NCBI GenBank assembly: GCA_022563855.1 | Contig: JADFMN010000002.1 | Coordinates: 186,001-250,000, forward strand | From: Armatimonadota bacterium | GTDB taxonomy: Bacteria > Armatimonadota > Fimbriimonadia > Fimbriimonadales > Fimbriimonadaceae | DNA: 64,000 nucleotides | Reading direction: 5' to 3' | Shown: positions 1 to 64,000 of the stretch, in pieces | How the letters are laid out: each line of letters begins with the position of its first letter | Numbering within the stretch: position 1 is the stretch's first letter | Notes under the pieces: model-generated | What the model was told of the DNA's origin: nothing | Database searches by the model: none | What the model saw: only the letters and a program-made list of their open reading frames with translations | Made by a program: the position numbers and the translations under genes

Positions 1-715
1 AGCCGGAGAACACCCGTGCGCTCCCGGAGTGAGTGCCGTTGTTGTCGTCACGCGGCGTCCCTACGATGAAGTCCGGGACACCGTCGCCGTCCACGTCGCC
101 AGCGCCGCTCACGACCTCGCCGAAGAAGTCGCCGGCCGAGTCGCCGTTGAACGTATAGAGGATCGAGCCGTCGAAGCCGGAGAACACCCGCGCGCTCCCG
201 GAGTTGGTGCCGTTGTTGTCGTCACCGTGCGCTCCTACGATGAGGTCCGCGAAGCCGTCGCCGTTGACGTCGCCCGCTCCGCTCACGGACTCGCCAAGAC
301 TGTCGACCGCCCCGTCGCCGTTGAACGTGTACAGGATCGAGCCGTCGAAGCCGGAGAACACCCGTGCGCTCCCGGACCTGTCACCATTGTTGTCGTCAAG
401 TTGCGCCCCCACGATGAGGTCCGCGAAGCCGTCGCCGTTCACGTCGCCTGCGCCGCTCACCGACCAGCCGAAGGCGTCGAATGCAGAGTCGCCGATGAAC
501 GTGTACAGGACCGACCCGTCGAAGCCGGAAAACACCCTCGCGCTCCCGGAGTCGGTGCCGTTGACCGTGTCGTCAGCAAACGCCCCCACGATGAAGTCCG
601 GGATGCCGTCGCCGTTCACGTCGCCCGCTCCGCTCACGGAACGGCCGAAGAAGTCACCGGCCGAGTCGCCGTTGAACGTGTACAGCGTCGTCTGGGCGTG
701 CGCCCCTGCCGCGAA
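1..715 (-). repeat. In-gene tandem repeats of about 171-177 bp
   Basis: The FG-GAP gene is built of tandem units of about 171-177 bp. Recognisable unit boundaries recur near positions 143, 313, 491 and 668, where CGCCGTTGAACGT and close variants return. They encode the beta-propeller blades and remain very similar at DNA level, so unit number may vary by recombination. Confidence 0.75.
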
Positions 716-772
716 TAGTGTCGCGACCGCCAAAACCGATCCCATTGCCAGTGTGTTCCTATTTCGTCTCAT
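1..772 (-). CDS. FG-GAP repeat secreted protein (3-prime part outside window)
   Basis: The reading frame starts at ATG 772 behind a GGAGAGG ribosome site and runs off the left edge. It begins with a signal peptide (hydrophobic core LAVATLFAAG, then AHAQ). The rest consists of about 57-59-residue repeats with the core GAGDVNGDG..D.IVGA and GSARVFSGFDGS, which is the FG-GAP / integrin alpha beta-propeller type with Ca-binding DxNxDG loops. At least four units are visible. It is probably a secreted or surface beta-propeller. A long open frame on the other strand is its antisense shadow. Partner and ligand cannot be read from the sequence. Confidence 0.85.
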   Translation of the reverse strand, partial: MRRNRNTLAMGSVLAVATLFAAGAHAQTTLYTFNGDSAGDFFGRSVSGAGDVNGDGIPDFIVGAFADDTVNGTDSGSARVFSGFDGSVLYTFIGDSAFDAFGWSVSGAGDVNGDGFADLIVGAQLDDNNGDRSGSARVFSGFDGSILYTFNGDGAVDSLGESVSGAGDVNGDGFADLIVGAHGDDNNGTNSGSARVFSGFDGSILYTFNGDSAGDFFGEVVSGAGDVDGDGVPDFIVGTPRDDNNGTHSGSARVFSG

Positions 773-867
773 TGTCCTCTCCAATCTGTTGCGCAGAGCC
801 GCCATCGAACAGCCCTCATCGTTGCCAGTCGTGACCGGTTGCGTCTCCGCTCCGCCTCTAGCGGGCC

Positions 868-1854
868 CTAGAACCGCCGCCAGTCAGGCCGACCCGCGCT
901 CTTTGAGATTTTGGTTATGTCTCCGGTCGCCAGGTCCACCGACACCAGGTTGCCGTGCTTATCGTTATAGGCCAGCCGGGTATCGTCGGGCGACCAGGTG
1001 GGAGCGCGACCTTCGGCGACCCGCACGAGCTCCCCAGTGGTGATATCCAGCGTAAACACGACCCTCGGCTCACTCCCGTCCCTCCGTGTCACATTGAACG
1101 CAAGCTTGTCCTGGGTGCGTGCCCAATCGAGAAAATCGATATCGTACTCCGCGCCCAGCGCAAAGCCGGTCGTGACGACCGTTCCCCAGGCTAAGTCCAG
1201 AATCCTTATCGACTTCGCGCGCTCTGCGTCAAGCTCCACAAACGCGAGCCGCGTGCCGTCCGGGCTCCAGGCCGGCCAGAACACCACGTGTCCCTCGGGT
1301 GCTGAATACAGCTCACCAGGGGTGCCGCCACCAGCAGGAATGGCGAAGAGCGAGGAGGGAGGATTCGCAGTGAACCCCTCGGCAAACGCGATCTCGTTGC
1401 CTAGCGGCGACCAAGCGTGAGTCACCGCGTCGTCGAACAGCTTGGTGAGGTTGCTGCCCTGCGGCACGCCGTCAACGACGGTGACGTCAATCCGCCACAG
1501 CTCAAAGTGCTGGCTGCCAATCGAGCGGGTAAATGCGATGCTGTCTGCCCCTGGCGACCAGGATGGAAGGCCCGGGAACACCCTGAACTTGACTTCCGTG
1601 AACACCGCGGTCTTGTTCGAGCCGTCGTCGTTCATGACCATCAGCTTACTGACGGTGCCTGTCTGCTTGACCGCGATCGCTGGGTCCGCGGGCGGACTCT
1701 CTTTTCCCCCGCCGCCACCGCCTTTGCCTTTGCCTTGACCAAACGCGGCCGCCGTGAAAAGGAGACACGCCAGCGTGACTAGTATCCAAGTCGTGCCGCC
1801 GGTCTTCGCGAGCCCTCTTTTGCAGCTCATCATCTTTGATCTCATCTCGTTCAT
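868..1854 (-). CDS. TolB-like beta-propeller (PD40) secreted protein
   Basis: This 328-residue protein has an N-terminal signal segment (about residues 22-39, ending AAAFGQ) and a Gly/Lys-rich linker (GKGKGGGGGGKE). It then has repeated blades of the type PSWSPGADSIAFTR, HAWSPLGNEIAFAE, PAWSPDGTRLAFVE and PTWSPDDTRLAY. W-SPDG-R-AF is the signature of the WD40-like PD40 repeats found in TolB and related periplasmic propellers. A Pal/TolB role is not implied, because no tol genes are nearby. Two starts are possible: ATG 1854 has GGAGG only 2 nt before it, and ATG 1845 has better spacing. Confidence 0.8.
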   Translation of the reverse strand: MNEMRSKMMSCKRGLAKTGGTTWILVTLACLLFTAAAFGQGKGKGGGGGGKESPPADPAIAVKQTGTVSKLMVMNDDGSNKTAVFTEVKFRVFPGLPSWSPGADSIAFTRSIGSQHFELWRIDVTVVDGVPQGSNLTKLFDDAVTHAWSPLGNEIAFAEGFTANPPSSLFAIPAGGGTPGELYSAPEGHVVFWPAWSPDGTRLAFVELDAERAKSIRILDLAWGTVVTTGFALGAEYDIDFLDWARTQDKLAFNVTRRDGSEPRVVFTLDITTGELVRVAEGRAPTWSPDDTRLAYNDKHGNLVSVDLATGDITKISKSAGRPDWRRF

Positions 1855-2159
1855 ATCCTCCGTCCGTGAGAGTTAGGGGTCTTACGCGCCCGGCTCGCAC
1901 GCACTCTCACGGACATGCGGGGCCGATGTTCCTCGAGAGCGCGTGTTGGACGCGCTCCTGGATATGGAAGTCGCCGATGAGCAAAGAACCCGGCGAAAAT
2001 CTCCCGCTGGCCGGCTGTCGCTCGCGGGGCTGACTCTTGGCTGGAGCCTGTCGCTCGTTCCTGACTCTTGTGCCTGATTCATGCAACACAGCGAGAGACA
2101 GCGTAGCGATAGACAGCCATCGGCGAGAGTCAGCTCCGCGAGAGACAGGCTACTGACGC
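1855..2159. repeat. Intergenic array of 11-bp inverted motifs
   Basis: This 305-bp gap has no gene. It holds the promoter side of the PD40 gene and a symmetric array. On the left, CTGTCGCTCGC and CTGACTCT-type words lie at 2015, 2030, 2048 and 2063. On the right, GCGAGAGACAG-type words lie at 2091, 2106, 2123 and 2138. The 23-bp blocks 2015-2037 and 2126-2148 are inverted copies with two mismatches. The array starts 12 bp past the stop codon of the TPR gene, so it may act as a terminator or processing site for that long transcript. Confidence 0.6.
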
Positions 2160-5100
2160 TTAGCCGCCGAGCCGTTTCAAGGCCTCGGCGGCCTCTTTGT
2201 TGCCTTGCTCGATAGAGAGTGCGCGGTGATAGGCGTCCTTTGCCGAAGAGGCGTCGCCCTTCTCTTCGTAGACCATTCCGAGCACGACGAGCGCGTCCGC
2301 CGCCAGATACGACTTGCCCCACCCCTCGGCGGCTTTTTCAAGCGGCTCAATGGCCTCGTCGAATTCACCCCGCTTGAAGTGTACGAAGCCGAGGACCTCC
2401 CAATAAAACGCATGAGCGTCCGGCTGCTGTGCACCCTTCTTGGCCCGCTCGAGGGCGTCGTCAAGATCGATCCCCTTGTAGGCGAGCAACAACGCCCAAT
2501 TCACCGACGCTTCGAGGTCTTCGGGCTTGAGTCTGCGAGCTTCCGTGAGCACGCTTTCCGCTTGATCGAGGTTGCCTGAGAGGATTAAGACGTAGCCCAG
2601 GTTTTGCCGCACGTTGGCCGAAGATGGCCCGTTCGGATCTATCTCGATGGATCTGCGAAGCGTCTTCACGGCCTCTTCCCACCTGTGGTTTTCGATCAGG
2701 CTCCAGCCGAAGGCGGCATATAAGTACGGGTTCTTCGGATCGGCCTCGAGGGCCATTACGTACTCGGCCATGGACTCCTGAAACCGGCCCATCGATCCGA
2801 GCAGCAGCGCAAGGTTCACATGTGCTGTCACGTATTTTGGATGGAGCGCGATCGCCTTACGGTACATGGCCTCCGCTTCCTCCATACGGCCCGTAAGATA
2901 CAAGACGACTCCAAGGTTCTGCTGCGCTTTCGCGTTCTCCGGATCCAGCTCGATCGCCTTCCTCATCATCGCCTCCGCCTCTTCGAAACGGCCCGCACGC
3001 TTGAAGCGGATTCCGAGGTTGGAATGCGCGCTCGCGTTCTGCGGATCCAGCTCGATCGCCTTTCGATACTCGGTCTCGGCTTCTTCAAGTCGGCCTAAAT
3101 CCATTAAAGCGATTCCGAGACCGTTGTGCGGGCCCGGGTTGCTCGGGTCGAGCTCGATCGCTTTGCGATACACGGTCTCCGCCTCTTCAAGTCGGCCTGA
3201 ATCCTTCAAGGCCTTTCCGAGGTTTTTGTGTGAGACCGAATCAGTCGGATCGAGCTCGGTCGCCTTGCGGAACGCAGCCTCCACTTCGTCGAGCCGACCT
3301 TCACTGAGCAATGTAAGGCCTAGCTCGTTATAGGCCTGCGCACTGTCAGGATCCAGCTCGATCGCGATCGTCACCGCGTCGCGAGCTTCCTCGTGCCTGC
3401 CGGACCTGCTGAGAACCTGGCTCATCCTGAGCCATACATGATTACAAGTCGGACGGCGCGCTTGGGCCGCTTCCAGCACGGCGAGCGCATCTGCGAAGCG
3501 ATCGACCAGAGCGTAGGCGTGCGAGAGCTGGAGTGCTGCATCGTGGAACCCGCGATCGAGCTCGACGGCCTTCTCCAGCTCTTCGACGGACCTTTCAAAG
3601 TTGCCGATCTTCTTAAGCGCCAGGCCCAAGTTATAGCGATAGAGCGAGACCTTCGGATCGAGTCGCACCGCAGCCTGGTACCTCCGTATCGCCATCCCCA
3701 TCTCGTCCTGCGTCTCATAGACGACGCCGAGGTTGTTGTAGACCGACGCGTGCGGCAGATCGGCCGCGAGCGCCCGGAGCATCCGCAAGGACGAGTCGGT
3801 CTCGCCGGACATTGCCGGCCAAGTGGCCTCCTTCAGGCGATCGGCAAGGCCGCTCGGCACGCTCGGCTGAGGCGGATCCCCCAGCACGGCCACCATTGAG
3901 GCTTCGAACGTTTCGCCTTTGCGATCGACCGTCAAGCCGATCCGCCTTCCCGGCCCTCGGTAGATCGCGAGACGCACCGTCTCAGCAGAGTGTATCGGCG
4001 CTCCGTCCATCGCGACGATATCGTCTCCCACCCTCAAGCCCGCCTCTCGTGCCGCCGAATCGTGGTAGACCGCAACGATGCGAACTTCCCCTCCGGGCAA
4101 GGTCGCCACAGTCATCCCCACGCGCCCGCACGGGAACACGTAGCGGCGTGAGGCTTTGTGCTGTCCCAGTTGCTCGGTGCGATAAACCACTTGCCTTCGG
4201 TTGCTGCCAATGTCAATCGTATATCGCTTTAACGTCGGTAGCCTCTTCGGCTCCGACGGTGCGGATTTCGCAGTCGCCACGGACTCCGTCATCTCGGTCG
4301 CTTCCACCCGCCCGAAATCGTTGAAGAACGCGACCCGGCCGGAGCGGACGGTGAGAACCGCCTCCAGCCCCTCGTTCGGCACGAACTCATTGCCCTCTCC
4401 AGCGTCCGGATTTGCAACCTTGCGAAGCTCAAGTCCGAACTCAGTGCCGAACGCCACGGCGGTAGCGACCGGCGTCTCGATCTCGAACGTCTCGCCAGCC
4501 TCTAGCTGGGCGACTTTCGCCCACACCGTTCCAGTGTCCTGCCGGAACCTTCGTGCCGCCGGAACTCCAGACCCGTCGGGCAGGTCGGTGACAGTGATCC
4601 GCGTGTTGTAAGCGATCGCCAGCGAGGAGCCGTCCTCGAACAGAATCTCGAGCATGTCGGCGTCGCCGGTCTCGAGCGTCATGCCCTCGTAAACGGCCAT
4701 GTTCGGCAAAGCTGTCTCGTCGCCGGGAGCGCCAGGCCCAGCGAGGATCGGCCGACCCACGACGGCGACGATCTCACCCACCTTCAGCGGCTTGACCGCG
4801 AGCAGGCCCGGCTCGTCGGGCGCGGTCCGATCTTCTTCATCCGGAACGAGCTCGGACGGTACTTCGGGACCAGTCTCGCCCGGCACTACCACTTCAGGAG
4901 CTGGCTTCTCTGTATCGACGATGATCTTGTCGGGCTGTCCGGCGAACCACGACTGTCCGAAGACGAGTAGCACGATCGCGACGACTACGGCGAGCGCCGC
5001 TCCAAACGCTGCGGCCTTGTTCCGCCTCAAGAAGCCGATCGCATTGTCCCATCCGAATCCTGGGCTGCCCCAAACCGTTCCACCTGGCCCAGCGCCTTCG

Positions 5101-5318
5101 AGCGCGACTGCCTTCTGAAGGATTGCGATCGTCGCGAGCTTGTGCTCTTCGACAAGCTCAGGCACCTCGCCGTAATACCGCAGGCGCACGATCTCGGGAA
5201 GAGCATCGTCGAACATGGCGGCTGTGTCACCCCGGAACATCCCGGCCATGCTGTCCACCGGTCCACGGAGGAGCTGCAGCAACAACTCTCTTAAATGCTG
5301 AATTCGTTCGTTAGCCAT
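2160..5318 (-). CDS. FecR-PDZ-TPR membrane protein, likely partner of the adjacent ECF sigma factor
   Basis: The protein has 1052 residues. Residues 1-100 are cytoplasmic and there is one membrane helix at about 102-120. A Pro/Glu-rich linker follows, then a FecR-like domain at about 183-350 (DNMLEILFEDGS-type and TPVATAVAFGTEFGL segments). A PDZ domain lies at about 400-478 (EAGLRVGDDIVAMDG). About 15 TPR units fill residues 510-1050 (repeated A..NLG..L...GR.EEAE..YRKAIELDP). Its ATG overlaps the sigma-factor stop by 8 nt, so the two are translationally coupled. In other systems FecR-like proteins transmit envelope signals to an ECF sigma factor. I infer that the N-terminal 100 residues bind the sigma factor and that the FecR, PDZ and TPR parts sense outside. 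Confidence 0.8.
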   Translation of the reverse strand: MANERIQHLRELLLQLLRGPVDSMAGMFRGDTAAMFDDALPEIVRLRYYGEVPELVEEHKLATIAILQKAVALEGAGPGGTVWGSPGFGWDNAIGFLRRNKAAAFGAALAVVVAIVLLVFGQSWFAGQPDKIIVDTEKPAPEVVVPGETGPEVPSELVPDEEDRTAPDEPGLLAVKPLKVGEIVAVVGRPILAGPGAPGDETALPNMAVYEGMTLETGDADMLEILFEDGSSLAIAYNTRITVTDLPDGSGVPAARRFRQDTGTVWAKVAQLEAGETFEIETPVATAVAFGTEFGLELRKVANPDAGEGNEFVPNEGLEAVLTVRSGRVAFFNDFGRVEATEMTESVATAKSAPSEPKRLPTLKRYTIDIGSNRRQVVYRTEQLGQHKASRRYVFPCGRVGMTVATLPGGEVRIVAVYHDSAAREAGLRVGDDIVAMDGAPIHSAETVRLAIYRGPGRRIGLTVDRKGETFEASMVAVLGDPPQPSVPSGLADRLKEATWPAMSGETDSSLRMLRALAADLPHASVYNNLGVVYETQDEMGMAIRRYQAAVRLDPKVSLYRYNLGLALKKIGNFERSVEELEKAVELDRGFHDAALQLSHAYALVDRFADALAVLEAAQARRPTCNHVWLRMSQVLSRSGRHEEARDAVTIAIELDPDSAQAYNELGLTLLSEGRLDEVEAAFRKATELDPTDSVSHKNLGKALKDSGRLEEAETVYRKAIELDPSNPGPHNGLGIALMDLGRLEEAETEYRKAIELDPQNASAHSNLGIRFKRAGRFEEAEAMMRKAIELDPENAKAQQNLGVVLYLTGRMEEAEAMYRKAIALHPKYVTAHVNLALLLGSMGRFQESMAEYVMALEADPKNPYLYAAFGWSLIENHRWEEAVKTLRRSIEIDPNGPSSANVRQNLGYVLILSGNLDQAESVLTEARRLKPEDLEASVNWALLLAYKGIDLDDALERAKKGAQQPDAHAFYWEVLGFVHFKRGEFDEAIEPLEKAAEGWGKSYLAADALVVLGMVYEEKGDASSAKDAYHRALSIEQGNKEAAEALKRLGG

Positions 5319-5934
5319 GTCTGCCCTCCCGGTTCATTTGTAGAAGTACGTGTGCGTCTCGGGCCTTTCTCTTGGCCCTCGTCAGAATGCTCTCGACGGC
5401 CATCTCCGACCGATCGAGGATGTGCGCGATCTCTCTGATGCTCAGTTCGTCTCCGTACTTGAGAAGAAGTGCTTCGCGCTCCTTGTCGTTGAGCTTGCAA
5501 AGCATGTGGTCGACGAGGAGTTCGGTGTCGATTCGGTCTAGCACGTCCTCTGGCGACAGCAGCCCGTCCCTGTACTCTTGAATCGTCTGTGCGGCCTCTT
5601 CGTTGAGTGAGCTGGTTTTGGATTCTGGGATCCGCTTCTTCCGCGATCGTGAACGAATGCGGTCCGTGACGCGGAGCTTTGCGATGCCGTAGAGCCAGGT
5701 CTGCGCAGAGCAGGACCCATCGTACGAGGGCGCGAGCTTGATCGCGGAGAGGAACACTTCCTGGGTCACTTCCTGGGCGTCTTCATACTGTCTGTCGAGT
5801 CGAGGGTAAACGAACCTAAAGACAGCCTCGGCGTGGGAGCGGTAGAACAGCTCGACTGCGGCCTCGTCACGTTCGGCTATGCGAGAGATGACCCTCGCAT
5901 CGTCGATCGTAGCCGTCGCTGTCCCGCTCGTCAT
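5311..5934 (-). CDS. ECF-family RNA polymerase sigma factor
   Basis: This is a sigma-70 family protein of the two-domain ECF type. Region 2 is visible as AVELFYRSHAEAVFRFVYPR, then EDAQEVTQEVFL and TWLYGIAKLRVTDRIRSR. Region 4 reads LNDKEREALLLKYGDELSIREIAHILDRS..AVESILTRAKRKAR. The longest frame opens at GTG 5985, but that codon has no ribosome site and lies inside an inverted repeat. ATG 5934 has GAGGGAA upstream and gives the usual ECF length, so I chose it. It is co-transcribed with the FecR-PDZ-TPR gene (8-nt overlap). Confidence 0.88.
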   Translation of the reverse strand: MTSGTATATIDDARVISRIAERDEAAVELFYRSHAEAVFRFVYPRLDRQYEDAQEVTQEVFLSAIKLAPSYDGSCSAQTWLYGIAKLRVTDRIRSRSRKKRIPESKTSSLNEEAAQTIQEYRDGLLSPEDVLDRIDTELLVDHMLCKLNDKEREALLLKYGDELSIREIAHILDRSEMAVESILTRAKRKARDAHVLLQMNREGRHG

Positions 5935-5980
5935 CAGCCGTTCGTTCCCTCTGGCAATGCCCAAGAACCATCCGATCAGG

Positions 5981-6081
5981 CTCACGCCTGAACGGATCTG
6001 TCACAGCTCTCGAACGTTGAAGTCGCCGGTTCATGTGCATCCCGGCGAAAACCGTCGCTGAGATTACCGTTCAGGCGTGAG
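5981..6081. promoter_or_regulatory. 15-bp perfect inverted repeat upstream of sigma factor
   Basis: CTCACGCCTGAACGG at 5981-5995 returns as its exact reverse complement at 6067-6081, 71 bp apart. It sits just upstream of ATG 5934, where the autoregulatory promoter of an ECF operon would be expected. It could be an operator pair or form a long-loop hairpin in the leader. Function is inferred from position only. Confidence 0.5.
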
Positions 6082-6173
6082 TTACCAGCCTCTTTAGTGA
6101 GAGAGCACCGTGCTGCCTGCTCAGGGCACAGGTTGCACAAATGGTTGAGCTGAAGGAAGGGGGGGATTCGATA

Positions 6174-6261
<88 letters not shown>

Positions 6262-6408
6262 GAACCTGGAGAATACCAGCGCAAGCCGTGGTCGGGTACC
6301 AGAGCCGACTACGAAAGGTGGCAAAAAGTATGTCAAGAGTTTTGGCTCCAAAACAGGCAGGCCCACGCCCTCGTTCCGGGGATTTAGCCGCAGGCTTTGG
6401 CGCGAGCA

Positions 6409-6469
6409 CGCAACCTAAAGGATGCGGCTACATTGCGCGAGCCAGACGCAACCTAAAGGATGCGGCTAC
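6409..6469 (-). repeat. Two tandem GTAG-headed REP-like hairpins
   Basis: Two copies lie at 6409-6431 and 6447-6469, inside 33-bp direct repeats (6408-6440 and 6446-6478). On the minus strand each starts with GTAG and continues as an imperfect palindrome (CCGCATCC-TTT-AGGTTGCG). GTAG followed by an imperfect stem-loop is the classic layout of REP sequences recognised by RAYT-type Y1 transposases. Related copies lie at 11211-11283 and 51135-51227. No RAYT gene is in the window. Confidence 0.7.
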
Positions 6470-6505
6470 ATTGCGCGATAGCACGCAGACGAAGACGAGG
6501 CGATT

Positions 6506-8161
6506 TTACGGGTTGATCTTCCAGACGACCTGATCGAAGCTGAACTGCCACGGGAAGTGTGACGCGGGGCCAACCTGCATCACCTCCATCTTGGCCTTCA
6601 TGAACTTCGTTCCAGACTGGATGAACCGATCCGCGTCTGGCAGCACTGTTTCGATCGTGACCAACGAGGTTGTCACCGTTCCAGTCCCGACTAGGACGTA
6701 GCTCGCTGCGTCCCAATCGAATGCAAAGAGCTTATAAGCCAGCCCGACGGTGTCGCCAAGCCCCGTCACAGAAAACGCCAGTTTGGATGCGTGGTCCCAG
6801 GGCGCAGCCCCCGTAAACTCAACGTTAATCGGCGACTCGGACGGATTAACGGTGGGCCCCGCCGCAATCATGAGAAAGTCGCCGTCAATCTCGTCTAGCG
6901 AGGCTAGATTCCCTGATTTCAAGACACCGCGAACAACGTTAAAACTCGACACAGGCGCGTTGCGAAGGGTTGCCGCGCTCGCGTCGAGCACGAACAGCCC
7001 GCGATTCATATCGCTGACGATAATCGTGCCGCTCGGGAAGAACGGAAAGTTGCTCCAGCTGCCGCTGAACGAGGGATTGTTGTTTTCAGGATACGTATCG
7101 AACCAGCCGGTCTCGACGGGATTCACTGGATCGTCGTTCGCGTCGAATATCCGTAGGCCGCTCGTGTAATTCGACTCAAAAATGAACCCGCCCTTCAGGT
7201 ACAGGTTATGGTCGATCGAGGGCTGGCCGCTCGTAAACGTGTTGACCAAGACCGGGCTGTTGATATCGCTGACGTCGAAGACGAGGGTTCGCGGTATATT
7301 GTCTAATTCGTCGTCGACGTAAAGCAGATTGCGATCTGCGCTGAGCCAGCACTGATGCGTGTACGCGACGTTCGAGTACGTAGTCCTTGACACCCTGAAC
7401 GGTGCGTTCTTGTTCGTTACGTCCCAGATAATCACGCCTCTGCCTTCGCTTGCGCCGTATAGAATCTGGCGACCGGCGTACGGTCCGGAGAAAAACGTTA
7501 CGATCTGCGAGTCGTGCATGCGATCCGAGCCGGTCAGCGATGCGGCGCCGACTTGCACCGGGTTGGATGGGTTCGTGAGGTCGAAGCACTCGGTTGTCCC
7601 GGAACCGTGGCTCGATATACAGGTGTACAGAAAACCGCTGTCGGTATCGAGCGCTATGTTGTGCGTGTGCTCACCTGGGACGATCGTCCTCACGAGCCTC
7701 ACTACGCCGCTGTCGATCTGCGAAAGGTCGACGACTTGAATGCCTGATGCCGTCCCTTCTGTCACGATGTAACAGTGATCTCGATACACTTTGATGTCGC
7801 ACCAGGAGCTGCTTCCGTGACCGATGCTGGCGAACCAGTTGGGCGCAACGGGGTTCGTCACCTCGACGAACGCCACCTTGTTGTTCAGTCCCATCAGCGC
7901 ATATTCGCGTCCGGAAGGGGAAACATACCCCCAGCAGTCATTGCCAGAATTTGCAGCAAACGCGGCCAAGCTGATTTGCGCGAACAGCGCAACGTTGAAG
8001 GAGTCGAACATGAAGCCGGAAATGGATTCACCCTGATTCCCGCTCTTGTCTGACGAACGTCTTTGATCGCCGGCGGTCGGATCGAAGTCTGTTGCCGTCG
8101 TCGACTCAAACCAGAAGATCGCAAACGCCAGGCACAAAGGCACAATAATAAATCTGTTCAT
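6506..8161 (-). CDS. Choice-of-anchor B family (LVIVD-repeat) secreted protein
   Basis: This 551-residue protein has an N-terminal signal peptide (IVPLCLAFAIFWF). A long LVIVD-type propeller follows, with CWGYVSPSGREYALMGLNNK, HTHNIALD, DSGFLYTC and VFDVSDINSPVLVNT. This is the pattern of the choice-of-anchor B family found in secreted proteins of planctomycete-like bacteria and marine Bacteroidetes. The C-terminal 130 residues form a beta-rich domain ending FSFDQVVWKINP, without an obvious sorting signal. It was probably exported. The binding target is unknown. Confidence 0.85.
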   Translation of the reverse strand: MNRFIIVPLCLAFAIFWFESTTATDFDPTAGDQRRSSDKSGNQGESISGFMFDSFNVALFAQISLAAFAANSGNDCWGYVSPSGREYALMGLNNKVAFVEVTNPVAPNWFASIGHGSSSWCDIKVYRDHCYIVTEGTASGIQVVDLSQIDSGVVRLVRTIVPGEHTHNIALDTDSGFLYTCISSHGSGTTECFDLTNPSNPVQVGAASLTGSDRMHDSQIVTFFSGPYAGRQILYGASEGRGVIIWDVTNKNAPFRVSRTTYSNVAYTHQCWLSADRNLLYVDDELDNIPRTLVFDVSDINSPVLVNTFTSGQPSIDHNLYLKGGFIFESNYTSGLRIFDANDDPVNPVETGWFDTYPENNNPSFSGSWSNFPFFPSGTIIVSDMNRGLFVLDASAATLRNAPVSSFNVVRGVLKSGNLASLDEIDGDFLMIAAGPTVNPSESPINVEFTGAAPWDHASKLAFSVTGLGDTVGLAYKLFAFDWDAASYVLVGTGTVTTSLVTIETVLPDADRFIQSGTKFMKAKMEVMQVGPASHFPWQFSFDQVVWKINP

Positions 8162-8254
8162 TTCAAGACTCTCCGAGAAAGATCAAAGCGAAAAGCAAAC
8201 CGGCAAAAAGCAATTATATCATGCCCGCCTTTCACCGGTGCAATAATCGCATCA

Positions 8255-9031
8255 ATGGAATTCGGCATTGCTGGCAAAATTGCTATGGTCGCGGCTTCGA
8301 GCAAGGGGATCGGGCTTGCGGTCGCAAAGGAACTGGCCGCCGAGGGTTGCCGCGTTTCGCTGTGCGCTAGGGGGCGAGACAGGCTCGATTCGGCTCTGAA
8401 TGGGGTTCCAGGCAGCATCGGGACAGTGTGCGACGTATCGAGCGCCGACGACTTGGAACGGTGGCACGAGGAGACGGTCGCGCAACTCGGGCCGGTAGAA
8501 ATACTAGTTTCCAACAGTGGTGGCCCGCCGGCGGGAGAGTGGACGTCGCTGACGGACGATCAGTGGAGGGAAGGCATCGACTCGACCTTGATGAGCGTCG
8601 TTCGCATGACCCGCCTAGTGACTCCAGCGATGATGGCTGGCGGGTGGGGGCGCATCGTCCACATCTCTAGCATCGTTGCCAAGGAGCCGCTGGCGATCCT
8701 GCCGATCTCCTCGACTTTGCGAGCTGGGCTGTCGGCGCTGACGCGACTGCAGGCCGCAGAGCTTGGACAGCACGGAATCACCGCGAACTGTGTGCTCCCT
8801 GGTCACACGCTGACGGATCGGCAGCGACATCTGGCGCAAATCCGGGCGGAGCAGAGCGGTTCGACCGAGGAGGAGATGCTGCGCCAGCAAGCGGAGGCGA
8901 TTCCGGTCAAGCGCCTGGCGGATCCGTCGGAGATCGGCGCTGCCGTGGCGTTCTTGTGCTCGGAGCGAGCTGCCTACATTTCGGGCGTCAATCTGCTGGT
9001 TGACGGCGGACTGGTGCGAGGTCCCGGCTAG
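8255..9031 (+). CDS. SDR-family oxidoreductase with altered active site
   Basis: This 258-residue Rossmann protein has the nucleotide motif AASSKGIGLAVAKELA, then SNSGGPPAG and a C-terminal YISGVNLLVDGG. It resembles FabG-like short-chain dehydrogenases. The usual YxxxK catalytic pair is replaced: after HISS the aligned position reads SSTLR, so Tyr becomes Ser and Lys becomes Arg. An SDR subgroup with this change exists, so it may bind NAD(P) without classical reductase activity. The start is ATG 8255; the upstream extension to 8063 overlaps the divergent gene and looks non-coding. Its stop overlaps the convergent kinase by 4 nt. Confidence 0.85.
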   Translation: MEFGIAGKIAMVAASSKGIGLAVAKELAAEGCRVSLCARGRDRLDSALNGVPGSIGTVCDVSSADDLERWHEETVAQLGPVEILVSNSGGPPAGEWTSLTDDQWREGIDSTLMSVVRMTRLVTPAMMAGGWGRIVHISSIVAKEPLAILPISSTLRAGLSALTRLQAAELGQHGITANCVLPGHTLTDRQRHLAQIRAEQSGSTEEEMLRQQAEAIPVKRLADPSEIGAAVAFLCSERAAYISGVNLLVDGGLVRGPG

Positions 9032-10797
9032 CCGCCAAGTTCGTCGATGATCGCGTCGATCTGACTGCGCAGGTTCGAGTTTTCGCTCGTGTACCCTTTG
9101 GCATGCCTGAGCGCATCACGTGCAGCGGATGTGTTTCCGGCGTTGCGCAAGTCGATCGCGGCGTTCAGGAAAGCGTTGACTGCGCGATCGCGGAGGCCGT
9201 TCGCCTGCTCGCCGTTTGCCTGCTGAATCGCCGTCGAGAACGCCTCGTCCGCTTCGGTCCAAAGCGATCGGCGAATCAGTAGCGACGTTGTCTGCTTTGC
9301 TTGCAGTATCGCTTGCTCTCCTTGGCGCATAGCGGCCTCCAGATCGGGCCAGGACTCCGGCGAGACGGAATCGGGCGGCGGAACAACTGGCTGAAGTTGA
9401 GAGATTCCGTCCAAAGAATCTGTATCGCCCGACGGCGGACGCACACTGCTTTCGGCGGACGGTTGAGTGCCGATGCTCGCCTCGCCGCCCGAAGGCGGAG
9501 AGATCGGGCTGTTCGTGCTGCGGTCGAGGCCGGTGGGAGTCGACTCTCGCGGTGTTTCCGCACCGGGGAAAATGGTGCCTACTTCTGCGTTTTGGGCGGT
9601 TCTCAGCAGCATCACGATCCCGAAGAACACAATTCCGACCAAGATCACGGCGATCAGAGTCTTGACGATCGCCCTCTTCGTTTCGGGCTTGATCAGCGGT
9701 TGCCGTGGGGGCGGCGGATAGTAGATCGGCAGCGGCGTCGGATTGTACGGTTGGTAGCCGGGTACCGCTTGCGTCGCCTGACTGTACGGCCCAGCAGGTG
9801 GGGGGCCAACGCCCGTTTGGTACGGCACCGGGCCGACGCCCGGCTGGTACGGCGCCGTGATCGGTGGCTGGCCAGGCCCGAACGGATTGTGCACCGGAGG
9901 CGGGCCGGCAATGACCTGACCGATCGGCGGGGCAAAGCCAGGACGGATCGGATCGAGCACGACCGCGCCCGGCTCGAACGTCGGCAAGACCTGTTTGAGC
10001 GCTTCGGCCATTGCTCCCGCGCTTTTGAAACGCAAGTCCGGCGTTTTCTGAATGGCCTGTTCGATCACTTGCCAGAGCGCGTAGTTCGCCTGTGCCGGCT
10101 GATCCGCCTGGCTGTTCATGATCGCGTACGTGATGCTGACAACGCTGTCGCCGATGAACGGCTTCTTGCCGGCGACCATTTCATACAGAACCACCCCGAC
10201 CGAGAAAACGTCCGTGCGCGCGTCGATCTCGCCACCGTTGATCTGTTCAGGCGACATGTAGCTCGGCGTTCCGAACACCTGGCCGTCGAGCGTGATGTTC
10301 GGCTCGAACGTCAACCGCGCGATGCCGAAGTCGGTCAGCTTGACCAGTCCGTCGTCGAGCAGTTGAACGTTGTCGGGCTTGATGTCGCGGTGGATGATTC
10401 CGTTCTCGTGCGCGAAGCTCAGCGCGTCCAGTATGTCCAGAATGATCTCGACGGCTCGCTTCGGCTCGATGGTTCCGAGCTTGTCGACCTCCTTCCGGAG
10501 GTTCTTGCCGGTGAGGAACTCCATCGCGATGAAGTGCTTGTTGCCCTCGGTTCCGACCTCGTACACCGTCACGATGTGCGGGTGGATCAGCGATCCGGCA
10601 GCGCGGGCCTCTCGCTCGAACCGTTTGATGCGGTCTTCGCGCTGCTGCTCGCTGGCGCCGCGCGGCACCACGAGCTCCTTGAGCGCGACCCGACGTTTGA
10701 TCTGCGGATCGTACGCTTCGTAGACGATGTCGTTCGAGCGTGCGATCTCGCGGATGATCTGGTATCCGCCGAGCGTGGTTGGAGGGCTTTGGCTCAT
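9028..10797 (-). CDS. Hanks-type Ser/Thr protein kinase, membrane-anchored
   Basis: This 589-residue protein has an N-terminal kinase domain. Lys40 lies in RRVALKEL, the catalytic loop is HRDIKPDN (Asp138), the DFG is at 156-158, and GTPSYMSPEQ is the P+1 segment. The glycine-rich loop is atypical (IREIARSNDIVYEA instead of GxGxxG), but the other catalytic residues are intact. A Pro/Gly/Tyr-rich linker, a membrane helix at about 383-405 (LIAVILVGIVFFGIVML) and an extracytoplasmic helical C-terminus with TPR-like features follow. A TACAAT box 13 nt before the ATG suggests a very short leader. Confidence 0.9.
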   Translation of the reverse strand: MSQSPPTTLGGYQIIREIARSNDIVYEAYDPQIKRRVALKELVVPRGASEQQREDRIKRFEREARAAGSLIHPHIVTVYEVGTEGNKHFIAMEFLTGKNLRKEVDKLGTIEPKRAVEIILDILDALSFAHENGIIHRDIKPDNVQLLDDGLVKLTDFGIARLTFEPNITLDGQVFGTPSYMSPEQINGGEIDARTDVFSVGVVLYEMVAGKKPFIGDSVVSITYAIMNSQADQPAQANYALWQVIEQAIQKTPDLRFKSAGAMAEALKQVLPTFEPGAVVLDPIRPGFAPPIGQVIAGPPPVHNPFGPGQPPITAPYQPGVGPVPYQTGVGPPPAGPYSQATQAVPGYQPYNPTPLPIYYPPPPRQPLIKPETKRAIVKTLIAVILVGIVFFGIVMLLRTAQNAEVGTIFPGAETPRESTPTGLDRSTNSPISPPSGGEASIGTQPSAESSVRPPSGDTDSLDGISQLQPVVPPPDSVSPESWPDLEAAMRQGEQAILQAKQTTSLLIRRSLWTEADEAFSTAIQQANGEQANGLRDRAVNAFLNAAIDLRNAGNTSAARDALRHAKGYTSENSNLRSQIDAIIDELGG

Positions 10798-11329
10798 GCT
10801 CTCTGCTTCTATTGTAGGCTGTTTTTAGTGGGTTCGTGTTATAGGACGGTCCTGGGGGCGTCTGGCGTTGCACTGACTCGCGCTTTGCTGACACTTGCTT
10901 TGCGACGATGCGCCGTTGGCTCACGGGCTTCCGCGCCGTTCGCTGATTCCGTGCGAGGTACACGGTAAGTGGTAAGAGTTTCACGGCCAGTCACCTCTAC
11001 CCCATCCTGAGCGAGCCTGACCTGAGCTGATCGAAGGAAAGGAGCGCGGTTGAGGAGACGGCCTTCGTCTCGCGACATCAGAGCCGTCCTTGGCTAGTGG
11101 CACACGGCTTGGAATCCCTCCCCCGGCCTGCGGCCTGGTATTCACGGCTGGCGTTCGTGGCCGGGGGAGGTTAGGTGGGGGCCGGTGCGCGATCGGGTTG
11201 TGCGCGCGATGTGGCCACGTCCTTTAGGTCGCGCTCGCAGGCTTTGATCAGATGCAAGCTTGCAAGCTAAAGCATGCGCCTACAACGGCTGACCGCTCAG
11301 GGCTATAGCTTCGTGCCAACCCCGTGTTG
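10798..11329. repeat. Gene-free repeat region
   Basis: I see no gene in these 532 bp. The region contains a segment at 10918-10943 (core GCTCACGGGCTTCCGCGCC) that recurs with few changes at 26833-26857. It also holds a hairpin of family B (CCTCCCCCGGCC 11117-11128 with GGCCGGGGGAGG 11159-11170, followed by TTAGGTGGGGG) that recurs at 23709-23780. Last, a degenerate pair of GTAG-type repeats in inverted orientation lies at 11211-11234 and 11262-11283. Confidence 0.6.
11211..11283. repeat. REPIN-like inverted pair of GTAG repeats
   Basis: A degenerate plus-strand copy (GTGGCCACGTCCTTTAGG, 11211-11228 onward) faces a minus-strand copy (GCAAGCTAAAGCATGCGCCT plus AC, 11262-11283). The spacing and opposite orientation match the REPIN at 51135-51227. 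The first copy has lost the exact GTAG head. Confidence 0.5.
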
Positions 11330-13111
11330 CTAAAATCCAGCCAGCGGGGCGCCGACGAAGAACGGGAACGGGGGGTCTTGGACTCCTGATGCGTCCAGTA
11401 AGGCGCGGCGCTTTCGGACGGCGTCGAGCAAACCAGAGATCTCGTGCGGCGCGCGCTTCGGCTGCTTGAACGCGGTCGCGAACACATCCCAGTAGTCGTC
11501 CATGTTGTGGGAGAGATCGAACACCATGACGCCCTGCGTCGTGGCTGCGGCTGCCTGCAAAGCCGCTTGCAGATCTGCCGTGCTGCCGCGATAATCCGAG
11601 AGCATGATGCCCGCATACGTCCAGCACTGGCTGCGCGCTACGCGGTTGCTGATGATGCCGCCGGCCTCGACAGTTCTTCCAACGGGCTTGCCCCTCCGCA
11701 TTGCGGCGAAGGTCGTCGGCACGGGGTAGTAGCAACCGGTGATCAAGACGTCGAGCGACCCCGCAAACCCGGTGTCGCGGTAGTGCCTCGTCAGGAAGGG
11801 GAACCCCGCCGAAAGCCGGTCGGAGCCGTAGTTGCTGCCGTAACTCGCATAAGCGCCGTACCATGCCCCTGCGTAGACGCCAAACTTCGTCCCCGGCCGA
11901 ACGCGGTCCACAGTCTTTCGCGCATCCGCCACCCAGTCGGCCATCGTTCGCGCGCGAAACGTCAGCCACGCGTCGAACAGCGGCCCGGGCTCGATCCCGG
12001 TCGAAAGGTTCCAGTTGTACGTCACCTTGTACGCGTCATCCGGCCAGGCGACTTCGCGCCCGACGTACTTTTCAAAAGCGAGCCGAGCCTCGTCGCTGAA
12101 ATCCGAGTCGATGCCCCCGAAACGCAGACGGTCGTCGAGCAGCAATCCGTCGACGTCGTAGTTCTGTAGCACCTCTTCGACGAAGCTCAGCGCCCTCTCT
12201 CGCACAGCGTCCAGATGGGGATTCATCATCAGCGGAATCTGGTTCTGCTCTTGGCCAGAGCGTAGAAATCGCGCAACGGAATCGAGCCGTAGCGACATCC
12301 CCGGCTGCGCGTATAGCCGCAAAAACGCAATTCCTTCTCCTCTCGCAGCTAGCACGGTGCCGACTGCGCTCGGATACTCTTCGCTCAAAGAAACGACGCG
12401 CCCGCTCGAATCGAGGAGCGCGTAGAGCTGCGCTGTCGGCGAGATCGATGTGCCGGTAACGAAAGCGAGATCCGCACCGTCGCTCCACTCGTTGCGCTCT
12501 TTGCTGAGGCGGACCATGTCTCCCGTAAACGCTGCGACGAGAGGGTGCGCCGAGTACCGCACCGATTGCAGGTCAGGATGCTCGTAACCCCAGCCTGGAT
12601 CGCCGAACTGTGTCCCAGGCTTGCCAGAATCGCGCTGCGCGTAGCTGTGCCCCTCGCTGAACGCGTTGAGGCTGACGAAAAAGCTCAGGCCGTTCTTATG
12701 CGCTTCTAGCAGCATCGCACCGAGCGCGTCGAAATCCGCCGGCATGCTCTGCCCCTTCCACTCGGTCATCTTCGGCGCAAGCTTGCTAGGGTACAGCGTA
12801 CGACCGACGATCGGTTTGACGTCGTACACAACGGTGTTGAAACCGACCGCGGCGATCTTCGCCATCAGCGAGGCCACCTTCTCCCCGGTGTTGCAACGCT
12901 CCAAGTTTCCCGTGCCGTCTATCCAGAGCACACGGCCCTGAACGCCTTCGCGCGCGGCGAACTCCTGAGCAACGCCGAACCGCGCGAGGCGCGATTGGAT
13001 TTTCGTCCAGGGAAGCGAGGGGAACGGCGACGCGTACTCGAACCGGCTGCCCGGAACACCCTGAGGCGCCGCAACGGCAACCAGCGCGCCGAGGACGATC
13101 GTCGAGATCAT
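11330..13111 (-). CDS. GHL10-type (family-10-like) secreted glycoside hydrolase
   Basis: This 593-residue protein has an N-terminal signal segment (ISTIVLGALVAVAAPQG). A TIM-barrel region of the glycosyl-hydrolase-like 10 type follows, with GRVLWIDGTGNLERC, GFNTVVYDVKP, FFVSLNAFSEGH and NPHLDAVRERALSFVEEVLQ, then YDVDGLLLDDRLRFG. The last stretch supplies the acidic Asp pair typical of the catalytic strand. Family members are thought to act on cell-surface or plant polysaccharides; the substrate cannot be told here. A TATGGT box lies a few nt before the start, so the transcript may be leaderless. Confidence 0.8.
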   Translation of the reverse strand: MISTIVLGALVAVAAPQGVPGSRFEYASPFPSLPWTKIQSRLARFGVAQEFAAREGVQGRVLWIDGTGNLERCNTGEKVASLMAKIAAVGFNTVVYDVKPIVGRTLYPSKLAPKMTEWKGQSMPADFDALGAMLLEAHKNGLSFFVSLNAFSEGHSYAQRDSGKPGTQFGDPGWGYEHPDLQSVRYSAHPLVAAFTGDMVRLSKERNEWSDGADLAFVTGTSISPTAQLYALLDSSGRVVSLSEEYPSAVGTVLAARGEGIAFLRLYAQPGMSLRLDSVARFLRSGQEQNQIPLMMNPHLDAVRERALSFVEEVLQNYDVDGLLLDDRLRFGGIDSDFSDEARLAFEKYVGREVAWPDDAYKVTYNWNLSTGIEPGPLFDAWLTFRARTMADWVADARKTVDRVRPGTKFGVYAGAWYGAYASYGSNYGSDRLSAGFPFLTRHYRDTGFAGSLDVLITGCYYPVPTTFAAMRRGKPVGRTVEAGGIISNRVARSQCWTYAGIMLSDYRGSTADLQAALQAAAATTQGVMVFDLSHNMDDYWDVFATAFKQPKRAPHEISGLLDAVRKRRALLDASGVQDPPFPFFVGAPLAGF

Positions 13112-13174
13112 GCTGGGCTTTTACCATAAGGGCAAACATCTTGCTAGGCTGCGACGTCCAACTTTGCGAGGAAC

Positions 13175-13858
13175 ATGAAGATGAACATTCGGCAGTTTGT
13201 GGTGTTGTTGGCGGCGTGCGTGGTTTCGGCGTTTGCAGGTGGGTACTTCGCGTCCCGGCCACCGATTCTGGCCAGCGCGCAGCAGATTCGGTCACAAGAC
13301 CTGATTATTGTCCCGCGGCAAGGGCTGTTATTCGTGGACGAAACCGGGCGCGTCATTGCAGCGATGGGGCAGCAGGCGGGCAACGCGACCTTTTCGCTTC
13401 TAGACCGCAACGGAAACGCGTCGATAGTCTTTGCAGCTGGCCCGAACAGCTATGCGAGGCTGTCTGCTTCCGGCAGCGGAACGTCGTTCGAGATCGGCTC
13501 AAGGAGCGGTTCCGCCAACGTCATGCTCGCGGCGGCGTCCGGCGAATCTTACGTTCGCGCGACTGGCCAAGGACAGCGGTCAGCGTTTCTGCGAGCAGAC
13601 GGCGTGTCCAGCAGTCTGTCGCTCATGAACTCTGGTTCGGCTCTTGGCGTCTCGATATCAGCCGGATCGTCGACGAGCGGAATCCAGCTGTTCGGCGCAG
13701 CGGGCAAAAAGTCGCTGGAGCTGTTGTCGGCAAAGAACGGGGGCGCGATCAACCTTTTCGATCGATCTGGCAAGGTCGGAGTCGCGTTGTTCGGTGAACA
13801 GAGTCTTCAGTTCTTGAAGGACGGCGAAGTGGTCTGGCAGGCCAACGAAAAGAAGTAA
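13175..13858 (+). CDS. Signal-anchored repeat protein of unknown function
   Basis: This 227-residue protein begins with a membrane or signal segment (FVVLLAACVVSAFAGGYFA). Beyond residue 45 it is rich in Ser, Gly, Ala and Asn with short regular strands (GLLFVDETGRVIAAMG, GNASIVFAAGPNSYARLSAS, GSANVMLAAASGESY, GGAINLFDRSGKVGVALFG). The roughly 20-residue periodicity suggests a beta-solenoid like those seen in fibre-type proteins. A GAGGA ribosome site precedes ATG 13175. I do not recognise a named family. It precedes a lipoprotein gene in the same direction. Confidence 0.65.
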   Translation: MKMNIRQFVVLLAACVVSAFAGGYFASRPPILASAQQIRSQDLIIVPRQGLLFVDETGRVIAAMGQQAGNATFSLLDRNGNASIVFAAGPNSYARLSASGSGTSFEIGSRSGSANVMLAAASGESYVRATGQGQRSAFLRADGVSSSLSLMNSGSALGVSISAGSSTSGIQLFGAAGKKSLELLSAKNGGAINLFDRSGKVGVALFGEQSLQFLKDGEVVWQANEKK

Positions 13859-13885
13859 GTCCCCCTGATTCGCTAAAATGAGCGC

Positions 13886-14839
13886 ATGTTGAAGCGTGCG
13901 CCGATTTGGATACTGGCAGGACTCATCGTCAGCGGCTGTGGGGAAGTCGGATCGGACTCGGTCGTCCACGCCGACGGCTCGTTCGACCGAACGATCACGA
14001 TCTCCCTGCCGAGCATGGACATGATGCCGGACGCGGAACCGACTGACCCCGGTGAGCGACTGCGGTTGACCGACGAGGACATGTGGGATGTGTCGGTGGA
14101 AGACGCCGAAGGCGCTGTCACGCTGACGGCAACGCGCTCCTTCGCGGCAGGCGAATCGATCGACCACGACTTCGAGCTTTTGTCCGGCGATGAACCGTTC
14201 CTGCGATGCTCTGTCAGCGTTCGAACGTTGTCGAACGGGTACATCGAGTACACGGAGACGTATGAGTGGATCGGTGAGTATCCAGATCCTCCTGAATTCA
14301 AAGCAGACGAACTCGAAGGGCTTGGTACGCATCTTCAGGCGATCGGCGGCACTGAAGAGGACACTCTGGCCGTCGGCACGGAACTGACGAAGGCGATGTG
14401 GCACGTCGTGTTCGGCCCATCGGACCCGCTCATGCCAGCGTTCATTTTGAGCATGAAAAGCGCAGAGAAGAAACTAATGAAGCGGGCGGGGGAGGAGCTG
14501 CTCAGGATTCTTGAAGAGCGATTCGCATCCCGCGCTTCGTCGGTCGAGCGGCTAGCGGTCGCGCGAGCGATCATGAAGGAGTCGAACGTTATGGAGACGT
14601 TCGGCGAAAACGTCCCGACGGGAGATCCCAGCGACATTGATCCGGAGATGATGATGGAAGGGGAAGAGAGCGATAACACGACCGTCAGCATTGCATCATC
14701 CGTCACTGGCCCGGGCCGTCTCGTAGAGACCAACGGCGAATACGACTTAGTGTCCGGAGAAATATTCTGGACGCTGTACAGCCCGGCGGCCGCGCTCGGC
14801 CCGGTCGTGCTAAGGGCCGTGTTCGACCCGCAAGGCTAG
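13886..14839 (+). CDS. Lipoprotein of unknown function
   Basis: This 317-residue protein has a lipobox (ILAGLIVSGC, Cys at about residue 18), so it should be exported and lipidated. The mature part is acidic, with a beta-rich first half (DGSFDRTITISLPSMD, VSVEDAEGAVTLTATRSF), a helical middle and a Met/Glu-rich segment (DIDPEMMMEGEE) near the end. A TAAAAT box 8 nt before ATG 13886 suggests leaderless transcription. It ends with a 4-nt overlap with the convergent cNMP-binding gene. Confidence 0.7.
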   Translation: MLKRAPIWILAGLIVSGCGEVGSDSVVHADGSFDRTITISLPSMDMMPDAEPTDPGERLRLTDEDMWDVSVEDAEGAVTLTATRSFAAGESIDHDFELLSGDEPFLRCSVSVRTLSNGYIEYTETYEWIGEYPDPPEFKADELEGLGTHLQAIGGTEEDTLAVGTELTKAMWHVVFGPSDPLMPAFILSMKSAEKKLMKRAGEELLRILEERFASRASSVERLAVARAIMKESNVMETFGENVPTGDPSDIDPEMMMEGEESDNTTVSIASSVTGPGRLVETNGEYDLVSGEIFWTLYSPAAALGPVVLRAVFDPQG

Positions 14840-15282
14840 GACCGCGCCAGAACGCCGTCCAGTTGCACGTTGGCGGTCCGCAGACGCTGGCAGATCAGTC
14901 GCGCTAGATTCTCCATCATGACGCACCGCATTCCGAGATCGTGCCTCATCAGGTTCTTCAACGATTGCGACTCGATCACGGCCATCTCGCTGTCGCCGCT
15001 GCTCACGACGGTAGCCGACCGCGGCTCTTCGTCGATGAGCGATACCTCGCCCAGCACGGTTCCCGGCCCAACCTCGGCGATCGTGTCGCCGCCGAACGTC
15101 TTGATATACGCGAGTCCTTTCAGCATGATCATGAGGTCCGTGTTGCGATCGAACTGGCGGACGATCGTATCTCCGCCCTCGAAAGTCTGAATCGTCGTGA
15201 TCGCCAAGATCTCATCGATGTGCGTGCTGGAAAGACCACGAAATAGGTAGTTGTCGCGTAACGCTTGCGGTAATTCGACCAT
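14836..15282 (-). CDS. Cyclic-nucleotide-binding-domain protein
   Basis: This 148-residue protein consists of one CRP-type beta-roll (FEGGDTIVRQFDRNTDLMIM, then VGPGTVLGEVSLIDEEPRSATV). The phosphate-binding cassette GEVSLIDEEPRSA is intact in outline. No helix-turn-helix follows, so it is a stand-alone sensor rather than a transcription factor. It lies just downstream of the mscS-type gene on the same strand with a 42-nt gap, so it may modulate that channel. A cyclic nucleotide ligand is inferred from the family. Confidence 0.85.
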   Translation of the reverse strand: MVELPQALRDNYLFRGLSSTHIDEILAITTIQTFEGGDTIVRQFDRNTDLMIMLKGLAYIKTFGGDTIAEVGPGTVLGEVSLIDEEPRSATVVSSGDSEMAVIESQSLKNLMRHDLGMRCVMMENLARLICQRLRTANVQLDGVLARS

Positions 15283-15324
15283 AACTGTCTCCGTCGCTAC
15301 AGAACTGACCGTAGCCCCATAACT

Positions 15325-16191
15325 TTACTCCAAACTCGCTTTGGGGTCTGGGATGATGTGGACGTCTCGCTGCGGATACGGTATGACGACGCCGTTTTCC
15401 TGGAAAAGCTTGACGATCTGCACGTTGTACTGGCTGAGCAGGCGTTTGGGTCGGAAAACCTGGGTTTCGGTCCAAACAGCTATCTCAAAGTCGATGCTGC
15501 TGTCTCCGAACTGCGTCAAAAACACCTCGGGCAATGGTCTTTCAGCTATGTCAGGGCATCGGCCGGCCGCCTCCAGCATGAGCTTCTGGACGAGATCAAG
15601 ATCGGATTCGTAGTGGACGCCCACTGGTACGAACAGCATCCGGCGAGCGGCGTTGTGCGTCCAGTTGATGATGCGAGTGTTGGTCAGCTCGGAGTTTGGC
15701 ACGATCACGGTGGCATCTTGAACCGTCTGAATGCGGGTCGAATACGTCCCGATGTGTTCGACGTTTCCTTCCAGCCCCTCGATTTCCACGCGGTCGCCCG
15801 GCCGGACGGGCCTGGCTACGAGAAGCACGAGCCCGCTGATGAAATTGCGCGCGACGTCCTGCAATCCGATGCCGAGCCCAATTCCCAAGCCGCCGCCGAA
15901 CACGGCGAGGCTCGTCATATCGAACCCCACCGAGTCGAGCGTCACCGCCATCCCAAGCACAAGAAAGCTGTAATAGCTGAGCGAGACGATCGCGTTTCGT
16001 ACCCCGGAGTCGATTCGATCCTGCTTTTTGAGCATACGGATCATCAACCGCCGAAGGAGCCCCGCCAGAACGATGACCAAGATCGGGGCGACCAGCAGCA
16101 GGAGGATTCCCAGGCCGGTGATCTGCGCATCACCGAGGGTTAGCAGCGGGCGATTCAGCCAGTCGAGCCAGGTCTGCAGGTATTCGAGCAC
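15325..16191 (-). CDS. MscS-family mechanosensitive channel
   Basis: Three N-terminal membrane helices (for example ITGLGILLLLVAPILVIVLAG) precede the pore-helix signature GGLGIGLGIGLQDVARNFIS and GLVLLVARPVRPGDRVEI. The C-terminal beta and alpha-beta vestibule domains follow (VQDATVIVPNSELTNTRIIN). This is the MscS fold that releases osmolytes under hypo-osmotic stress. The open frame extends to 16368, but that part overlaps the divergent GH109-like gene and its promoter. GTG 16191 gives a family-sized product, so I chose it. The next gene downstream encodes a cNMP-binding domain. Confidence 0.88.
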   Translation of the reverse strand: MLEYLQTWLDWLNRPLLTLGDAQITGLGILLLLVAPILVIVLAGLLRRLMIRMLKKQDRIDSGVRNAIVSLSYYSFLVLGMAVTLDSVGFDMTSLAVFGGGLGIGLGIGLQDVARNFISGLVLLVARPVRPGDRVEIEGLEGNVEHIGTYSTRIQTVQDATVIVPNSELTNTRIINWTHNAARRMLFVPVGVHYESDLDLVQKLMLEAAGRCPDIAERPLPEVFLTQFGDSSIDFEIAVWTETQVFRPKRLLSQYNVQIVKLFQENGVVIPYPQRDVHIIPDPKASLE

Positions 16192-16244
16192 AAGCCCAAT
16201 TGTATCGCGGAAGATGTCGTCTGTGCCGAACTTGCGCGTCCGGT

Positions 16245-16250
16245 TATAAT
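16245..16250 (+). promoter_or_regulatory. -10 box of the GH109-type gene
   Basis: TATAAT at 16245-16250 lies 15 nt upstream of ATG 16265, leaving a leader of only about 8 nt. No good -35 hexamer is seen at the normal distance (TGTGCC at 16222-16227). It sits in the divergent interval with the mscS-type gene. Confidence 0.55.
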
Positions 16251-16264
16251 CGGGGTGAAGGTCA

Positions 16265-17641
16265 ATGGCTATGAAACGACGTGATTTCTTGAAAGCTGCC
16301 GGTGCGGCCGGACTCACTGCCCTCGGAGGATCCGCCAAGACGCTCGAACCCGGCAGTACCCCGTTCAAGACCCCTCGATCTCAAGGAAAGTCGGTGGCAG
16401 GCTTCCGGGCGCCGGCGCTGGAGACGGTCCGAGTTGGGTTCATCGGAGTGGGCGCACGCGGCTCCGGTCACGTCGGACAGATGCTCTTGATGGAGGGCGT
16501 AGAGGTGAAGGCGATCTGCGATGTTTACCAAGATCTCGCAGATCGGAGCGCCAAGCGCGTCGTCGATGCTGGCCGGTCCGCGCCGGACGTCTACGCCGGC
16601 GGCGAGTACGAGTATCGAAAGATGCTCGATCGCGACGACATCGACATCGTCATCATCGCAACGCCGTGGGAGTGGCACGTCCCGATGTGCGTCGACGCGA
16701 TGGAGTCGGGTAAGCACGCCTTCACAGAAGTCCCTGCTGCGACAACGGTCGAGGACTGTTGGAAGCTCGTCGATACTTCAGAGCGAACGCAGCGCCACTG
16801 CATGATGATGGAGAACGTTTGCTACGGCAGGGAGGAGCTGCTCTGTTTGAACATGTGTCGTTTGGGTGTGTTCGGCGAGTTGCTGCATGGGGAGGCCGCC
16901 TACATTCACGATTTGCGCAGTCAGATGCACAGCGTGATTCGCGGGACGGGGAGTTGGCGAACCATCCACTACATGAAGCGAAACGGAAACCTGTATCCGA
17001 CTCACGGGCTCGGGCCGATCTGTCAGTACATGGGTATTAACCGCGGCGACCGGATGGACCATCTATCGTCGGTCGGCTGCAATTCTCGCGTCCGTTCAAT
17101 CTATGCGAAGGAGAATTTTTCTGACGACCACAAATGGAACCAAGGCTCGTTTGTCTGCGGCGACATCAACACGTCGATTGTCCGAACGGTCAACGGTCGG
17201 ACGATCATGATTCAGTGGGACGAACAGTTGCCGCGGCCTTACACGCGATTGAACTTCATTCAGGGCACGAAGGGCGCTTGGGCAAGCTATCCGAACCGGT
17301 GTGCGATCGACGGGATCAGCAACGGAACTGGTGCGTGGGACAGCGATGACGAACTTGGCAAGTTCTACGAGAAGTACGAACACCCGATTTGGACGGAGGT
17401 AGGCGATGCAGCTCGCGAAGCAGGCGGGCACGGCGGGATGGATTTCGTGATGCTTTGGCGCATCGTCTACTGTCTTCGCAACGGCCTTCCGATCGATCAA
17501 GACGTTTACGACGCAGCGTCGTGGTCTGTGATCTCGCCGTTGAGCGAATGGTCTGTGGCCAATCGCGGGGGTTCGATCGACGTGCCTGATTTTACGCGCG
17601 GAAACTGGCGCAGCGTCAAGCCGCTCGTTATCGAGCCGTAG
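16265..17641 (+). CDS. Tat-exported GH109-type NAD-dependent glycosidase / Gfo-Idh-MocA protein
   Basis: This 458-residue protein has a Tat signal (KRRDFLKAAGAAGL). The Rossmann domain carries VGFIGVGARGSGHVGQM. The Gfo/Idh/MocA C-terminal domain has RGTGSWRTIHYMKRNGNLYP and THGLGPICQYMGI. The last motif is typical of GH109, which includes alpha-N-acetylgalactosaminidases that use bound NAD in an oxidation-elimination-reduction mechanism. The family also contains proteins of other specificity, so alpha-GalNAc is the best guess and not proven. The Tat signal implies export as a folded, NAD-loaded enzyme. It is a single gene with its own promoter and a hairpin terminator at 17653-17682. Confidence 0.85.
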   Translation: MAMKRRDFLKAAGAAGLTALGGSAKTLEPGSTPFKTPRSQGKSVAGFRAPALETVRVGFIGVGARGSGHVGQMLLMEGVEVKAICDVYQDLADRSAKRVVDAGRSAPDVYAGGEYEYRKMLDRDDIDIVIIATPWEWHVPMCVDAMESGKHAFTEVPAATTVEDCWKLVDTSERTQRHCMMMENVCYGREELLCLNMCRLGVFGELLHGEAAYIHDLRSQMHSVIRGTGSWRTIHYMKRNGNLYPTHGLGPICQYMGINRGDRMDHLSSVGCNSRVRSIYAKENFSDDHKWNQGSFVCGDINTSIVRTVNGRTIMIQWDEQLPRPYTRLNFIQGTKGAWASYPNRCAIDGISNGTGAWDSDDELGKFYEKYEHPIWTEVGDAAREAGGHGGMDFVMLWRIVYCLRNGLPIDQDVYDAASWSVISPLSEWSVANRGGSIDVPDFTRGNWRSVKPLVIEP

Positions 17642-17652
17642 CGCATGAAGAA

Positions 17653-17682
17653 GGCGCGCCCTCAAGAGTCCGAGGGCGCGCC
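17653..17682. terminator. Bidirectional hairpin between convergent genes
   Basis: GGCGCGCCCTC (17653-17663) and GAGGGCGCGCC (17672-17682) form an 11-bp perfect stem with an 8-nt loop. It lies between the GH109-type gene and the convergent histone-like gene. No long T-run follows, so it may work with a termination factor. Confidence 0.65.
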
Positions 17683-17713
17683 GAATTATCAGCGTTGAGA
17701 CTTTCCTACAGAG

Positions 17714-18175
17714 TTATCTTCGTTTCCTCCCGGCAGCTCTGCTCTTTCTGCGCACTGACCGTGCAGCGATTTTCATCTTTGCACTAGACGTTCGAGACTT
17801 CCTCGCGGTTGTCTTTCTCTTGACCGTTCGCTTGCGCTTCGGGGCTGCGCGTTTCTTCGCCGCCATCTTCCGCTTCGGGGCTGCGCGTTTCTTCGCCGCC
17901 ATCTTCCGCTTCGGGGCTGCGCGCCTCACGCTCTTTCGAGCTGTGGTCTTGCGCTTCATTCGCTTCGGCGCTGCCTTCCTGGCAGTAGTCTTCTTCTTCG
18001 TCGTGGCCTTTCTGCGCACAGCTTTTTTAGCTGCGGGCTTTCTGGCCGTGGTCTTCTTTCTTGCTTTTGTTCTTTTTGCGACGGTTCGTTTCTTCGTCGC
18101 CCGTTTGGGCGCGGATTTTCTTGCCGCCGGTTTTCTTTTTGCGACCTTTTTCTTAGTCGCTCTCTTCATGGCCAT
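17714..18175 (-). CDS. Histone H1-like Lys/Arg/Ala-rich DNA-binding protein
   Basis: The product is about 153 residues, almost wholly Lys, Arg, Ala and Thr with AAKK, AAPKRK and TARK repeats. It resembles the C-terminal tail of eukaryotic histone H1 and bacterial H1-like proteins (HctB/AlpP type). It should bind and compact DNA without a folded domain. I chose ATG 18175 because GAGGTAG lies 9 nt upstream; the frame extends 11 codons further. The upstream interval holds a perfect palindrome at 18296-18311. Internal 36-bp direct repeats show recent length change. Confidence 0.85.
   Translation of the reverse strand: MAMKRATKKKVAKRKPAARKSAPKRATKKRTVAKRTKARKKTTARKPAAKKAVRRKATTKKKTTARKAAPKRMKRKTTARKSVRRAAPKRKMAAKKRAAPKRKMAAKKRAAPKRKRTVKRKTTARKSRTSSAKMKIAARSVRRKSRAAGRKRR
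17835..17923 (-). repeat. 36-bp tandem repeat inside the histone-like gene
   Basis: Two identical 36-bp units (17835-17870, 17871-17906) and a partial third copy to 17923 encode RAAPKRKMAAKK repeats. Perfect identity means recent expansion. Confidence 0.85.
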
Positions 18176-18295
18176 GTTTTGGTCTACCTCCGAGAAGCAT
18201 TGCATCATGCAATACGCTTCCGCACAGAAAAGGACGAGGTGAAGGTGTAAAAAGCGTTGAATCTAAGCAAAACAGTTGCACGCTTTTCTATTGCA

Positions 18296-18311
18296 TGTTG
18301 CAGTTGCAACA
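18296..18311. promoter_or_regulatory. Perfect palindrome, possible operator
   Basis: TGTTGCAGTTGCAACA is a 7-2-7 perfect palindrome. A related half-site (CAGTTGCA) occurs near 18272. It lies in the 336-bp divergent interval between the histone-like gene and the deiodinase-like selenoprotein gene, so a repressor or activator may bind here. Further hairpins lie at 18329-18347 (TCATCAA/TTGATGA) and 18390-18410 (CTGCGTA/TACGCAG). Confidence 0.45.
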
Positions 18312-18360
18312 CATTGTTCTCGGATGTTTCATCAAAAAACTTGATGAGTGCGCTCTGTAA

Positions 18361-18388
18361 TTGACGCGAGTCAGCGACGTTTTGTAAT
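18361..18388 (+). promoter_or_regulatory. Candidate promoter of the deiodinase-like selenoprotein gene
   Basis: TTGACG (18361-18366), a 16-bp spacer and TGTAAT (18383-18388) match the housekeeping promoter pattern. The gene starts near 18473-18569. The leader contains the CTGCGTA/TACGCAG hairpin at 18390-18410. Confidence 0.5.
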
Positions 18389-18511
18389 CCTGCGTACGCG
18401 ATCTACGCAGTGCGCGAGACGAGAGGAATCGGCACGCAATGACGCAAGAATCGGCGCATTGCGTGATCGACGGTGTCTGGTGGCGCAATAGGTGAGCGAG
18501 CGATTCAGAAG

Positions 18512-19279
18512 ATGCTCGGGCACGAGGTTAACTGTGCGAAAGTTCCGGGGTACAACGTATCTACTGACATGCCCGATGCCGATCTGATCCAGCGATACAA
18601 TTACGATTCGTTCGTGCGCGAAAAGTTTGGGCCGTGGATGCGGTTCGCCGAGAGTCCGCGTCTCGGAACGCCCGCGACGGACCACAAGCTCTGGCGCCTT
18701 GATGAGTCCGAGACAAGTTTCAAAGAGACGTGGATGAAGCACGACTTTCTGGTCGTCGAGTTCGGGAGCTTCACGTGACCGTACTGCGGGATGGCGGCGT
18801 CATCCATGGATCAGCTGGCGGCAGAGTTCTCGGATCAGAACGTGGGCTCCGTCTTTCTGTACACGAACGAGGCGCACCCCGGCGAACATTATCCACACCT
18901 TACATCCATGCAGCAGAAGTTTCTGCATGCACGGGATCTTCGCGACAAGCAGGGGGTGACCCGACAGATTCTCGTCGATTCGCTGGACGGGGCGTGCCAC
19001 CGGGCATACGGCTCTATGCCGAACATGGCCTGGATCGTCAATGGCGCTGGAATACCCGTCTACAAGTCGGACTGGACCGATGCGCACTCTATTCGGAACG
19101 CGATTCTGTACTTTCTTGATCTCAGCGAGCGGCGCGAGTCCGGAGAGCGGGTTGCACCGTTTCGAGTCGAGCGACTGGACTACCGAATTCGCGACGCCAC
19201 CGCGTTCATGAAGGGGCTTGAACTAGCCGGGCCAAAGGCTGTGCGAGAGTTCAAAGCCGAGTTCCCGGGCGGGCATTGA
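18512..19279 (+). CDS. Deiodinase-like selenoprotein (UGA = Sec at residue 89)
   Basis: Two open stretches in one frame are separated only by TGA at 18776-18778. Read through, the context is VVEFGSFT-U-PYCG, followed by FLYTNEAHPGEHYPH. That is the pattern of the thioredoxin-fold deiodinase-like family, whose active site is a Sec in a (C/S/T)xUP motif, with EAHP as a further conserved block. The N-terminal RYNYDSFVREKF also fits this family. Here UxxC (UPYC) supplies a resolving Cys. A hairpin directly after the UGA (18789-18805) is a SECIS candidate. Read through, it gives 255 residues. Starts GTG 18473, ATG 18512 and ATG 18569 are all possible; none has a strong ribosome site. It is the first of three selenoprotein candidates here. 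The substrate is unknown; iodothyronine is not implied. Confidence 0.87.
18779..18805 (+). promoter_or_regulatory. SECIS candidate of the deiodinase-like gene
   Basis: Downstream of the UGA the mRNA can form GGATG (18789-18793), loop GCGGCGT (18794-18800) and CATCC (18801-18805). The GG-containing loop begins 16 nt after the UGA, the distance expected for a bacterial SelB-binding SECIS. It is inside the coding sequence, as in all bacterial cases. Confidence 0.65.
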
Positions 19280-19332
19280 CCCGCTAGCCATGCCGGACGG
19301 CCTATCTTTTTGCTAGGAATCGCCTTGGCTTC

Positions 19333-19361
19333 TTGACAGAGCCGGAACAATCGTGTACATT
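19333..19361 (+). promoter_or_regulatory. Consensus-like promoter in a convergent interval
   Basis: TTGACA (19333-19338), a 17-bp spacer and TACATT (19356-19361) are close to the ideal sigma-70 promoter. Both flanking genes end here (at 19279 and 19496), so it does not serve either of them. It should drive the small RNA described next. Confidence 0.7.
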
Positions 19362-19366
19362 ATTAA

Positions 19367-19476
19367 TGTCTCCATCGTCCCGGGATTTGCTCTCCCCTTG
19401 CCCGGTGTCTGGTGGGGACATTTAAATTTGCCTTGAACCGAGAGAGCCCACGGGCCGATCAGCCAGTGGGCTTTCC
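19367..19476 (+). ncRNA. Candidate small RNA with terminator, unassigned
   Basis: Transcription from the promoter at 19333-19361 would give about 110 nt. The 5-prime part folds as a long interrupted hairpin: ATGTC near 19366 pairs with GACAT near 19420, and CCCGGG pairs with CCCGG inside. The 3-prime end is the hairpin AGCCCAC (19445-19451) / GTGGGCT (19466-19472) followed by TTCCCT, which looks like a terminator. The shape recalls a short 6S-like rod, but length and motifs do not allow assignment to 6S, SRP RNA or a known riboswitch. Confidence 0.55.
19445..19476 (+). terminator. Terminator hairpin of the small RNA
   Basis: AGCCCAC and GTGGGCT form a 7-bp stem around a 14-nt loop and are followed by a short pyrimidine run (TTCCCT). 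It may also end transcripts of the deiodinase-like gene that read this far. Confidence 0.55.
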
Positions 19477-19495
19477 CTATGCTTGCGCTGCCGCG

Positions 19496-20359
19496 TCACT
19501 TGGATTTGAGCAGATTCTTCAGCTTCGCGGCGATTGTCTCGCTAGACGGAACTCCGTCTAAATAGGCTCGTCAGCCAGGAAATCCGGGGACTGGCGGCTT
19601 CGCCATACCCATGAGATCGACGCCCGCGACCAGCACCGTCGGCGTCCCGTATCCGATACTAGGATCGTCTACCGGCAGCTGCGATACATCTACCAAAGTG
19701 TACTGATTCTCCAGGCCAAGATTCTTGAGCGCTGCCTCCAAGTTCTTGAGCATGAGCGGCGCATTGGGACAGCCCTCCGCCGTCAACAATTGGATTCTCT
19801 TCCTGTCATTTAGAATTTTGCCCAGTTCCTTGTGCAGCTTTTCGCCGTTCAGCAGTCTCTCGTCCCGGCCGTAAAGGCCGAGCTGGTGCATCCAGTAGTC
19901 GGGCATTGGCGCATTGTCCTTCCACTTTGCCTCGCGGTTGAAAAGGAAGTATATGTCCCAAGCCACCGGATGTCGGGCGGGCATCTCCAGCGTCTTGCCG
20001 AAAGCTTGAGCGATCTCGCGATCGCCGTCCCAGTAAAACATGAAGCGGTCGTCGTCCCAATCTTTCAGTCGCTCGACGGCTGCGTCTCTGTTGTCCGTGC
20101 GAAGCATCGGAAGATAGACAATGAAGAACGCGATATTCTCATCGGCATACTTCTTGGCCAAGTCATCCCGCACCACACTGGCGCCGTGGATGCAAGCCCC
20201 TCAAGTCGGTGCGATTATCGCTACCACGCGCGGCTTGCCAACGGCATCGTTGAAGTCCTTCGCAAAACTGGCCGCGTCGCGCAACTCGTCCGAACCATCC
20301 GTCTGAGCACTTTGCACGTGGACAATCATAGCCGTCGCGATCATAGTTGTTAGTATCAT
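19496..20359 (-). CDS. Two-domain thioredoxin-like selenoprotein with two Sec codons
   Basis: The open stretch 19571-20176 continues in frame through TGA codons on both sides. Upstream, ATG 20359 (GAGGA site 6 nt before) opens a signal segment and the frame RVVAIIAPT-U-GACIHGAS. This is a UxxC redox site (Sec 53, Cys 56) in a thioredoxin-like domain. The second domain has LTAEGCPNAP (Cys 197) and YGTPTVLVAGVDL, as in MerB-associated thioredoxin folds. It continues through TGA 19571-19573 as GFPG-U-RAYLDGVPSSETIAAKL, then stops at TGA 19496-19498. In that family the aligned residue is a Cys (CRxY). Both UGAs replace a redox Cys and both are followed by a SECIS-like hairpin. The product is 287 residues and probably extracytoplasmic. 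Confidence 0.85.
19543..19570 (-). promoter_or_regulatory. SECIS candidate after the second UGA of the double-Sec gene
   Basis: After UGA 19573-19571 the RNA forms TAGACGG (19560-19554), loop AGTT (19553-19550) and CCGTCTA (19549-19543). This is a perfect 7-bp stem. The loop begins 18 nt after the UGA. Confidence 0.65.
20170..20200 (-). promoter_or_regulatory. SECIS candidate after the first UGA of the double-Sec gene
   Basis: On the minus strand the RNA after UGA 20203-20201 forms GCATCCAC (20193-20186) with GTGGTGC (20176-20170), with one bulged T. The loop is GGCGCCAGT. The loop begins 16 nt after the UGA and has GG at its start. Confidence 0.6.
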
Positions 20360-20612
20360 AGATTCCTCGTGTTCGTCGGCCCGATCTTAGGACGCTGTCC
20401 GCACCGCGTGGAATGGGAACCACCCGTGTGCCGCTATTATGGCTGGGGCAACGTGCCCAACATCATCACTCGTCTTGCGGTGCCGGGCCATAACGATCCG
20501 AATAACTGCTGGCTGAGTTAGTTCCGCTTGGGGTCACAAGGTCCCAGGCCTTCTTTGCCACGCAACTTGCGTAATCAGCGTAACATCCGATGTGGAGGGA
20601 GCTGCTTTTCCA

Positions 20613-21107
20613 GTGGAACACGAATTTGAGCACCGGGCGTACGGTTCTGATGAGCCGTTGAGCGAGGACGAGGTCCAGGCGATCATCGAACGTTATGGCG
20701 AAGGGCAGTCCGGCGGCGACGGCCAGGCTACGGTGAAGGATGTCGCCGAGGCGCTGCACGTCGAACCGTCGGTTGTCGGGCGGATGCTGTCCGACATCCG
20801 CACCGCTGATTCATCCGAGCAGCTAAGAGAGAGACTTGAAGCGCTGGAGCAGGAGAACGCCGAACTCCGCGCTCACGCTGATCCGAGCGAGGATTCTTGG
20901 TCGGCGTTCGACTGTTGCACGCCGTGGAGCTACCGGCGCGGTCGAAAACCGCGCAGTCGCTTCCTGATCATGATTCTTATGGTCTCGCTGTTCGTGATCA
21001 TTGCCCCGCTGATGAGAGCCGGACCAAGGTTTGGTCCGCTCGGGCTGATAATCTTGATTCTCGGCTGTGCGCTCTTGGTGAAGTTCCTGCGCAGCGGCCG
21101 GTCCTGA
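20613..21107 (+). CDS. Small helical membrane protein with coiled coil
   Basis: The protein has about 164 residues and no named family that I recognise. An acidic N-terminus is followed by a winged-helix-like stretch (ATVKDVAEALHVEPSVVGRM LSDIR region). Then come a heptad-rich coiled coil (EQLRERLEALEQENAELRA) and two hydrophobic helices near the C-terminus (FLIMILMVSLFVIIAPLM, LGLIILILGCALLVKFL). GTG 20613 is preferred because GGAGGGAG lies 11 nt upstream; the frame also opens at GTG 20592, which overlaps that site. It lies between two selenoprotein genes on the opposite strand. Whether it belongs with them is unknown. Confidence 0.6.
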   Translation: MEHEFEHRAYGSDEPLSEDEVQAIIERYGEGQSGGDGQATVKDVAEALHVEPSVVGRMLSDIRTADSSEQLRERLEALEQENAELRAHADPSEDSWSAFDCCTPWSYRRGRKPRSRFLIMILMVSLFVIIAPLMRAGPRFGPLGLIILILGCALLVKFLRSGRS

Positions 21108-21261
21108 GCTGTTCAGCTTGCTTTGGCAAGTTTCAATAGCTTCCCGGCAAATCCGGGTTGATTGTAGGACGTTGTCGGCCGCGCGGTCGGACCCGCGACG
21201 GCTCGGCAGAAAGTTGGCCGACGGCTATCGCCGCCGGCCTTCGCATTTATTCGAGCGTGGT

Positions 21262-21855
21262 TCAGGCTTTTTCAGCCAGCATCATCTTGATCGCGGTTTC
21301 GACCTCTGTGTTTGCGAGATCGACTACGCGCACCGTGCCCTTCTTGTCGATAACGACGTAGTCCGGGAAGGAGTCACAGTTGAGCGCCTTCATCAGCTTG
21401 CCGCCGTCGAACGCGACTGGGTACTTCATGCCGTCGTTAATGACAGACTCGATGCCCTTGTCAGTATCGGGGTCGCTGTGGACGCCGATAATGACGAGCC
21501 CTTTGTCCGCGTACTTTTTGTGCAGTTCGTTAAGCTTCGGAACTGAAGCTCTGCAGGGGCCTCACCAGTAAGCCCAGAAGTCGAGAATGATGACTTTGCC
21601 CTTCATGGACTCCCACGTCGGCACCGTCGATTCCTCGCGTTTTTGCCACAACCACGAACCCCACGGCGAACTGGGCGAGTCTGATCTCGGCACGTTCATC
21701 CACTTCTCCATATCAAGCTTGGGGGGCGCTTTGCCCTCCATTGCATCTTTTGCCGCGTCTTTCTCGCCGCCGCGCTCTCTTTTCAGACCGTCGTCCGAAA
21801 GGAAGGCGGTACATGCAAAGAGCGCGACAGCTAGAGCCAATGTTTTGCTCAACAT
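21262..21855 (-). CDS. TlpA-like thioredoxin selenoprotein (WUGPC)
   Basis: The stretch ending at 21562 stops at TGA exactly where thioredoxins have the first active-site Cys. Reading through gives ILDFWAYW-U-GPCRASVPKLNE, then GLVIIGVHSDPD, FPDYVVIDKKG and a normal end AEKA at TGA 21262-21264. This is the WCGPC motif of TlpA/ResA-type thiol reductases with Sec 98 for Cys. The 197-residue protein has an N-terminal signal segment (TLALAVALFACTAF), so it is exported. A hairpin follows the UGA. ATG 21855 has no ribosome site but a TATACT box just upstream, so it is probably leaderless. A sulfatase gene diverges 31 bp away. Confidence 0.88.
21533..21561 (-). promoter_or_regulatory. SECIS candidate of the TlpA-like gene
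   Basis: After UGA 21564-21562 the RNA forms AGCTTC (21550-21545), loop AGTTCC (21544-21539) and GAAGCT (21538-21533). The loop begins 18 nt after the UGA. The AGTTCC sequence also occurs at the apex of the second SECIS candidate of the double-Sec gene. Confidence 0.65.
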
Positions 21856-21892
21856 AACAGCTTCAGTATATCGGTAATATCGAGTTATGTTG
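21850..21892. promoter_or_regulatory. Mirror-symmetric divergent start region
   Basis: CAACATAAC (21850-21858) and GTTATGTTG (21884-21892) are a perfect 9-bp inverted repeat. Both start codons lie within it. A/T-rich -10-like boxes for each direction (TATACT on minus, TAATAT on plus) fill the 25 bp between. Both transcripts would be nearly leaderless. Confidence 0.45.
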
Positions 21893-23248
21893 GCGTGTTT
21901 AGTAGCAAGCGCGATGGTCGTGCCCGCCCTCATCGAGCGACCGAACATCATCGTGCTGTTCGCAGACGACGCGGGGTATGCGGACTTTGGCTTCACCGGC
22001 CATCCGACTATCCGCACGCCGCACTTGGACCGTCTTGCTGCTGAGGGGATGGTTTTCACGCAGTTCTACAGCGGTGCGCCGGTGTGTACGCCGAGCCGTT
22101 ACGCGCTGCTGACCGGTCGCGAACCGCGTCGGTCCGGCATCGACGAAGCTGCAGTTCTGTTCCCGAAATCCCGCAAGGGAATCCACGAACGCGAGATCAC
22201 TGTCGCCGAGCTTTTGCGCGAGCAGGGGTATGCCACGGCGATCTTCGGCAAGTGGCACCTCGGCGTGCCGAACGAGAACAACGGTTACGCTACGAATCGC
22301 CTGCCGCTGTCGCACGGTTTCGACGAGTATTTCGGGCTGCCTTACAGCAACGACATGATAGGGTCGAACGTTCCGCCGATTCCACTGTTGGAAGGCCCGG
22401 TCGTTCCTGGCCATGAGCGTTACAAGGGTTATCGCGTCGTTGAATTCAAACCGGATCAGAAGACCATCTGGAAGCGGTACACGGAGCACGCCGTCGACTT
22501 CGTGCGGCGAAACAGCGACCGGCCGTTCTTCCTCTACCTGCCGTTCTCGATGCCGCACATTCCGCTGCACCCTGGCGAGGATTTTGTCGAGACGTCGCGC
22601 AGGGGGAAGTACGGTGACGTGATCGAGGAGATCGACTGGAGCGTCGGCCAGATCGTCAACGAAGTGCGGCGGCTGGGGATCAGCGACAGAACGCTCGTGA
22701 TTTTCACGAGCGACAACGGGCCGTGGCTGCCGTTCAAGCAAGACGGTGGCTCTGCGGGGATGTTTCGCGACGGCAAGGGAACGACTTGGGAGGGCGGGAT
22801 GCACGTGCCGTGCGTCGCTTGGTGGCCGGGGGTGGTGCCAGCGAACCGCAAGAATATGGTTCCGGCCTCGGTGCTGGACTTGCTGCCGACCGCTGCCGAG
22901 CTGAGCGGCGCGGCTTTGCCCAGCGATCGCGTGATCGACGGGCGGTCGATCGTCTCTCTGCTGCGCGGCTCGGAGGAGTTTCCGGATCGGCCAATCTTCT
23001 ACATGGACTCGGGCGGTAAGAAGCTGTTCGCAGTGCGCTACGGCCCTTGGAAGCTGAAGGTGAAGATGAAAAGCAACGCGACGCCTGCTCAGTTCAAGGG
23101 CAAGGAACCGCTGCTCTTCAACATCGAGATCGACCCGGGCGAGCAGTGGAACTTGGCCGACAAGCACCCCGACATCGTCCAGCAGCTGCTGAAAATGATC
23201 GAGTTTCAGGACGATTCGGTGGAAGATGAAGGTACGTTCTGGGACTAG
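21887..23248 (+). CDS. Arylsulfatase-type sulfatase
   Basis: This 453-residue protein has a short N-terminal hydrophobic signal. PNIIVLFADDAGYADFG provides the metal-binding Asp pair. The sulfatase motif VCTPSRYALLTGR has the Cys that an FGE enzyme turns into formylglycine. GKWHLG and SDNGPW complete the family pattern. It should hydrolyse a sulfate ester, probably on a polysaccharide or glycosaminoglycan. No FGE gene is in the window. It diverges from the TlpA-like selenoprotein gene. Confidence 0.92.
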   Translation: MLACLVASAMVVPALIERPNIIVLFADDAGYADFGFTGHPTIRTPHLDRLAAEGMVFTQFYSGAPVCTPSRYALLTGREPRRSGIDEAAVLFPKSRKGIHEREITVAELLREQGYATAIFGKWHLGVPNENNGYATNRLPLSHGFDEYFGLPYSNDMIGSNVPPIPLLEGPVVPGHERYKGYRVVEFKPDQKTIWKRYTEHAVDFVRRNSDRPFFLYLPFSMPHIPLHPGEDFVETSRRGKYGDVIEEIDWSVGQIVNEVRRLGISDRTLVIFTSDNGPWLPFKQDGGSAGMFRDGKGTTWEGGMHVPCVAWWPGVVPANRKNMVPASVLDLLPTAAELSGAALPSDRVIDGRSIVSLLRGSEEFPDRPIFYMDSGGKKLFAVRYGPWKLKVKMKSNATPAQFKGKEPLLFNIEIDPGEQWNLADKHPDIVQQLLKMIEFQDDSVEDEGTFWD

Positions 23249-24000
23249 CTTCTCATCCCTCCACACTCGCAGTGTGGAGGGATAGAAGCCCCCTTCCTCT
23301 TGCTCGGAGCGAAGCGGAGTGGAGGAGGAAAGCCCGTCCTGAGCAGATCGAGGGAGGGGTTGGGGGATGGAGGTTCCGCCCGAGCGAGACCCTACGGTAC
23401 GGCCCCCTTGCCGCGATGCACCGTCCGCAGGAGTTCTTTGGGAGTGCTCCGACGAGTCGGAGCTTTCCGTAGTGGTAGCCGAAGAGTCCCGCTGGAGCAG
23501 AGCGCTTTCTCCGCCGCGACGAAAAGCGCGGACGTGTCCGCGCACTCCCAAAGACGCTTGCCCTCCGCTGCGCCGACGGTCTGGCCGAGGGTGAGGGCAA
23601 TTCAACGAACCCGAACAACCCCGAACCCACGAACCCCCGAACCCCCCTACCCTTCAATCAGCTCCTTCAGCCGCAGCCCAGGTCTTGGGCGCGTGGCGAC
23701 TTTAATTCCCTCCCCCGGCCCTCAAACATTCTAGGCCGCTGGCTGGCCGTAGCCGTGGTCGGGGGAGGTTAGGAGGGGGCAGAGTAGGCCTCGCGCTCTC
23801 CGCTACAAGTCCGTCGCCCTCGAAAGCCAAGGTCGCCCAGGAGGACGACCCTCCATGGGGAAGTCCAGAGTCTCGAGTTTCGGCATCTGAAATTCCGAAA
23901 GCAGGTTCCAGTTTGCAGGGTCAAGGGTCAGGGGGCAAACCCGAACTAACCCGAACAAACCCGAACCAACCCGAACCAATCCGAACCAATCCGAACCCCC
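23249..24000. repeat. 750-bp repeat region without a gene
   Basis: The region holds, in order, a family C hairpin (CCCTCCACACTCG / AGTGTGGAGGG) at 23257-23281 and a G-rich segment (GGAGGGGTTGGGGGATGGAG) at 23352-23371. This segment also occurs in the left inverted repeat of the DUF559 element (29752-29772). Next come a long inverted repeat (CTTTGGGAGTGC 23436-23447 with GCACTCCCAAAG 23542-23553) and the detached tail of the SRPBCC gene (23647-23687). A family B hairpin lies at 23709-23780. The end is a segment from about 23815 to 24000 ending in 7-10-bp CCGAAC repeats; this last segment recurs inverted at about 50990-51095. Open frames here are Pro/Arg-rich and unconvincing. Confidence 0.65.
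23647..23687 (-). pseudogene. Detached 3-prime tail of the SRPBCC gene
   Basis: Minus-strand AAGACCTGGGCTGC... to ...CTGATTGAAGGGTAG copies the last codons of the gene at 24001 (KTWAEAMTRLKKLIEG stop). It has a 12-bp deletion and the flanking CCGAAC-type repeat on the same side. Only the tail is present. Confidence 0.7.
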
Positions 24001-24621
24001 CTACCCTTCAATCAGCTTCTTGAGCCGCGTCATCGCCTCGGCCCAGGTCTTGCGCGAGCCGTCGGCTTCTTCGCGGGTCTGCAGCCGCTTGTGGTGGACG
24101 TTGATACCGGACTTTCCTTTGCCTTTGTCCTCCAGCATCACGTCGATCCGCGTGACGGCGGAGAACTCCGGATCGTGGAAGTCGAACCGCAGGTCTTTGT
24201 CCTTTCTTAGCCGCAGGACTTCGTACTTTCGCTTTCCACCGGAAGTAACCGTGTCACCTTCTGACATCTTGCCGCCGGCGTCGTCCATCCACTTCTTCAT
24301 CTGGTCCATCTTGGTCCAGGCGTCGTACACCTTCGACATCGGCGTGTTGAACGTCTTGGTCGAGCAGATCGAGTACCCCTCGTACAGCCCGTCCTTCTTC
24401 TTGACGTCGATGTGGCGCTCGTACTCGACTCCGATGGTCGTCGCCCACCAGATGTCCTTGCACTCCTCCTCGTAGATCGTGTAGACGACGACGCGGCGCT
24501 TCGGCCACTCGGGCCACTTCTCGTCGATCCACGCGAACCACTGCTCGAGCGTCTTGCCGGTCTGCTTCTTGCACTCGGCGTCGGTGACCGGGTGGTCCGG
24601 GGTCAGGTCGAATTTGATGGG
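24001..24621 (-). CDS. SRPBCC (AHSA1-like) protein without a recognisable start
   Basis: The frame encodes IKFDLTPDHPVTDAECKKQT, GKTLEQWFAWIDEKWPEWPK (a DUF4287-like N-terminal helix region) and then an SRPBCC domain (WWATTIGVEYERHIDV, FNTPMSKVYDAW, FSAVTRIDVMLED). The conserved part begins near 24621, but no ATG, GTG or TTG precedes it in frame before repeat DNA begins. The position where a start would be expected is TTA. Either the start was lost when the repeat joined (pseudogene), or translation starts internally at ATG 24339. The gene lies between inverted copies of the GTTCGG-type repeat. Confidence 0.6.
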   Translation of the reverse strand, partial: PIKFDLTPDHPVTDAECKKQTGKTLEQWFAWIDEKWPEWPKRRVVVYTIYEEECKDIWWATTIGVEYERHIDVKKKDGLYEGYSICSTKTFNTPMSKVYDAWTKMDQMKKWMDDAGGKMSEGDTVTSGGKRKYEVLRLRKDKDLRFDFHDPEFSAVTRIDVMLEDKGKGKSGINVHHKRLQTREEADGSRKTWAEAMTRLKKLIEG

Positions 24622-24639
24622 TAAGTGATACCTTAGGCG

Positions 24640-24728
24640 GGAGTTCGGGAGTTCGGAGGTTCGGCTTGGTCCGGGTTGGTTTGGATTTGTCCTCGGGACT
24701 CGGGACTCGGGACTCGGGACTCGGGACT
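24640..24728 (+). repeat. GTTCGG / CTCGGGA repeat
   Basis: GTTCGG words lead into the common segment TTTGTCCTCGGGACTCGG and then five perfect copies of the 7-bp unit CTCGGGA (24692-24726). The same order of elements occurs at about 50990-51050. It abuts the 5-prime end of the SRPBCC gene. Confidence 0.75.
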
Positions 24729-26738
24729 CTAGCCACCCTGTCGCGCGATAGCTTGTCGCAATTCGGTTCGCAACGCAGGTGGCAACCGGTTGTGGGTCAC
24801 GAAGCCGCCGGTCAGCGCGGCGCCGGATGTGACGTAGGAAGTACCGTATTCCAGACCAGGCAAGGAGATTTTTATCGTCAGCTTTTCGCTTGGAACTACC
24901 ATCACGCGCAAATAGTCGAGCTTTGAGCCGCTCTCTTGCGCCGATAGAAACGCGCTGGCGAATTGGTCTACGCTGATCAGTCCCGAGACGAGTATTCCGC
25001 CTCGGTCTAGCTTAAGAGGCTCGGCAATAAACGAGTGTCTTGTCTCATGGTTCAGTTCGATCAGAACGTCCAGCGGAATTGGACCAGAGTAGTACTGTTC
25101 GGGAACACGGATGTCGCCGGAAAAAACGTATGCAGACCATTCTCGATCGGCGTAACGGCTGACAAACCCCTCTTCGCGGAACCAGCCCCAACCTAGCGCA
25201 GATCGAACAAGGTTGCGAACGTTTTCGTCCATGGTGGCAGCGGGTGCCTTGACCGGGCCGAGCCTTGCTTCCTGACGGAATGTCTCAGGTAGCGAGGCGT
25301 AGAGTGCCAACAAACCTCCCGGCAGATCCCTCGGCGCTAGTCCAGCAAGTCGGTTCTCAAACAGGTTTGTAAGAGTATCCTCGATACCTGATACGCTGAG
25401 CCCGCCAGGGTATGTCCCAACGAGCATTGCTTCGGCTTCGAGATCGAACCAGTTGAAGCTCTTGCTCCGTCGAATCGCCTGCGAGATTGTCCGTCGGTCC
25501 CACCGGCCCTGGCGCGTGCGCTTCGGCAACTGCGGCGAGATCGACACGAAGAGGGAGTCTTCATCGAGATTGATGTCGTGCAACCAGAGTATCAAGTCGA
25601 TCTCCTCACGAAGGTCCTTGGCTTGATCGTCAGAGAAGAGAGGTATGAGCTCTCCGTCATCCAGGAGCGCGACCATGTCCCAGCCCTTTAGCTCGGCGAG
25701 CTGGAGCAGCACGTCTGACTGGTGCATCCCTAGCGGCTCGTACCGTTCTAGGTCTAGGAGCGCTGTTTGCGTCCACTTCGGCAACTCGTTGAATGTATTC
25801 GAGGGTTGAGGGTACTCCCTCATCAATAGTGACTTGAAGAACGCGAGGTGTTCCGGTCTCCCGACGTACGGCACATTGGTTCCTTCGAGTTCTGGATAGG
25901 GGGGCTTGCGGTACTGCCGCAGGCTATCCTTAATCGACTCGATTCCGATCCAGGAATCGACAGGACTGGCCAATAGGCGGACTGTGAAACCGTAGTCAGC
26001 CAGCTCAACGACAAAGCCAAAGTTAGCGTTCTCCAGTTTTCCCGGCTCAACAAGTTTGAGGAAGCCGGGGAGGTACTGCTTCCCTTGGGGGACGCCAGCT
26101 CGTTCGGCAGCTTCTTGCAGCACTTCGTACTCATCGAGCATGTCATGGAGCGCAGCGACCATCGGTTTCGTAAACGGCCTTTCCAATTCGAAAGGCCGAG
26201 CGAAGTATTCGAGATCATCCTGCGCGGACATCTTGAAGATGTCGTCCTTTGAGAACGACTTCAGCACCCTGATGAGAGCCCGCCTGAGCGGGGAAAACTC
26301 GCCCAGGCTGATGTACTTTTCTCGGTCAGCTTCTCTGGTGTACTCGAGGTTGTCGATGCCGGCGAGTTGAGGGACGAGCTCTTGGACCGTCGGGTACGGC
26401 CCGAGTGGATTGTCCTCCAGGAACTTGTCGATGATCTGAAATACGGTCTCGAGCTCTTCGCGAAGGTCCTCGTCGGTCCTGTCGAGGTAACGGACTTTGC
26501 CCTCGCCGATCCAAGTCGCGTTCAACGTCTCTGCGATGCGATCGAGCGCTTCTTCTACCGGAAGATCGTCGAACCGAACGAGGAAGTAGTCCTTGTCCAC
26601 CGTGCCGCGCGGCCGCAGCGTCATGCCGATCTCCTCGCCGAGCGCCCTGAGGATGACCGACGAATGGGCGCAAGGGTGGGTGAACGTGACGGTCGGCTCA
26701 CCCCCGAGCGTCGCACCAATCAGTATCGCAGCAAGCAT
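24729..26738 (-). CDS. Large secreted protein with STN-like N-terminus, function unknown
   Basis: This 669-residue protein has a short signal segment (LAAILIGATLGGEP). Residues 15-90 (VTFTHPCAHSSVILRALGEE, IGMTLRPRGTVDKDYFLVRF, VEEALDRIAETLNATW) have the beta-alpha-beta pattern of secretin/TonB STN domains. The rest is mainly helical with no motif that I recognise. Stretches such as LLDLERYEPLGMHQSDVLLQ suggest a large mixed domain. No secretin core is present, so a periplasmic or surface role is all that can be inferred. It is a single gene, with repeat DNA downstream. Confidence 0.65.
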   Translation of the reverse strand: MLAAILIGATLGGEPTVTFTHPCAHSSVILRALGEEIGMTLRPRGTVDKDYFLVRFDDLPVEEALDRIAETLNATWIGEGKVRYLDRTDEDLREELETVFQIIDKFLEDNPLGPYPTVQELVPQLAGIDNLEYTREADREKYISLGEFSPLRRALIRVLKSFSKDDIFKMSAQDDLEYFARPFELERPFTKPMVAALHDMLDEYEVLQEAAERAGVPQGKQYLPGFLKLVEPGKLENANFGFVVELADYGFTVRLLASPVDSWIGIESIKDSLRQYRKPPYPELEGTNVPYVGRPEHLAFFKSLLMREYPQPSNTFNELPKWTQTALLDLERYEPLGMHQSDVLLQLAELKGWDMVALLDDGELIPLFSDDQAKDLREEIDLILWLHDINLDEDSLFVSISPQLPKRTRQGRWDRRTISQAIRRSKSFNWFDLEAEAMLVGTYPGGLSVSGIEDTLTNLFENRLAGLAPRDLPGGLLALYASLPETFRQEARLGPVKAPAATMDENVRNLVRSALGWGWFREEGFVSRYADREWSAYVFSGDIRVPEQYYSGPIPLDVLIELNHETRHSFIAEPLKLDRGGILVSGLISVDQFASAFLSAQESGSKLDYLRVMVVPSEKLTIKISLPGLEYGTSYVTSGAALTGGFVTHNRLPPALRTELRQAIARQGG

Positions 26739-27080
26739 CTCCCGCCTCCTGATCTCGATTATACAGGAGTAATGGAGGGCGTCGCTCTGTCCATGCCAGA
26801 GAGCGAAGCGTAATCGGCGGCCCGGGCCGGATGCTCACGGGCTATCGCGCCGTTCGCCGTCGCGGTGCGGAGTGCCGAGTGCGAGGGTCGAGCGTCTAAG
26901 GGCAAGAGACGAATTGTCTAGTCCCAGCCGCAGATCGCGTCGTACACGCCGGATGGAGAGACGACGCAGTAAACTGATGTGTATATGTTCGTCGTCCAGT
27001 ATGAAGCCCGACATTAGACGCTCCGTTATGATGGTTGTCGGTGATTTTGCCTGGCTTAGCGTCGTACAATAGAGGTGCAG
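26739..27080. other. Intergenic, one repeat copy, otherwise nothing recognised
   Basis: This 342-bp interval contains a copy of the 10918-10943 repeat at 26833-26857 and a TACAAT box at 27065-27070 that may serve the DUF433 gene. No gene, RNA or further structure is recognised. Confidence 0.5.
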
Positions 27081-27305
27081 ATGGAGTATAGGGATCACAT
27101 TACGATCGACCCGGAAGTGCGTGCTGGAAAGCCGTGCGTGAAGGGGACGCGGATCACCGTGTTTGACGTCTTCGACTATCTTGCCGGTGGAATGTCGGTG
27201 GAAGAACTGCTCAGGGAGTTTTCGCAACTGAGTGAGGAGAGCGTACGAGCCTGCTTCGCATTCGCCGCGGACCGTGAGCGCAAGATTTCGCACGGCGCCC
27301 CATGA
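27081..27305 (+). CDS. DUF433 antitoxin (VapB45-like)
   Basis: This 74-residue protein contains ITIDPEVRAGKPCVKGTRIT and VFDVFDYLAGGMSVEELLRE, the standard DUF433 winged-helix core. It overlaps the DUF5615 gene by 4 nt, as antitoxin-toxin pairs do. ATG 27081 follows AGAGGTG; the frame also opens at GTG 27075, which lies within the ribosome site. Confidence 0.92.
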   Translation: MEYRDHITIDPEVRAGKPCVKGTRITVFDVFDYLAGGMSVEELLREFSQLSEESVRACFAFAADRERKISHGAP

Positions 27306-27631
27306 CATTTCTGTTCGACGAAAACCTCCCAGCGAGTCTATGCCGGTTGCTCGAAGACCTGTATCCGGGGAGTGTCCACGCTGCGCAAGTCGGGCTGGGC
27401 GGCGCAACGGATCGGGACGTTCAGCAGTACGCCATTGACAACGGTCATGTCGTTGCCACTAAGGACTCTGACCATGCAGAGCTTGCCCTGACTCTCTTTC
27501 AAGGGGCAAAGGTCGTTTGGATTCGACTAGGGAACTGCAACGTCTCCGGCCTGCATTTGCTGTTGAGGAATTCGCTGGCTAGCCTTGAGGCCTTAAGCGA
27601 GTCAGATGAAGTTGTTCTTGTGATACCGTAG
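27302..27631 (+). CDS. DUF5615 PIN-like toxin
   Basis: This 109-residue protein has the N-terminal [16 protein letters not shown] and the later [14 protein letters not shown]. These supply the acidic residues of the PIN-like RNase fold of DUF5615 (Mut7-C related). With the upstream DUF433 gene it forms a type II toxin-antitoxin pair. The RNA target is unknown. Confidence 0.9.
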
Positions 27632-27639
27632 AGATAAAG

Positions 27640-29709
27640 ATGTCCATCGTCCAGTACGACTCTGCTTTCCAGCTTTCGCAAGACTTCTCGCCGAAGGGCG
27701 ACCAGGCGAAGGCGATCGCGCAGCTGTGCGAGGGGCTGGACAACGGTTACAGATACCAAACCCTGCTGGGCGCAACCGGCACCGGCAAGACGTACACGAT
27801 GGCGAGCGTCATCCAGCAGACGCAGCGGCCGGCGCTGGTGTTCGCGCACAACAAGACCCTCGCCGCGCAGCTGTGCCAGGAGTTCCGCGCGTTCTTCCCA
27901 GAGAACTCGGTGCAGTATTTCATCAGCTACTACGACTACTATCAGCCCGAGGCTTATGTGCCTGGAAGCGACCTCTACATCGAGAAGGACGCCAGCGTGA
28001 ACGAGGAGATCGAGCGGTTGCGCCACGCGGCGACCCAGGCGCTTCTGCAGCGGCGCGACGTGATCGTCATCGCTAGTGTTTCTTGCATTTATGGACTTGG
28101 CTCTCCAGACGAGTACTTGGACCAGGCTATCACCTTTGAAAAGGGACAAGAGTTCGTATTCGATGAGGCTTTGAAGAAGCTGATCATCATGCAGTTCGTG
28201 CGCAACGACACCGTTCTTTCGCGCGGGACTTTCCGTGTGAAGGGAGACCTGCTGGAGATACAGCCCAAGGACGAGGAGATCGTGACGCGGGTCGAGTTTT
28301 TCGGCGATACCGTTGAAAGGATAAGACTGATCGATCCGCTGACGATGGAGGTGATCGACGAGCCCACGAAGTGCAGCGTGTTCCCAGCGACGCACTACGT
28401 GACGCCGTGGGAGCGGCTAGACACCGTGCTCGAGCAGATCAACAAGGAGCGCGACATACAGGTCGCGTATTTTGAGAGCGAAGGGAAGTTGCTGGAAGCG
28501 CAGCGGCTGAAGCAGCGCACGGACTTCGACCTTGAGATGATCCGCGAGATCGGTTACTGCAACGGAATCGAGAACTACTCGCGGTACTTCGACGGTCGCA
28601 AGCCGGGCCAGCCGCCGTACACTTTGCTCGACTTCCTCCCGAAGGACGCGATCGTTTTCATCGACGAGTCGCACGCGACACTGCCGCAGATCAGGGCGAT
28701 GTACAACGGCGACCGGCAGCGGAAGTCGGTGCTCGTGGACTACGGGTTCCGTCTGCCTTCGGCTTTGGACAATCGGCCTCTGCAATTCGAAGAGTTCTTG
28801 CAGCGCGTTCCGCAGATGGTGTTCGTTTCGGCGACGCCGGGGCCGTTCGAGGCGGAGAACGAGGCGCAGCGGGTCGAGCAGATCATCAGACCGACATACG
28901 TCGTCGATCCGGACATCTCGGTTCGTCCGACGATGGGGCAGATCGACGATCTGATCGGCGAGATTCAGAAGCGAGCCGATCGTAACGAGCGTACGCTGGT
29001 CACGACACTGACGAAGAGGATGGCCGAAGACCTGACCGGATATCTAGAGGATTTAGGCGTTAAAGTTAACTATATCCACAGCGAAGTCCATTCTTTGGAC
29101 CGGCCTGAAATCCTGCGCGACCTGCGGCTGGGTGTGTACGACGTCGTGGTCGGCGTCAACCTTTTGCGCGAGGGGCTCGACCTGCCGGAAGTGACTTTGG
29201 TGGCGATCCTGGACGCGGACAAGGAGGGTTTCCTGCGGTCGGATACCTCGCTGATCCAGACGATGGGCCGCGCGGCGAGGAACATCGGCAGCGAGGTGAT
29301 CCTTTACGCGGACGAGATGACCGGCTCGATGCAGAGGGCGATCGAAGAGACCAACCGTCGGCGCGAGATTCAGCAGAAGTACAACGACGAGCATGGGATC
29401 GAGCCGCAGACGGTGAAGAAGGAAGTGCGCGATACCGTGCGGTCATACCAAGCGGTAGCGGAGATTCGGTCGCAGTACAACGCGGACGTGCAGGGGGCGC
29501 TCGACCCCGACCAGCCGATACGGGTCGAGGACATACCGATAGTGATCGGTCAGCTCGAGAAGCGGATGAAGGAGCTGGCGAAGGAGATGGAGTTCGAGCG
29601 AGCCGCCGCCGTCCGCGACGAGATCTCCGAGCTGCGCAGGACGCTCGGCGTCAGCGACGGACGTATCGGGGTAGAGAAGCGGAAGCTGCCAGGTCGTCGG
29701 CGAAGGTAG
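27640..29709 (+). CDS. uvrB: UvrABC excision nuclease subunit B
   Basis: The protein has 689 residues, the normal UvrB length. Walker A is GATGTGKT and the beta-hairpin region is [41 protein letters not shown] and a C-terminal UVR motif ([22 protein letters not shown], shown in part) complete it. It loads onto damage recognised by UvrA and recruits UvrC in nucleotide excision repair. It stands alone without uvrA or uvrC nearby. A DUF559 element begins 5 bp after the stop. Confidence 0.97.
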
Positions 29710-29714
29710 GCGCT

Positions 29715-30266
29715 CCCCTTCCTCCATTCTTGGCCGCAGGGCGAAATGGAGGAAGGGGTTGGGGGATGGAGGTCGGAGAGCAACGCGGAAAAAGAGTAAG
29801 AACACAAGTCGAGAGGCTCGATCGAAGGCAAGGTCTTTGCGTAAGAATATGTCTGCAAGCGAAGACGTGCTTTGGGAGGGGATTCGAAAGAAAAGAACCG
29901 GATTCTCCTTTCGCCGTCAAGTGCCGATCGGGCCATACGTACTTGATTTCTATTGCGCAGAGGCTGCCCTGTGCGTTGAGGTCGATGGCGAGCAACACCT
30001 ACAGCGCCAAGAACTAGATGCCGCGCGCGATGCGTTTCTGAGATCGAGGGGTATCGAGACTTTGCGGATTACGAGCTTAGATCTCTTTGAAGAAACACGC
30101 ATCCTACGGCTAAGGTGGATTGAGAGGATTCAGCGGCTGTGCGAAAGGCGGAGCGGACGCCTGGCGAGCGACTTGCGCAAGCGCCGAACTCGTTTGAGCG
30201 AATCCGACGGTTCCTCCACCCCCTAGCCCCCTCCTCCATTTCGCTGCGCAAGAATGGAGGAGGGGG
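29715..30266. mobile_element. DUF559 element bounded by inverted hairpin repeats
   Basis: Left end: hairpin CCCCTTCCTCCATT (29715-29728) / AATGGAGGAAGGGG (29745-29758), followed by TTGGGGGATGGAGG. Right end: hairpin CCCCCTCCTCCATT (30227-30240) / AATGGAGGAGGGGG (30253-30266), preceded by the matching segment in reverse. Hairpins, loops and flanking G-rich segments are inverted copies of each other, about 60 bp in all. The only gene inside encodes a DUF559 nuclease-fold protein. It could be a small mobile element or a homing-type unit. No target-site duplication is obvious. Confidence 0.6.
29849..30226 (+). CDS. DUF559 (Vsr/restriction-endonuclease-fold) protein
   Basis: About 125 residues contain SASEDVLWEGIRKKR, FRRQVPIGPYVLDFYC, VEVDGEQHL and ARDAFLRSRGIETLRI, the DUF559 core related to Vsr and very short patch nucleases. 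The acidic D..C..VEVDG..H residues match the expected catalytic cluster. The frame extends back to TTG 29759 inside the left repeat, and relatives often begin with a short basic segment (RSLRKN here), so the true start may lie upstream. The stop lies inside the right repeat. Confidence 0.85.
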   Translation: MSASEDVLWEGIRKKRTGFSFRRQVPIGPYVLDFYCAEAALCVEVDGEQHLQRQELDAARDAFLRSRGIETLRITSLDLFEETRILRLRWIERIQRLCERRSGRLASDLRKRRTRLSESDGSSTP

Positions 30267-30819
30267 AACTAGTGATCCACTCGTCGACGAGCAACCCATA
30301 GATGAGGTCGTCCACCCAGTCGTCGCCCCAGCTGCACTTTTTGCGCATGGCTCCCTCGTGTGTGAAGCCTGCCTTTAGGAGCACCCGCTGCGAGGCCTTG
30401 TTCCGGTCGTACGCCCAGGCGCAGAGGCGGTGGAGCTCCAGCTCTTCGAAGCCGAATCGGACGACCTCTTGTAACGCCTCGGTCGCGTAGCCGTTGCCCC
30501 AGTGGTCCGGAGCTAGCTCGTAGCCGATGTCGCCGGTCGAGTTTCGCTTGGAGAGTTCGAGGCGGATGAGGCCGACCGTCTCGCCGTTCAAAGTGATCGC
30601 CCAATGATGCCCCATGCGCGGGAACTCCGCTAGCGCAGTGAGAGCGGAGTCGATCGTCTCGTCGCAGTATTCTGGCGAGAGGCGGTCCGGGGGGTAGAAA
30701 GCGAGGAACCGCTCGTCGGCCCAGTACGCTTGGACGACGGCTCTGTCCTCTTCGTGCAGCTCACGGAGGACGAGCCGGTCGGTCGTCAAAGTCGGGCAGA
30801 TAGTCACCGTACCGGCCAT
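30223..30819 (-). CDS. GNAT acetyltransferase (RimJ/RimL type)
   Basis: This 198-residue protein has TDRLVLRELHEED at the start, IGYELAPDHWGNGYATEALQ as the acetyl-CoA loop, and HRLCAWAYDRNKASQRVLLK. These features place it among ribosomal-protein-type N-acetyltransferases. Its last 10 or so residues (ILAQRNGGGG) are encoded by the right hairpin repeat of the DUF559 element, so the insertion has replaced the original C-terminus. Activity is probably kept because the core is complete. Confidence 0.9.
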   Translation of the reverse strand: MAGTVTICPTLTTDRLVLRELHEEDRAVVQAYWADERFLAFYPPDRLSPEYCDETIDSALTALAEFPRMGHHWAITLNGETVGLIRLELSKRNSTGDIGYELAPDHWGNGYATEALQEVVRFGFEELELHRLCAWAYDRNKASQRVLLKAGFTHEGAMRKKCSWGDDWVDDLIYGLLVDEWITSSPSSILAQRNGGGG

Positions 30820-30846
30820 GATATCCGGAACCGACCCAGGTTTGAA

Positions 30847-31620
30847 CTAGGATGACGAGTGCCCGCGCTCCGCGCTCGCCGTGCTCCGGACGCGGAACGA
30901 GCGCATGCACGACATCGACACCCAGCCGTCGTTGTCGACCGCGTGGTACATCAGGTCGTACTCTTGGCCAGCTTGCAGCGGCTTCGTCGTCATCGGATCG
31001 TGGATGTAGTACGGCAGGTCGCCGAACTCGCCGTACTCCCACTCAGTCCTGCGCGTATAAATCCCCGTGTAAAGCTCGTTCCCCTGGCTGACGACCAGAA
31101 AGTGGATCCAGTGGTCCGGATTCGGTGCGGGCGCCCAGTTGAAGTTGACCGGCGTTGCGCCGTCAGTTTGGGCGAACTCCATCGAGAAGCCGCTCGGGCC
31201 GACGTCGATCTTGCTGATGATCGGATCCGCCTCGACGACCTTGTCCCCGTCTGTGCAGCGGACGATGTAGTACAGCCGTTGGTCGAAGTTGTCGGTGATG
31301 AAAATATACGCGGCTCCACTAAAAAGAGGCATCGGATCAAGAGGCGATTTCGTGTACTGCGACCTATCTGGCTTGCCTCCGTCCTTTCTTGGCGGGGCGA
31401 TCCAAAGCTCGCTTTTGGGGTTCATGTCTTTGGGCGCGCGGAACATGACCAAGAGCGGGATTTTCCCTTCTGGCCAGTCGCCGCCGTCGAGGGTTTTCGG
31501 CATGGTGAGAGTGCACGAAAGGATCATCGCGTCGCCGATCGCCATCTTCGAGCGGTGAAGAAAAGGGAACAGCTTCGCCAGCCGAATCCCGAACAGCATC
31601 CAGTGCTTCTTGAAGTCCAT
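30847..31620 (-). CDS. Conserved protein of unknown function
   Basis: About 257 residues with no named domain that I can see. Beta-rich stretches (AYIFITDNFDQRLYYIVRC, IHFLVVSQGNELYTGIY, EYDLMYHAVDNDGWVSMSCM) suggest a beta-sandwich. ATG 31620 lies 2 nt after the stop of the glutaredoxin-like gene, so the two are translationally coupled. There is no signal peptide. The redox neighbour may be a functional partner. Confidence 0.6.
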   Translation of the reverse strand: MDFKKHWMLFGIRLAKLFPFLHRSKMAIGDAMILSCTLTMPKTLDGGDWPEGKIPLLVMFRAPKDMNPKSELWIAPPRKDGGKPDRSQYTKSPLDPMPLFSGAAYIFITDNFDQRLYYIVRCTDGDKVVEADPIISKIDVGPSGFSMEFAQTDGATPVNFNWAPAPNPDHWIHFLVVSQGNELYTGIYTRRTEWEYGEFGDLPYYIHDPMTTKPLQAGQEYDLMYHAVDNDGWVSMSCMRSFRVRSTASAERGHSSS

Positions 31621-31622
31621 TT

Positions 31623-31934
31623 TCAGCAAGGCCGCGCTTTGCTGAGCGCGTCAGCGATCTTACCGTCTTCCGGCACGATCCCCTGTGAAACCATTCGGCC
31701 GTCGACGACGAGAATCGGCGCCTTCCACGCTCCGAAGCGGAACAGAGGCTTCCAGAACCACAGGAACCACGGCTTGACCTCGAGCGTCATGTCGGTGCCA
31801 GCCGTCTCTGCCACACGCTCGGTAGCGCGCACGAGCAGGTCGCACTCGCGGCACCAGCTCTCAGGGATCTTGAAGAATCCCTGCCAGCCAGTGAACTTAT
31901 AGATCGTCACTTGCAGTCGCTCTTTCGTTGCCAC
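31623..31934 (-). CDS. Small thioredoxin-fold (glutaredoxin-like) protein with CREC
   Basis: This 103-residue protein has a beta-alpha start (RLQVTIYKFTGW), a CxxC-type site in ESWCRECDLLVRATERV, and a cis-Pro-like APILVVDGRMVSQG strand. This fits a small glutaredoxin or thioredoxin-like protein. Its stop TGA is followed 2 nt later by the next ATG. It is not a selenoprotein: the active site has two Cys codons, and the sequence past the TGA is not family-like. Confidence 0.75.
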   Translation of the reverse strand: MATKERLQVTIYKFTGWQGFFKIPESWCRECDLLVRATERVAETAGTDMTLEVKPWFLWFWKPLFRFGAWKAPILVVDGRMVSQGIVPEDGKIADALSKARPC

Positions 31935-32068
31935 ACCACCTACAAGTTCGCTCCGATCTCCTCGGTTCCATCAACTGTTCGCACTTTTCCGATGTAGGCT
32001 CGAACCTCCAACCATTGGGCCAGGGTCGACTCGCTGGATCGCCGAGCAACGAACAGCGCTCAAGATCG

Positions 32069-32074
32069 TATACT
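32069..32074 (+). promoter_or_regulatory. -10 box of the first lipoprotein gene
   Basis: TATACT lies 24 nt before ATG 32098. The segment GTATACT...GCGT.AAGGAA.TC.AAGAAC is repeated before the second paralogous gene, so the promoter was duplicated with the gene. Confidence 0.5.
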
Positions 32075-32097
32075 CTCTGCGTAAGGAAATCAAGAAC

Positions 32098-32559
32098 ATG
32101 AAACAACTCTTTATTGTGATCGTCGCCTGTGCGGCGTTACTTGTTGCCTGCGGCGGCCCTGAGGCCAAGTTTATCGGTACGTACGACGGTGACACGGAAA
32201 TATCGCAGGAAGTGCTCGATATTTTGAGGGCGAGCGCAGCAATGGCCGGCGAAAACGCTGACGAGATAATCGCGAATATGCAGAACGCGACATCGTCGAT
32301 GGAGCTAAAGAAGGGCGGCATTTGTATTATTACGTCGGAGTTTGCAGGGGTGCAGAAGACGGAAAAACTAACGTGGAGCGTGAACGACGAGGGTACTGAG
32401 ATTTCGATCAAGATGGAGGAAACCGAAGGCTCTGCAGCGATGGAAGACATGATGCCAGGCTACACTGATGCCTTGGTGTACGCAGTATCAGACGATGGCA
32501 AAGTCCTCACCTCAGAAGACAATCAATTCAGAATGAAGATTACGTACACGCGCCAGTAG
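32098..32559 (+). CDS. Small lipoprotein, paralogue 1
   Basis: This 153-residue protein has a lipobox (ACAALLVACG, Cys 18). The mature part reads KFIGTYDGDTEISQEVLDIL, then a beta-rich block (SMELKKGGICIITSEF, KLTWSVNDEGTEISIKME) and ends MKITYTRQ. The next gene has the same plan and ends MTFTRQ, so they are tandem paralogues. The function is unknown. The location next to SigZ and arsM may be meaningful. Confidence 0.75.
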   Translation: MKQLFIVIVACAALLVACGGPEAKFIGTYDGDTEISQEVLDILRASAAMAGENADEIIANMQNATSSMELKKGGICIITSEFAGVQKTEKLTWSVNDEGTEISIKMEETEGSAAMEDMMPGYTDALVYAVSDDGKVLTSEDNQFRMKITYTRQ

Positions 32560-32605
32560 CGACCGGAAAGCCGGTTCGTCGAGCAGGGGAAGGGGTCGGA
32601 GTCCG

Positions 32606-32611
32606 TATACT
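32606..32611 (+). promoter_or_regulatory. -10 box of the second lipoprotein gene
   Basis: TATACT lies 24 nt before ATG 32635, in the same setting as the box at 32069. The two genes may therefore be independently transcribed from matched promoters. Confidence 0.5.
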
Positions 32612-32634
32612 CTGCGTGCAAGGAATCCAAGAAC

Positions 32635-33297
32635 ATGAAAAACATCTGTATTGCTCTGGCCGTTTCTGCGATTCTGGTTGCCTGCAATCAGCCTGATGAC
32701 AACGCTGTCGTCAAGAAAGAGGAACAGGGAAGTTCTGCCAGCGTCGAGGAAAAAATTGACACCAAAGTCGACCTGGGCAAGCCTGACGAGATGGTCGTAC
32801 CTGTAGTCGATGACGACATAGAGAACGAAACAGTTGGTGATGACGGTGGCGAAGAGCCTGTCGGCGAGAGTGACGAGAGCGAACAGGTAGCAGTCAGCAC
32901 CGAGGACAGGTACGTAGGCGTATATGACGGCGAGATGGAATTTCCGCAAGAGATGCTCGACATGATCAGGTCTTTTGCGGAGGCGGCGGGCGAAGACCCG
33001 GACGATGCGATCGCGGAGATGATGAGCCGGAAGATGACCATGGAACTGAAGAAGGACGGAGTCTGCACGTTGGTGGATTCAACGGGCGGAGCGTCCGACT
33101 CGATTGACGGGACATGGAGCTTGAGCGAAGACGGCACTGAGATCACGATCGTGATCCAAGATGCTGCGAGTGCGAACGCGATGCAGGGCGATGAAGACAT
33201 GGTGTTCGTGATTTCAGATGACGGCAAAGTTCTCATTCTCACGTTCAAACAAGAAGAGATGGGGGTGAAGTTCAAGATGACGTTCACACGCCAGTAG
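32635..33297 (+). CDS. Small lipoprotein, paralogue 2
   Basis: This 220-residue protein has a lipobox (AVSAILVACN). It has an acidic, low-complexity insert at about residues 20-85 (DDDIENETVGDDGGEEPVGE) that the first paralogue lacks. Its C-terminal 130 residues (YVGVYDGEMEFPQEMLDMI, MTMELKKDGVCTLVDS, MTFTRQ) match paralogue 1. SigZ starts 6 nt after its stop, which suggests co-transcription. Confidence 0.75.
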   Translation: MKNICIALAVSAILVACNQPDDNAVVKKEEQGSSASVEEKIDTKVDLGKPDEMVVPVVDDDIENETVGDDGGEEPVGESDESEQVAVSTEDRYVGVYDGEMEFPQEMLDMIRSFAEAAGEDPDDAIAEMMSRKMTMELKKDGVCTLVDSTGGASDSIDGTWSLSEDGTEITIVIQDAASANAMQGDEDMVFVISDDGKVLILTFKQEEMGVKFKMTFTRQ

Positions 33298-33303
33298 GGC
33301 TTG

Positions 33304-33858
33304 ATGTCAGACCGCACCGAGCAAGTCTGGAAGAGGCACCGAGCAGCGGTGCACGGATTCATCCTCGGGCGCGTCAACGACGCGAGTGTCGCTGAGGACC
33401 TGTTGCAGGAAGTGTTCGTGCGAGTCCACGCTCGCATCGGGACTCTCAAGGAGGAGGACAGCCTGAAGGCGTGGCTCTACCAGATTGCGCGGAACGCGAT
33501 CATCGACCACTACCGCAGCGAGAAAAAATCCAGTGAGTTGGCACAATCGTTCGTTGCAGCGGACGACCAAGCGGACAGAAGTGAGCAAGAGGCGCTGGCC
33601 GAGTGCGTCCTCCCGTTTGTCGAACAGTTGCCGGAGCCGTACCGCGAGGCGGTCATGCTGTCGGAGATCGAGGGCATGAGCCAGGTCGATCTGGCGAAAA
33701 AGCTCGGGCTGTCCCCCTCCGGCGCGAGGTCCCGTGTCCAAAGAGGGCGCGCCAAGATCAAGGAGATGCTGCTCGACTGCTGCGAGTTCGAGTTCGATTC
33801 GCGCGGGACGGTGATCGGCTACGAGCGCCGCGAGCCGTGTGATTGCGAAGAGTGCTAG
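33304..33858 (+). CDS. sigZ: SigZ-type ECF sigma factor with Cys-rich tail
   Basis: About 184 residues contain region 2 (DASVAEDLLQEVFVRVHARI, KAWLYQIARNAIIDHYRSEK) and region 4 (LPEPYREAVMLSEIEGMSQV, GLSPSGARSRVQRGRAKIKE). The C-terminus (LLDCCEFEFDSRGTVIGYER then CDCEEC) is the Cys-rich tail found in SigZ proteins. The arsM gene follows 82 nt later. I infer that the tail binds arsenite or another thiophilic species. ATG 33304 is preferred to TTG 33301. Confidence 0.85.
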   Translation: MSDRTEQVWKRHRAAVHGFILGRVNDASVAEDLLQEVFVRVHARIGTLKEEDSLKAWLYQIARNAIIDHYRSEKKSSELAQSFVAADDQADRSEQEALAECVLPFVEQLPEPYREAVMLSEIEGMSQVDLAKKLGLSPSGARSRVQRGRAKIKEMLLDCCEFEFDSRGTVIGYERREPCDCEEC

Positions 33859-33940
33859 GACTCCTGCGTCCATTCAGGGCGCGCTCCGTCAACAAGGGCA
33901 AGACCGGCAACGGCGAACCGCCTGAGCCAGGAGAACCAAT

Positions 33941-34675
33941 ATGTCAACAGTAGAAAAAGACAAGATCAGACGGAACGTGCGCGAGGACTACGCGAATATC
34001 GCAACGGACGGAGGAGCGTGCTGCGATTCGAGTTGCTGCAGTCCAGACGGCATGGGGTACACGGCCGACGACAGGGCGTCTGTGCCCGACGGCGCCGATT
34101 TGGGACTTGGATGCGGCAACCCACAGGCGATCGCATCGCTCAAACCCGGCGAGACAGTAATCGACCTGGGCAGCGGGGGCGGCTTCGACTGCTTTCTGGC
34201 GGCGCGCGCTGTCGGCGAAACTGGCCGCGTGATCGGCGTGGACATGACCCCGGAGATGGTATCGAAGGCTCGCGAAAACGCCGTTCGAGCTGAGGCGAAC
34301 AACGTCGAGTTCCGTCTTGGCGAGATCGAGAACTTGCCTGTCGCCGACGACACCGCAGACGTCGTGATGTCGAACTGCGTCATCAACCTGTCGCCCGATA
34401 AATCCCGCGTGTTCGACGAAGCGCTTCGCGTGCTGAAACCCGGAGGCCGGCTGGCGATCTACGACCTGATCGCGATCGCGCCGCTGCCAAAAGAACTGAA
34501 AGACGACCGCAGACTATATTCGGCCTGCATCGCCGGAGCGATCAACCGCGAGCAGATCGAAGGGCTGTTGTCGCAGTCGGGGTTTACGCAGATCAAGATC
34601 ACGCCAGCGAACGACTCCTGGTGCGGCGAGACGCAGCACGTCGTCTCCGCCAGCATCGAGGCCGTCAAGCCGTAG
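33941..34675 (+). CDS. arsM: Arsenite S-adenosylmethionine methyltransferase
   Basis: This 244-residue protein has the N-terminal CCDSSCCSPDG region that supplies As(III)-binding Cys residues. GYTADD is followed by ADLGLGCGNPQAIASLKPGE, then the SAM-binding VIDLGSGGGFDCFLAA. SNCVINLSPDK is the third conserved Cys site. The size and motifs are those of ArsM, which makes methylated arsenicals from arsenite. The upstream SigZ gene suggests stress-controlled expression. AGGAG (near 33929) precedes the ATG. Confidence 0.95.
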   Translation: MSTVEKDKIRRNVREDYANIATDGGACCDSSCCSPDGMGYTADDRASVPDGADLGLGCGNPQAIASLKPGETVIDLGSGGGFDCFLAARAVGETGRVIGVDMTPEMVSKARENAVRAEANNVEFRLGEIENLPVADDTADVVMSNCVINLSPDKSRVFDEALRVLKPGGRLAIYDLIAIAPLPKELKDDRRLYSACIAGAINREQIEGLLSQSGFTQIKITPANDSWCGETQHVVSASIEAVKP

Positions 34676-34700
34676 GTAACCTCTTACTTCGGAGCAACAA

Positions 34701-34745
34701 CGTCCTTCGTGTAGCTAGCTTGAACCGCCGGTAGCACGAAGGATG
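34701..34745. terminator. Hairpin between convergent arsM and lipoprotein genes
   Basis: CGTCCTTCGTG (34701-34711) pairs with CACGAAGGATG (34735-34745), with one G-T pair and a 23-nt loop. It overlaps the 3-prime end of the lipoprotein gene. There is no T-run on the plus side, so it is a weak terminator candidate. Confidence 0.45.
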
Positions 34746-35830
34746 CCGTTTTCAAGCCAGACGTGAGCGATATTCTTCGCCGCGCAAGACGACTTGCTGT
34801 GCACAACTTGCTCTAGGAACAGTACCGCTGTCTCCTGATCCCCGATTCTATTTGCATACCACGCGAGCGCCAAGGTTGCTTCTGTCCACGCGTGCTCAAC
34901 TTGGTATTTAGGATCCGATTCGCACAGCACGGTCGTAACAATGTCGATGTCGCCCGAGCGAATACGGGCGAGTGCTTGAACAGACTCGTTATCTGGCAGC
35001 GAGCAAGCGCTGAGGACCTGCTGGACCGGCGAGGCCCGGACTTCTTCTGCCTCACTGCAGTTGCCGCAACCCGACCGGTAGGCGCCCTGCGAAGCTTGAA
35101 GAGCCGCTGCGGACTTTGCGAACTCTCCCTCGAAGGCATAGATCCGGGAAAGAAGGTTTTGAGTATCCACCAGAGCGATGGAGTTCCGACCCCCCCAAAA
35201 GTAGATAGGACCGTCCTTCGGATTTCGAGCTGACTCCATCCATTCGACGATCTCAAGGCACAAATCCCTGCTCTCTTCGATCTTGCCCGCAAAGAACAGC
35301 AACTGCGCTCTGCCCGCCTGAAACTGTTGCACTGTGTCCCAGTCCCAGGGGTACGTTTGAGGCAGCGGCGTTGGGAGCATTTCCTCTAACTTCTTGGCGA
35401 TCACTTCGGCTTCTTCCCATTCGTGGTCGCTGACCGCTCTACGGATCAGGGCAAACTGTTGGTCCCAGCCGTCGGGTGTCACGTAATAGCCGTTGTCGTC
35501 CCATCGGACTGATCTCACTGCGTTTTCGAAATCGGTCTTGACCTTCCTGCTGCGGCCGGTCTCAATATGTGAATCACCGGATGCGAGAACTTCGTCCGCC
35601 AGCCATTTGCTGAGGTCTTCAATGTTCTCTTCGAATCCCCTGCTTTGGTGTGCGGCGTACTGTAGGCCCTCTGGCTTGTCATCGACTTTGACTGGGCGCT
35701 CACCCTCGTATTCGCGCTTTGCCAAGATATCAGGACGTTGTCGTTGGCAGCCAAACGCAGCCACACCCAGGATACAGGCACACAGTGCAATTCCGACAAC
35801 GACTTTCCTTCTTACGTGCCCGTTTCTCAT
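34715..35830 (-). CDS. TPR-like lipoprotein with CGNC motif, paralogue 2
   Basis: This 371-residue protein has a signal with lipobox (CILGVAAFGC). It then has helical repeats (DHEWEEAEVIAKKLEEMLPT, QAGRAQLLFFAGKIEESRDL, LLSRIYAFEGEFAKSAAALQ) and a conserved block SGCGNCSEAEEVRASPVQQV. The gene at 37200 has the same order and the same SGCGNC.E.EE..NSP..QV motif, so they are paralogues. The CxxC could bind metal or form a disulfide. The family is unrecognised. Confidence 0.7.
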   Translation of the reverse strand: MRNGHVRRKVVVGIALCACILGVAAFGCQRQRPDILAKREYEGERPVKVDDKPEGLQYAAHQSRGFEENIEDLSKWLADEVLASGDSHIETGRSRKVKTDFENAVRSVRWDDNGYYVTPDGWDQQFALIRRAVSDHEWEEAEVIAKKLEEMLPTPLPQTYPWDWDTVQQFQAGRAQLLFFAGKIEESRDLCLEIVEWMESARNPKDGPIYFWGGRNSIALVDTQNLLSRIYAFEGEFAKSAAALQASQGAYRSGCGNCSEAEEVRASPVQQVLSACSLPDNESVQALARIRSGDIDIVTTVLCESDPKYQVEHAWTEATLALAWYANRIGDQETAVLFLEQVVHSKSSCAAKNIAHVWLENGILRATGGSS

Positions 35831-35901
35831 GTCCTAGTCCGGTATCTCAATCCTAGAAGTGTGTGCCTGTAGTATACGGCAGGGTTCAGTCTGTTCAGCA
35901 A

Positions 35902-35958
35902 TTATCTATGGATCTCTTCTGCCCGAAGCGCCTCCAGCACCGTTTCGCTTGTCGTCTC
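35902..35958 (-). pseudogene. Detached 3-prime tail of lpdA (copy A)
   Basis: The minus-strand frame ETTSETVLEALRAEEIHR stop aligns with the end of LpdA (PTMSEAVLEAFEDAHGLA then IHK stop), with a 3-codon deletion. It starts 8 bp after the stop of the membrane-protein gene and precedes the CGNC paralogue, just as the intact lpdA precedes the other paralogue. Confidence 0.7.
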
Positions 35959-35966
35959 GCGCGAGC

Positions 35967-36647
35967 CTAGTTGAAACCGAACACCTCGCCGATCGCCTCG
36001 AGTACGTTGACGTAGAAGTTCCCGCCGACCTCGCGGATGATTTCAAACGGCAGGTCGGGCGCTCCGAAGAAAGGCCGCACAGTCCAGCCGAGTTGGCTGC
36101 CGACGAACGCGAAAAGGAAGATCCAAAGGATCAAGATACGCCTGCGCGCCTTCTTGTCGCCCGCGTCCTGATCGGTGAGCGCGAGCATCCCCCGATGGAA
36201 GAACGTCACGCCGAACAGAGCGGTCGCAGCGAGTATCGAGACGTTTAGCAGCTTGAAGAACTGGTAGTGATCCGCGGTCATCAGAAAGAACGCCGTGATA
36301 GGCGCGAAGCCGAGAAGAAGCACGCCGGTTATGGCGAGGGTGCCCAGGATGACCATCACGTGTTGGGCGAGGTTCTGCTTCGCCCCGAAGAGCAGGTTGA
36401 GGACGTACAGCGCCGGCAGACAGATCGCGGCCGTCAGCACGTAGAGGATGGGCAGCTTGACCGCTGCGCTGAGGGCTTGCCCCCAGCCGGAGTACCCGCC
36501 CATGAGCGCGCCGTAAATCGCGAAGTACAGGGAAGCGGACAGAAGAAGCGACAGGTTCCTCTGCCACAGGTTCTCGACGTTCTTGACTTCGTCAAAGAAG
36601 CCTGCCCTGTCCTGGAGAATTCGAAAAGGAGCCCCTAGATCCACCAT
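35967..36647 (-). CDS. Polytopic membrane protein (about 6 helices)
   Basis: This 226-residue protein starts with a cytoplasmic segment (FRILQDRAGFFDEVKN). About six hydrophobic helices follow (LSLLLSASLYFAIYGALMGG, LPILYVLTAAICLPALYVLN, VMVILGTLAITGVLLLGFAP, ILILWIFLFAFVGSQLGW). The last 30 residues (PFFGAPDLPFEIIREVGGNF) lie outside the membrane. It resembles Yip1-like membrane proteins in layout, but I cannot name a family with confidence. It sits between repeat DNA and an lpdA tail copy. Confidence 0.7.
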   Translation of the reverse strand: MVDLGAPFRILQDRAGFFDEVKNVENLWQRNLSLLLSASLYFAIYGALMGGYSGWGQALSAAVKLPILYVLTAAICLPALYVLNLLFGAKQNLAQHVMVILGTLAITGVLLLGFAPITAFFLMTADHYQFFKLLNVSILAATALFGVTFFHRGMLALTDQDAGDKKARRRILILWIFLFAFVGSQLGWTVRPFFGAPDLPFEIIREVGGNFYVNVLEAIGEVFGFN

Positions 36648-37199
36648 AGTTTTACACCACCCTACCTAACACGGATAAATTTCGATGCGTTCCCAGCATC
36701 GCCAGTACTTGGAGACCGGTTCCCTCCCTCCTCCGAGGGGGAGGGTTAGGGAGAGGGGGTGAACTGACGAAGTCCTTTCGTCTTTCCCAACGGGGTGCCG
36801 ACGGCGGAAGGCAAATCGGAAGGGACCCTCCTCCCTCCACACTCGAAGTGTGGAGGGTGCTGTCCAGCACAGCCTGTTGTTGGGAGATTCCACTTGACTT
36901 CGAGTCTAGAGTCATGATGAGCACCGAAGCTACATGGCTGCCCCGCACGGGCATCGAGACAACCATGCCACACATGCGCCCGTCAATCGCAAATTAAGCG
37001 GAAAGGACTTTCATTGATTGGACCCCTCACCCATCCGCGTCGAACTCTCCACCGGAGAGTTCTTTGGCGGACCCTCCTCTCAAGGGGAGAGGGGACCGTC
37101 TGCACTCAGCACCCGGCACTCAGTACTCTGCCCTCACTTGTGGATCGCCGTGCCGTGGGTCTCCTCGAACGCCAATGGCCAGGTCTAGCGGACAACTCC
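36648..37199. repeat. 552-bp repeat region with an lpdA tail
   Basis: No gene is present. A family B-like G-rich hairpin (CCCTCCCTCCTCCGAGGGGG onward, near 36722-36760) is followed by a family C hairpin at 36833-36857, the same as at 23257-23281 apart from one loop base. A small hairpin lies at 37043-37061 (AACTCTCC/GGAGAGTT). The lpdA tail copy B is at 37134-37175. Confidence 0.65.
37134..37175 (-). pseudogene. Detached 3-prime tail of lpdA (copy B)
   Basis: Minus-strand AFEETHGTAIHK stop copies the last 13 codons of LpdA (AFEDAHGLAIHK stop) with three changes. The stop codon TGA and the downstream setting are kept. No other part of lpdA is nearby except the intact gene 1 kb upstream. Confidence 0.75.
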
Positions 37200-38183
37200 T
37201 TACTGTGGTGTCAGAGAAACTTCCGCCGAAGTCGCATAGAGGGGAAGCCAGACAATCGCCAGTTTCCGAGCCTCGCAAGACTCAATATTCGATGATGCCG
37301 CTTGCTCCAAAAAGTGCCTTGCTCGCGCTTCGTCGCCCTCTCTGATCGCGATCTCCGCGAGGGCAAAGGATGCTTCGGCCCAAGCGTGATCTCGCTGCCA
37401 GTCTGTTGTGTCTCCATTCAGGCTGGACTCGGTGAGCAGAATGTCGCCCAGCCTAATTGACTGGAGGGCGCGAACAGCGTCCGCCTTCGGGAGCAGTGCT
37501 GCCTGCCAGACCTGCTTGATCGGCGAGTTCCATATTTCCTCGCCTTCTTCACAGTTTCCGCAGCCGCTCCAACTCGCGTTCGCCGATTTATCGAGGAGTT
37601 CGAGTGCCTCGGAGTAGTCGCCGCGCCTGGCGCTGATCCTGGCGAGCAGCATCTCGGCATCCTCCACTGCATAAGAACCTCCCCAGTAAGACTCCTCGGA
37701 CTCAAGCCGCTTTGAGACGGACTTGCATATCTCTTCGCTGTAGTCCGTCTGTCCTGCAAAGAACAGCAGCTCCGCGCGCGCTGACTGGAACGACTCCTTC
37801 GTGTCCAAGTTCCAAGGGTACTCGTCGGGCATCGGATTTGGGAGCATGTCTTCCAAGGCCGCAACATAGTTGGCGGCAAGGCTCCACTCGCGGCCATTGA
37901 TGGCCTCGCGCATTTTCGCGACTATACCGTCCCATTCGGCAGGCTTTCCGGGCTCCGTAAGGTCGTCGCGGGTCGGGTCGAACCATGCGCTGCGCAGTTC
38001 TTGCTCGATCAGCGTTGTCGTTAATTCGTCAGTGATGTCCACCGGCCTGTCTGCGCTCGTTTTCACTGCCAAGTCGTCCTCTTCCGTGCCGTTCATGAGA
38101 ACAACCGACACAAGCGTTCCTAGGAAAATGATCGAAATGGCTGCGATAACGGCGACTTTCTTTCCGTCAATAATTGATCTCAT
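37200..38183 (-). CDS. TPR-like membrane-anchored protein with CGNC motif, paralogue 1
   Basis: This 327-residue protein has an N-terminal membrane anchor (VAVIAAISIIFLGTLVSVVL, no lipobox). Helical repeats follow (GREWSLAANYVAALEDMLPN, ARAELLFFAGQTDYSEEICK, LARISARRGDYSEALELLDK). The conserved SGCGNCEEGEEIWNSPIKQV matches the paralogue at 34715. It follows the lpdA stop by 70 nt on the same strand, so it may share its transcript. Its function is unknown. Confidence 0.7.
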   Translation of the reverse strand: MRSIIDGKKVAVIAAISIIFLGTLVSVVLMNGTEEDDLAVKTSADRPVDITDELTTTLIEQELRSAWFDPTRDDLTEPGKPAEWDGIVAKMREAINGREWSLAANYVAALEDMLPNPMPDEYPWNLDTKESFQSARAELLFFAGQTDYSEEICKSVSKRLESEESYWGGSYAVEDAEMLLARISARRGDYSEALELLDKSANASWSGCGNCEEGEEIWNSPIKQVWQAALLPKADAVRALQSIRLGDILLTESSLNGDTTDWQRDHAWAEASFALAEIAIREGDEARARHFLEQAASSNIESCEARKLAIVWLPLYATSAEVSLTPQ

Positions 38184-38253
38184 CGTCTTGCTCCTGATTG
38201 CCCCCGTCGCTATGTGTTTACAGTATAGGGGACGGTTTAGAGTTTCTGCGAGT

Positions 38254-39669
38254 TCATTTGTGAATCGCCAGGCCGTGGGCGTCTTCGAACGCCTCCAGCA
38301 CGGCCTCGCTCATCGTCGGGTGGGCGTGGATCATCTCGGCCATGTAGTCGAGCGTCGCTTCGAGCTTGATCGCGGCGACGCCCTCGTGGATCATGTCGGT
38401 GACGTGCGAGCCGATCATGTGGACGCCAAGAACCTCGCCGTACTTCTTGTCGCAAACGACCTTGACGAATCCGTCGATGTGTGCGCTGGCCATCGCTTTG
38501 CCGAGCGTGCGGAAGTTGGATTTGCCGATCGTAACGTCGAACCCCTTGGTCCTTGCCTCCTCCTCGGTCAGGCCGACTGAAGCGACCTCGGGGACGGTGT
38601 AGACGCAGTTCGGCACGGCGTTGTACTCCATCTCGCGGCTTTCGCCTTTGACGATGTTGGTCGCCACCCGGATGCCTTCGGCGCTGGCGACGTGCGCGAG
38701 CTGGATGCGTCCGGTGACGTCGCCGATCGCATAGACGTTCGGCGCGTGCGTCTTCAGCGTGTCGTCGACGACCTCGACGCCGCCCTTGTGCAGCTTCACG
38801 CCGATCTTCTCGAGGTCCATGCCGTCGGTGCACGCCTTGCGCCCGACGCCGAGCAGGATCACCTCGACCTCGGTCACCTCGGTCTTGCCGTCGGCGGTGA
38901 CGTGGCACTTCCAGCCCTTCTTGGTCTTCACGACCTTGTCGAGCGAGGCGCTGACCTTGACGGTGTTGCCCTGGCGGGCCATGAGCTTGGTCAGCTCCTT
39001 GCCGAGGTCGGCGTCCATCATCGGGATGAGGCTCGGCAGCATCTCCACGATCGTCACCTCTGTGCCGAGCCCGTTGAAGACGTAGCCGAACTCGACCCCG
39101 ACCGCCCCGCCGCCGAGCACGAGCATGCTCTTCGGCACGTAGGGCGCGGTGACAGCGTCGTCGCTGGTCCAGATTCCTTCGTCGCGGCCGCCCTTCAGCC
39201 CCGGGATCTTGAGAATGATGACGCTCGACCCCATCGCCAGGATGAAGTTCTTGGCGCGAAGCTTCGTCTTCTTGCCATCCTTCTCGACCTCGACGGTGTT
39301 GCCGTCGATGAACTTCGCGAACCCTTCGACGTGTGTGATCTTGTTCTTCTTGAAGAGGAACCCGACGCCGCTGCGCAGGGTTTCGACGATCTTGTCGCGC
39401 CGGTCGGAGTAAGCCTGGAAGTCGATCTCGACCTCGCCCTTCACGATCACGCCGAGCTTGGCGGCGTTCTTGACGTCGTTGAGGCGCTCGACGCCCGCGA
39501 TCATCACCTTGCTCGGGATGCACCCCCAGTTCAGGCAGGTACCTCCGAGATACTCCTTCTCGACGACGGTCACGCTTGCGCCGAGTTGGGCGGCGCGGAT
39601 GGCGGCGACGTATCCGCCGGGGCCAGCTCCGATCACGATGATGTCTGCGTCAAAGTTGTCTTTGGCCAT
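38254..39669 (-). CDS. lpdA: Dihydrolipoyl dehydrogenase
   Basis: The protein has 471 residues, the usual length. The FAD site is VIGAGPGGYVAAIRA and the redox disulfide lies in GGTCLNWGCIPSK. The NAD domain carries LVLGGGAVGVEFGYVF. The second FAD motif is YAIGDVTGRIQLAHVAS and the catalytic His-Glu region is HAHPTMSEAVLEA. It is the E3 component of pyruvate and 2-oxoacid dehydrogenase complexes; no E1 or E2 genes are nearby. Two detached copies of its 3-prime tail lie downstream at 37134-37175 and 35902-35958. Confidence 0.96.
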   Translation of the reverse strand: MAKDNFDADIIVIGAGPGGYVAAIRAAQLGASVTVVEKEYLGGTCLNWGCIPSKVMIAGVERLNDVKNAAKLGVIVKGEVEIDFQAYSDRRDKIVETLRSGVGFLFKKNKITHVEGFAKFIDGNTVEVEKDGKKTKLRAKNFILAMGSSVIILKIPGLKGGRDEGIWTSDDAVTAPYVPKSMLVLGGGAVGVEFGYVFNGLGTEVTIVEMLPSLIPMMDADLGKELTKLMARQGNTVKVSASLDKVVKTKKGWKCHVTADGKTEVTEVEVILLGVGRKACTDGMDLEKIGVKLHKGGVEVVDDTLKTHAPNVYAIGDVTGRIQLAHVASAEGIRVATNIVKGESREMEYNAVPNCVYTVPEVASVGLTEEEARTKGFDVTIGKSNFRTLGKAMASAHIDGFVKVVCDKKYGEVLGVHMIGSHVTDMIHEGVAAIKLEATLDYMAEMIHAHPTMSEAVLEAFEDAHGLAIHK

Positions 39670-39850
39670 GAGGTTCCTGCTGTGTTTTGGTGCCTAGTGA
39701 ACGATGTGTCAAGGCTAGTGAATGCGATCGGACAGTAGGCGTTTGAACTGCGCCATGTTACCTGTGGGGGTGCCACGAATCTACCGACGTGCCCAGCCCT
39801 GCCAGAGACTTGATCGACGTAATTCTTGGCTTTCTGCGGACAAAGCAATC

Positions 39851-39878
39851 TTGGATTCGATCATGGAAGCAGTATAAT
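39851..39878 (+). promoter_or_regulatory. Promoter of the kinase-like / HD-GYP operon
   Basis: TTGGAT (39851-39856), a 16-bp spacer and TATAAT (39873-39878) form a good housekeeping promoter. The leader to ATG 39999 would be about 115 nt and can form two 7-bp stems (TCCGGTG 39883-39889 with CGCCGGA 39901-39907, and GTTGCCG 39930-39936 with CGGCAAC 39960-39966). AGCCGGA at 39921 could compete with the first stem. Confidence 0.6.
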
Positions 39879-39998
39879 TCCGTCCGGTGTATCCGAGGAA
39901 CGCCGGATGATGTTTGGGCCAGCCGGATTGTTGCCGTCAAGTCGTGAGGCGCGGTCTTGCGGCAACCTTGTTTTCAGCACCGATCAAAGGCGGTGGAT

Positions 39999-41555
39999 AT
40001 GAAGTGTCCTGACGACGTTGGCGGCGATAGCGCAGCCCGTGGGTTGCACGTGAGGTTCGGCGAGGGTTCAGCACTCGGCTCCTTCGTGATGGATTCAGAC
40101 GGGCAGTTCATCAAAGTCGACGACGTGTTCTCGGGCATGCTAGGAGTGCGTCTGGACGATCTGGACGGCCACGATTGGATGGCAAACCTCACCCCCGAAG
40201 ACCGAGCATCGGTCAGCACAGCCATTCAAGACGGTTTGGCAGCTCGCAAACCGTTCGCCGTAGAGTTCGACGGTTCCATAGGAGACGGCGCTGCTATAGC
40301 ATGCTGCCTTCGCGCAGCCCCCATCTTCAACGGAGAGGAGTTTATCGGTTTCGCCGGAACGGTTGAGGACCTGACGGAGCGACGCCAACTCGAACTGGCC
40401 TGCGAACAGGCGCGTCTTCAGGCGGACGAGGCCAACCTTGAGAAGAGCAGGTTGTTGGCGCAGGTCGGCAGGGAGTTCCGCACTCGGCTCAATACGATGC
40501 TCGGGTTTGCACAAGTGTTGGAGATGGAGGCTGCGACCGACCGTCAGCGGGACTTCGTCGAGAAGATTCGTCGTGCGGGGAGCTATCTGCTGTCGCTCAT
40601 CGATGGAGTCGTGGATCTCGGTAAGATCGAGTCGCAAACGCTGGACCTGCGAGCCGAGCCCGTGTTGCTCAGCACTGCGATTCAAGAGGTTACGGACGCC
40701 ATAAAACCGTTGGCCCACGAGCGCGCAGTGCGGATCGACGTTGGGGTTGATTCGCTCAAGGGCATCTACGTCGCGGCTGACCGGCGGAGACTGCGACAAG
40801 TGCTGATCACGATCTTGGAAAACGCCGTAAAGTACAACAAGCTGGAAGGCACAGTCAAGATCAGTGGCGAGGTCGACCTTTCCGGAACCTACAAACTGTC
40901 GATCTCTGACACCGGCGTCGGCATTCCCGCGGACAAAGTCGCGAAGCTGTTCACACCGTTTGAACGACTTGGCTCAGACTCTAGCTCAGATGCCGGCACC
41001 GGCCTTAGCCTCGCCATCTCCTCGCGGCTCGTGAACGCGATGGATGGAACGCTTGAGGTCGATTCGGTGGAGGGTACAGGTTCAACGTTTACGCTCGGTC
41101 TAAGATGCATAGATGGCACATCGGCGTTCAAGGACGACGATGAGACGCGTCTAGAGCAGCTCTACTTCGACGGTGAGCCGGCAGCAACGAAGATCCTGTT
41201 GATCGAAGATGACGAGCTGAACATTCGACTGATCGAGACGATCTTCCAGCGCCATAGCAGTTGCAAACTTCAAGTGGCTATGACCGGGGTTCTAGGCCTC
41301 GAACTTGCCTTGACTGAGCGTCCAGACGTGATCCTGCTGGACGTGAACCTTCCGGACGTATCCGGCACCGGACTGATCGAGAAGCTTCGGGCCGAGCGGT
41401 CTTTGACAGAGACGGCGATCATCGTGATCAGCGCGGATGCGGCGGAGAAACAGATCAAGAAGTTCCTTGATTCCGGAGCAGACCAGTACCTTACCAAGCC
41501 GATCGTCGTCTCTGAATTGCTGCGTGCGATCGAGGCGCAGTTGCAACCGACTTAG
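39999..41555 (+). CDS. PAS-histidine-kinase-like-receiver protein lacking the phosphoacceptor His
   Basis: About 518 residues hold a PAS domain (residues 20-125), a coiled coil, a HisKA-like helix pair, an HATPase domain and a receiver domain. The HisKA motif that normally reads SHELRTPLN is GREFRTRLN here, so the phosphorylated His is Arg (about residue 158). The ATPase motifs look intact (ILENAVKYN, SDTGVGIP, GTGLSLAIS). The receiver has LLIEDDELN, ILLDVNLPD and TKP. It may act as an ATP-dependent scaffold or be phosphorylated on its receiver by another kinase. ATG 39999 with GGTGG upstream is preferred to TTG 39957. The HD-GYP gene follows after 3 nt. Confidence 0.85.
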   Translation: MKCPDDVGGDSAARGLHVRFGEGSALGSFVMDSDGQFIKVDDVFSGMLGVRLDDLDGHDWMANLTPEDRASVSTAIQDGLAARKPFAVEFDGSIGDGAAIACCLRAAPIFNGEEFIGFAGTVEDLTERRQLELACEQARLQADEANLEKSRLLAQVGREFRTRLNTMLGFAQVLEMEAATDRQRDFVEKIRRAGSYLLSLIDGVVDLGKIESQTLDLRAEPVLLSTAIQEVTDAIKPLAHERAVRIDVGVDSLKGIYVAADRRRLRQVLITILENAVKYNKLEGTVKISGEVDLSGTYKLSISDTGVGIPADKVAKLFTPFERLGSDSSSDAGTGLSLAISSRLVNAMDGTLEVDSVEGTGSTFTLGLRCIDGTSAFKDDDETRLEQLYFDGEPAATKILLIEDDELNIRLIETIFQRHSSCKLQVAMTGVLGLELALTERPDVILLDVNLPDVSGTGLIEKLRAERSLTETAIIVISADAAEKQIKKFLDSGADQYLTKPIVVSELLRAIEAQLQPT

Positions 41556-41558
41556 CGC

Positions 41559-42614
41559 ATGATCAATGTTCCAGACAGTCTGAAGAGCATGTGCGTCTTC
41601 GTCATCGACGACGAGGCGACGAACAGATTGCTCCTGGAGCGGTTTCTGATGGAGGCGGGTTTTAACAACATCGTCTGCATCGGCGACCCTAACCAGGTCA
41701 TCGAAATGATGACTGAGACAACCCCAGACATCGTCATTCTCGATCTCCACATGCCGGGGCGCGACGGCTTTTCGCTGCTGCAGGAGATTCGCGAGCGGCA
41801 CCCGGCCTGGAACCAGATTCCGATCCTGGTGTTCACGGCTGACGTGAACCGGGAGACCCGTCAGAAGGCGCTGGACATGGGGGCGAACGATTTTCTCGCG
41901 AAACCCGGCGACGCGGTTGAGATCGCCTTGCGCGTGCGCAATTTCCTTCGCACGAGGCAGCTGTACCTCGAGCTGGAGCGGCACAGCCTCGACCTCGAGG
42001 CGAAGGTCCAGGAGAGAACTTTAGAGCTGTCCAGAGCGACGGAGGACTCCTTGTGGCGCCTCGCGCGCGCATCGGAGTATCGGGACGACACCACTGGGGA
42101 GCACACTTTGCGCGTCGGCGTGCTGTCAGCGTTCATCGCCGATGAGCTCGGCATGAGCCGCGAGGAAGTCGAGATGATCCGTCGAGCAGCGCCGCTTCAC
42201 GATATCGGAAAGATCGGGATTCCTGACAGCATCCTGCTCAAGCGCGGCAAGCTCAGCGATGACGAGATGGACGTGGTGAAATCGCACGTCAAGATCGGCG
42301 TCGGCCTGCTTGCTGGCAGCAGCTCCAATCTGATGCGACTCGCCGCGACCATAGCGGGCACCCACCATGAAAAGTGGGACGGGACCGGGTATCCCAACCG
42401 GGTTGTTGGCGAGGAGATTCCTATCGTGGGGCGAATCGTAGCGGTGGCCGACGTTTTCGACGCGCTCACCCACGACCGACCTTACAAAAACGCCTGGTCG
42501 CGCGAGGATGCAGTCAAAGAAATCAGGAGGCTCTCTGGCACACACTTCGATCCTCGCGTGGCAGACGCGTTCAGCCGCGTAGTCGGCAAATTCGCCGAAG
42601 AGATGTTGGTCTAG
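41559..42614 (+). CDS. Response regulator with HD-GYP c-di-GMP phosphodiesterase domain
   Basis: This 351-residue protein has an N-terminal receiver (VFVIDDEATN, ILDLHMPGRDGF with the phosphoacceptor Asp, AKPGD), then a coiled coil. The HD-GYP domain has EYRDDTTGEHTLRVG, HDIGKIGIPD and THHEKWDGTGYP, then DVFDALTHDRPYK. All metal ligands of the active c-di-GMP phosphodiesterase type are visible. It is the output partner of the kinase-like gene 3 nt upstream. Confidence 0.95.
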   Translation: MINVPDSLKSMCVFVIDDEATNRLLLERFLMEAGFNNIVCIGDPNQVIEMMTETTPDIVILDLHMPGRDGFSLLQEIRERHPAWNQIPILVFTADVNRETRQKALDMGANDFLAKPGDAVEIALRVRNFLRTRQLYLELERHSLDLEAKVQERTLELSRATEDSLWRLARASEYRDDTTGEHTLRVGVLSAFIADELGMSREEVEMIRRAAPLHDIGKIGIPDSILLKRGKLSDDEMDVVKSHVKIGVGLLAGSSSNLMRLAATIAGTHHEKWDGTGYPNRVVGEEIPIVGRIVAVADVFDALTHDRPYKNAWSREDAVKEIRRLSGTHFDPRVADAFSRVVGKFAEEMLV

Positions 42615-42615
42615 T

Positions 42616-43908
42616 CTAGCGGACGATGACCTCGAAGACCGCAGTGTCGAACGCGTCCCGGCCCGTCTGACCAGTGTGGCGCCTCGCCCCATCTCCGTCT
42701 ATGCCGTCCGGGCCGACAGAGTAGACGAGCAGCCTCGCCCCATCCGCTTTGTAGCGCAAGCGCTTTCCAAACGGGTCGTCCAACGAAGTGCCCCCGTACT
42801 CTGCGGCCTCGGCGAGCGTGGGCCATTCTCCGTTGCGCGCCCTCATGATCGTCGCGGCGACACCGATGCTCATCGATCTGAGGTGAGCGCGCTGTTTATC
42901 CTCTACTTCCTGATGACTGTCCAGAAAGGGCAGAACGACCAGTGCGACGATCTTCGCCAGCGTTTCCCCGTAGCCCGAACCTTTGGCTCCAAGCTCGTCT
43001 TGGATGTCTTGGTATGTCGCAGCGAGCTGTTCTCGATCTTGCCATACCTCTGCGCAGCGGACAAAGAGGCTTACGAGGTAACGCTCGATATCGTCGCCGT
43101 GCGACTCGATCCTGGCGACATCGAACGGGTTTGGGGGAGTAATCGATCCGCTCAGCGACGTATCTGTGAAAGTATCCAGGCTCATGTCGCCTCTTCTGAC
43201 GTAGCGGAATGAGCTTATCGCAAATGCGATCTCGCTGCGGATCGTGTCAAAGTCCTCTGGCTCGGCGATCGCGGCGAGCTCGTCCAAGATCAGCTGTAGC
43301 TCTTCTGGCTGGCTGACAAGCTCATTCGCGATCTGCTCAGTTGTTATTGCGACGATCGCAAGGTTCGAAATGCGCGTCAGTTGTGAGAGAGACATGCCGT
43401 ACTGGCTCATGTGTTCTTGCAGGGTCGCAATGCGGCGGAAGTCGTGTGCTGCCTCGCTTGTTCGGCCATCCTGCACGCGGTAGAGGGCACGGGCGCACAA
43501 CGCTCTCGTCATGTCTCTCGATTGGCTGATTTCTGGCAAGAGCCATTCCATTGTCTTCGACCAGTCGCGGTTCAGCACAAAGTTAGGGCGCGAGGCGATC
43601 TTCTCGACACCGGGGAAGTCCAGGCCGTCAAGAATCGTCGCTACTGCGTCTCGGTCGGATTCACCCCTCAAGTACTCGAGCAGCGGATTCCTCGTCTCCC
43701 AAGTGTAGTTAAATCCGAACTCCTCGTACAGCGGAGCCGCGTCCGTACCTTCCGGGACGGAGCGCTGGCTGAGGTAGGTCAGGTCTGTGTAGAGCCCGAG
43801 CGCCTTCGCACGGACGTATGGGTCGGAGGCGGCCGATGCGCCCGACTTCGGGCTGGAGCAGCCGACAACGACAAATACGACGCTCGCGAACAGTGCGATT
43901 CCCTTCAC
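42616..43908 (-). CDS. Lipoprotein with pseudopilin-like C-terminal segment
   Basis: This 430-residue protein has a lipobox (ASVVFVVVGC). The main part is helical (LCARALYRVQDGRTSEAAHD, LTRISNLAIVAITTEQIANE). The C-terminus (DDPFGKRLRYKADGARLLVY then SVGPDGIDGDGA) matches the end of type II secretion pseudopilins, a segment often found fused to planctomycete-type secreted proteins. A TAGTAT box lies about 9 nt before the GTG start, so it may be leaderless. It converges on the HD-GYP gene with a 1-nt gap. Confidence 0.7.
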   Translation of the reverse strand: MKGIALFASVVFVVVGCSSPKSGASAASDPYVRAKALGLYTDLTYLSQRSVPEGTDAAPLYEEFGFNYTWETRNPLLEYLRGESDRDAVATILDGLDFPGVEKIASRPNFVLNRDWSKTMEWLLPEISQSRDMTRALCARALYRVQDGRTSEAAHDFRRIATLQEHMSQYGMSLSQLTRISNLAIVAITTEQIANELVSQPEELQLILDELAAIAEPEDFDTIRSEIAFAISSFRYVRRGDMSLDTFTDTSLSGSITPPNPFDVARIESHGDDIERYLVSLFVRCAEVWQDREQLAATYQDIQDELGAKGSGYGETLAKIVALVVLPFLDSHQEVEDKQRAHLRSMSIGVAATIMRARNGEWPTLAEAAEYGGTSLDDPFGKRLRYKADGARLLVYSVGPDGIDGDGARRHTGQTGRDAFDTAVFEVIVR

Positions 43909-43943
43909 TGCAAGATACTACCGGTTTGCGGACAGTCAGGTTG

Positions 43944-45029
43944 CTAAGCGATCGTGACGTCTTCGCACAGATACACGTCCTGGATCGCGTTCAGCAACTG
44001 CACGCCTTCCGCCATCGGCTTCTGGAACGCCTTTCGCCCGGAGATGAGCCCCATGCCGCCAGCCCGCTTGTTGATGACCGCGGTCATGACCGCGTCTTGA
44101 AGGTCGTTGCTTCCGCTGGCCCCACCCGAGTTGATCATCCCCGCGCGACCCATGTAGCAGTTAGCGAGTTGGTAGCGCGTCAAATCGATTGGGTGGTCGG
44201 TCGTCAGCTCCGTGTAAATCCGTTCGTCGAGCTTGCCGTAGCTGGAATCGCCGGTGTTCAGCGCCTTGAATCCTGCGTTGCAGTCGGGCAGCTTCTGTTT
44301 GATGATGTCAGCCTCGATCGTGACGCCGAGGTGGTTCGCCTGCCCGGTCATGTCAGCCGCCCCGTGATAGTCTTTGTCCTTCTTGAACGCGCTGTTGCGC
44401 AGGTAGCACCAGAGCACAGTCACCATGCCGAGTTCGTGCGCCATGGCGAACGCCTGACTCACGTCCACGATCTGCCTCCCCGATTCCTGTGACCCGAAGT
44501 AGATGGTCGCTCCGACTGCGACCGCGCCCATGTCCCAGGCTTGCTCTACTTGCGCGAACATGATCTGGTCGAAGTCGTTCGGGTACGTCATCAACTCGTT
44601 GTGGTTGAGCTTGACGATGAACGGAATCCTGTGCGCGTACTTTCTCGACACCGATCCCAGCACGCCCAGAGTCGACGCGATCGCGTTGCAGCCGCCTTCC
44701 ATCGCCAGCCGAACCAAGTTCTCCGGATCGAAGTACTCGGGGTTGGGTGCGAAGCTGGCGCCGGCGCTGTGCTCGATCCCTTGATCGACAGGCAGGATGC
44801 TCAGGTACCCCGTCCCGGCCAGGCGGCCATGGTCGAAGAGTTGCGCAAAGCTGCGAAGGGTCTGGTTGTTTCGGTCGCTAGCGGCAACGACCTGATTGAT
44901 GAAATCCGGCCCGGGCAGGTGCAGAGAACTCTTATCGATCGTTTTGCAGCGGTGCGTTAAGAGGTCGGCAGCGTCCGCCCCCAAGATCGCCTCGACACTT
45001 GACTTGCCAGCAGTTGAAATCGTGGCCAT
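43944..45029 (-). CDS. fbaB: Class I fructose-bisphosphate aldolase (DhnA/FbaB type)
   Basis: This 361-residue protein has [33 protein letters not shown] and [20 protein letters not shown]. These are typical of the archaeal/bacterial class I aldolase family that forms a Lys Schiff base. [12 protein letters not shown] and [15 protein letters not shown] supply the phosphate-binding region. It cleaves or makes fructose-1,6-bisphosphate in glycolysis or gluconeogenesis. It is a single gene. Confidence 0.93.
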
Positions 45030-45195
45030 TGTTTACTCCGGTTGGCGTCTGGGCTCCACCCGTATTTTGGCACGATGCGCTCCTTCAACCAGGGCGTTCG
45101 CTCAGATTGCCCAATTTCCCTCGAATCTGCAACGTCCGACGCGGTTCGCCTGGTAGCTACTGTGGGATGGTGTGGGCCACCCGGAGGATGTGTCT

Positions 45196-46506
45196 GTGCG
45201 TTTCTTAATGCGACTTTTAATCGTGCCCTTGGCAATGGCGGCCAGCCTCAGCGCTGGCCAGTCGAACGTTGAAGCTGGCCAGGAGCTGACGGTTGAGATG
45301 GCTCTAGCGCTGGCAAGGGCGAACAACGGCGTAGTCAGGGCGGCGTTCCTGAACTACCAGGCGGCTAGATCGAACGCCCTCATCGCGGGCTCGGCGTACT
45401 GGCCGACGGTCATTCCGAGCTTCCAGTACGACACGAATCGGCTGAACGCCTACACCGGCCCGTCTGTCGGAGCGTTCGACTCGGTGACCTCCGCCGCGAT
45501 GCTCACCGCCAATTGGCAGATCGTCGACAGCGGAGAGCGCAGCGCGAACTACAGTCGCGCTACTGCCTCGAGAGACTCAAGTGAGTTCAACGCACTGCGC
45601 ACGCTCCGAACAACGCTGTTCGACGTGCATCGCAGCTTTTACGACGCTCTTCGCGCCGACGAGCTGTTGCAGGTCAGGAACGCGCAGTTGGAGAGGGCGG
45701 AAGGGATTCTAAAGCAGACCGAGGCGTTCGTCGAGGCTGGCGCGTCGGCGAGGAAGGACACGTTGCAGGCCAAGGCGGACGCGCTGAACGCGAAGGCGAC
45801 CGAGCTGGCTGCGCGCAATCGCGTCACGACTTCCCGAGCGGAGTTGAAGGCGATCGTGGGCATTCCAAGAGACCAGCAGCTGCCGTCTCTGCAAAGCACA
45901 GATCCATCCGAGGTCGAGCGTTTTGCCACGGGCCTTGTCGACGAGATCGAGTTCGGCCTGGCGAACCGCGCTGATCTGATGTCTCGAAGAAAGGACGTGG
46001 CGGCTGCTCGGTCGAGCGTTCGGCTGGCGCGGGTTCTGACCGGCGTTACTTGGAGCCTCGATGCGCGGCACGTACGGGCGTTCTCCCCAGACCCGTTCGA
46101 CCAGTCGTTCCTCATTCTCCAGGCGTCGTTCCCGCTGTTCGACGGCCAGCGCTCCCGGGAGGCTCTGCGCGCCAGCAAATTGGGAATGGAAGCGACCGAG
46201 GAGCTGCTGACCCAGGCTGAGCGCAACGTAGTAGCTGAGATCGAATCATCGTACAAGGAGTTCGATCAGAACATCGATCGGCTGGGGGCGTCGAAGCTCG
46301 CGCTGGAGGCTGCGCTCATTAACTATCAAGCGGTGTTCGAATCCCGCAAGGCAGGGGCGTCAGAACTGATCGAGCTGCTGACGGCTCAGGTGAGCCTGAC
46401 GACAGCCGAGTCGAATTACATCGAAGCGTATTACGACACGCTTATTTCGCAGGTCCAGCTCCGACTGGCGACCGGGCGAGGAATGCCAGGAGAGGAATCG
46501 CAGTGA
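45196..46506 (+). CDS. TolC-family outer-membrane efflux protein
   Basis: The protein has about 436 residues with a signal peptide (IVPLAMAASLSAGQ). Two OEP repeats follow, each with long helices (SNALIAGSAYWPTVIPSFQY, ARKDTLQAKADALNAKATEL; later SREALRASKLGMEATEELLT, SRKAGASELIELLTAQVSLT). It forms the outer-membrane channel of an export system. GTG 45196 is chosen because GGAGGA lies 7 nt upstream; the frame opens at 45172. It overlaps the ABC ATPase gene by 4 nt. No membrane-fusion protein or permease gene is adjacent. Confidence 0.85.
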   Translation: MRFLMRLLIVPLAMAASLSAGQSNVEAGQELTVEMALALARANNGVVRAAFLNYQAARSNALIAGSAYWPTVIPSFQYDTNRLNAYTGPSVGAFDSVTSAAMLTANWQIVDSGERSANYSRATASRDSSEFNALRTLRTTLFDVHRSFYDALRADELLQVRNAQLERAEGILKQTEAFVEAGASARKDTLQAKADALNAKATELAARNRVTTSRAELKAIVGIPRDQQLPSLQSTDPSEVERFATGLVDEIEFGLANRADLMSRRKDVAAARSSVRLARVLTGVTWSLDARHVRAFSPDPFDQSFLILQASFPLFDGQRSREALRASKLGMEATEELLTQAERNVVAEIESSYKEFDQNIDRLGASKLALEAALINYQAVFESRKAGASELIELLTAQVSLTTAESNYIEAYYDTLISQVQLRLATGRGMPGEESQ

Positions 46507-47252
46507 GCGACCAGCAGCAAGTCGTCAGCGAGACCAGGAACCTGTGCAAGGACTACGTCATGGGCGATATGGTCGTGCACGCTCTCCGAGACGTTAGCCT
46601 GAAGATCATGAGAGGCGATTTCGTTGCCATCATGGGCCCGTCCGGTTCCGGCAAGTCCACGTTCATGAACATGGCCGGATTTCTTGATCGCGCAACGAGC
46701 GGCGAGGTGTTCGTCGACGGCATATCGGTCAAGGGCGCGACGGAGAACGAACTCGCGGAGATGCGCAACCGGTACATCGGGTTCGTGTTTCAGTCCTTCA
46801 ACCTCTTGCCGAGGACGACCGCGCTGAAGAATGTCGAGCTACCGCTGCTGTACGCCAGCGTTAACAATCGAACTGAACGGGCCAAGGCTGCTATTGAAAG
46901 GGTCGGACTTACGTCTCGCATCAAACACAGGCCGGGCGAACTGTCGGGCGGTGAGCAGCAGCGGGTGGCGATCGCGCGGGCGATCGTCAACGACCCGCTG
47001 ATAATCTTTGCCGACGAACCGACGGGAAACCTCGACACCCGCACATCGGCCGAGATCATGGCGCTGTTCCAAGAATTAAACGACCAGGGGAAGACGATCG
47101 TAGTGGTCACGCACGAGGCGGATATAGCCGGGCACTGCAAGCGAATCATTCGGTTTAAAGACGGGCGAATCGAGTCGGATACGCTCGTAGAGAGCCCGAC
47201 CAGCGCCATGGATACCCTCGCTGGACTGCCGGAAGAAGAGACCGTCGCGTGA
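46503..47252 (+). CDS. ABC transporter ATPase (LolD/MacB type)
   Basis: This 249-residue protein has Walker A GPSGSGKST, Q-loop FVFQSFNLLPRTTALKN, signature LSGGEQQRVAIARA, Walker B LIIFADEPTGNLD and H-loop VVVTHEAD. It belongs to the MacB/LolD/FtsE branch that drives mechanotransmission permeases. The GTG start overlaps the TolC-type stop. The permease and adaptor expected for a MacAB-TolC system are absent here, so they must lie elsewhere. Confidence 0.93.
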   Translation: MSDQQQVVSETRNLCKDYVMGDMVVHALRDVSLKIMRGDFVAIMGPSGSGKSTFMNMAGFLDRATSGEVFVDGISVKGATENELAEMRNRYIGFVFQSFNLLPRTTALKNVELPLLYASVNNRTERAKAAIERVGLTSRIKHRPGELSGGEQQRVAIARAIVNDPLIIFADEPTGNLDTRTSAEIMALFQELNDQGKTIVVVTHEADIAGHCKRIIRFKDGRIESDTLVESPTSAMDTLAGLPEEETVA

Positions 47253-47381
47253 GCTGGCCATGGGGATAATCCTGTCCGGCTGTCGTACGCTTTCGCAGCT
47301 TTGTCATCAGAGCAGTCAAGCCATCGTCACCTAGGTCATCGCGTTTTACGGCGCTTGAGACGATGATTATAAGCAAGACTC

Positions 47382-47795
47382 ATGAAGATCGGACGCTTAG
47401 CATTCACAGCCCTCGGCCTCATCCTCGTAGGAATAGGTTTCGTCGGCGTGTTTCTTCCCGGATTGCCGACGACGATCTTCATGATCTTGGCCCTGTACTG
47501 CTTCAAGAAGGGCAGCGCCCGTTGGGAGGCTTGGCTCTTGAAAAACAAGGTGTTCGGGCCGACGCTGATGGACTGGGAGCAGAACAAGGCGATCAAGCGG
47601 AGAACGAAAGTGATCGCCGTCACGACGATGTGGGTTTTCGCTGGCGCGTCGATCTTCATGATCGGCAACGTGTGGGCGACCCTGGCGATCGTTGGGGCGT
47701 GTGCCTGGGCGACCTGGTACATCATCAGTCGCAAGACGGCTGCGCCATCGAGCGCTAGCTCAACGCCGACCGATCCTCACCGATTGATCGCGTAG
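47382..47795 (+). CDS. YbaN-family (DUF454) membrane protein
   Basis: This 137-residue protein has the family opening ALGLILVGIGFVGVFLPGLP then TTIFMILALYCFKKGSARWE, then NKVFGP and two C-terminal helices (VIAVTTMWVFAGASIFMIG, WATLAIVGACAWATWYI). It is an inner-membrane protein of unknown role. A TATAAG box lies 11 nt before the ATG, so the leader is very short. Confidence 0.9.
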   Translation: MKIGRLAFTALGLILVGIGFVGVFLPGLPTTIFMILALYCFKKGSARWEAWLLKNKVFGPTLMDWEQNKAIKRRTKVIAVTTMWVFAGASIFMIGNVWATLAIVGACAWATWYIISRKTAAPSSASSTPTDPHRLIA

Positions 47796-47818
47796 GATAC
47801 CTGCGGCGCACGTGCTCC

Positions 47819-49030
47819 CTAGAACGCAATGCCCACTTGTAGCCGTCTCAGCTCTCTGGTCGTGTACTGTTTCCCATCGAGAGTGAACGTTCGCGTCCCG
47901 ATCGTTTGAGTGTATCCCGGAAACATCGACAGCACAAACCCCTGGCTAGCTTTCAACAGATCGTAGTCTGCCAGTCCGAATCTTCGTTGAAGCAGTTTGA
48001 AAATTGTCGGGTACGCCTCGACGATGTCATGCATGGCAACGCGCTCTGGGAGCCTGACCAACTCAATGTCCGAGATTCTGGCCAACCGCTTGGCCAGTTC
48101 CTTGATGTCGTCATCGAGGCTTCCGGCTTGATCGGTCGCCCGACGCAACTGGCGCAAGTGCAGCAGGACGTCGATCGTGGATTGGAAAGTATCCAGGTCG
48201 TAGGAGCCGCTCACGAACACGCGCGCATCAAGAACCCTGCCGTCTATACGGAAGCTTTGATCGAACGTCTTGTTAGCGGCAATGAGCAGTTCGCCAACCG
48301 TGACCACTTTCCCGGTGCCGTAGTCCAGCGCGCGCCCGTGAACGGCGTGGGTCACGTCTGGTTGTGTGGACGGCAATCCACGGGCAGGATCCTCGGGGTA
48401 ACCTTTTTTCGCCGGGGCCATCCAATCGTACGAATCCGTTGTGCGCCCATCTTTCAACGTGACAGTGAACTTAGCGAGCGAGTCAAGCCTGAGCAGCGTC
48501 GTTCCTGCAGTTTCAAGGAACGCCTCAAGCGTCTCGCGCGGGTAGGGGTTAAACGACGTTGTCTTCGAACCCCTCCAGTTCAACGCGTTCCGCAGCAATT
48601 GGGCCTGCTTTTCCTGGGGTAGCTCGCCGATCGTCAGGGTTCCATCGACGGCTCGCCGCAGTTCGTCATCTGTGAGCGAGCGGAGCAAATCCATTGTGTC
48701 CCGGCGACCAGTGTCCAGTCGGCTCTTGAATTTGCGCTCCGGTCGGGTCATGAGCTGGACGCCGTCAATCTCGATCCACTGCCGATCCAGGCTGGCTGAC
48801 AACACCGCCAGCGTCCACCTCGCGCCCGCCTCTTTCTTGATCTCGAACCCGTGTACTCTCTCCGGCAAGTCGATCATCATTGCAAGGTCGAAAGTCTGAG
48901 CGATCGCGGTCAGGGTGCTTTCCCCTTCAGACGAGGCGCGGTTTCCCTCTGCCGGCGGCGTCTGCGAGCTGCCGAACGAAACGCAACCGGCGATCAGCAC
49001 CGCAACCATAAGCTGTAGTCGAGTCATCAT
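47819..49030 (-). CDS. Lipoprotein of unknown function
   Basis: About 403 residues with a lipobox (LMVAVLIAGC). An N-terminal STN-like segment (LTAIAQTFDLAMMIDLPERV and FEIKKEAGARWTLAVLSASL) resembles the start of the protein at 24729. The remainder is mixed alpha-beta with no motif that I recognise. The start ATG 49030 overlaps the stop of the glycosylase gene (TGATG), so the two are translationally coupled. The open frame extends to 49132, inside the glycosylase gene. Confidence 0.65.
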   Translation of the reverse strand: MMTRLQLMVAVLIAGCVSFGSSQTPPAEGNRASSEGESTLTAIAQTFDLAMMIDLPERVHGFEIKKEAGARWTLAVLSASLDRQWIEIDGVQLMTRPERKFKSRLDTGRRDTMDLLRSLTDDELRRAVDGTLTIGELPQEKQAQLLRNALNWRGSKTTSFNPYPRETLEAFLETAGTTLLRLDSLAKFTVTLKDGRTTDSYDWMAPAKKGYPEDPARGLPSTQPDVTHAVHGRALDYGTGKVVTVGELLIAANKTFDQSFRIDGRVLDARVFVSGSYDLDTFQSTIDVLLHLRQLRRATDQAGSLDDDIKELAKRLARISDIELVRLPERVAMHDIVEAYPTIFKLLQRRFGLADYDLLKASQGFVLSMFPGYTQTIGTRTFTLDGKQYTTRELRRLQVGIAF

Positions 49031-49731
49031 CACTCTTTCCGGGCTGGGCTCACATATCCAACTCTTGCAGAGTATGGCTGGATGGGCGGTGCCGACGCCC
49101 AGTCTGCGCGCTCCTCGTCTATGAACCGCCACATCATCCCGTGGTCGATGCCGCCTGGAAGGCCGACCCTCGGCCCCGTCAGGACGCCCTTGACTGGAGC
49201 CTCGGCGACGAGATAGTGGCTGGAGCTTTCGTCGAGAAGATCGATTCCCGTGTGTTCGCCCGTCACGGCTAGCGCAGCGCCGATTTTTCCTGGGCCGGAG
49301 AGGAGGTCTTTGTCCGTCTTCGCCTTAGGCCGGCGCTGCCGAATCTTGCCTTCGCCGGTCACGACCGTCGCAGCGCGAATCAGCACCGCGCCCGGCACGC
49401 CATCTGGCTGGCACGTGACGTTGAACAGCCAGTGCATCCCGTAGTTGAAGTACACGTACGCGTGTCCGGCGGGGCCGAACATCACGCTGTTCCTCGGAGT
49501 CACGCCCCTGTGCGCGTGGCTGTTCGGGTCTTCCGATCCGCCGTACGCCTCTGCCTCGACGATTCTGATTCTGCAGTCCGGGGCGACGATCTCACAGCCC
49601 AGCAATCGCTTCGCGCAATCGGTGACGTGCGACTTTGTCAGGAACTGCCGGAGCTCGCCTGGCGACATGGGAGTTTCGAGTGTATCTGACTGACACATCT
49701 TAGGGAGGGCGAGCGTCCTCACGAGCCGCAC
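49030..49731 (-). CDS. mpg: 3-methyladenine DNA glycosylase (Mpg/AAG family)
   Basis: Up to 233 residues contain AKRLLGCEIV, RIVEAEAYGGSEDPNSHAHR, TPRNSVMFGPAGHAYVYFNY and GMHWLFNVTC, with GPGKIGAALAV later. Catalytic Glu is in VEAEAY. The protein removes alkylated purines in base excision repair. The start is uncertain: GTG 49731 is the longest, and ATG 49698 or ATG 49668 would still keep the whole domain. It is coupled to the lipoprotein gene downstream. Confidence 0.92.
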   Translation of the reverse strand: MRLVRTLALPKMCQSDTLETPMSPGELRQFLTKSHVTDCAKRLLGCEIVAPDCRIRIVEAEAYGGSEDPNSHAHRGVTPRNSVMFGPAGHAYVYFNYGMHWLFNVTCQPDGVPGAVLIRAATVVTGEGKIRQRRPKAKTDKDLLSGPGKIGAALAVTGEHTGIDLLDESSSHYLVAEAPVKGVLTGPRVGLPGGIDHGMMWRFIDEERADWASAPPIQPYSARVGYVSPARKE

Positions 49732-49794
49732 ATGCCACCCTCAATTTAGAACACGGACAGACCCTTCGGGCCTGACTGTGGCACAAGCAACCTC

Positions 49795-50316
49795 CTACGA
49801 CCTACCGGACTTCATTTTCAGTCTTTCTTCTCTCATAAAGTCACCCTTGGCGATCAGTTCGTCAATCTTCGGGGCAGCGAAGATTGTCGCGACACTCACG
49901 GCGAAGAATGCAATAACCGCTATCTGCCTTTCTGCTGATACACTTGCAGAACCGAGCCAATAGAAAATGTGAGATTGAGGGTCGATTGGGAAGAGCAGGA
50001 GGCAGACGCTGGCCAGCACTGATCCGACAGATGCTGCGGCAGTGATAAACGCGGCTATTCGAATTCCTGCGGCTAATGGACGAGTAGTACCGCTAATGAG
50101 CCATCGGCAGAGGTCGTCAGTCAGTACCCAGAGAATGCCGGCTAGGGACAGACAACCGACCATGTACCAATACGCTGCCGTATCCCTAGCCGCAAACGAG
50201 ATTCCTTCAGGATTGACGAATCCCAGGAAACTCGTCGACGTTAGGCCGACTGCAGCCACAACCGATAGAGCGGCGAGCATCCGAATGATTGCACGAAGAA
50301 GGACATTCAATCTCAT
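49795..50316 (-). CDS. Small membrane protein B-prime (duplicated pair)
   Basis: About 173 residues with four hydrophobic helices (ALSVVAAVGLTSTSFLGFV, YWYMVGCLSLAGILWVLTDD, IAAFITAAASVGSVLASVCL, QIAVIAFFAVSVATIFAAPK). ATG 50316 overlaps the stop of the upstream gene A-prime (ATGA). Gene order and layout match the pair at 51293-52227, so this is the second copy of a two-gene unit. Its function is unknown. Confidence 0.65.
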   Translation of the reverse strand: MRLNVLLRAIIRMLAALSVVAAVGLTSTSFLGFVNPEGISFAARDTAAYWYMVGCLSLAGILWVLTDDLCRWLISGTTRPLAAGIRIAAFITAAASVGSVLASVCLLLFPIDPQSHIFYWLGSASVSAERQIAVIAFFAVSVATIFAAPKIDELIAKGDFMREERLKMKSGRS

Positions 50317-50789
50317 CGTGTCAGCCACCCTGACACCCTGCGCGCATACACAACCATCAATACGCCTGCCAATGAAAGTAGCAAGCCGTAAACTACATGC
50401 ACTTCGAGTACTTGTTTTAAGTTAAAGTTGCTGATCGAAGATTGGCTGATTGCTGAGAAGACTGCGTGAGAAAAGTAGCGCAGGAAAAGCAATGTTCCGC
50501 CTCCTGCTACGATAGCGATCACGACTATTTCAGGATCGGCTTCAACTTCGCGTTCAGAATCTGAGCTAGGCGCGAACTTGGCACTGAAAACCCAAAGCGC
50601 AATCGACATCAGGAACAACGAAATTGCGATAACGATGCGGATTACGTCTAGCTCCGGATATCCGCTGGTGTCGAATCGTTTTGATAGAGCATACGTTTGG
50701 GCAGCTTGGAACGCGTAGTCAAGCGCTCTCGTGAAAATGATCGCAGCAGTCATTCTTGCGGCAATACGGCCCCAGTCGATACCCTTCAC
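50313..50789 (-). CDS. Small membrane protein A-prime (duplicated pair)
   Basis: This 158-residue protein begins KGIDWGRIAARMTAAIIFTR and has four helices. The gene at 51763 also begins MKGIDWGRI, so they are paralogues. The GTG start follows 36 bp after the detached ftsK tail, just as the intact ftsK is followed by gene A after 36 bp. Confidence 0.7.
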   Translation of the reverse strand: MKGIDWGRIAARMTAAIIFTRALDYAFQAAQTYALSKRFDTSGYPELDVIRIVIAISLFLMSIALWVFSAKFAPSSDSEREVEADPEIVVIAIVAGGGTLLFLRYFSHAVFSAISQSSISNFNLKQVLEVHVVYGLLLSLAGVLMVVYARRVSGWLTR

Positions 50790-50825
50790 AGTAACAACAC
50801 CACGCTAGAAGGTTAGCATAGGTTG

Positions 50826-50936
50826 TTACGCTTCGTCCCATTCGAGCACTTCGCCGTCCGGAACGGGCGCTAGCTCTTCTGAAGTGGTGAACATCACTTC
50901 GACCTGTCCGACATCCAGCAGGACTTCGCGGGGACG
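50826..50936 (-). pseudogene. Detached 3-prime tail of ftsK
   Basis: RPREVLLDVGQVEVMF then TTSEELAPVPDGEVLEWDEA stop copies the last 36 codons of FtsK (RPREVLLDFGQVEVMF, TPGAELAPVPDGELLEWDEA stop). About 80 percent of residues agree. Upstream of it the match ends and GTTCGG-type repeat DNA follows. An open frame runs through both to 51248, but I regard it as a chance fusion. Confidence 0.8.
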
Positions 50937-51292
50937 TTTGGTCCGCACCCTGGTCCGCAGCCATTTGGCCCGCCGAGCGGTTGGCGTTCGGGGGTTTGTT
51001 CGGATTGGTTCGGGTTTGTCCTCGGGACTCGGAACTCGGAACTTGGGATTCCCTATGGAGGGTCGTTCTCCTGGGCGACCTCGGCTTTCGCATCTAACAT
51101 ACCGCCGGTTTTGCACAGTGCGCCCGAAATCGATGTAGGCGCATCCATTAGGTTGTGTCCGGACTCGTTGGGCAGTGATATCAATTCGGAGCGCGTGGCG
51201 AGCGCGCAAGCTAATGCATGCGGCTACTTCCCAATGGAGGACGTGCAACCCTCCAAGCGGGACACGGACAATCAGAGCAAGTAACGGCTTAG
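50937..51292. repeat. Repeat region between the duplicated blocks
   Basis: From about 50990 to 51095 lies the GTTCGG - TTTGTCCTCGGGACTCGG - ATGGAGGGTCG - CTCCTGGGCGACC segment that recurs inverted at 23815-24000 and in part at 24640-24726. The REPIN at 51135-51227 follows. No gene is seen. Confidence 0.7.
51135..51227. repeat. REPIN: two inverted GTAG-headed hairpins
   Basis: GTAG (51135-51138) plus GCGCATCC-ATT-AGGTTGTG on the plus strand faces GTAG plus CCGCATGC-ATT-AGCTTGCG on the minus strand (51205-51227). The pair spans 93 bp, the typical REPIN size. Confidence 0.7.
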
Positions 51293-51766
51293 CTACGGCT
51301 CGCTGCCGATCTTCTTGATTCCTAGTGCCTCGTGGAACAGCACGGCAGCGACGACGATGCTGATGGCGGCGGCGAAGACGACCTCTCCAGCCCCGTCAAA
51401 TTCCATCCATCGGTCTCTGTACAGCTCGCCGACTTTGGTCTCAAAGTATGCGTACGCCGGCAACACTCCAAGAGCCCGTGCGGCAAGAAACACAGCAGCG
51501 ATCCTGAACCCGACGATCTTCGCAGTGGCGTTAACCGTGAAAATCGCAGATGCGATGTTGCTCGCGAAGATCCAAAGCACTCCAGCGACGAGCAACTGGC
51601 AGTTGAACTTGATCAGGAGAGCGTTCCGATAAACGTCCGGCTCTATATCGTGGAGCATCGCGGATAACTCGTGCATCGGGTACGTATCCAAAACGCCCAG
51701 CGAACGAAAGAGCATATAGATCGCGAGGGCTCGAATCATGGCGAACGTCAGGGCATAGAAGTTCAC
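51293..51766 (-). CDS. Small membrane protein B
   Basis: About 157 residues with four helices (IRALAIYMLFRSLGV, LLVAGVLWIFASNIASAIFT, IVGFRIAAVFLAARALGVLP, VVFAAAISIVVAAVLFHEAL). GTG 51766 overlaps the stop of gene A (GTGA). The frame opens at 51874 but the extra part lies inside gene A. It is a paralogue in layout of the gene at 49795. Confidence 0.65.
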   Translation of the reverse strand: MNFYALTFAMIRALAIYMLFRSLGVLDTYPMHELSAMLHDIEPDVYRNALLIKFNCQLLVAGVLWIFASNIASAIFTVNATAKIVGFRIAAVFLAARALGVLPAYAYFETKVGELYRDRWMEFDGAGEVVFAAAISIVVAAVLFHEALGIKKIGSEP

Positions 51767-52227
51767 TTCTGAGTCCTGCCGAGGATGACCGACGGGAATA
51801 TGATCAGGGCACCGCCGAGGAGAGCTGCTACGACGTAGAGAATGAACGTCGGATTGATAGCAAACCAGTGCCATTCCGCACCAGTTCTCGTAGCGATGTA
51901 GAAAATCGAGGCGGTAGCTTTACCGCCATAGAATACGAGGAACCACAGGCCAGCGCACATCACGATGGCGCGTGCCGCAAAAACGCTGTCCGGCGCGCCG
52001 TTGATTTCTACCTTTGCGGACGGCGGAACGAGGTAGACGGCCCCTATCCACAAGAGGACGCAGATCGTGAGCAACGCCACTGCGTAAACTGCTGCAGGCC
52101 ACGTGGGAACGCGATAGTCGGGAGAATCGATCATGCTAATCATCCCTGTCAGTCTTCCTATGAAAGCTGCAAACAGCGCAACAGCAAGTAGACGGGCCAT
52201 GATACGGCCCCAGTCGATACCCTTCAT
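51763..52227 (-). CDS. Small membrane protein A
   Basis: About 154 residues starting MKGIDWGRIMARLLAVALFA, then further helices (AAVYAVALLTICVLLWIGAV, FILYVVAALLGGALIIFPSV). It shares the N-terminal motif with the gene at 50313. It follows ftsK after 36 bp and is coupled to gene B. Its function is unknown; co-expression with ftsK is likely from spacing. Confidence 0.7.
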   Translation of the reverse strand: MKGIDWGRIMARLLAVALFAAFIGRLTGMISMIDSPDYRVPTWPAAVYAVALLTICVLLWIGAVYLVPPSAKVEINGAPDSVFAARAIVMCAGLWFLVFYGGKATASIFYIATRTGAEWHWFAINPTFILYVVAALLGGALIIFPSVILGRTQK

Positions 52228-52263
52228 CAATCCAACACCTACGCTAACAGAGTAGCACAGGTA

Positions 52264-54465
52264 TTACGCTTCGTCCCACTCAAGCAACTCGCCGTCAGGT
52301 ACGGGTGCGAGCTCTGCCCCAGGGGTGAACATCACTTCGACCTGGCCGAAGTCGAGCAGGACTTCGCGCGGGCGCGGGCCGTCTCGTTTGCCGACGATGT
52401 TGCGCTCTTCCATCATGTCCAGCAGGCGCGAGGCGCGTTGGAAGCCGATCGAGAACTTGCGCTGCATCATCGAGGTCGATGCCTGCTTGCGGTCGACGAC
52501 CCAGCGCACAGCCTCTTCCCAGAGCGGATCTTCGTCCTCCTGCTGGCGCATCCTGCCCTCCTTCTCTTCGATTGCGAACTTGACCGGGGTCAGAACGTAC
52601 TGCGGTTTCTCCTGCGCCCGCCAATGGTCGCAGACCGCCCTCATCTCCTTTTCGCTGGTGTAGCAACCTTGGATTCGCTTCGGTTTGGCGGCGTCGATCG
52701 GCAGGAAGAGCATGTCGCCGCGACCGATGAGCTTTTCGGCGCCCGGTTGGTCGATGATCGTGCGCGAGTCGATCTGCGAAGCCATTGCGAAAGCGATGCG
52801 CGAGCTGACGTTCGCCTTGATCGTGCCGGTGATGACGTCGACGCTCGGCCGCTGCGTTGCGATGACGAGATGAATGCCGGTCGCGCGCGCGAGCTGCGCC
52901 AGCCGACAGATGCACGTCTCGACATCGGCGGCGGCCTGCATCATCAGGTCGGCCAGTTCGTCGATGATCACGACGATGTACGGCATCTTCTCGTCCTCGC
53001 CGACCGCGGAGTTCCAGCCTTCGATGTTCCTCACGCCGCGCTCGCTGAACGTGTCGTACCGTCGATCCATCTCTCGCCAGACCGCGCGCAAAGTGCCCGG
53101 CGCTTCCTTGGCGCTCGTCACGATCGGGCACATGAGGTGGGGAAGCCCTTCAAATACCGTTAGCTCGACCCGCTTCGGATCGATCATGACCAGCCGCAGC
53201 TCCTTCGGCGAGTGCTGGAGGATCAGCGACATGATGATGCCCATCAGACAGATCGACTTGCCGCTGTTCGTGGAGCCGCCGATCAGCAGATGCGGCATGC
53301 GCGCAAGGTCCGTATACACTTCCACGCCGGAAACGTCCTTTCCCAAGGCGAGTGTGAGCTTGGACTTTTGATCGTGGAACTCCAAGCTCTCTGCCATCTC
53401 CTTTAGGCTGACGATGCTTCGGTGTTTGGTCGGAACTTCGACGCCTATCGCGTTCTTGCCGGGGATCGGCGCCTCGACCCGAACATGGCTCGCAGCGAGG
53501 TTCATGGCGATGTTGTCGGCGAGCCCGGTGATCCGGTTCACGCGCACTCCGGGGCCTACCTGGATTTCAAACCTGGTGATCGTCGGCCCGGTCGCGACCT
53601 CTGAAACGGTGGCATCGATGCCGAACTGCTCGAGCGTGGCTTCGAGCGTTTCGATGTTCACCTGAATCTCCTTCGGGGACTTCTTGCCGGCAGGCTGTAC
53701 GTCTTCAAGAAGCGATAGCGGAGGCAGCGTATAGCCAGCCTTCGGCCCTGCGGAACCCCCCGACATCTCGACGACAGCATGCTTCTTCGCCTTCTTCGGT
53801 TTCGGTATTGCGATGACGCTCTGTGTTTCCTCCTCAGATTCCGCAGCTTCGCGACTAACGATCTCAGCTCGTTTCTTGCGAGCCTTGCGCCCAGACATCG
53901 ACTTCGGCACTGAATCCTTTCCGGCGCGACTGGCGATCCTGTTTTTGACGCTCGCAAAGATCGTGCGCAGCGGAGCGTCCAAACAGAGGACGAAACCGAT
54001 CAAGAGCAGCGCGACGATGCCGATCGTGCTGCCGCCGGCGAGCAGGCGGTGCAAACCCCACGCAACGGTCGCGCCGATGTAACCTCCTGTGGCCTGCACC
54101 GTCTCTGGGTCGAAGAAGTCGTTTGATATCGGGCGGGCTATCGCACCGACACAACCCAGGAACATGAGCGACGCGCCCCAGGAAATTCGAGCGGTTCCAA
54201 CGGACACTTTCCCAGCCAAGAACGCAACCCCGGCGATCGCGAGCGCAAGAGGAACCGCCCAGGCGCCCGTGCCAAAAAGCGTTCGGAAGAAGGTGGCGAG
54301 CGAGTCGCCCAGTAAGCCGCCGTTGCCAGCCCAAAGCGCGACGAAGACGATAGCTGAAATCGCGAGGAGACCGATGCCCGTCGCATCGTAGGTCCGATGT
54401 GGCGTATCGGCTTCTATTTTCCGTACGGCGGCGCTCTTTGAGGAGCGTGTTGAGGTCGTCGGCAT
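52264..54465 (-). CDS. ftsK: DNA translocase FtsK
   Basis: This 733-residue protein has four N-terminal membrane helices (GIGLLAISAIVFVALWAGNG, WAVPLALAIAGVAFLAGKVS, and two more). A Lys-rich linker follows, then the motor domain with Walker A GGSTNSGKSICLMG, Walker B YIVVIIDELADLMM, and HLVIATQRPSVDVITG. The C-terminal gamma winged helix reads MMQRKFSIGFQRASRLLDMM. It moves chromosome ends to the dif site at cell division. Its last 36 codons occur again at 50826-50936. Confidence 0.96.
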   Translation of the reverse strand: MPTTSTRSSKSAAVRKIEADTPHRTYDATGIGLLAISAIVFVALWAGNGGLLGDSLATFFRTLFGTGAWAVPLALAIAGVAFLAGKVSVGTARISWGASLMFLGCVGAIARPISNDFFDPETVQATGGYIGATVAWGLHRLLAGGSTIGIVALLLIGFVLCLDAPLRTIFASVKNRIASRAGKDSVPKSMSGRKARKKRAEIVSREAAESEEETQSVIAIPKPKKAKKHAVVEMSGGSAGPKAGYTLPPLSLLEDVQPAGKKSPKEIQVNIETLEATLEQFGIDATVSEVATGPTITRFEIQVGPGVRVNRITGLADNIAMNLAASHVRVEAPIPGKNAIGVEVPTKHRSIVSLKEMAESLEFHDQKSKLTLALGKDVSGVEVYTDLARMPHLLIGGSTNSGKSICLMGIIMSLILQHSPKELRLVMIDPKRVELTVFEGLPHLMCPIVTSAKEAPGTLRAVWREMDRRYDTFSERGVRNIEGWNSAVGEDEKMPYIVVIIDELADLMMQAAADVETCICRLAQLARATGIHLVIATQRPSVDVITGTIKANVSSRIAFAMASQIDSRTIIDQPGAEKLIGRGDMLFLPIDAAKPKRIQGCYTSEKEMRAVCDHWRAQEKPQYVLTPVKFAIEEKEGRMRQQEDEDPLWEEAVRWVVDRKQASTSMMQRKFSIGFQRASRLLDMMEERNIVGKRDGPRPREVLLDFGQVEVMFTPGAELAPVPDGELLEWDEA

Positions 54466-54579
54466 CCTGCTGTCTTACGCACCCATCCTTGGGTCGCAGC
54501 CTATAGTATATCCGTTTCTACAGGTTTGCAGGGTCGAGTGTTGCAATATCGCTGGTTTCCAGGGTCTCGCGGGGCCTGC

Positions 54580-55686
54580 CTACCTGATTGAGGCGAGAAG
54601 GCCCAGGGAAGCCATACAAAGCCACAGCGCAGACCCGCCGTAGCTGATGAACGGCAGCCACAGACCCACTACCGGCATCAGCGCCAGATTCATGCCGAGG
54701 TTTACGAACGTGTGGAACACGAGGTAGCCCAGCACCCCCGAAGCGGCCAATCGCGTGAACAAGGTGGGCGCAAGAAAGGCGACTCGCCATGCGCTGTAGA
54801 AGAACAGGCCGAACACGGAAAGCGTGATGAGACAGCCGATTAAACCGCCCTCCTCTCCGATGACGGTCAGTATAAAGTCGGTCTGTTGTTCAGGGATGTA
54901 GCCACCGGCTTTTTGACCCCCGCGCAAGTACCCCTCGCCCGTGACCTTTCCGCCTGCAATTGCAATGAGCGCTCTGTGCTGTTGGTATCCGCTGACTTGC
55001 GGATCCGGTCGGATGAAGCCGATGACGCGCTCGCGTTGGTAATCCATCAGTACCCCCGGCGCGTTCCAAGTGACCAGCCCAAGCGTGATCGATCCGACGA
55101 AAAGCACGACGAAGTACTTCCATGGAACGCCTGCGACGATACTGATGATCAGCCAGATCGCGATTAGCGTCATCACGCCGCCCAGGTGCGGCTGTTTGAA
55201 CACAAGCAGCATCGGTGGCAGCACGTGCAGGAACGACAGGGCGAAGACCCACAGTTTCTTCACGGATTCGAACCGGTTCGCGTAGAAGCTGGCAAGGGTC
55301 AGGGCTAAGAGGAGCTTGCTCAGTTCGCTCGGTTGGAACTGAATCGGTCCGATGCCCAGCCAACGCTGCGAACCACCGGAACTCGCTCCGATTACAAGGA
55401 CCGCCATGAGCAGCAGCAGGTTCACGGCGTACAGAATCCACGACGCCTTATGCCACACGGCCGGGTTCACCCGCCAGAAGACGAAGAATGGGATCAACCC
55501 GATAGTTGCCAAAATCAGCTGTCGTGGGAAGAAGCCGCTTGAGCCAGCGTCATCGATGCTGAAAAGCGCAGTCAGACCGATAACGACTAGGATCGCCGCA
55601 GAGATAATGAGCCAGGGGTCTACCGCAGGTCTGAGGCCTGTGTCACCAGGTGCGAAAGGGCGTCTCGCTTCGACCGAGCGGCTCAT
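54580..55686 (-). CDS. rodA: SEDS glycosyltransferase RodA
   Basis: This 368-residue protein has about ten membrane helices. YQQHRALIAIAGGKVTGEGY, IPEQQTDFILTVIGEEGGLI and VVGLWLPFISYGGSALW are the SEDS signatures of RodA/FtsW. It polymerises glycan strands in the elongasome. The start ATG 55686 overlaps the stop of the secreted-protein gene upstream by 4 nt, so it is the last gene of that operon. No mreBCD or pbp2 gene is in the window; the length and motifs favour RodA over FtsW. Confidence 0.9.
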   Translation of the reverse strand: MSRSVEARRPFAPGDTGLRPAVDPWLIISAAILVVIGLTALFSIDDAGSSGFFPRQLILATIGLIPFFVFWRVNPAVWHKASWILYAVNLLLLMAVLVIGASSGGSQRWLGIGPIQFQPSELSKLLLALTLASFYANRFESVKKLWVFALSFLHVLPPMLLVFKQPHLGGVMTLIAIWLIISIVAGVPWKYFVVLFVGSITLGLVTWNAPGVLMDYQRERVIGFIRPDPQVSGYQQHRALIAIAGGKVTGEGYLRGGQKAGGYIPEQQTDFILTVIGEEGGLIGCLITLSVFGLFFYSAWRVAFLAPTLFTRLAASGVLGYLVFHTFVNLGMNLALMPVVGLWLPFISYGGSALWLCMASLGLLASIR

Positions 55687-56327
55687 GGCCCATCGTCTTG
55701 ATCGATAGGCCTTGGCTCTCTCGCAACATCGAAATCGAACTCGCGCCTCACAATTCCATGCTTCGGTGCGACCCAGAACTTCATTTTGCGCACGGCCGGC
55801 TCCGCTGAATCGACGTCGGTGCTCAGTTCAATCGTGATGACGATCGTCTCATAATGCCCGCCGGCGAGATTGAGCGTTTCAGTCCCTGTCGTTACCGTCG
55901 CCGTCGCATCCCGCGTCTTTCCAGCAAATGTCGACTCCCCCTTCCAACTCCATGCGTCGCCCACCGTGAAAGGAAATCGAGCCAGCGGGATGGCCGGTTC
56001 ATACGACTCATCTGGTGTTCCTGCGAATCGGAAGGACTTATCGTCGTACTGGTAGTACTCGATGTCAATCTCATACTCGTCGGTCAACTTAAGCACGAAT
56101 TCGACTGTGCCCTTTCCGTGCCGCGCGGTCAGTGACGCAGGCATCACGATTCCCGCAATAATGATGTTGGCCTCGTCGTACGGCGCCTGCGCCAAATTGA
56201 GGTCGCTCACTTTCGCATATTTGGCGCCGCTGCCAGAAGCGATTGTCTTGACCGATTGGCTGCAACGGCTGATGACGATCACACTGAGCGACACCGCGAC
56301 TGCACCTAAGATCAAAGAGCGATTCAT
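55683..56327 (-). CDS. Secreted protein of the rodA operon (1)
   Basis: About 214 residues with an N-terminal anchor (LGAVAVSLSVIVISRCS). A beta-rich domain of the same plan as the next two genes follows (FPFTVGDAWSWKGESTFAGK, VTTGTETLNLAGGHYETIVI, FWVAPKHGIVRREFDFDV). Such G..W.Y / V.PGIG..R proteins are usually extracytoplasmic. ATG 56327 or TTG 56342 may be the start. It overlaps rodA by 4 nt. Confidence 0.65.
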   Translation of the reverse strand: MNRSLILGAVAVSLSVIVISRCSQSVKTIASGSGAKYAKVSDLNLAQAPYDEANIIIAGIVMPASLTARHGKGTVEFVLKLTDEYEIDIEYYQYDDKSFRFAGTPDESYEPAIPLARFPFTVGDAWSWKGESTFAGKTRDATATVTTGTETLNLAGGHYETIVITIELSTDVDSAEPAVRKMKFWVAPKHGIVRREFDFDVAREPRPIDQDDGP

Positions 56328-56338
56328 AGATTTGCGAC

Positions 56339-56959
56339 TCAAGACTTGCCGGGAAGATACTCTTCCAGAGTTAACTTCAACGTCGTGGTCATGGATCCAG
56401 TCTTGGACGTTTGCTTCATCTCCATGAGACCGATGCCCTTGCCGTAGACCGCTACCTGTTTCATCTCTGTGAGTATGCCGCCCACTTCTACGATGGTTCC
56501 CTCGAGCGTTACTTCCAGGACGTCTACGGACTTGCCGTCAAACCTCCTTGACCTGAGCCGCTTCACCTTTCCGATCAGACTCAAATCTGCGAACACGCCC
56601 AACACGCGGGTCTTCGCGCGAACGGACCATTTCTCACCGACGTCGGGGCTCTGCAAGATCGTGTAGGGCGCCGGAAGCTTCTCGTATTCGGAAAAGCTAA
56701 CGACGTCGACGGAGCGTGCCGTCACGGAATAGTAGTTCTTTTCAGTCGTCGAAACGTCGAAAACCGTCACGATCGGAATTGCGATCACTCCGTCGAAGTC
56801 AACAGGTTCTTGAACTGTGCTCGTAAAGTGCATCTTGACATCTGACGATACTCCGAGGTATCGCCAAGTCGAGCCCAACTCTAGGGGGAAGTACTCGGAC
56901 ACGTCGAGCGCAGCGCTCGTTTGCGTCGCGAACAGAGCGATCGCTAGGATGCCGAACAT
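56339..56959 (-). CDS. Secreted protein of the rodA operon (2)
   Basis: This 206-residue protein has a signal peptide (FGILAIALFATQTSAAL). The mature part opens YFPLELGSTWRYLGVSSDVK and ends with KQVAVYGKGIGLMEMKQTSK. This is the same plan as its neighbours. Its start overlaps the previous stop by one nucleotide (TAATG), so translation is coupled. Confidence 0.65.
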   Translation of the reverse strand: MFGILAIALFATQTSAALDVSEYFPLELGSTWRYLGVSSDVKMHFTSTVQEPVDFDGVIAIPIVTVFDVSTTEKNYYSVTARSVDVVSFSEYEKLPAPYTILQSPDVGEKWSVRAKTRVLGVFADLSLIGKVKRLRSRRFDGKSVDVLEVTLEGTIVEVGGILTEMKQVAVYGKGIGLMEMKQTSKTGSMTTTLKLTLEEYLPGKS

Positions 56960-57717
56960 TACTCTTCACGCTCCTTCTTCGGTGGTTTTCGGGTGCCGTC
57001 GTCGATCAGCTCTACGCGAAAATAGATCGGCGCACCTTGCTTGTTCACGCCCGTCAGCTCGAGCCGTACGATACTCACCCCTTTTGCGTAGTGGATCGTC
57101 AAGTTGCGCGCCTTAGGTTGCTGAGCCTCCCCAGCATCGACCTGAACGACCAACGTCGTGTAAGTGCCAGCCTCGACCGTTGTCGATTCGAATCTTGTTG
57201 CTCTGCAATCCAAGATTGTCGAAGACTCTATCTCCTCGCCCTCGAGCATAATCGTCATGTCGCTTTTCCATGTCGAACCCACACCGATTGCGCTCGGTAG
57301 CTGTAGCGCAGGAGCTTTCAGCGTACCGAGGTCCATTGAGACGTAATAAACTCCGTCAGTTCGCAGCTCGACGACCTCGTCTCCCAAGAGCTTCAGCGCG
57401 CCCTTTCTGCGTACTGCAAATCGCGGACTTCCATCGACCAAGCCGAGGTATGTAACGCGCTCCGAACCGGGCTCCGGCTCGTCCTCAGCGTGCGTCCAGA
57501 CGTTGTACGTCTTCTCGGCATCGCTCAACAGACCCAGGTATGCGACGGCCTCGGTTATCAGACTGGGATCGATGTCTTTAGTGTCTGGGAGCGGTGCGTC
57601 GACTGTTACCGCGCCGCCTTTGTCCTGCCCGTCTGTGGCTGCTGACGCATCGTTTTTGTTGCAGGAAATTCCTGCCAGCGAAACTAGCACACACAGCACA
57701 AAGAGTTTGATTTTCAA
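56959..57717 (-). CDS. Lipoprotein of the rodA operon (3)
   Basis: This 252-residue protein has a lipobox (LCVLVSLAGISC). A Gly/Asp-rich linker and a beta-rich domain follow (NVWTHAEDEPEPGSERVTYL, RKGALKLLGDEVVELRTDGV, IGVGSTWKSDMTIMLEGEEI, VEAGTYTTLVVQVDAGEAQQ). It is a paralogue in plan of the flanking genes. Confidence 0.65.
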   Translation of the reverse strand: MKIKLFVLCVLVSLAGISCNKNDASAATDGQDKGGAVTVDAPLPDTKDIDPSLITEAVAYLGLLSDAEKTYNVWTHAEDEPEPGSERVTYLGLVDGSPRFAVRRKGALKLLGDEVVELRTDGVYYVSMDLGTLKAPALQLPSAIGVGSTWKSDMTIMLEGEEIESSTILDCRATRFESTTVEAGTYTTLVVQVDAGEAQQPKARNLTIHYAKGVSIVRLELTGVNKQGAPIYFRVELIDDGTRKPPKKEREE

Positions 57718-57726
57718 CTGATACCT

Positions 57727-58431
57727 CTAATTCTTTAACGAATGACTTTGCAGTCGGTACGTTGCTACGAAGTTTCCGCTCGGGAGCGCAATCTCCTGTC
57801 GCTGTCTGACGAACCCGATGCCAGGGACCCACCAGGTCATTCCTGTAGCACCGTACTGGATCCCTTCGTTCTCCCATGTCGTGAGCGACTCGATTGCAAT
57901 GGCGGACAGACGACCGACGCCAGTATCGACCTCTTGCACGCCGACGACGCGGCTCTTCACTTGAAAATCGCCAGATCCGCCCGTTGGCCAGCGACCATTG
58001 CAATCCTGCTCGTACTCGTCGCCAATTATGATGGGGAGCTTTACAAGCAGCTGCGGCGGCACGAACAGCTCGCCTTCAGCTCCGGCTGTAAGCTGATACA
58101 GTCCGCTCGCATCGAGCTTCCAGTCAGATGTCTGTGACAGGGAGCCGGTCGATGCAACACCGATCGTCGCCAATGTCGCGCCGGAGTCCTGCCGAACATC
58201 CTGCACGATCAGTTCGGTTTCGATCCTCTGGTTTCCGACAGTTACGCTGTAGACCCACTGATTGCCCTTGGCTAGCGGCATGATCGGCAGGCTGTTCGCT
58301 TCTTCAATCGTGAGTACGGCAACTTTAGCGATCCGTTTGGACTCATAACCATCTTTCTTGCCACAGCCGGCCAGCGGCGCGGCGAAGACAAGGGTCAGTA
58401 GCGGAATCAGTGAGTATAGTTTCGTTTTCAT
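57727..58431 (-). CDS. Lipoprotein of the rodA operon (4)
   Basis: About 234 residues with a lipobox (LVFAAPLAGC). The domain reads LPIMPLAKGNQWVYSVTVGN, QTSDWKLDASGLYQLTAGAE, VDTGVGRLSAIAIESLTTWE, WWVPGIGFVRQRQEI, which is the G.W.Y...PGIGFV pattern. ATG 58431 overlaps the upstream stop (ATGA). Confidence 0.68.
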   Translation of the reverse strand: MKTKLYSLIPLLTLVFAAPLAGCGKKDGYESKRIAKVAVLTIEEANSLPIMPLAKGNQWVYSVTVGNQRIETELIVQDVRQDSGATLATIGVASTGSLSQTSDWKLDASGLYQLTAGAEGELFVPPQLLVKLPIIIGDEYEQDCNGRWPTGGSGDFQVKSRVVGVQEVDTGVGRLSAIAIESLTTWENEGIQYGATGMTWWVPGIGFVRQRQEIALPSGNFVATYRLQSHSLKN

Positions 58432-59609
58432 TTGCGATTTCGAACGGCTTCGTTCAGCAAATTGACGGCGTTTTCGACCAGTTCCTTCGAGGGTACCCCC
58501 TCGATCAAAATCTTGCGCTCCCACAGGTCCGACGTGATCTCCGGCGCTGCGATGGCGATGGACTCGACTATGAACAGCAGTTGAAACCCCTTCGGCGGTC
58601 GATGCTTGGGTCTAAATAGATTCCAAAAGTTGTCGATCCGATCGGGCTTCTTGTTGTCGTGGCTGTACTTCCACAGCTGCATGCGGCCCTCGTCTGTCAG
58701 TTCAATCGCGATATTGCTGAGCCACGTATTTCTGCCTGCAGGATACGTCTTGAAACTTGCCGAGAGCACATGGCTTTCGTTGACCAAGACCTGAGTGTTG
58801 CGCAATACCTGGTACGGCTTGAGCTTGAGGAACTCTCGCCGGTCGCTTGAGATGCGGGATTCGAGTGAGAACCGAACGATTTCATGGTCCTCCGAATCCA
58901 GGTACTCATCGACCTCTTCCCTGTACTGGCCCTCCAAGTAGCTGTCCGTGGGATCGAATTTTAAGCGAATCCTCTCTTCGTAATCGCGGCAGAACTTCGG
59001 GCGATACGGCACCTTGATGACACCGGTCATCGTTCGCGTCTTTCCGCCAATCGGGATGTCCATCTGGATCGGCAGCTCGATGACGATCCCGTCCAGTATC
59101 GCGTCCATGTCGATGCTGCCGATCGGGATTCCATCTAGATCGACGTTCAAATTAGAAATCAGCCTGGCCTCCAAATCTTGGTCGCCAGAAAGCGCCTTTT
59201 CGATGTCGTCCGCCGTCCAAATGACCTCTCTCGTGGGCAGGTCTGATTCGTTGATTCCGTTGAGCCGCTCGATCAGGCCGCCGAGCGCTACCTCGTCGCC
59301 TTGCAGCGTCAGAAGCAGTTCCATAAGTGGTAGCCGGGGCGCGTTTGCCAAGGTCTCGGAGCTTGGGTCCGACCAATCGCCTTCCAGGTCTGAGCCTTCG
59401 ATCTCCACCAACTTCGCGATCTGATTGGCCACGATTATCTTGTACCCGGCCTCGGGAGCGATGGCGATGATGTTGATCCGACCCGGCGTCACGCTCTTCA
59501 GCGTGTATCCGCGAAGCTTGTACGAAACGACCCCCTCGCACGCCCCCCAAATGGCTACGAGGCTAACGAGGACGATTAGCGAAACCTTGACGGCAGGGCG
59601 GATTTTCAT
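58428..59609 (-). CDS. First gene of the rodA operon, membrane-anchored protein
   Basis: About 393 residues with an N-terminal anchor (VSLIVLVSLVAIWGACEGVV). The extracytoplasmic part has no repeat or motif that I recognise (RGYTLKSVTPGRINIIAIAP, LISNLNVDLDGIPIGSIDMD, FQLLFIVESIAIAAPEITSD). It heads the row of five coupled genes that ends with rodA. ATG 59609 is preferred; the frame opens at 59660. Confidence 0.65.
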   Translation of the reverse strand: MKIRPAVKVSLIVLVSLVAIWGACEGVVSYKLRGYTLKSVTPGRINIIAIAPEAGYKIIVANQIAKLVEIEGSDLEGDWSDPSSETLANAPRLPLMELLLTLQGDEVALGGLIERLNGINESDLPTREVIWTADDIEKALSGDQDLEARLISNLNVDLDGIPIGSIDMDAILDGIVIELPIQMDIPIGGKTRTMTGVIKVPYRPKFCRDYEERIRLKFDPTDSYLEGQYREEVDEYLDSEDHEIVRFSLESRISSDRREFLKLKPYQVLRNTQVLVNESHVLSASFKTYPAGRNTWLSNIAIELTDEGRMQLWKYSHDNKKPDRIDNFWNLFRPKHRPPKGFQLLFIVESIAIAAPEITSDLWERKILIEGVPSKELVENAVNLLNEAVRNRK

Positions 59610-59709
59610 CGGGCGGGAAACCTGCGACGACAGCACGTGGCGACTACAAGTGATGAACATTGTACCGCTGGCGTAGGTTCCCGGACGGAGTCGGGGTACG
59701 ATTTGCGCG

Positions 59710-60657
<948 letters not shown>

Positions 60658-60660
60658 TCG

Positions 60661-61650
60661 ATGCGAGTTTTGATCCTGCGAAGGCAGGAGTTCGGTGGGA
60701 TCGCCACCTACACAAATTTGCTCGCGGACGCTCTGCACGATGAAGACGTCGAGGCCGTCGTGGACGACGCCGACGACTGGATTCCGAACAAGACCGGCTG
60801 GCGCGTCGATCGAGAGGTCGGCAAAGTACTCAAAGCTGCAGCGCGCGGATTTGATATCGTGCACGCGTTCGGCTATCGAACGGCCTGGGCGTGCAGTGCG
60901 GCGTTCTACGTCAGCGAACCGTGGGTCTACACGGCGTACGACATGCCGCGCACGACTCACGTCGAGCTGGTCAAACGACTGAACACCGCCAGAATCGGGC
61001 TCTGCTCCAGCCACGCCGTTCGCAATAAACTCGCAGAAGCGTTCGCGCTCAACCTCGAGGTCATCCCGCCCGGTATTCGCGCCAACACGCGAGTTTTGGA
61101 TAGGCAGGAAAGCCGAGGGATGTACGGCGTATCCGACGACGAGATTCTGATTGTCGCCGCCGGGCGGTTCGTCGAGGAGCGCGGCTTTGAATCTCTCATC
61201 GCTGCCGTGCACTCGCTCCCCAAGAACTTCAGGCTCATCCTCTCGGGTCAAGGGCCGCTCGAAGATAGCCTCGTCGCGGCCGCTGGCGATCGGGCGACGG
61301 TCACGCACGAACTGTTCAGCCAGCAAGTTGCGATGGCCGCCGCCGACCTTGTGGTTGTGCCGAGCACGAGGGCCGGGTTTAGCTATACGGCGCTCGAGGC
61401 GATGCATCAGGGCGTGCCGGTGCTGCTGAAAGGTACTGGCGGACTGCCGGAGATGTACGGGAAGGAGTCGGAGTCCGCCGTGTACTCTGAAGACAGTGAT
61501 CTTGCAGCGGAAATAGAGCGGTTGCTGGGGGATTCGGAGCAGCTAGACCGGCTTCGCGAACTGGGGAAAGAGCGCGCCGCCAAGCAGTTCGACATCAAGG
61601 ATTGTGCTGCCAAGCACGCCTCTCGCTATCGACAGATTTTGGGCAAGTAG
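60661..61650 (+). CDS. Family 4 (GT-B) glycosyltransferase
   Basis: This 329-residue protein starts RVLILRRQEFGGIATYTNLL. It has the middle sugar-donor region ILIVAAGRFVEERGFESLIA, LILSGQGPLEDSL and the E(x)7E-like motif VPSTRAGFSYTALEAMHQGV. The GT-B fold and GT4 motifs are clear. The acceptor is unknown. It is co-transcribed with the moxR-type gene (3-nt gap). Confidence 0.88.
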   Translation: MRVLILRRQEFGGIATYTNLLADALHDEDVEAVVDDADDWIPNKTGWRVDREVGKVLKAAARGFDIVHAFGYRTAWACSAAFYVSEPWVYTAYDMPRTTHVELVKRLNTARIGLCSSHAVRNKLAEAFALNLEVIPPGIRANTRVLDRQESRGMYGVSDDEILIVAAGRFVEERGFESLIAAVHSLPKNFRLILSGQGPLEDSLVAAAGDRATVTHELFSQQVAMAAADLVVVPSTRAGFSYTALEAMHQGVPVLLKGTGGLPEMYGKESESAVYSEDSDLAAEIERLLGDSEQLDRLRELGKERAAKQFDIKDCAAKHASRYRQILGK

Positions 61651-61660
61651 TGGAAAAAAG

Positions 61661-61690
61661 TTGAAAATAAGTCCCTAGGTCTGTTGCTAT
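61661..61690 (+). promoter_or_regulatory. Possible promoter in a convergent interval
   Basis: TTGAAA (61661-61666), an 18-bp spacer and TGCTAT (61685-61690) lie downstream of the glycosyltransferase stop. The next plus-strand gene does not follow, so a small RNA is the only likely product. Confidence 0.4.
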
Positions 61691-61696
61691 CGATCG

Positions 61697-61790
61697 TTCC
61701 GGTCGTCTACAGTTCTGATAGTGGCAGTCACCACGGATCGGTGGTAACGGAGGACGGAGCACGGATGCTCCTCCCACTATCCCCTCAATT
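61697..61790 (+). ncRNA. Candidate structured RNA, unassigned
   Basis: An outer stem GATAGTGG / CCACTATC (about 61715 and 61778) encloses two hairpins: ACCAC-GGATCG-GTGGT and GGAGC-ACGGAT-GCTCC. Both loops carry GGA, as in RNAs that bind CsrA/RsmA-type proteins. It may instead be an elaborate bidirectional terminator between two convergent genes. No known family is recognised. Confidence 0.4.
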
Positions 61791-61800
61791 TTCGCCCCAA

Positions 61801-62202
61801 CTACTGTCGTTCGTCGAATTCTATCGACGCTGAGTTGATACAGAACCGCTTGCCGGTCGGCGTCTGTGGGGCATCGTCGAACACGTGCCCCAAATGCCCT
61901 CCGCACGCCTTGCACCGCACCTCTGTCCGCAAGCTGCCGGTGCTCCGGTCTTCGAGGAACTCGATCGTCTCCGCGACATTTTCGTAGAAGCTTGGCCAGC
62001 CGCAGCCGGAGTCGAACTTCGTCTTCGAATCGAACAGCTTGACCCCGCACCCCGCGCACGAGTAGACGCCGTCGCCCGTGTGGTTCCAGTACTCGCCGGT
62101 GAAAGCCGCCTCCGTGCCCGACTCGCGCAATACGTGGTAACGCACCGGGTCGAGCTGCTCGCGCCACTCGTCGTCTGTCTTTACTGTCTCTTGCTCTGAC
62201 AT
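61801..62202 (-). CDS. msrB: Peptide-methionine (R)-S-oxide reductase
   Basis: This 133-residue protein has [20 protein letters not shown] and [14 protein letters not shown], which give the two zinc CxxC pairs. The catalytic Cys is in [11 protein letters not shown]. It repairs methionine-R-sulfoxide in the cytoplasm, as no signal peptide is present. The catalytic residue is Cys (TGC), not Sec, although some MsrB proteins use Sec. Confidence 0.96.
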
Positions 62203-62248
62203 GGCTGTTGCTTCTTAGCGGATTCTGCCACATCTGCCGCAGCTTCTA

Positions 62249-63919
62249 TCAGGGCGCAAGAGCTTCTCGAAGCAGTTCTACCTGCCGGAATTCGTGATCG
62301 AGCATGAGTCCTGCAGACGCGTCGGCGACCAAGTTCATCCGAATCAAGACTATGAGGAGCACGCATGGGACTAGAATCGAAATGGCCGCCCACTGGCCCT
62401 TTCTCGCGACGACGTTTGCGTTCCAGGCGACCGGAACTGCGAGGATTGCCAGCAGCACGAGCAGTCCCCAAACCCCAGGCTCGGCGCTAGCACCGTAGTA
62501 GATGATAATCGGCAGAGTCAGCAGACACGGCGCCACAGCGCTAGCGACTACCATTGGCCATTTGTCAGGCTTTCTCCAGGAGAATACGAACGTTCCCCAG
62601 ATAACGGCCAGCGGCAGCAGGAGCACTGGGACGCGAACGGCGAGCACGAAGACGATTACGCTCAATGCGAAACAGATCCATCGTACGACCTTCGTGTATT
62701 TCTCGAATATTGCCGCGATGCCCAGCAGGAGCCCGATGACGGTGATTTCAGGTATTCGCCAGTCCCATAGCAGCATATAATCGGAGGCATCAACCCGCTT
62801 TGTGGCGACGATCCAGCCCAAGATCAGGAAGCCTGCGAACGGCGCGAATCGGGCGACCCAAGGGTACTCGCCGAGCCGCGCGAGCAGCGGCGCCAAGAAG
62901 ACCACAACCGTGGAGACGGCAAGCCAGAGAACTGCGTTGACGAACATACGAACATATAGGCCGCCGAGTGCTAGGTTCCAGACGCCCTGGTCGTCGGCGA
63001 ACAACGTCCGAGGCACGACTCCTGCGGCAAGGTTCTTCGCGGCGGTGAGCGCCGTCAAGTCTTCTGGACGATCTTGCAGAAGCAGATCGCGGGCAGCGAG
63101 CCACTCTAGTTCGCTGGGCTTTTCTCCAAGCCTGTAGTCGGGGAGGAATGCGGTGCGGACGATTGATAGGCTGACCAGGTGCAAGATCGCCGTGTCCGCG
63201 TTCCTTGACATGGTGACAGATGTTATGGCGATGTCCCCCCTAGCGGTTATCGCGTCCTCGGGCAACCATACGGCCACGTTCTTGAAGAGCGCGTAATGGG
63301 GGAGGACGATCGACGAATAGACCACAAGTTCCTCCGTCTTCGTCAGTAAGCGATCCGCTTTCCGCAACTGCTCAATAATCAGCTCGGCTTCGTCAAGCGC
63401 GTAGTCGTTATAAGTGGTGCAGTTCTTGGCGCGATGCAACGCCTTTGCTACTGCCTCTAAGTCGTCGGCCAGCGCCCAATTCGCTGCTTCTACGAGCGGC
63501 CAGTAGGCGTTGTTCGGCTCGAGGGACGCACCCAATTGCGCGTACGGGATGACCACCTCCGCGAAGTCCAAATCTTTGATCCTGTCTGCGTGACCGTACT
63601 GCGGAGACAACGAGAAGGAGAATCGGCTCCAATGTGCCAACGCGTCCGCTCTGGGTGCTGTGCTGTCGACAAAGTCGGTCAGCAGGTCGTGCCTTTTCTT
63701 GACGTCGCGAACGAGAAGGATGCGAGCAAGCTCCGCGTCGGCGTCTTCACCCGTGACGCGGTGCGGGCCGATGCTCCAGATGTCACCTTGGCTTGTGATC
63801 TGTCTATATGAGGCGGCGGCGATCCACCTCGTCGACGGCAGCAGCGGAACGGCAAGCACGAGGGCGAGGGCGAACCCCGCTGACAGGGCGATCCAGTTTA
63901 TGCGAGTCCTGTTTTCCAT
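62249..63919 (-). CDS. Large polytopic membrane protein
   Basis: This 556-residue protein has one N-terminal helix (IALSAGFALALVLAVPLLP) and an extracytoplasmic helical domain of about 280 residues. Seven or more C-terminal helices follow (VNAVLWLAVSTVVVFLAPLL, FAPFAGFLILGWIVA, ICFALSVIVFVLAVRVPVLL, GLLVLLAILAVPVAWNANVV). The shape recalls O-antigen-ligase or oligosaccharyltransferase-type proteins, but no family motif is clear. The start ATG 63919 follows GGGAGAGG. Confidence 0.65.
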   Translation of the reverse strand: MENRTRINWIALSAGFALALVLAVPLLPSTRWIAAASYRQITSQGDIWSIGPHRVTGEDADAELARILLVRDVKKRHDLLTDFVDSTAPRADALAHWSRFSFSLSPQYGHADRIKDLDFAEVVIPYAQLGASLEPNNAYWPLVEAANWALADDLEAVAKALHRAKNCTTYNDYALDEAELIIEQLRKADRLLTKTEELVVYSSIVLPHYALFKNVAVWLPEDAITARGDIAITSVTMSRNADTAILHLVSLSIVRTAFLPDYRLGEKPSELEWLAARDLLLQDRPEDLTALTAAKNLAAGVVPRTLFADDQGVWNLALGGLYVRMFVNAVLWLAVSTVVVFLAPLLARLGEYPWVARFAPFAGFLILGWIVATKRVDASDYMLLWDWRIPEITVIGLLLGIAAIFEKYTKVVRWICFALSVIVFVLAVRVPVLLLPLAVIWGTFVFSWRKPDKWPMVVASAVAPCLLTLPIIIYYGASAEPGVWGLLVLLAILAVPVAWNANVVARKGQWAAISILVPCVLLIVLIRMNLVADASAGLMLDHEFRQVELLREALAP

Positions 63920-64000
63920 GCCTCTCCCTGGGACGTGTCCTGAGGTCGTCGGACTGGTTCGGTGCGTTGAAGTTGCGCGTAGGCGTCCGCGCCGATGATC
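63898..64000 (-). CDS. C-terminus of an upstream gene (partial)
   Basis: An open minus-strand frame enters from the right edge, reads IIGADAYAQLQRTEPV then QDTSQGEAWKTGLA, and stops at TAA 63898-63900. It overlaps the start of the membrane-protein gene by 22 nt. Only 33 codons are visible, so it is a tentative call. Confidence 0.35.
   Translation of the reverse strand, partial: IIGADAYAQLQRTEPVRRPQDTSQGEAWKTGLA

Follow-up and report, generated by a model that had tools for sequence, protein, structure and literature searches.

A predicted two-selenocysteine fusion of a redoxin-like and a divergent DF-type thioredoxin-like domain in an Armatimonadota genome

We describe a gene in which two in-frame UGA codons, one in each of two different domains, appear to be read as selenocysteine (Sec). 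It lies in a 64,000-nucleotide window, the whole stretch of DNA that was analysed, from an Armatimonadota bacterium of the family Fimbriimonadaceae. Comparison with homologues indicates that this reading is real, since relatives carry UGA at both positions, and that the gene is a combination of selenoprotein modules and not a broken gene. The product is rather probably a chain, itself probably exported, that holds two self-contained Sec-Cys redox modules and acts on a disulfide, peroxide or similar substrate.

The features of the gene are collected in Table 1. On re-reading, the start of the frame, both internal UGA codons and the terminal UGA fell exactly where a first-pass annotation of the same DNA had placed them. 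Under the standard code the gene is reduced to a longest open piece of 201 aa, from which the part with Sec53 and the last 24 residues are missing. The read-through product contains exactly two Cys and two Sec, arranged as U53/C56 in the N-terminal domain and C197/U263 in the C-terminal domain. Relatives have N-termini that are either similar to that of the window protein or lipoprotein-type, and these hydrophobic or lipoprotein-type N-termini suggest export of the window protein and most of its relatives; the paralogue on contig C19 of the same genome has no clear signal peptide.

Table 1. Coordinates and sequence features of the two-Sec gene (positions are those of the window)
Feature	Position	Strand	Basis or remark
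Two-Sec fusion gene	19496..20359	-	ATG at 20359, in-frame UGA at residues 53 and 263, terminal UGA 19496-19498; 287 aa product; two full-length homologues with both UGAs
GAGG, probable ribosome-binding site	20365..20368	-	Sequence; 5 nt before ATG 20359
Hydrophobic N-terminus, putative short signal peptide	20303..20359	-	Hydropathy
N-terminal domain, residues 31-180, redoxin-like, UxxC and PxPxxWMHQ motifs	19820..20269	-	Profile match, alignment
UGA read as Sec53, UGAC	20201..20203	-	UGA in all strong N-domain matches of the phylum except G013 (Thr); Cys in L042
bSECIS-like hairpin GCGCC-AGTGT-GGTGC	20170..20184	-	Loop 21 nt after first UGA, G in loop
C-terminal domain, residues 186-284, divergent DF-family thioredoxin-like; Cys197 at thioredoxin active-site position	19508..19804	-	Profile match, alignment
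UGA read as Sec263, PGURAY motif	19571..19573	-	UGA in 7 C-domain genes; Cys in G173, G227, Streptomyces MerB
bSECIS-like hairpin TTAGACGG-AGTT-CCGTCTAG	19542..19561	-	Loop 17 nt after second UGA

Two further genes encode both domains: G000:C19:7596-8423, a paralogue from this genome, and G025:C20, from a different genus within the family. Both are at 43-45% identity, and in each of them the two UGAs lie in one uninterrupted frame. Both UGA columns and the residues close to them are invariant in the three-way alignment. UGA is also found at the first site in N-domain-only relatives (G023, G017 and two in G074) and in a G076 gene, and at the second site in C-domain-only relatives (G027, G049, G038 and G011). 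Beyond the second UGA, an R, a Y and the motif GVPS are invariant in the phylum's C-domain relatives, Cys forms included, and an Arthrobacter C-domain protein has GVPT where the others have GVPS. At both sites the in-frame UGA aligns with Cys of homologues: the first with a gammaproteobacterial relative (L042, PTCGIC), the second with proteins of G173 and G227, a Streptomyces MerB and the Arthrobacter protein. Such Cys homologues were what the first-pass annotation had proposed to look for, and homologues that end at the second UGA or start after the first, which it had named as the finding that would speak against its reading, were not encountered. A single-sequence scan of the genome collection gave no match and an alignment-based scan gave one Cys relative; scans of viral contigs for relatives and of plasmids for the N-domain returned none.

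Several of these relatives have features of their own. The G013 gene (L016, 1447-2016, minus strand) has Thr in place of Sec (PTTPRC) and keeps the Cys, which may reflect a change of chemistry or decay. G049:C5 carries a C-domain Sec gene and, where the contig ends, part of a second copy (L020 and L025), both with a PSUR motif. The N-domain Sec gene of G076:C313 (L014, L045) is followed by a C-domain stub that stops after ~20 residues, which points to either truncation of what was once a fusion or a faulty assembly. The gammaproteobacterial relative (L042, 1740-2933, plus strand) is a lipoprotein that joins the Cys form of the N-domain to a different C-terminal part.

A bacterial SECIS element is a hairpin just after the UGA with a G near the start of its loop, and hairpins of this kind follow both UGAs, so that each Sec would be positioned by a hairpin of its own. 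At the second site all seven Sec genes share one register, in which the loop, AGTT or GGTC, starts 17 nt past the UGA; 98% of cells are paired, as against 41-57% when the partners are slid, and two pairs are compensatory. At the first site six genes have the hairpin, with GT in its loop, at +21, and two more have it at +23; among the six +21 genes 100% of cells are paired (20-57% when slid), again with two compensatory pairs. When synonymous codons were randomised jointly with the peptides held constant, none of 20,000 draws matched the observed pairing (p <= 5e-5 per site), p-values that are optimistic given the common ancestry of the genes and the choice of registers after the hairpins had been seen. 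The second hairpin is partly dictated by the GVPS peptide, a part for which the synonymous-codon control accounts. A generic hairpin test applied gene by gene gave weak results at the Sec sites (p about 0.05-0.36), and the fixed-register joint test is relied on instead. The Cys-form gene of G173 lacks the hairpin. The genome encodes selA, selB, tRNA-Sec (anticodon TCA) and selD, which itself has an internal UGA. Recoding of UGA as Trp was considered and rejected: the window has 53 long open stretches, 14 of which terminate at UGA, and the homologues show Cys, not Trp.

The surroundings of the gene hold further selenoprotein genes. The adjoining gene (18473-19279, plus strand; UGA 18776-18778) encodes a deiodinase-like selenoprotein with a UPYC motif that scores 29.6 bits against Pfam T4_deiodinase, over the 27-bit cut-off, and a gene at 21262-22059 (minus strand; UGA 21562-21564) encodes a ResA/TlpA-like thiol-disulfide oxidoreductase with the motif WAYWUGPC. 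Counting the fusion gene, a stretch of about 3.6 kb thus holds three selenoprotein genes and four Sec codons. A lysine/arginine/alanine repeat protein that resembles histone H1-like proteins and has no Pfam match is encoded at 17714-18208 (minus strand).

The N-terminal domain matches Redoxin (PF08534) with 24.8 bits (E 2e-5), under the gathering score of 26.6 bits, and the Redoxin profile is matched by one of ten N-domain members. It has no significant match among solved structures and no curated model in the curated libraries searched. Redoxin-family selenoproteins (PF08534; PMC13188914, Table 1) share with it the UxxC motif and the weak Redoxin similarity; it differs from them in scoring below the gathering score and in its PxPxxWMHQ motif. 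A thioredoxin-type CxxC/UxxC active site is found in this domain only, the C-terminal domain having a single Cys at that place. The first-pass annotation had taken the first Sec as the N-terminal residue of a UxxC motif, which the sequence confirms, and had described two Sec in two thioredoxin-type folds. The two Sec and the two different domains stand; a thioredoxin-type fold in the first of them is suggested by the sub-threshold Redoxin match.

The C-terminal domain covers positions 1-94 of the 96 in NCBIfam NF049942 with scores of 34.2 and 37.5 bits, against a curated cut-off of 70 bits, and is a divergent relative of that family. Its Cys column and its Cys/Sec column are common to near-threshold NF049942 members (67-68 bits). 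NF049942 itself ('hypothetical protein DF', PMC12013277) is likewise a selenoprotein family with Cys homologues and is matched over the full profile; it differs in that the catalogue gives it one Sec and mentions no N-terminal redoxin-like domain, and in that our C-domain falls below its 70-bit cut-off. The domain also aligns with the MJ0307 thioredoxin (1fo5, E 0.019). C197 is matched there to the first Cys of CPHC, and TPT to the strand that carries the cis-Pro; visual inspection then puts GVPS at the turn that leads into the last helix, a turn that in thioredoxins borders the substrate groove, and an insertion immediately ahead of it contains Sec263. Since the Sec263 loop is aligned where thioredoxin binds substrate, Sec263 can probably reach Cys197. 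AlphaFold2 models of the full product, built with one relative in the input (pLDDT 39), and of the C-domain alone (pLDDT 60) were too poor to use, and for this reason no Sec-Cys distances are claimed; a Foldseek search with the C-domain model (pLDDT 60) returned nothing significant. A recent duplication of one domain into the other is unsupported, the profile comparison having found no significant similarity between the two.

From these observations we propose that the protein is a fusion of two redox modules that probably performs extracytoplasmic selenol/thiol redox chemistry. The N-terminal redoxin-like module would work through the Sec53-x-x-Cys56 pair, and the DF-type thioredoxin-like module through Cys197 and Sec263, the latter on the loop inserted just before the last helix. 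Each module may cycle between the Sec-H/Cys-SH form and a selenenylsulfide, taking electrons from another thiol protein and, most likely outside the cytoplasm, using them to reduce an oxidised substrate such as a disulfide or peroxide.

A role in binding or detoxifying mercury, or some other soft metal or metalloid for which Sec would be a very strong ligand, is the weaker rival to this redox reading and in our judgement unlikely, though better placed than the other alternatives. It draws on the company that DF domains keep, their best-characterised neighbours being concerned with mercury handling and not with disulfides: Streptomyces has a fusion of a DF-like domain with MerB, G227 has one with a MerC-like membrane part, and on Actinomycetota plasmids Cys forms adjoin metal regulators and transporters. 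The Streptomyces organomercurial lyase (WP_053673262.1) has the same thioredoxin-like domain with Cys at the 197 and 263 positions, and the presence of DF domain and MerB in one protein bears out the description of the second domain as MerB-associated in the first-pass annotation; the lyase differs from the window protein in having Cys in place of Sec and in its fused MerB lyase, which the fusion gene lacks. The MerB catalytic domain (PF03243) has no match in the fusion protein. Against a role in mercury handling, no MerB was found in 13 genomes, in a search run without a positive control, no MerA exceeded the cut-off in the genomes searched, and the scanned neighbours included no recognisable metal genes. 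The best MerA hit in the window was below the cut-off and reads as a dihydrolipoamide dehydrogenase. At L038 (1024-1815, minus strand) a DF-like Cys domain fused to a MerC-type membrane part adjoins a MerR-like regulator.

It is also conceivable, but less so than metal handling, that the two pairs form an electron relay within one chain, in which Sec53/Cys56 gives electrons to Cys197/Sec263 or takes them from it. Fused redox domains often exchange electrons, and both Sec are kept in all three full two-domain genes. Against this, each domain also occurs alone with its own Sec-Cys pair. No single-domain genome was found to have both halves, a weak point against a relay, since with numbers of this size chance would be expected to give such non-overlap. 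More doubtful again is the fuller version, a natural intramolecular selenium relay in which the two Sec-Cys pairs, each on a thioredoxin-like domain of the same exported protein, exchange electrons, perhaps via a Sec-Sec or Sec-Cys bond that joins the domains. As in the window protein, each module of the C19 paralogue has exactly one Cys and one Sec, and the two-domain protein of G025 has one further Cys; intact single-domain N genes have one Cys and one Sec each, as do single C genes, two of which also have a lipoprotein-type Cys near the start. Self-contained pairs are thus better supported than an inter-domain relay, because each half holds exactly one Sec and one Cys and occurs alone.

Two alternatives to full read-through remain to be weighed. 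A message in which UGA has to be read twice would yield less full-length protein, and one of the codons might be read efficiently as Sec while the other in practice ends translation, giving a short and a long form; the conserved hairpins and the conserved coding sequence downstream of both sites make this very improbable. Gene decay through two stop mutations, or errors in the assembly, would account for a frame that is broken unless recoded, but this is refuted in practice by the homologues and has next to no probability: separate genes and genomes share both UGAs, any stop codon at these sites is UGA, with no UAA or UAG, Cys counterparts exist, the hairpins are conserved and the Sec machinery is intact.

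The description of the DF family NF049942 in the deep-Sep paper (PMC12013277) was based on one Sec protein, from Desulfosediminicola flagellatus, and the paper reported no UGA-containing DF homologue elsewhere. A 2026 catalogue (PMC13188914) lists 119 prokaryotic selenoprotein families and several double selenoproteins, namely MbdU, a HUGP/GUXX-star fusion, TsoB and a methyltransferase/UXPK-star protein. These resemble the window protein in placing two Sec in one bacterial protein and differ in their domains, none being a redoxin-like UxxC and DF pair. The first-pass annotation had not known the pair as a described family, and within the literature examined this holds: the pair is absent from the catalogue (PMC13188914), and an earlier mention may exist in the 2025 selenoprotein-neighbourhood paper by Haft and Tolstoy.

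The fusion gene brings a two-Sec domain pair that is missing from the current catalogue, and its N-terminal half points to a family of redoxin-like UxxC proteins with no coverage in the curated libraries searched. Its C-terminal half and the relatives of that half show Sec in use in DF-like domains across several genera.

Follow-up and report, generated by a model that had tools for sequence, protein, structure and literature searches.

The locus behind ftsK in the 64,000-nucleotide stretch of Fimbriimonadaceae DNA analysed here (the window) was probably formed by the recombinational insertion of a two-gene cassette carrying its own diverged ftsK end, and not by a plain tandem duplication in place. 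The best reading of the type of event is a gene-end replacement like that known for icd and e14, or else an insertion with long target duplication, with the native ftsK tail being displaced. All genes of the locus lie on the minus strand, in the order ftsK, A, B, a second ftsK tail (tail'), A', B' and a gene for a 3-methylpurine glycosylase (Table 1). The source assembly comprises 3.18 Mb in 22 contigs.

Table 1. Positions in the window of the genes, repeats and hairpins at the ftsK locus, in the direction of transcription.
Feature	Position	Strand	Basis or remark
ftsK, complete, 733 aa	52264..54465	-	Pfam FtsK_4TM, FtsK_alpha, FtsK_SpoIIIE, FtsK_gamma
ftsK tail, gene-joined copy: codons 698-733 and stop	52264..52374	-	repeat search, codon comparison
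Spacer hairpin copy 1, 6-nt loop, between ftsK stop and A start	52241..52261	-	fold
Gene A, predicted membrane protein, 154 aa, N-terminus MKGIDWGRI	51763..52227	-	
Gene B, predicted membrane protein, 157 aa, 4-nt overlap with A (GTGA)	51293..51766	-	
Dispersed intergenic repeat, spacer from B to tail'	51131..51227	.	other assembly copies ~76%
Second dispersed intergenic repeat, spacer from B to tail'	50992..51091	.	other assembly copies 73-82%
Third dispersed repeat, meets tail'	50927..50979	.	two other assembly copies
tail', displaced second ftsK end without the remainder of the gene	50826..50936	-	repeat search, codon comparison, tail search of assembly
Spacer hairpin copy 2	50802..50822	-	fold
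Gene A', predicted membrane protein, 158 aa, N-terminus (M)KGIDWGRI	50313..50789	-	
Gene B', predicted membrane protein, up to 177 aa, preferred start 50316	49795..50328	-	
3-methylpurine glycosylase gene, beyond B'	49731-49030	-	Pfam

As the initial annotation had proposed, the last 36 codons of ftsK recur in tail', and the coupled pair recurs with them at the same 36-bp distance from stop to start, so that tail, spacer and pair are all repeated. The repeat search aligned the two tails over 111 nt with 92 identities (83%); 31 of the 36 amino acids are identical, and at 86% the protein identity is slightly higher than the 80% or so first estimated. The complete ftsK and the tail' fragment are the only two clear tail matches in the whole assembly. 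Similarity continues through the spacer to about codon 12 of A and A' and then collapses: tail, spacer and gene start form one blastn match of 175 nt at 82%, and A and A' agree at 25 of their first 30 nt, while the next ungapped blocks reach 13/30 and 3/30, which is the level of chance. In the other direction the homologous block ends at about ftsK codon 698, and there is no ftsK sequence on the upstream side of tail'.

The two tails differ at 19 nucleotides, 13 of them at third positions, and in 5 amino acids over the 36 codons. The resulting pS of 0.48 (26.5 sites) and pN of 0.076 (81.5 sites; Fisher 1e-5) describe a strong silent bias, calculated from these 19 differences only. We simulated tails of which one copy was constrained while the second drifted freely for the same time, with branches of equal length and a transition bias of 2, and kept the runs with exactly 19 differences. 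None of the 313 accepted simulations was as silent-biased as the observed tails (0/99, 0/114 and 0/100 at three constraint strengths). With free drift over half of the second tail's branch, 6 of 130 simulations were as extreme, rising to 25/229 for a quarter and 138/271 for a tenth of the branch, and to 285 of 310 when it was constrained throughout. Most of the divergence would thus have arisen while both tails were the ends of working ftsK genes. The differences are those of two working ftsK alleles and do not resemble those between a gene and a fragment left free to drift, and the constraint is on the protein code of the tail and not on its DNA, where selection had originally been suspected.

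These results bear on the possibility that the ftsK tail, A and B were simply duplicated in tandem within the lineage, after which the pair evolved fast in an arms race and the tail slowly. Such a duplication has the simplest geometry and would explain the same order, 36-bp spacer, hairpin and N-terminus in both units, but a free fragment should lose its code, and none of the 313 simulations with free drift matched the silent bias; we consider this explanation unlikely. A functional tail' could also account for the bias, its frame being open for 140 codons (50826-51248), which may make a small protein resembling the FtsK tail. However, the upstream part of this frame is a dispersed repeat without the gamma domain, and since the ftsK tail is highly variable among relatives, a lone copy would not be expected to be under strong selection; we regard a functional tail' as extremely improbable.

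The proteins A, B, A' and B' are predicted membrane proteins with 4, 4, 3 and 4 hydrophobic stretches (B counted in a longer frame). By eye, the genes of each pair overlap in the xTGA manner, with GTGA at 51766-51763 in A-B and ATGA at 50316-50313 in A'-B', and because of the latter overlap the start of B' at 50316 is more likely than that at 50328. The annotated contrast between pair and tail was confirmed: A and A' share 27% and B and B' 24% identity (MAFFT), as distant homologues do, against 86% protein identity in the tail. The homology of A and A' itself holds up, with a BLASTP E of 1e-8 and a Smith-Waterman score of 106 that none of 1000 hydropathy-class shuffles equalled; counted from residue 17 the score is only 54, equalled by 7/1000 shuffles and 1/40 unrelated membrane ORFs. 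The score of 66 for B and B' was equalled by 1/1000 shuffles and 1/40 unrelated comparisons. Neither pair matched a Pfam, NCBIfam, PADLOC or PHROG family above cut-off (the best sub-threshold match was Frag1/DRAM for A', at 18.1 bits with 30.3 needed), and no HicA, HicB, restriction-modification or toxin domain was found in them. Whole-phage and viral collections contained no relative of A, and a search of solved structures gave none. G+C content is 0.614 in ftsK, 0.559 in A and B, 0.495 in A' and 0.526 in B'.

In profile searches of 85 genomes of the family and 113 of the order, the only relative of A-B beyond the window's own genome was a pair, A''-B'', in G001, the one same-genus genome of the comparison set, apart from weak matches within longer frames in G011, G092 and G097 (A) and in G014, G004 and G034 (B). 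The two genes (L040 1501-1956 and 1956-2453, plus strand) again overlap in the xTGA manner by eye, and the nearest named record, the Fimbriimonadaceae MAG contig JANWJY010000035.1, gives the same match as G001 contig C35. By position A''-B'' sits inside a prophage, with terminase-side genes (PHROG E 2.7e-22 for the large subunit) on one side and an endolysin gene (PHROG E 3e-11) on the other, all encoded on the strand opposite to the pair; the window copies do not lie in a prophage. This prophage contig, which ends at 11 kb, showed no ftsK-tail match beyond chance; it also holds another adjacent pair of small membrane-like genes (L049:108-1221). Structure models of A'' and B'' have four helices each, with mean pLDDT of 53 and 45, too poor for a fold search. 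A-B is a new and narrow membrane pair with a probable link to phages.

The N-terminus of A'' reads MKNTDWGKL where A and A' have KGIDWGRI. From residue 17 onwards, Smith-Waterman scores are 88 for A'-A'', 54 for A-A' and 34 for A-A'', and correspondingly 64 for B-B', 63 for B'-B'' and 30 for B-B''. In the MAFFT alignments the closeness of A' to A'' was weak (29/136 against 29/135 identical residues; bootstrap 1307/2000 for A and 1671/2000 for B), and we make no claim to a firm grouping of the two. Because A' appears to be about as close to A'' as to A, the A and A' bodies seem to predate the divergence of the tails, and we take their age to be no less than that of the split from the prophage form. 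The locus would thus be a mosaic in age, with a recent shared 5' block and old gene bodies. A tandem duplication does not predict that A is no closer to A' than is the prophage pair of another species, and the earlier view that tail, A and B were duplicated once and at the same time fits neither these bodies nor the silent bias of the tails.

Between the two tails there is no integrase, transposase or phage gene, only A, B and repeats, and the spacer from B to tail' (50937-51292) consists of dispersed repeats that also occur at other places in the genome. The repeat that meets tail' enters its first 10 bases via a CCCCGCG-like stretch that ftsK shares at codons 699-701, and this microhomology is the probable breakpoint. 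A tandem duplication again fits poorly, as the junction holds these repeats and no trace of ftsK from before codon 698. Together with a further repeat at 49749-49785, the three repeats of Table 1 belong to families with many copies in the assembly, one of which also adjoins the terminase gene on the G001 prophage contig. A gene resembling a REP-associated (Y1-type) transposase by eye (L143:1987-2553, in G000 C3) is a possible mover of such repeats. The edge of the window (1-685) holds a tandem repeat of about 340 bp whose copies are 82% alike.

We compared 86 regions downstream of ftsK from 84 genomes; the family contributed 81 of its 85 genomes, that of the window among them, and the order three others; G090 and G097 were left out for want of an ftsK match, and G023 and G087 because ftsK was partial. 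Ten of the regions extend less than 3 kb past the ftsK stop, and two belong to second, diverged ftsK-like genes in G100 (C42:3781-4983) and G005 (C2:720868-721977). By protein match, a second copy of the region's own ftsK tail that reaches the C-terminal end was found in 2 of the 86 regions, the window and one in G035 (L068); a weak match in L118 (46% over 24 residues) stops short of that end. In G035, 62 nt of the ftsK end recur at 95%, the second copy having an 81-nt deletion further up, and both coding differences in the 19 shared codons are silent by eye. Between the two ends (L068:8150-8591) lie a HicB-like gene (Pfam E 1.9e-10) and a HicA-like frame (2.2e-11) broken by a frameshift, that is, a decayed HicBA toxin-antitoxin pair. 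In G061, of the same genus, ftsK runs straight into a gene with the C-terminal anchor seen in G035, followed by the same next genes and with no insert, as expected of what would be the empty site for the G035 insert; G006, also of that genus, differs after ftsK. The layout looked for beside ftsK in relatives was thus found once, with another gene pair in it. No empty site corresponding to the window's own locus was found among relatives, and A or B adjoined ftsK in 0 of 30 relative loci with flanks of up to 1.5 kb. A profile of 27 tails found no further clear second tail in 85 genomes, though it also missed the 19-codon fragment of G035. Two other candidates were rejected, a second ftsK tail at G000 C3:161001 (E 0.003) as chance, and a 45-nt repeat in L075 as intergenic, since it follows two stop codons.

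As a control, we looked within 3 kb of 434 gene ends, taken from the same regions and the window, for a second tail lacking its body. At E 1e-4, five had one, of which those in L059, L053, L126 and L128 were remote domain matches or lay in a doubtful frame (33-69%), and at 80% identity or more the ftsK of the window, at 86%, was the only one of the 434. Second tails at this level occur in 2 of 86 ftsK regions and in none of the 433 other gene ends, a comparison in which the window had been chosen for the feature; without it the figures are 1/85 and 0/433, which is not significant. That ftsK is an insertion hot spot is therefore only suggested. Our literature searches returned no paper on such a layout beside ftsK in Fimbriimonadaceae, and none linking this family with ftsK.

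The G035 locus also bears on whether two strain variants were assembled into one contig. Metagenome bins mix strains, the contamination estimate of this assembly is 3.27%, and dispersed repeats lie at the junction, but 48% of silent sites differ between the tails, more than strain variants would show, the few bases common to repeat and tail at the join fall short of a usual assembly overlap, and G035 shows the same geometry with other cargo. We hold an assembly artefact to be very unlikely.

In the spacers between ftsK ends and pairs, the hairpin arms are alike in both copies, and by eye the 6-nt loops differ (ctctgt and accttc). With at most one mismatch the hairpin pattern occurs at these two sites only in the assembly; three mismatches give 65 matches against 164 for a reversed control, and the folds of both copies are only a little more stable than those of shuffled sequences (z -1.8 and -1.0). 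The spacer before A' (50790-50825) is a near-perfect palindrome (GTAACAAC...GTTGTTAC outside the hairpin), which takes up the space, and no ribosome-binding site is visible in it. A promoter scan found no sigma-70-like promoter in 49600-52500, and four terminator-like sites against 3.0 expected are about what chance gives.

The locus could also be the remnant of a temperate phage or integrative element whose attachment site was the ftsK 3' end, with only a moron pair left. Reconstitution of a gene end with silent differences is the known mark of such integration, as for e14 and icd (PMC6379469), the relative of the pair sits in a prophage, and a second genus has cargo between two ftsK ends. 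On the other hand, the stretch between the tails lacks an integrase and any phage gene, the tail profile found no larger element with a second ftsK end in the 85 genomes (a search that also missed the short G035 fragment), and a shared crossover core would be alike where the hairpin loops differ. We judge a phage remnant to be unlikely.

The arrival of a cassette is the reading that accounts most economically for the silent bias, the mosaic age, the microhomology junction and the G035 case. An ancestor with ftsK, the hairpin and one membrane pair (A'-B') would have taken up DNA of a diverged relative in which that relative's ftsK end and hairpin were followed by another allele of the pair, A-B. 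This DNA would have recombined into ftsK through tail homology on one side and, on the other, through a short microhomology where a dispersed intergenic repeat, at the edge of the donor DNA, was joined to resident ftsK codon ~699. In this way ftsK would have been kept whole, now with the incoming tail, while the resident tail and A'-B' moved 1.4 kb downstream. That A-B is the incoming side is inferred, as are recombination as the route and the function of the pair; the cassette may have come by transformation-like recombination, with a phage or in another way. Weighing against the arrival of a cassette are the lack of an integrase or transposase between the tails and the finding of a second case in only one of 85 further regions, with 81 nt missing from its second tail.

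A possible role for the pair, and the one that we propose as most likely, is an accessory function of the prophage (moron) type, such as superinfection exclusion, or an addiction or immunity pair, since its sole outside relative lies in a prophage and an addiction module occupies a like site in another genus. A bolder possibility, which we consider rather unlikely, is that in Fimbriimonadaceae two-gene addiction or defence cassettes without integrases dock at the ftsK 3' end and are exchanged there by recombination, each with a working ftsK end as a homology arm that spares the essential gene, and that A-B is a new phage-derived family of two-component membrane defence or exclusion proteins, the alleles of which stack there. 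If the arrival of a cassette is the right account, it shows how small selfish or defence gene pairs that lack an integrase could settle behind an essential gene by bringing its end with them. It would also introduce a new family of coupled membrane proteins connecting a prophage with a chromosomal site.

Several known systems resemble parts of this locus. Prophage morons and superinfection-exclusion proteins are small membrane proteins, and A''-B'' of G001 likewise comprises small membrane proteins encoded on the strand opposite to the structural-packaging and lysis genes of the phage around them; there is no sequence match to a known exclusion protein. Orphan modules of polymorphic toxin systems resemble the window in that a variable two-gene module stands behind a short common 5' arm, in tandem, but no toxin domain was found in the window pairs and their common arm is the ftsK end. 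HicBA is the two-gene cargo at the same place in G035 and is absent from the window pairs. Insertion with long target duplication (Nobusato et al. 2000, as cited in PMC1643837 and PMC3031569) is described for restriction-modification genes, which are two-gene addiction units. As in the window, these are small units with direct repeats exceeding those of transposons (here 111 nt, and 62 nt in G035), whereas the cargo described there is restriction-modification and not a membrane pair or HicBA, and the repeat here is a gene end. The copies in the window have also diverged silently, which target duplication in place does not predict. In E. coli, with e14 (PMC6379469), the insert supplies the 3' end of the core gene icd, and the displaced icd' stays at its far side. 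While e14 is a 15-kb prophage, and the window has 1.4 kb with two genes and no integrase between the ends, in both, as in G035, the host gene takes its end from the insert, beyond which the displaced end lies, and the end differences of e14/icd and the window are mostly silent. If this reading is true, silent bias between a gene end and its displaced counterpart could serve as a sequence test to tell arrivals from ordinary duplications.
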